A stretch of 12,858 bases of DNA from an uncultured Caldimicrobium sp. (GTDB lineage: Bacteria; Desulfobacterota; Thermodesulfobacteria; Thermodesulfobacteriales; Thermodesulfobacteriaceae): contig CALLJI010000004.1 of NCBI GenBank assembly GCA_938091475.1, forward strand, positions 1 to 12,858, written 5' to 3'. Positions within the stretch are counted from its first letter, which is position 1. Each line of letters begins with the position of its first letter. A program made the position numbers and the translations under genes. The notes below the pieces were generated by a model that was not told the DNA's origin, did not search any database, and saw only the letters and a program-made list of their open reading frames with translations. Shown here in pieces: positions 1-12,858 of this stretch.

Positions 1-2316
1 CCTTGTGACTACTTTAAACATTCTATCTATTAGAGCCCCTCCAACATTTAACCAAAACCTCTCCACAGTATCTTCTCTAAGATTACTCTTAAAATCAAGC
101 CAAAAGGCTCTGAGAAAACCTATCCAGGAAACTTCAGCTCCACCCTGAGTGTAGTATAAGGGATAAAATCCAGGCTGAATAAGAAAAGAAGAATATCTAC
201 TCTCTTTACCCAAAGTTGCCACTGTACCACCTGATGAAGCCCTCCGAAGTATATCTGTGAAAGCTTTAATTAATCCCTCCTCAATTTTTGTGGGATCGGA
301 TGCAAAGAAGTAATTATCAGGAAATCCATCGTTATCTTTATCCCATTCTGGAGTGAGATCTGGCTTACCGTTATTATTTCTATCTTCAAATCCTCCAAAC
401 TTAGCTGCCAAGTAGAGCATATTATACCTACCAACAAGCATATTAGGGTTTGACTCTTGAGTATCTATCATATAGGTAATGAGATTTTGTGTTCCATTTA
501 GATCTGGTCTTAAATCATTCATTAGGGCATAATAAGCAAGGCCAGCTATATAATATGAATTTTTCTTAGGAGGATATGGACAAGTGCCTGCAGCTTTGGA
601 AAGCTCGCTCACATATTTTTGGGTTGCATTCCAATCACAAGTTCCTCCTAATACACAACCTATACACATATATCCAGGGGTTATGCCCTCGTAATTTCCT
701 ACCAAATCAGTCCAATAACTTACATTTATAGTATTATCAGCATTCGATGGAACACCATAATCTGGATCATTATTGTTGTCATAATTATAGGTGAAGCGTG
801 TACCCGGAATTCTTTTATCTCTCCAGGGATTTGCATCATTAATGGCCACAACAAAACTCTTCTGGCAAGGATAGATGTAAGGGTCTCTCCAACCAAGTCT
901 ATTCCTATGAGACCAGGGGGAAAAACTACAGAATACAGGCGCACCATCATCTTTGCGTACATTTTCTAATCCATCACAATAATTCTCTTTTGAAGGTCCA
1001 AGTTTTTTAAAGTATCTAATTATTTCATAATACATCTCACTTATAGGGTCATAAGTCTTATAGCCATCTCTGTAGCCAAATTTATTTATATAATTGATAA
1101 CTCCACTATAAGAGGCCCCACCTATGTTATCTGGATTGGTAATAAAGGTACCATCTGCATTGATCTCTCCCTCTGGATTTGGACAACCATTTGGATTATT
1201 ACATCTAACTAAATCCCCATTAGCATCGTGGTATAATTGCCCATAGGGTATCTTATGTGATATCCATTTGACATTGGCTCTGATCACACCACCATCTCGT
1301 GTAATGTCAGGATTATTTTTCATAGCGTAAGAAATAAGACCAAAGCGGAATTTATCAGCATATTTTTGAATCACACCTTCAGGTTTTCTATTATCGGGAT
1401 TACAGTTGGGTTCAAGTCCTTTAGATGGATCGCAAACTTCAATCTGAAGATTAAAGGCACCCTCTTTCCCATAAACTGTCTGACAAGTTCCATTACTTCC
1501 ACAATCTCTATCTCTATTGCAAGGTTTGAATATATCATTGCTACACCTTTTATCGTATACTTCAGGAAATCTATTTTCTTCATCTCCAGATTCACCAACA
1601 CCACAGTCTGGTAAATTATCACCATTTGTATCCCTACATACAACAAAGCCATTGGCATAACGAATCAAATAAATAGTTCCACTATATGGTGTATAAAATT
1701 GAGCATTATCTATTCTCTTAATAGGAAACCAAGAGTGTCCTGGTGATAGGGTCTGTCTTGCCCCTAAAAGTTGCGTATTACCAGGACTATCTATGTTTCT
1801 GTTGCCACCAGTCATTGCCTTTCTAAAGGCGTCAACTGCCATCATAGTTGCCCAATTTAGGAAATTTCCACTCCAGCTTCCTGAGCACTTGTGTCCATTA
1901 GAAACTGAACCTATAGGTTCAAATCTTGCTGCGGTCCCACCACCAACGTATCTATAGCACTTGTTGGGATCAAAATATCCATAATATTCTTTTGTGTCAT
2001 TATAGCAATTACTGATAAAATACTGTGTACTATTCACAGTAGCATTATATCTACAAGTGGTATCCGGTGAACAGGAATAGCTTTGTCTCGGGTCTCCTGT
2101 ACAGCGGACATCAGGGTGAGCTGCCCCCTGCATAGGTGTCTCTATGGAAAGCATAAGCATAACATTGGGAGGTACAGAGGCTGCTACAAAGGGAGGGGCA
2201 TAACAATAATCACCCATACCGGTGCTACCTATTTTGGCTTCTCGGAAAATAAGGGAAGTAGAAACAATAAGAACTACAAGAACAATTCTTCTGAAAAGAC
2301 TATTAAAAGCTATCAT
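1..2316 (-). CDS. pilY1: PilY1-like type IV pilus tip/assembly protein, N-terminal part (3' end beyond window)
   Basis: An open frame of 772 codons starts at ATG 2316-2314, two codons after an in-frame TAA, and runs off the window edge. It begins with a basic, hydrophobic signal-peptide-like segment (residues about 9-24). PNVMLML at residues 50-56 matches the first strand of the PilY1 von Willebrand A-like domain. SGNFLNWATMM near residues 149-159 is a hallmark of PilY1 proteins, and the region after residue 670 (IEEGLIKAFTDILR, then WIGFLRAFW) also fits the family. D-rich calcium-type loops lie at 229-237, 645-653 and 659-667. About 25 cysteines suggest disulfides outside the cytoplasm. PilY1 proteins are secreted adhesin or priming factors of type IV pili; the C-terminal beta-propeller would lie outside the window. 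The usual metal-site residues after PNVMLML are missing. No pilin genes are visible nearby. No clear ribosome binding site precedes the start. Confidence 0.85.
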   Translation of the reverse strand, partial: MIAFNSLFRRIVLVVLIVSTSLIFREAKIGSTGMGDYCYAPPFVAASVPPNVMLMLSIETPMQGAAHPDVRCTGDPRQSYSCSPDTTCRYNATVNSTQYFISNCYNDTKEYYGYFDPNKCYRYVGGGTAARFEPIGSVSNGHKCSGSWSGNFLNWATMMAVDAFRKAMTGGNRNIDSPGNTQLLGARQTLSPGHSWFPIKRIDNAQFYTPYSGTIYLIRYANGFVVCRDTNGDNLPDCGVGESGDEENRFPEVYDKRCSNDIFKPCNRDRDCGSNGTCQTVYGKEGAFNLQIEVCDPSKGLEPNCNPDNRKPEGVIQKYADKFRFGLISYAMKNNPDITRDGGVIRANVKWISHKIPYGQLYHDANGDLVRCNNPNGCPNPEGEINADGTFITNPDNIGGASYSGVINYINKFGYRDGYKTYDPISEMYYEIIRYFKKLGPSKENYCDGLENVRKDDGAPVFCSFSPWSHRNRLGWRDPYIYPCQKSFVVAINDANPWRDKRIPGTRFTYNYDNNNDPDYGVPSNADNTINVSYWTDLVGNYEGITPGYMCIGCVLGGTCDWNATQKYVSELSKAAGTCPYPPKKNSYYIAGLAYYALMNDLRPDLNGTQNLITYMIDTQESNPNMLVGRYNMLYLAAKFGGFEDRNNNGKPDLTPEWDKDNDGFPDNYFFASDPTKIEEGLIKAFTDILRRASSGGTVATLGKESRYSSFLIQPGFYPLYYTQGGAEVSWIGFLRAFWLDFKSNLREDTVERFWLNVGGALIDRMFKVVTR

Positions 2317-2350
2317 AATTTACTTACGGATTAAATGTTCTATACTATAT

Positions 2351-2380
2351 TTTATATAATACCAATATTAAAAAAGTAAA
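2351..2380 (-). promoter_or_regulatory. Candidate sigma70-type promoter for the PilY1-like gene
   Basis: On the minus strand TTTACT (2380-2375) and TATAAA (2356-2351) are separated by 18 nt, about 35 nt upstream of the ATG at 2316. The region is very AT-rich, so chance matches are likely. It sits next to the first palindromic unit. Confidence 0.35.
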
Positions 2381-2401
2381 GCCTATTTGTTAGGGCATTT
2401 A

Positions 2402-2564
2402 GGCAGCCGCAAGGGCTGCCCCTACGCAATTTTGAATTTCCGGGCAATTCTTGAATTGCCCCTACAATTTTTCTCTCAGGCTAAAGCCTGCGGCTACCCT
2501 TTTTTATTATGTAGGGGCACGACAACGCCGTGCCCTAATCGGGCAGCCCTGAGGCCTCCTCTAC
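2402..2564. repeat. Cluster of five short palindromic (hairpin) units
   Basis: Units lie at 2402-2425, 2442-2465, 2475-2497, 2511-2535 and 2541-2564. Most share a frame of GGGC at one end and GCCCCTAC at the other, with a variable stem: CAGCCGCAAGGGCTG, CAATTCTTGAATTG, CAGGCTAAAGCCTG, and a GGCACGACAACGCCGTGCC type in reverse orientation (GTAGGGG at its left). The fifth is a damaged copy of the first. Spacers are 5-16 nt. The same stem classes make up the larger array at 9295-9820. Open frames across this stretch are by-products of the repeats. Confidence 0.85.
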
Positions 2565-2580
2565 AGTTTATTTAATTCTT

Positions 2581-2680
2581 TGGCACCGTAAGACGAGTCA
2601 TTAAAATCAAATTCTTCAGTATGGGTAAGACAAAACTATCCCAAAATGTTTTTCAATAGCTGCAACCTTTAGGTTGTGTA
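2581..2680. repeat. Decayed palindromic units downstream of the cluster
   Basis: Positions 2581-2602 (GGCACCGTAAGACGAGTCAT) align with the GGGCTCAGCAAGACGTGCCC unit class of the large array, including the preceding T-rich spacer. Positions 2656-2680 contain the hairpin CAACC-TTTA-GGTTG. Read in reverse, it resembles the CAGGCTAAAGCCTGCGGCTAC class. Both are diverged, so homology is probable but not certain. Confidence 0.4.
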
Positions 2681-2762
2681 TTCTAATAGTAAAAAGTGTG
2701 ACTTGACAATAGAAATAACATCTCTTTTTAAGGAGGTATGGTTACTATTTTTGAGAGATCAC
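2673..2762. repeat. Possible remnants of mobile-element terminal repeats
   Basis: Positions 2676-2718 hold AATAGTAA followed 4 nt later by TGTGAC, then CAATAGAAATAAC. The order and spacing are nearly those of the right terminal repeat at 9838-9892. Positions 2740-2762 (GGTTACTATTTTT then GAGAGATCAC) resemble the opposite orientation of the same repeat. The rest is diverged. I infer a decayed relative of the 9204-9892 element. Chance similarity in AT-rich DNA is the alternative. Confidence 0.3.
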
Positions 2763-2919
2763 CAAGATTGTTAGAATACCTGTGAGTACAGGGCTACAAG
2801 GATAAATAATTTGCTTCACACAGGATATTACGAAGCTATGTAGAATTTATATCAAAAAAAATATATAAAGGAATTTTAGAGTAAAGGTAAAAAGTATTTA
2901 AGAACTGAATTGATTTGGA
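2763..2919. other. Intergenic stretch downstream of tatA, no feature recognised
   Basis: AT-rich DNA between the possible terminal-repeat remnant and the tatA stop codon. I see no gene, no RNA gene and no strong GC-rich terminator hairpin. On the minus strand there is only a weak AT stem (TTTATAT...ATATAAA around 2850-2870) containing a T-run, which could at best be a poor terminator for the upstream operon. Confidence 0.5.
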
Positions 2920-3129
2920 TTAGGCTTTTTCAGGGGCTTTATTTTCTTGTTTTTCTTGTTCCAGTTTTTTAACCTCTTCACTAACATCTGCTTCTTTCAA
3001 TGATTCTTTAAAAGATCTAATTCCCTTGCCTAATCCAGCTCCTACCTCAGGTAACCTCTTTGCTCCAAAAATTAAAAGTGCTAAAAAGAGAATTATGAAT
3101 AATTCTTGCCCTCCTAAACCAAAAGGCAT
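2920..3129 (-). CDS. tatA: Sec-independent protein translocase subunit TatA (TatA/E type)
   Basis: A 69-residue protein with the full TatA plan: a short N-terminal membrane helix ([19 protein letters not shown], residues 9-27), the conserved FG-hinge-P motif, an amphipathic helix ([19 protein letters not shown]) and a charged tail rich in Lys and Glu. TatA forms the size-variable channel for folded twin-arginine substrates in the inner membrane. ATG at 3129 is preceded by AGGAGGGG (3142-3135, spacing 5), which is also the last sense codons of tatC. A single base separates the tatC stop from this start, so the two are translationally coupled. Order here is tatC then tatA, the reverse of the common arrangement. 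There is no tatB in the window. Confidence 0.95.
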
Positions 3130-3130
3130 A

Positions 3131-3868
3131 TCAACCCCTCCTAAGATTAGATATTTTAATTAAGAGTATACCTACCTCATAAAGAATTGTCAAGGGCAAA
3201 GCAATTAAAATTTGATATAGGGGGTCAACACCTGTGGTGATAAGACTTGCAAAGAGAAAATTTAGAATAATGGCATAGGGACGGAAATTTGTAAGCTGCT
3301 CAATTCTTACAATGTCTAATTTATTGAGCAAAAAAATAATGGAGGGAACCTGAAAAAAGAGACCAAAGAGTAAGAGTGTTTTTAGTAGAAAGGAGATATA
3401 TTCCATTAAATAAGGTTTGAAGACCAAAAACTTTTCTCCGAAGGAATAGAAAAATTTGAGTAAAAAAGGTACAAATAAATAAAAAGCAACCAGTGCACCT
3501 ATTATAAATGAAAAGGAAGTAAAGAGAATGATTTTTTTTAGCCATCTCTTTTCATGGGGATAAAGTCCTGGTGCTACAAAAACCCACATTTGATAGATAA
3601 TATAAGGGCTTCCTATAATAAAGCCCAGGATAGCAGATAATTTAATTTGTGTAGAAAAAACATCTGCTAATCCCTTAAAATATATTTTTTCTTCTTTGCC
3701 TAAATAGGGTCTTAAAGGGTTAATAATAAATTCTAAAATTTCATCGGCAAAGAGATATACAAGGACAGCTGAGATTATCCAACCAATTAAAGCTTTTGTG
3801 ATACAGCTGCGAAGTTCTATTAGATGCTCAAAAAAGGACTGTTTTTGCTCCAGATCTTTCTCATCCAT
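3131..3868 (-). CDS. tatC: Sec-independent protein translocase subunit TatC
   Basis: A 245-residue polytopic membrane protein with six predicted membrane segments, the normal size for TatC, which recognises twin-arginine signal peptides. Family hallmarks are visible: [11 protein letters not shown] at residues 12-22 (the HLxELR signal-peptide-binding segment), [23 protein letters not shown] with the conserved Phe and Glu of the first periplasmic/cytoplasmic loop region, and FGLFFQVP. The late TTGVDP replaces the more common TPPD-type motif but keeps the Asp. The start ATG (3868-3866) lies inside the transketolase gene, overlapping its end by 8 nt, and has no clear ribosome binding site of its own. 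Reinitiation after transketolase is the likely mode. The tatA start follows the stop after one base. Confidence 0.95.
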
Positions 3869-5807
3869 TCAGGAGTGTTTCAAAACTTTTGACAATAGAT
3901 TCTGGGTCAAGGCCAGCCCTTTTAAAAAGTTCGGCAGGGGATCCTGAAGTAGTAGCTTTTTTATGCCCTAAAAGCTTGAGATTAATTAGTATCTTATTTA
4001 AGGCATAAAAGGAAGCGATTTTGGCTCCTAACCCTGTTTCAACTAAATGATCTTCTACTACGAACACATTTCTTAGTTTTGCAGCTTCTATCAAGTCTTC
4101 TTCAGGAAAAGGCCTAATTGAGGCCACATTTAGAAGACTAACTTCAATACCCTTATCTTTCAAGATCTTCCAGGCTTCTAAAGCATAAGAAATTAGATTA
4201 CCATAACTGATAATTACTCCCTCTTTACCCTTTCTGATCCAATCTGCTTTACCAGGAATAAATTCGTAGGATTCCTCAAAATAGATACTTCCATCTTCTT
4301 TAGTAAGAATTGGAAGCCCTGATCTTCCCATACCAACAAAAACATTCCCAGGCCTTTGAGAGGCTGTTTTTATAATGTGATAAGTTTGATTTGCATCTGC
4401 AGGGATGTAAATTTCAAAAGAGGTAAGATTAAATAAAAGACCCAGATAATCAATACACTGATGGGTAGGCCCATCTTCGCCTACATCGGCTCCTAAATGG
4501 GTGCAAACTACTTTTAGAGCAGTGTTATTAAGTTCATTTAATCTCAATTGATTATATACTTCATCTATTCCAAAAACCCCAAAGGTTGAAAAAAAGACCA
4601 AAAAACCCTCTTTTGAAAGGGCACCAGAGAGAGTGGCTGTATGGTGTTCTTGGATGCCTGATTCAAAAAAGGCCTTGGGAGAATGATTTTTAAACTCTGT
4701 CATCTTAACAGAACCTTCTAAATCACAAGTAAGCCCTAAGATTTTAGGAGGAAGACCTTCTAAGTTATTTTTAATAGCTAAGTTTAATAAGGTTTTACCA
4801 TATGCAGATCTACAATCCACCTTTTTATCAGGAGTGTACAAAATAGGAGAGGGAACTTCTATATTAACTTCTAATGGAAAATGAGGTTGATGGGGAAAGG
4901 AAACTTGAAAGGATTTTCTCTTTTCTTTAAGTATGTCCAATTCATCTGGATCAAATCCCAGCTCTTGTAGAGCTTTTTTAGCGAGATCTTCAGGTAAGGC
5001 TGAGCCATGCCATTTCGGATCATTTTCCATAAAGGATATTCCTTTACCCATGATGGTATGAGCAAGAATAGCGGTAGGTTTAGAAGGATCTGGAACTTCT
5101 TTTTTTATAGCCTTTTTCAAAGCTTGAAAAATAGCTTGAAAATTATGCCCATCAACTTCTTCTACATTCCATGAAGTAGCTAAGATTTCCTCTTTAATAT
5201 TTTGAGGCATTACCTTACCTATTTCACCACCAATTTGAAGTTTATTATAATCAATAAGAATGATAAGATTATCTAAACCGTTCTTAACCGCCCATCTTCT
5301 TGCCTCAATTACTTGACCTTTTTGTTGTTCCCCATCTCCCATCAGACAAAAAACCTTAGAAGCTAAATTTTTAAGCTTGAGTGACATTGCCATTCCACAG
5401 GCAGCAGATAGGCCTTGCCCTAAATTGCCCGTGTTCCATTCAACCCCTGGAACAGCCTGTTCTACATGGCCTGAGAAAGCAGAGCCAGCCCTTCTAAATT
5501 CCATAAGAAAGGCTTCCTCAGGGAAAAATCCATATTCACATAAAACGCTATAAACACCTGGGCTTATATGACCATGACTGATAACTACTCTATCTCTCTC
5601 TGAAAAGCGTGGATTCTTAGGATCAACCTTAGCCAAGGCATAAACTACTAAAAGCAGGTCAAGGGAAGAAAGGGAACCTCCTGGATGCCCACTTTTGGCT
5701 AAGGTAGTGGATAAAATGATCCTTCTTGCACATCTTTTACGTGCCTCTTCAAAGGCTTTTAGTTCCGTCTCGGTTAAAAAATCCTTTTCTAAATTAAGCT
5801 TAATCAC
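3861..5807 (-). CDS. tkt: Transketolase, full-length single chain
   Basis: Transketolase moves two-carbon ketol units between sugar phosphates in the pentose phosphate pathway, using thiamine diphosphate. This 648-residue chain shows SGHPGG (39-44), HGH (78-80), the cofactor motif GDG...N (157-188), the active-site histidine region KWHG (265-268), the catalytic glutamate in GIQEH (E387) and DGPTHQ (445-450). Length is close to the usual 650-665. The N-terminal half to about residue 285 and the C-terminal half starting near RSAYGKTL (333) resemble the two subunits of split (archaeal-type) transketolases, joined by a proline-rich linker. I infer a fused version of that lineage. The start is GTG, preceded by AAAGGAGT (5824-5817) at 9-nt spacing. 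It follows ilvN by 57 nt and overlaps tatC by 8 nt. Confidence 0.93.
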   Translation of the reverse strand: MIKLNLEKDFLTETELKAFEEARKRCARRIILSTTLAKSGHPGGSLSSLDLLLVVYALAKVDPKNPRFSERDRVVISHGHISPGVYSVLCEYGFFPEEAFLMEFRRAGSAFSGHVEQAVPGVEWNTGNLGQGLSAACGMAMSLKLKNLASKVFCLMGDGEQQKGQVIEARRWAVKNGLDNLIILIDYNKLQIGGEIGKVMPQNIKEEILATSWNVEEVDGHNFQAIFQALKKAIKKEVPDPSKPTAILAHTIMGKGISFMENDPKWHGSALPEDLAKKALQELGFDPDELDILKEKRKSFQVSFPHQPHFPLEVNIEVPSPILYTPDKKVDCRSAYGKTLLNLAIKNNLEGLPPKILGLTCDLEGSVKMTEFKNHSPKAFFESGIQEHHTATLSGALSKEGFLVFFSTFGVFGIDEVYNQLRLNELNNTALKVVCTHLGADVGEDGPTHQCIDYLGLLFNLTSFEIYIPADANQTYHIIKTASQRPGNVFVGMGRSGLPILTKEDGSIYFEESYEFIPGKADWIRKGKEGVIISYGNLISYALEAWKILKDKGIEVSLLNVASIRPFPEEDLIEAAKLRNVFVVEDHLVETGLGAKIASFYALNKILINLKLLGHKKATTSGSPAELFKRAGLDPESIVKSFETLLNG

Positions 5808-5816
5808 GGTCTGTAC

Positions 5817-5824
5817 ACTCCTTT
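5817..5824 (-). promoter_or_regulatory. Ribosome binding site of the GTG-started transketolase
   Basis: Minus strand AAAGGAGT lies 9 nt before GTG 5807-5805. No ATG nearby fits the reading frame better, so this site supports a GTG start. Confidence 0.6.
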
Positions 5825-5864
5825 AAAATTTGAAGGATGATTTTAATCCTGAAAAGGGATAAAA

Positions 5865-6362
5865 TCAAGTAGTTTTCTTCTCTCTTTTCATTGCGATAAG
5901 ACCTGTTCTAACAATCTCTTTTATCCCTATAGGGCGAAGGAGTTCAATGACTGCTTCTAATTTATTTTGATTCCCTGTGACTTCAATCACATAGGTTCTT
6001 GGAGTGACATCTACAATTTTTAATCTAAAAATTTCGCATATTCTGTAAATCTCCTCTCTCTGTTCCTTTTCTGCCCTGACTTTAATTAGGGCCATTTCTC
6101 TTTCCACATATTCTCCTTCTTCCGTCACATCTACCACTTTATAGACATCAATTAATCTTCTTAGTTGTTTTATGATTTGTTCAATAATTTGATCATCTCC
6201 GCGAGTAACCAAGGTAAGATGAGAAAGAGTTGGATCAAGGGTTTCAGCCACACACAAGCTATCAATATTAAAGCCGCGTCCGCTAAAAAGACCGGCAATG
6301 CGGGCTAAAGCACCGGGCGTATTCTCTACTAAAACAGACAAAGTGCATTTTCTCTCACTCAT
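5865..6362 (-). CDS. ilvN: Acetolactate synthase regulatory (small) subunit
   Basis: A 165-residue protein, the size of long-form IlvH/IlvN subunits. Residues 5-80 form an ACT domain with the typical valine-site segment (VENTPGALARIAGLFSGRGF followed by NIDSL). Residues about 84-160 match the C-terminal small-subunit domain (EREMALIKV...REEIYRICEIF...VIEVTGN...LLRPIGIKEIVRTG). The subunit activates the catalytic chain and confers feedback inhibition by valine. It starts at ATG 6362, only 11 nt after the ilvB stop. A GTAAGGGGG ribosome binding site overlaps that stop codon, so ilvB and ilvN are coupled and made in concert. The conserved ACT residues suggest that the valine site is intact. Confidence 0.96.
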   Translation of the reverse strand: MSERKCTLSVLVENTPGALARIAGLFSGRGFNIDSLCVAETLDPTLSHLTLVTRGDDQIIEQIIKQLRRLIDVYKVVDVTEEGEYVEREMALIKVRAEKEQREEIYRICEIFRLKIVDVTPRTYVIEVTGNQNKLEAVIELLRPIGIKEIVRTGLIAMKREKKTT

Positions 6363-6373
6363 TCTAAACCCCC

Positions 6374-8065
6374 TTACACCAAAATCATCTCAGTGGTTGC
6401 TTTTCCAGCAGGAACCATTGGGAAAACACCTTCTTCTGGTGCAATTATTACATCTAAGATCACAAGTTTGTCCATTGAAATTACCTTTTTTAGGGTTTCT
6501 TCAACTTCTTGCGGTTTAGTTATTCTAAGTCCTACGGCACCGTAAGCTTCAGCAATCTTCACAAAATCTGGAATAGTTGCAAATTTAACGGCAGAGTATC
6601 TTCTCTCGTAGAAGAGTTCCTGCCATTGTCTCACCATCCCTAAATAACCATTGTTAAGAATTATAATTTTAATCGGTAATCTTTGGTCCATAGCTGTAGC
6701 TAATTCTTGGATATTCATTTGTATAGAGCCGTCTCCAGCGATATCAATAACTAATTTATTGGGATTGCCCATCTGAGCACCAATAGCAGCAGGGAAGCCA
6801 AACCCCATTGTTCCTAATCCACCTGAAGAAATAAGAGTGCGAGGATATTTGAATTTGTAGAATTGAGCTGCCCACATCTGATTTTGTCCAACCTCTGTGC
6901 AGAGGATAGCCTCTCCCTTAGTTAATTCATAGAGCTTTTCAATCACAAATTGGGGTTTAATATAATTAGGATCCTCTTTGTATGTTAAAGGGTATCTTTT
7001 TCTCCAAATATTAATTTGTTCCCACCATTCCTTGAAACGTTCTTTCCAATATTTTTTTGGTTTTCCCGCTTCTTTTACTGCTTCAAGCAACCTTTCTAAG
7101 GCTCTCTTGCAATCGCCCACTATTGGTACATCTACTTTAACATTTTTTTGAATAGAGGTAGGATCAATATCAATGTGAATTATTTTGGCTTTAGGAGCAA
7201 AGGCATCCACTTTACCAGTAACTCTATCATCAAAACGAGCACCCACTGCTATCAAAACATCACAATTTGCCACAGCCATATTTGCATAATAGGTACCATG
7301 CATACCAAGCATTCCCAAAGATTGATCATGATCACCTGGAAAGCCCCCCAGTCCCATAAGAGTCATGGTAACAGGTAGATTTAACTTCTCAGCTAACTCT
7401 CTAACCACCTCAGAAGCCCCAGAAGAAATTACACCCCCTCCAATAAGAAGAATTGGTCTTTCTGCCTTTTCTATAAATTGATAGGCTCTTTCTATTTGTT
7501 TGATATGTGGTTCATAGGTAGGATTATAGCTTCTTAAATCTAACTCGTCAGGATATTGAAATTCTCCTTTGCTTTGTTGGATATCCTTGGGTATGTCAAC
7601 CAGCACAGGTCCAGGTCTTCCTGTGCGGGCAATATAAAAGGCTGCTTTTAAAATTCGTGGTAAGTCTTCAATCTTTTTAACCAAAAAGTTGTGTTTTGTA
7701 ATTGGTCTGGTAATTCCAGTTGTATCTACCTCCTGAAAGGCGTCATTTCCGATAAGTTTAGTGGGCACTTGCCCTGTTAAAACCACTATGGGAATAGAAT
7801 CCATATAGGCAGTGGCAATCCCAGTAACAGTATTAGTTGCACCAGGGCCAGAAGTAGCTAAAGCAACTCCTACTTTTCCAGTAGATCTGGCATAACCGTC
7901 AGCAGCATGCGCTGCACCTTGCTCATGCCTGACTAAGACATGATGGATCTCCGGTGCCTTATATAACTCATCATAAATATCTATTACCGCTCCCCCTGGA
8001 TAACCAAAAATTACCTCTACACCCTCTCTCTTTAGAGCTTCAATGATCATTTTAGCACCAGTCAT
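6374..8065 (-). CDS. ilvB: Acetolactate synthase catalytic (large) subunit
   Basis: The enzyme condenses two pyruvates, or pyruvate with 2-oxobutyrate, in the first common step of valine, leucine and isoleucine synthesis. From ATG 8065 it has 563 residues, the family norm. Visible are FGYPGGA (20-26), the catalytic Glu in [15 protein letters not shown] (E48), the central FAD-binding domain ([12 protein letters not shown]) and the thiamine diphosphate motif GDGSIQMN...ILNN (from 444). An alternative GTG start at 8086 would add seven residues (MRKLGEI). I prefer the ATG because GGGAGAG lies just before it, and homologues begin near TGAKMI. It follows the DUF465 gene by 13 nt and is coupled to ilvN. 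Confidence 0.96.
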
Positions 8066-8068
8066 TAT

Positions 8069-8075
8069 CTCTCCC
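8069..8075 (-). promoter_or_regulatory. Ribosome binding site that favours the ilvB ATG start
   Basis: Minus strand GGGAGAG sits 3 nt (about 5 nt from the GGGAG core) before ATG 8065. The competing GTG at 8086 has an AGGGAGG directly abutting it, which is too close for efficient initiation. Confidence 0.5.
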
Positions 8076-8078
8076 AAT

Positions 8079-8300
8079 TTACGCACCCTCCCTTTGATAT
8101 TTTTTTATTAGTTCATAGATTTTTTCTTTCAAATGCAGTTTTTCTAACTTTATTTGTTTTTCCCTAATTTCCTCCTCTGTGGTTAAATAAATCTTTTTGC
8201 TCAACTCTTCAAGTTCTCTCTCTAAACTTTGATGTTTTTCAAATAAGGCTCTAATATCATCATATTTTTCTGCAAAGACTTTTACCAAATCTTTCTCCAT
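8079..8300 (-). CDS. Small coiled-coil protein, DUF465 (YdcH-like) family
   Basis: A 73-residue, strongly charged and almost wholly helical protein. The pattern [15 protein letters not shown], then [24 protein letters not shown], matches DUF465 proteins: a helix, a short turn near residues 38-42 (YLTTE), and a second helix ending in LKxxI. The family is widespread and has no settled function. ATG 8300 has an ideal ribosome binding site (AAAGGAGGT, 8315-8307, 6-nt spacing), better than any other gene here, so it may be highly translated. It lies 63 nt after the slipin gene and 13 nt before ilvB. The link to acetolactate synthase is positional only. Confidence 0.8.
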
Positions 8301-8363
8301 ACTTATACCTCCTTTATAGTATTTTTAAAAACTTTGCCGAGATTTTGTGAAAAAATTCCTGAG

Positions 8364-9122
8364 CTATGTCTCTTTGGCATCCTCTTTATGAATAAGGGCT
8401 TTTAAAAGCTCTATAGGCAAGGGAAATAAAATAGTAGAATTTTTCTCGGTAGCTATTTCTGTTAAGGTTTGGAGGTATCTTAACTGTAAGGTAATGGGAT
8501 TTTGAGACATAACCTCAGCAGCCGAAAGTAAAGTTTTAGAAGCTTGATATTCACCATCTGCGCTTATGATTTTGGCACGCCTTTCTCTTTCTGCTTCTGC
8601 TTGCTTGGCCATAGCTCTTTTCATTTCTTCAGGTAGATCTATCTCCTTTATTTCCACCTTTGAAACTTTAACTCCCCAAGGTTCTGTATCAGCATCCAAA
8701 ATTTCCTGTAGTTTTAAATTTAATTTTTCTCTCTCAGCCAAAATTTCATCAAGCTCTGCCTGACCACACACACTTCTTAGAGTGGTTTGAGAAAGTTGGC
8801 TTGTTGCATAATAATAATCTTCCACTTGTAAAAAAGCCTTGTCAGGATCTACTACCCTGAAATAAACTACGGCACTAACTCTAATAGAGACATTATCTCT
8901 TGTTATGACCTCTTGAGGAGGAACATCCAGTGTTACTGTTCTCAAATCAATCTTTCTCATTCTGTCAATAACTGGAATAAGAAGGATAAGTCCAGGCCCC
9001 TTTACTTTATGAAATTTTCCTAATCTTAGGACCACGGCCCTTTCGTATTCATTGATGATCTTTATAGAAGCCTGCAAAAATATAAGTACAAGTACAATTA
9101 TAAAAATCAAAGAAAAGGCCAT
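8364..9122 (-). CDS. Slipin (stomatin/prohibitin-type SPFH protein)
   Basis: A 252-residue SPFH/Band 7 protein. Residues 3-19 are a single hydrophobic membrane anchor. The SPFH domain follows from about residue 23 ([22 protein letters not shown]...[14 protein letters not shown]...[23 protein letters not shown]). A coiled-coil region rich in Glu, Arg and Ala follows ([20 protein letters not shown]), then the C-terminal [11 protein letters not shown]...[11 protein letters not shown] typical of slipins. Such proteins oligomerise on the inner membrane and organise lipid domains or membrane proteases. They are often paired with an NfeD gene; none is present here. ATG 9122 has AAGGGGG at 7-nt spacing. 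It is the first gene of the minus-strand string. Confidence 0.93.
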
Positions 9123-9159
9123 TTTTTTACCCCCTTAATTTTTATTTAATACTATAAAA

Positions 9160-9187
9160 AGTTTATTCAATAAAGATTAAAAGTCAA
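9160..9187 (-). promoter_or_regulatory. Candidate promoter for the slipin-ilv-tkt-tat gene string
   Basis: On the minus strand TTGACT (9187-9182) and TAAACT (9165-9160) are 16 nt apart, about 38 nt upstream of the slipin ATG. The -10 match is only 4 of 6 in a very AT-rich region. It lies just outside the left inverted repeat of the neighbouring element. Confidence 0.3.
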
Positions 9188-9203
9188 GGAAAAAAAGAGA
9201 ATG

Positions 9204-9258
9204 TTGTGATTACTATTTTGAAATGTCACAGTTAATTACCATTTTAAAATGTCACACG
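9204..9258 (+). repeat. Left terminal inverted repeat
   Basis: It contains two tandem copies (starting at 9210 and 9236, period 26) of TTAC(T/C)ATTTT(G/A)AAATGTCACA. Against the reverse complement of 9838-9892 it is identical over the 30-nt core 9210-9239, and 47 of 49 positions match from 9210 to the end of the second copy. Confidence 0.9.
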
Positions 9259-9378
9259 AGGGGTACGATATGTTCCATAAAAATGGTTTTCTTTGTAGGG
9301 GCACGGCACCGCCGTGCCCAAAAGGTTTTATTTGTAGGGGCAGGGCTTGCCCCAGCCCAAAAATTTCAAATCGGTTTT

Positions 9379-9440
9379 GGGCAGCCGCAAGGGCTGCTCC
9401 TACTTTTTAATTTCTTGGGCTCAGCAAGACGTGCCCCTAC
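9379..9440 (+). repeat. Two-unit 62-bp block, copy 1
   Basis: The block holds a CAGCCGCAAGGGCTG-type unit, a 13-nt spacer and a CTCAGCAAGACGTG-type unit. It matches 9649-9710 at 60 of 62 positions, spacer included. Confidence 0.9.
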
Positions 9441-9648
9441 AGATCTATAAATCTTTTGTTCAAATCGTGATTTATCTCATAAATCGAGGCAATTCTTGAA
9501 TTGCCCCTACCCTTTTTGATATTTCGGGCACAGCAATGCTGTGCCCCTACGCTTTTTTTTCATTCCAAAATTGAAAATGTAGGGGCAGGGCTTGCCCCTG
9601 CCCGAAAAGGGTTTAATTGTAGGGGCACGGCACTGCCGTGCCCAATAA

Positions 9649-9710
9649 GGGCAGCCGCAAGGGCTGCCCCTACTTTTTAATTTTTTGGGCTCAGCAAGAC
9701 GTGCCCCTAC
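9649..9710 (+). repeat. Two-unit 62-bp block, copy 2
   Basis: Second copy of the block at 9379-9440, offset 270 bp, with one difference in the first unit and one in the spacer. It indicates segmental duplication within the array. Confidence 0.9.
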
Positions 9711-9837
9711 AAGTAATTCTCGCAGGCTAAAGCCTGCGGCTACCATTTTTATTTCTTGGGCACAGCATGCTGTGCCCCTACCTTTTTGTAATTCTTTGGG
9801 CAAATCGTGATTGCCCCTACATCTTTAAATTATTTAC

Positions 9838-9892
9838 AATGTGACATTTCAAAATAGTAATTAACTGTGACATTTCAAAATAGTAACCACAA
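9838..9892 (-). repeat. Right terminal inverted repeat
   Basis: Inverted counterpart of 9204-9258. It carries two tandem copies of GTGACATTTCAAAATAGTAA with a 26-bp period, and here the two copies are nearly identical to each other. Confidence 0.9.
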
Positions 9893-9907
9893 AGAAAAAG
9901 GTATGCC

Positions 9908-9936
9908 TTCACAAAAAATAGGAATCCTGTTATGAT
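9908..9936 (+). promoter_or_regulatory. Strong sigma70-type promoter for DUF4390 and the histidine kinase
   Basis: TTCACA (9908-9913) and TATGAT (9931-9936) each match the consensus at 5 of 6 positions with the ideal 17-nt spacer. Transcription would be expected to start near 9943-9944, directly before the ATG at 9945. Confidence 0.6.
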
Positions 9937-9944
9937 TAAAGTGT

Positions 9945-10487
9945 ATGAATCATCTTATTAAAGCTCTTCTCCTTCTACTCATCTGTTTTTGTTATACCCC
10001 TTACCTCTATGCTTTAAAAATTGAGCCCATAAAAAGCTTTATTAATGAAAAAGGCGATCTACAGCTAATTTTTAATATAAAGGATTTTCCAGTGCAAGAG
10101 CTAATTTTATCTCTAAAAAGACAAAAAGAACCCATCCAGATACTTTATGAAGTGGAGCTCTATAAAAAAGGCTTCTTTAGGGATGAACTCCTGAATAAAA
10201 CCGTATACTATCAAAGAGCTGGCTATGAGCCTGAAAGAAATCTCTATTTCTTAGAAGATAATTATAGTTTAGTCTACTTTGAAAAGCCAGAAGAATTACT
10301 GCAAAAGATGATGAATTTGCCTGCTCTCCCTATACCTAACATTATTTCCTATGAAAATAAAAAGGATTTACACTGTCTAATTCGTCTTTCTCTTAAATAT
10401 AAAGCTCATTTAGATAAGAGATTAAGATATACAGATAAAGAAAGGGAGGTTCACCTCAAAATCACAAAGAAATATGTCCCCTTTTAA
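9945..10487 (+). CDS. Exported DUF4390-family protein
   Basis: A 180-residue protein with a signal peptide (residues 1-23, MNHLIKALLLLLICFCYTP then YLYA; likely cut after LYA). The mature part is predicted beta-rich: DLQLIFNIKDFPVQELILSLKRQ, then PIQILYEVELYKKGFFRDELL, then NLYFLEDNYSLVYF, ending in LRLSLKYKAHLDKR. This order matches DUF4390, a periplasmic family of unknown function whose genes commonly sit just before an NtrY-type kinase, as here. It may be a ligand-binding or accessory partner of the kinase; that is inference. The next gene overlaps its end by 14 nt. No ribosome binding site is visible and the start lies at the predicted transcription start. No later Met gives a signal peptide. 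Confidence 0.8.
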   Translation: MNHLIKALLLLLICFCYTPYLYALKIEPIKSFINEKGDLQLIFNIKDFPVQELILSLKRQKEPIQILYEVELYKKGFFRDELLNKTVYYQRAGYEPERNLYFLEDNYSLVYFEKPEELLQKMMNLPALPIPNIISYENKKDLHCLIRLSLKYKAHLDKRLRYTDKEREVHLKITKKYVPF

Positions 10488-12555
10488 CTGTCTAAGAAAA
10501 GTATTTGCAAGTAAAAAGGTATATTTTTTCTTAATCTTTTTACTTTGCTTACTCCTTTTGCAATATTTTCTTTATAAAAGTAATTTAATGGAAGTTCCTC
10601 AAAGAAGTCTCTTTCTTTTTTTCCTTGTCCAGGTGGATTTGATTCTTTTGCTTTTGCTTCTTTATTTAATTTTTAGATATTTATGGAATATCATTTGGGA
10701 GATAAGAGGGAAGCGAATATCCCAGAGTCTTAAATATAAACTTTTTCTTCTTTACTTTTTTTCTATCTTTTTCAGTGCAATTGTCTTGGGATTAGGTGTC
10801 TTTTTCTTTTATAAAAAGGGGTTGGAGTATTGGTTAGAGGAATATTCTTCAGAAAAGATTATTTCCGCTCTATTGACAGAAAAGGATATTATTAAAGATA
10901 TAGAAGGGGAGCTCCTGGAAAAGGCTATAAAAATCAAAAATGAGTATATCTCTAAAACTAAAGCTATTACTAGTAAAGATTTGCGGGAAAAATATAGATA
11001 TTTTCTGAATTTAGATACGATAGAAGTTTTTACTTATGAGGGGAGTCTATTTAAAAAAACCTATGCCTCTGAGATAAAGGAAAAGCCTGGTATTCCACCA
11101 TCTCTTCTTGAGAATCTTCTCAAAGAAAAGAAGCCTCAAAGTCAAATCCAACCATACAAGACTAAGCTCTTAGTAAGAGTTTTTTTACCTGTAGAAGACC
11201 TTAGGGGAACTCCCTATATTTTAGCCCTTGGTAAATTGATTGATCCAACCCAAATAAAGGGGCTCCCTAAGGATGAAAGGTTATTTTTAAGAACAGTAAA
11301 TCTCTTTTTTATCCTTTCTTTCTTAATGTTAATACTTCTTGTAATTTTTTTTGGTATCTGGGCTGGCAATAAGCTTGGAAAAAGTTTATCTGAGCCCTTA
11401 CAAAAACTCATTCTTGCTACACAGAAGATTTCCCAAAGAGATTTTGATCTCACAAAGCTTTTAGAGACTCCTACCAAAGATGATGAAATTTCTAAACTCA
11501 TACAAGCCTTTAAGCATATGGCAGAGGAAATTAAAAATTATGAAAATACTCTCAGAAAGTATAACCAATATTTGGTGGGGGTTTTAAATTCCTTGCCTGT
11601 AGGCATTATAATTTTTAAGAGTAATTTAGAAATACTTTTTGTGAATGAATATTTGAAAAATTTTCTAAGAAATTTAGCGATGACAGAGCCTAATTTATTC
11701 ATAGAAAAGCTCTCCCTTGAGAGCTTTTTTCAGACCCTTTCCCTTAATGAAAGACATTACCAAATTTTTACTTTCAAAGAGGAAGGGAGAGATATTTCCT
11801 TAGGTGTTACTTTTATGAAGCTTGAGCTTTTTGGAGATGTTCTTCTCCTTCTCATTATTGAAAATTTAGAGGAAAAAGAGGCTCTGAAGAGACTCTCTTT
11901 GTGGCGAGAAGTTGCAGTGAAAATAGCCCATGAGATTAAGAATCCCCTTACTCCTATAAAACTCTCTATGGAGAGGCTTAAAAAGAGATTGATAAAGGAT
12001 CTCAGCCCTGAAAATCGTGAACTTCTTGAACAATCAGCTAAAGTGATCGGAAAATATGTAGATGAACTCAAAAAATTAGCCCTTGATTTCTATTATTTTT
12101 CCCAAAGACCTTATTTTGAAAAAATTGAGTTTGATTTAAGAGAAAATCTAAATGAAGCTTTAGAGTTATACAAATTAGCTTATCCGGAAATTAATTTTCA
12201 AGTAGATTTTCCCAAAGATAGAGAAATTAAAATACAGGGGGATCCCTTTCAATTAAAAAGGGTCTGGATAAATCTTTTGGAGAACTCTATCAAAGCTATG
12301 GATGGCAAAGGAAAAATAAAAGTTCTTCTTTTGAAAGAAGAAGATAAAATTGTCCTTATTTATGAGGATGATGGAGTTGGGATGGAAGATGAGCTCATAG
12401 ATGCCTTTAATGTAGGAGATTTTTCAACCCTTCAAAAGGTAGGTACAGGATTGCTTATAATTAAAGGAATAATTGAACTTCACAAAGGAAAGATTTGGGC
12501 AGAGCGAGCCCTACCCAAAGGCACAAAATTTATTTTGGAACTACCTAAGTTTTAA
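10474..12555 (+). CDS. NtrY-type membrane sensor histidine kinase
   Basis: A 693-residue two-component sensor with the NtrY plan. Membrane segments lie at about 14-34, 45-71, 87-113 and 270-298; the third and fourth enclose a 160-residue extracytoplasmic sensor region. A HAMP linker (about 299-350), a PAS domain (about 365-465) and the kinase core follow. The phospho-acceptor is H486 in the NtrY signature WREVAVKIAHEIKNPLTPIKL. The ATPase domain shows the N box (NLLENSIKAM, N604), the G1 box (DDGVGM, 632-637) and a G2 box GTGLL (657-661) in place of the usual GTGLGL. NtrY kinases phosphorylate the sigma54 activator NtrX. No NtrX gene follows; a convergent gene does, so the partner lies elsewhere. 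The start overlaps the DUF4390 gene by 14 nt and its ribosome binding site is weak, so coupling is likely. Confidence 0.92.
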   Translation: MSPFNCLRKVFASKKVYFFLIFLLCLLLLQYFLYKSNLMEVPQRSLFLFFLVQVDLILLLLLLYLIFRYLWNIIWEIRGKRISQSLKYKLFLLYFFSIFFSAIVLGLGVFFFYKKGLEYWLEEYSSEKIISALLTEKDIIKDIEGELLEKAIKIKNEYISKTKAITSKDLREKYRYFLNLDTIEVFTYEGSLFKKTYASEIKEKPGIPPSLLENLLKEKKPQSQIQPYKTKLLVRVFLPVEDLRGTPYILALGKLIDPTQIKGLPKDERLFLRTVNLFFILSFLMLILLVIFFGIWAGNKLGKSLSEPLQKLILATQKISQRDFDLTKLLETPTKDDEISKLIQAFKHMAEEIKNYENTLRKYNQYLVGVLNSLPVGIIIFKSNLEILFVNEYLKNFLRNLAMTEPNLFIEKLSLESFFQTLSLNERHYQIFTFKEEGRDISLGVTFMKLELFGDVLLLLIIENLEEKEALKRLSLWREVAVKIAHEIKNPLTPIKLSMERLKKRLIKDLSPENRELLEQSAKVIGKYVDELKKLALDFYYFSQRPYFEKIEFDLRENLNEALELYKLAYPEINFQVDFPKDREIKIQGDPFQLKRVWINLLENSIKAMDGKGKIKVLLLKEEDKIVLIYEDDGVGMEDELIDAFNVGDFSTLQKVGTGLLIIKGIIELHKGKIWAERALPKGTKFILELPKF

Positions 12556-12858
12556 AGCAGTTTTTAGAGCCTCTACTTCTTCCCTACTTAAAGGTTTCCA
12601 TTCTCCAGACTTTAGATCTCCAAGCCGAAGAGGTCCAAGAGCTATCCGTTTTATGCTTAGCACAGTGTAGTGAAATTTTCCAAAAATTCTTTTTAATAAG
12701 TGATATCTTCCTTCCCAAACGGTGATCTGAAGATAAGTTTTAGTTGCATCAAGAGAGGCTATCTCGCAAGGAAGAGTTCTACCTTCCTTTAAATCCACCC
12801 CTTTTTCAAGCTCAATTTTATCTTCTTCTTTAAGGGGCTTATCAATTTTTACTTCATA
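12541..12858 (-). CDS. rsuA: RsuA-type 16S rRNA pseudouridine synthase, C-terminal part (5' end beyond window)
   Basis: The frame is open to the window edge, giving the last 105 residues. YEVKIDKPLKEEDKIELEKG, then VDLKEGRTLPCEI, then VWEGRYHLLKRIFGKF, then VLSIKRIALGPLRLGDLKSG, then WKPLSREEVEALK closely follows the C-terminal half of RsuA-family enzymes, which convert U516-type positions of 16S rRNA to pseudouridine. EGRYHxxKR favours RsuA over RluB/RluE, whose equivalent reads differently (EGRNRxVRR type). The catalytic Asp and N-terminal S4 domain would be outside the window. The stop TAG lies inside the end of the kinase gene: the two genes converge and overlap by 15 bp. A GTG at 12798 is internal, not the start. 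Confidence 0.88.
   Translation of the reverse strand, partial: YEVKIDKPLKEEDKIELEKGVDLKEGRTLPCEIASLDATKTYLQITVWEGRYHLLKRIFGKFHYTVLSIKRIALGPLRLGDLKSGEWKPLSREEVEALKTALKLR

Follow-up and report, generated by a model that had tools for sequence, protein, structure and literature searches.

The window, by which we mean the whole 12,858-nt stretch analysed here, is contig C4 of an uncultured Caldimicrobium sp. whose assembly comprises 1.26 Mb in 233 contigs and is 72% complete. An array of 14 hairpin units (9295-9820) lies in the intergenic space between a slipin/SPFH gene on the reverse strand, the two closest named relatives of which are MAGs labelled Thermodesulfatator and Thermodesulfobacterium, and an operon on the forward strand formed by the 9945 gene and a histidine kinase gene (Table 1). 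Twelve of the units were recovered by the class scan, and a degenerate h unit and a class c unit complete the array. A second array of three units in the same window was searched for the end repeats I and J described below, and none was found there. The slipin loci of the same genus carried neither a hairpin nor an I/end repeat in any of six cases, and in G001 and G006 the slipin and 9945 homologues are neighbors without an insert.

Table 1. Features of the window, with hairpin classes and the labels of an earlier reading where these differ.
Feature	Positions	Strand	Remark
Second small array, three units (a g D)	2401-2535		frame search and class scan
Slipin/SPFH gene	8364-9122	-	one side of the array
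Promoter-like site of slipin/SPFH gene	9160-9187	-	TTGACT-16-TAAACT
17-nt gap, left element end to slipin -35	9188-9204		possible copy of target duplication; 10/14 match to right copy, not significant
Whole miniature element, 687 bp	9205-9891		TGTGATTA...TAACCACA; ISNCY/IS1202-type ends; inverted terminal repeats, conservation over 54 ends
Left end, two I-repeat copies (TGTGACATTTCAAAATAGTAA)	9205-9256	-	26-nt spacing, outward
Hairpin D (set I)	9295-9319	+	
Hairpin E (set I)	9334-9358	+	
Hairpin a (set II)	9379-9403	-	earlier label A
Hairpin x (set II)	9417-9440	-	earlier label F; poorly pairing core
Degenerate h	9458-9481	-	earlier label Hs; core kept, frame lost; 8 mismatches
Hairpin g (set II)	9487-9510	-	earlier label B
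Hairpin b (set II)	9526-9550	-	earlier label G
Hairpin E (set I)	9579-9603	+	
Hairpin D (set I)	9619-9643	+	
Hairpin a (set II)	9649-9673	-	
Hairpin x (set II)	9687-9710	-	
Hairpin c	9721-9743	-	earlier label C; GTAGCCGCAGGCTTTAGCCTGCG; GTAG-tagged, without GGGC frame; also in b-h spacers of other arrays
Hairpin b (set II)	9758-9781	-	
Hairpin h (set II)	9798-9820	-	one base short
Right end, two I-repeat copies	9840-9891	+	26-nt spacing, outward
16-nt gap, right element end to -35 of 9945 operon	9892-9907		possible copy of target duplication
Promoter-like site of 9945 gene and histidine kinase	9908-9936	+	TTCACA-17-TATGAT, TG before -10
9945 gene and histidine kinase	9945-12555	+	other side of the array

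Read from its tag, the framed unit is composed of GTAG, GGGC, a core of 12-13 nt, and GCCC, and the core is self-complementary in the framed classes with the exception of x, whose cores (9417 and 9687) pair at three of the five inner positions inside GGGC/GCCC, one of these being G-T. A sequence-only reading of the locus had described hairpin classes within a shared GGGC frame, and this holds genome-wide and, in the window, for most units; it does not extend to the c unit, which has the GTAG tag but another body, or to the damaged h unit, and the accompanying statement that the stems keep pairing fails for x. The same reading counted 13 units, although its own list has 14 entries, and it gave the class order of the two halves correctly: D E A F (damaged H) B G, then E D A F C G H, where A, F, B, G, H, and C are our a, x, g, b, h, and c. 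The folding z-score of the array is -12.8 for RNA and -12.7 for DNA, and none of 100 shuffles was as low in either case; Rfam gave no match at the gathering score in the window.

The exact frame occurs in 925 copies in this genome, about one hairpin per 1.4 kb, against 1 for a reversed-pattern control. When the window and the first 57 further stretches (154 kb) were collected and clustered by stem, as the earlier reading had proposed, the twelve commonest cores made up 235 of 389 exact units and the remainder formed a tail of rarer variants; with six mismatches allowed, 649 units were found, and the reversed sequence gave none. About 12 framed core classes are recognized, which we divide into set I (D, M, E, R, T, and r) and set II (a, f, b, x, h, and g). 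Discrete dominant classes, with a polarity and an order beyond every shuffle in the discovery set, were thus found rather than the continuous, unordered spread of stems that the earlier reading had named as speaking against it.

The units of the window are GTAG-tagged REP hairpins, since a palindrome of 20-40 nt carries GTAG at one foot and the copy number is high. They resemble the GTAG superfamily of REPs (Di Nocera, 2013, PMC3733652), as far as the available text of that paper describes it, in the GTAG at one foot, the short stem, the tiny loop, the RAYT association, and the presence of intragenic copies, as well as in the opposite orientation of neighbors, heterodimers being favored in most families there. 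The arrangement is different: the same text describes singles, dimers, and tandem-repeated clusters of singles or dimers, while in the window genome about 12 classes make up arrays that are ordered and polar, reach 20 units, and in many cases lie inside IS ends. The arrays also have the properties of BIMEs, namely several REP types, alternating orientation, and mosaic clusters. From the parts of the reports available (Nunvar, 2010, PMC2817692; PMC8266576), the BIMEs of E. coli and Stenotrophomonas share the mosaic of REP types, the alternating orientation, the position adjacent to rayt, and the complementary stem changes, but those of E. coli are built from three types (y, z1, and z2), far fewer than the classes here, where an order and a two-set polarity are also seen.

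The frame is unevenly distributed. Six same-genus genomes had 0, 3, 0, 1, 19, and 1 matches, and among 395 sampled genomes of the phylum the highest count was that of the window genome (921 copies), followed by G187 with 629 copies in 4.2 Mb. No long array was seen among about 100 places listed in G187, which look to be singles and two-class pairs. In G187 the GTAG/GGGC frame encloses other cores, and its units often form two-class pairs that are oppositely oriented and spaced by about 46 bp. The 19 matches of the complete same-genus genome G005 have mostly another core such as GGGCAAACACATAGGTTTGCCCCTAC, and that genome gave no RAYT profile match. Viral contigs contained no copies of two class sequences, and no similar DNA was found in plasmids.

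Polarity was counted in 86 arrays, 73 of them for discovery (639 units) and 13 later (96 units); the latter came from a hairpin list that had been seen before the sets were formed and are therefore no blind test, and all shuffle tests treat arrays as independent although copied segments are common to them and units are not independent. Set I and set II were opposite in orientation for 594 of the 639 discovery units (shuffle maximum 431) and for 83 of the 96 later units (shuffle maximum 75). The discovery misfits belonged mostly to one mixed class, and splitting it, with the misfits in view, raised the fit to 613/639 and 86/96, leaving 26 and 10 misfits. The fixed reverse orientation of D and E relative to the other classes, which the sequence-only reading had seen in the window, therefore generalizes to the genome as the polarity of two sets.

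A preferred class order, also suggested by that reading, is evident in the discovery set, where four measures exceeded every permutation: read in the direction of set II, the last unit of the set II block is of class a in 69 of 72 cases (permutation mean 25.7, maximum 40) and the first is b or x in 47 of 53 (19.1, 30), while in the set I block the first is D, M, or E in 83 of 92 (61.5, 75) and the last is T in 24 of 34 (10.4, 20). In the 13 later arrays, however, the same measures gave 8/8, 4/4, 10/11, and 2/5, all within the permutation range. Neighbors of the same class are rare (6 of 649 pairs, against 19.2, 46.3, and 88.1 under three nulls with minima of 8, 28, and 60), and pairs of the same class within one array have the same orientation in 196 cases and opposed orientation in 17. 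A class-level palindrome, in which the arms b-h-f-a would be mirrored by E-M-R-T, was tried and set aside, as the nested pairing ties for the best of 24 assignments and is suggestive only.

A comparison of our 70 own sequences (the window plus 69 stretches), with each other and with themselves, gave 328 matches that reach at least 75 bp and at least 88% identity, and most of the 45 longest span two to eight units with their spacers, the outside neighbors being different; one of the 45 contains only an I end. The array of L100 contains a tandem copy of eight units at 94.7% identity. Since such copied segments recur between arrays, at least part of the order has been inherited and was not put together one class at a time. 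It would be a stronger claim that the order is descent only, ancestral modules having been copied and trimmed with no rule of class or orientation; spacers between the same class pair are indeed slightly more alike (0.62) than other spacers (0.57). Nevertheless, these values are near the shuffled background (0.49) while hairpins within a class are 83-93% alike, D-E and E-D as well as h-f and f-h orders all exist, and same-class neighbors are depleted even within blocks, so that we consider descent alone a serious candidate that falls somewhat short of probable. The far better preservation of the hairpins than of the spacers would fit selection, gene conversion, or re-copying alike. As a separate observation, L129 (1382-1544) and L146 (1102-1263), on two contigs, share 163 bp that are 98.8% identical and that include an I end and a promoter-like site beyond it.

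That structure is selected over sequence, as the earlier reading supposed, has partial support from three classes, in which compensated stem changes exceed the number expected under independence (a, 21 vs 4.7; E, 28 vs 17; R, 6 vs 2.4). The other classes have 0-2 compensated changes each, and non-pairing changes are common everywhere.

A look-up of RAYT (IS200/IS605-like) transposase genes, which the sequence-only reading had advised, yielded one RAYT-type gene (L110, 119-832; 237 aa). Two hairpins precede it at the contig start and an array follows it, so that a RAYT-type gene flanked by the same REPs is present in the genome, as in GTAG REP systems. Its ORF is interrupted (L110, 440-570; G000:C217) by hairpins a, g, and E, in frame, between two stretches that match the RAYT profile. 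The protein matched NF047646 at E 7.6e-17 with 61.5 bits, below the curated cut-off of 80, and Y1_Tnp with 27.7, above the cut-off of 23; neither this protein nor a transposase piece had a match in the PDB. RAYT-like genes are present in 9 of 30 family genomes including this one, and the eight others are without hairpin expansion; eight RAYT-like loci fetched from relatives had none of these hairpin classes. The earlier reading, which allowed that REP/RAYT palindromes could explain single classes, missed the element that carries the array.

This carrier is outlined by a 53-nt inverted repeat that encloses the window array, each arm consisting of two outward I-repeat copies. Conservation stops sharply after CCACA across 54 ends, and this sets the bounds of the window element. 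In relatives, ISNCY-type transposase genes called by NF033594 (L165 in G014 and L182 in G015) begin at the I-repeat pair or about 100 bp away from it; no ISNCY-type transposase was found in the 72%-complete assembly of the window genome. The transposase piece beside the I repeat in L182 has a Q seven residues after an E, by eye, and matches rve at E 5e-6. Two other readings of the repeat were discarded: IS21-type ends, our first reading, because NF033546 (IstA) had no match in the genome and the ends belong to ISNCY-type genes, and a promoter operator, because the conserved stretch has a sharp boundary behind CCACA and transposase genes are found next to the repeat.

The ends agree with those of the IS1202 long-TSD group, as described in the available portion of the family paper (Harmer, 2023, PMC10132070), in 5'-TGT and ACA-3' termini, repeats of 24-26 bp with a second internal copy, and target duplications of 16-17 bp; the group is further marked by a DDE transposase with Q seven residues after E, a spacing that may be present, by eye, in the L182 piece. 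The difference from that portion is that the elements here are miniature and without a transposase, have a hairpin array as cargo, and often stand beside a -35 box. A second end type, J (...CTTAGGAATAACA), is found mostly at the end opposite I: over the 86 arrays, which include 19 loci chosen for holding I, I stands at the set I end in 45 and at the set II end in 5, and J in 1 and 9, respectively.

Direct repeats located exactly at the ends were found for three array elements, L093 (469 bp, 17/17), L142 (421 bp, 13/16), and L107 (867 bp with 15 hairpins, 14/16), and for two hairpin-free miniature elements of relatives with the same ends, L168 (1494-1827, G011; 16/16) and L171 (1926-2143, G010; 13/14). 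All but the last fall in the 16-28 bp range of the long-TSD group. The five score 9.4-17, against maxima of 8.0 for cross-pair controls and 7.6 in a narrower search. In the first search, 2 of 12 own end pairs (L093 and L142) were above the control and 8 of 12 below a score of 5, and in the narrower one 3 of 37 pairs (L107, L168, and L171) were above it; the candidate of the window, with 5.2, ranks close to the 95th percentile of the cross pairs in the first search and is not significant.

Ordinary BIME-like clusters spread by RAYT only, with IS ends as neighbors merely because both are intergenic, would account for the GTAG tag, the opposite orientations, and the RAYT-type gene with hairpins on both sides. 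Such spread would also suit the arrays not chosen for their ends, of which 34 of 65 have neither I nor J and 31 have one of them at either end; the arrays without I or J may be truncated or may have spread another way. Against RAYT-only spread, a hairpin is found no more than 130 bp away from 57 of the 60 outermost I copies, in all 57 cases on the inner side of I (one of the remaining three stands at the end of a contig), the polarity is strong, and the 16-17 bp duplications of three array elements stand exactly at I and J ends. We consider it unlikely for these reasons. In our judgment it is, by contrast, probable that a miniature element with ISNCY/IS1202-type ends and no transposase of its own carries the GTAG-tagged REP hairpins of the array as an ordered set, and that whole arrays, such as L093, L107, and L142 with their duplications, are cargo of such elements. 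A point against this explanation is that its one RAYT-type gene is interrupted by hairpins, the RAYT mobilization step being one that we infer. Classes, orientation, order, and the RAYT-type gene were stated or proposed for checking by the sequence-only reading; the IS1202-type element, the flanking promoters, and the copied segments were not.

The element ends often face a promoter. Of 50 own ends, 17 have a TTGA[CA] that starts 15-18 nt outside the element, compared with 11 of 750 background 4-nt windows, and so do 10 of 13 ends in relatives, compared with 1 of 195; the latter ends come from eleven loci of seven other family genomes that were fetched for an I match or a transposase, not for promoters. 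A -10 hexamer (at least 5/6) follows 9 of 27 such -35 sites, a modest excess over the 15% in shuffles. The duplication length equals the distance from end to box. In L171 the duplication ends one base short of TTGACT, and no TTGA[CA] touches the duplication in L093 or L142. For the window element the distance is 17 nt on the left, to the slipin -35 (9187), and 16 nt on the right, to the TTCACA (9908) of the other operon; since the element lies between two divergent -35 boxes, it separates two promoters with neither broken. We also note that L165 of G014 has, from 7745 onward, a direct repeat of about 21 nt between the element end and TTGACA, suggesting two insertions or a duplication.

Survivorship would offer another account of this spacing, as it is established reasoning that insertions inside promoters would be lost and those near genes would live only if the promoter is spared, and 33 of 50 own ends are without such a box. 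The distance, however, is confined to 15-18 nt with no broad tail, 5-of-6 matches to TTGACA recur at two or more own ends only at 15-17 nt, and in L168 and L107 the duplicated target directly touches a -35-like TTGAAA. We hold survivorship to be very unlikely as the explanation.

A regulatory origin, with the arrays as a selected device of hairpin insulators or terminators between promoters, draws part of its support from T-runs. A T-run follows CTAC in 52% of 274 set II hairpins, against 2.6% at the other foot, but in 11% of 358 set I hairpins, so that the arrays may terminate transcription mainly in one direction, as judged from the T-runs. A bidirectional terminator array was rejected, as frequent T-runs are found in set II only. 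The window region contains 4 terminator-like sites, against 1.3 in shuffles, and among 100 array ends next to a scorable gene, the set I side looks onto gene starts at a ratio of 33:14 and the set II side at 21:32 (p 0.003), both of which would favor a regulatory device. This gene-side bias also follows from insertion at promoter edges, however, 23 of 86 arrays have T-run hairpins on both strands, and expansion in one species of the genus suits a mobile element better; a regulatory device is accordingly improbable.

Returning to the composite element, we propose the following course. A RAYT would have multiplied, or may still multiply, the hairpins as single-stranded structures, and an IS1202-type DDE transposase acting in trans would then move whole arrays, with cuts that often leave the duplicated target abutting the -35 box, perhaps because the transposase meets RNA polymerase or a promoter complex. 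Arrays would subsequently exchange and lose multi-hairpin segments by recombination with polarity kept, and same-class neighbors and inverted pairs would be purged as unstable, so that many distinct stems in fixed orientation remain. In our reading this is a selfish, recently expanded composite element, which is made tolerable by landing at promoter edges and may insulate promoters.

A bolder form of this proposal, which we put forward tentatively and with more doubt than belief, is that the IS1202-type transposase recognizes promoters, through the -35 box or the bound RNA polymerase holoenzyme, so that the duplicated target abuts the -35 hexamer, and that its miniature derivatives carry a self-stabilizing ordered REP set of a dozen types that now insulates many promoters of one species. 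The link of insertion to RNA polymerase is likewise one that we infer. A comparable geometry is known for the ISAjo2 group, where, according to the available portion of the family paper (PMC10132070), the duplication fills the gap between the element and a protein-binding site in one orientation, although the duplication there has 5 bp and abuts a XerC site, whereas here it has 16-17 bp and the site is a -35 box. For the long-TSD IS1202 group, for which the same portion of the paper gives no target, we propose the promoter edge at the -35 box as one. Neither such an array nor -35 targeting was reported among the literature matches listed, which were mainly non-subscription papers in partial text.

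The locus joins two mobile systems that are usually described apart, REP hairpins and an IS1202-type element. The old puzzle of the predominance of heterodimers among REP pairs becomes testable here, since the 86 arrays allow counts of classes, order, and orientation, and the hairpin density in one species amounts to a natural experiment on the hairpin load that is tolerated around the promoters of a small genome. As to an extragenic location, the window array lies between genes and three hairpins elsewhere lie inside the RAYT-type gene; the ORF caller used genome-wide set aside ORFs lying mostly within arrays. A 98-aa ORF in the window (9507-9803, reverse strand) is the hairpin array read through and nothing else, and carries a risk of wrong gene annotation.
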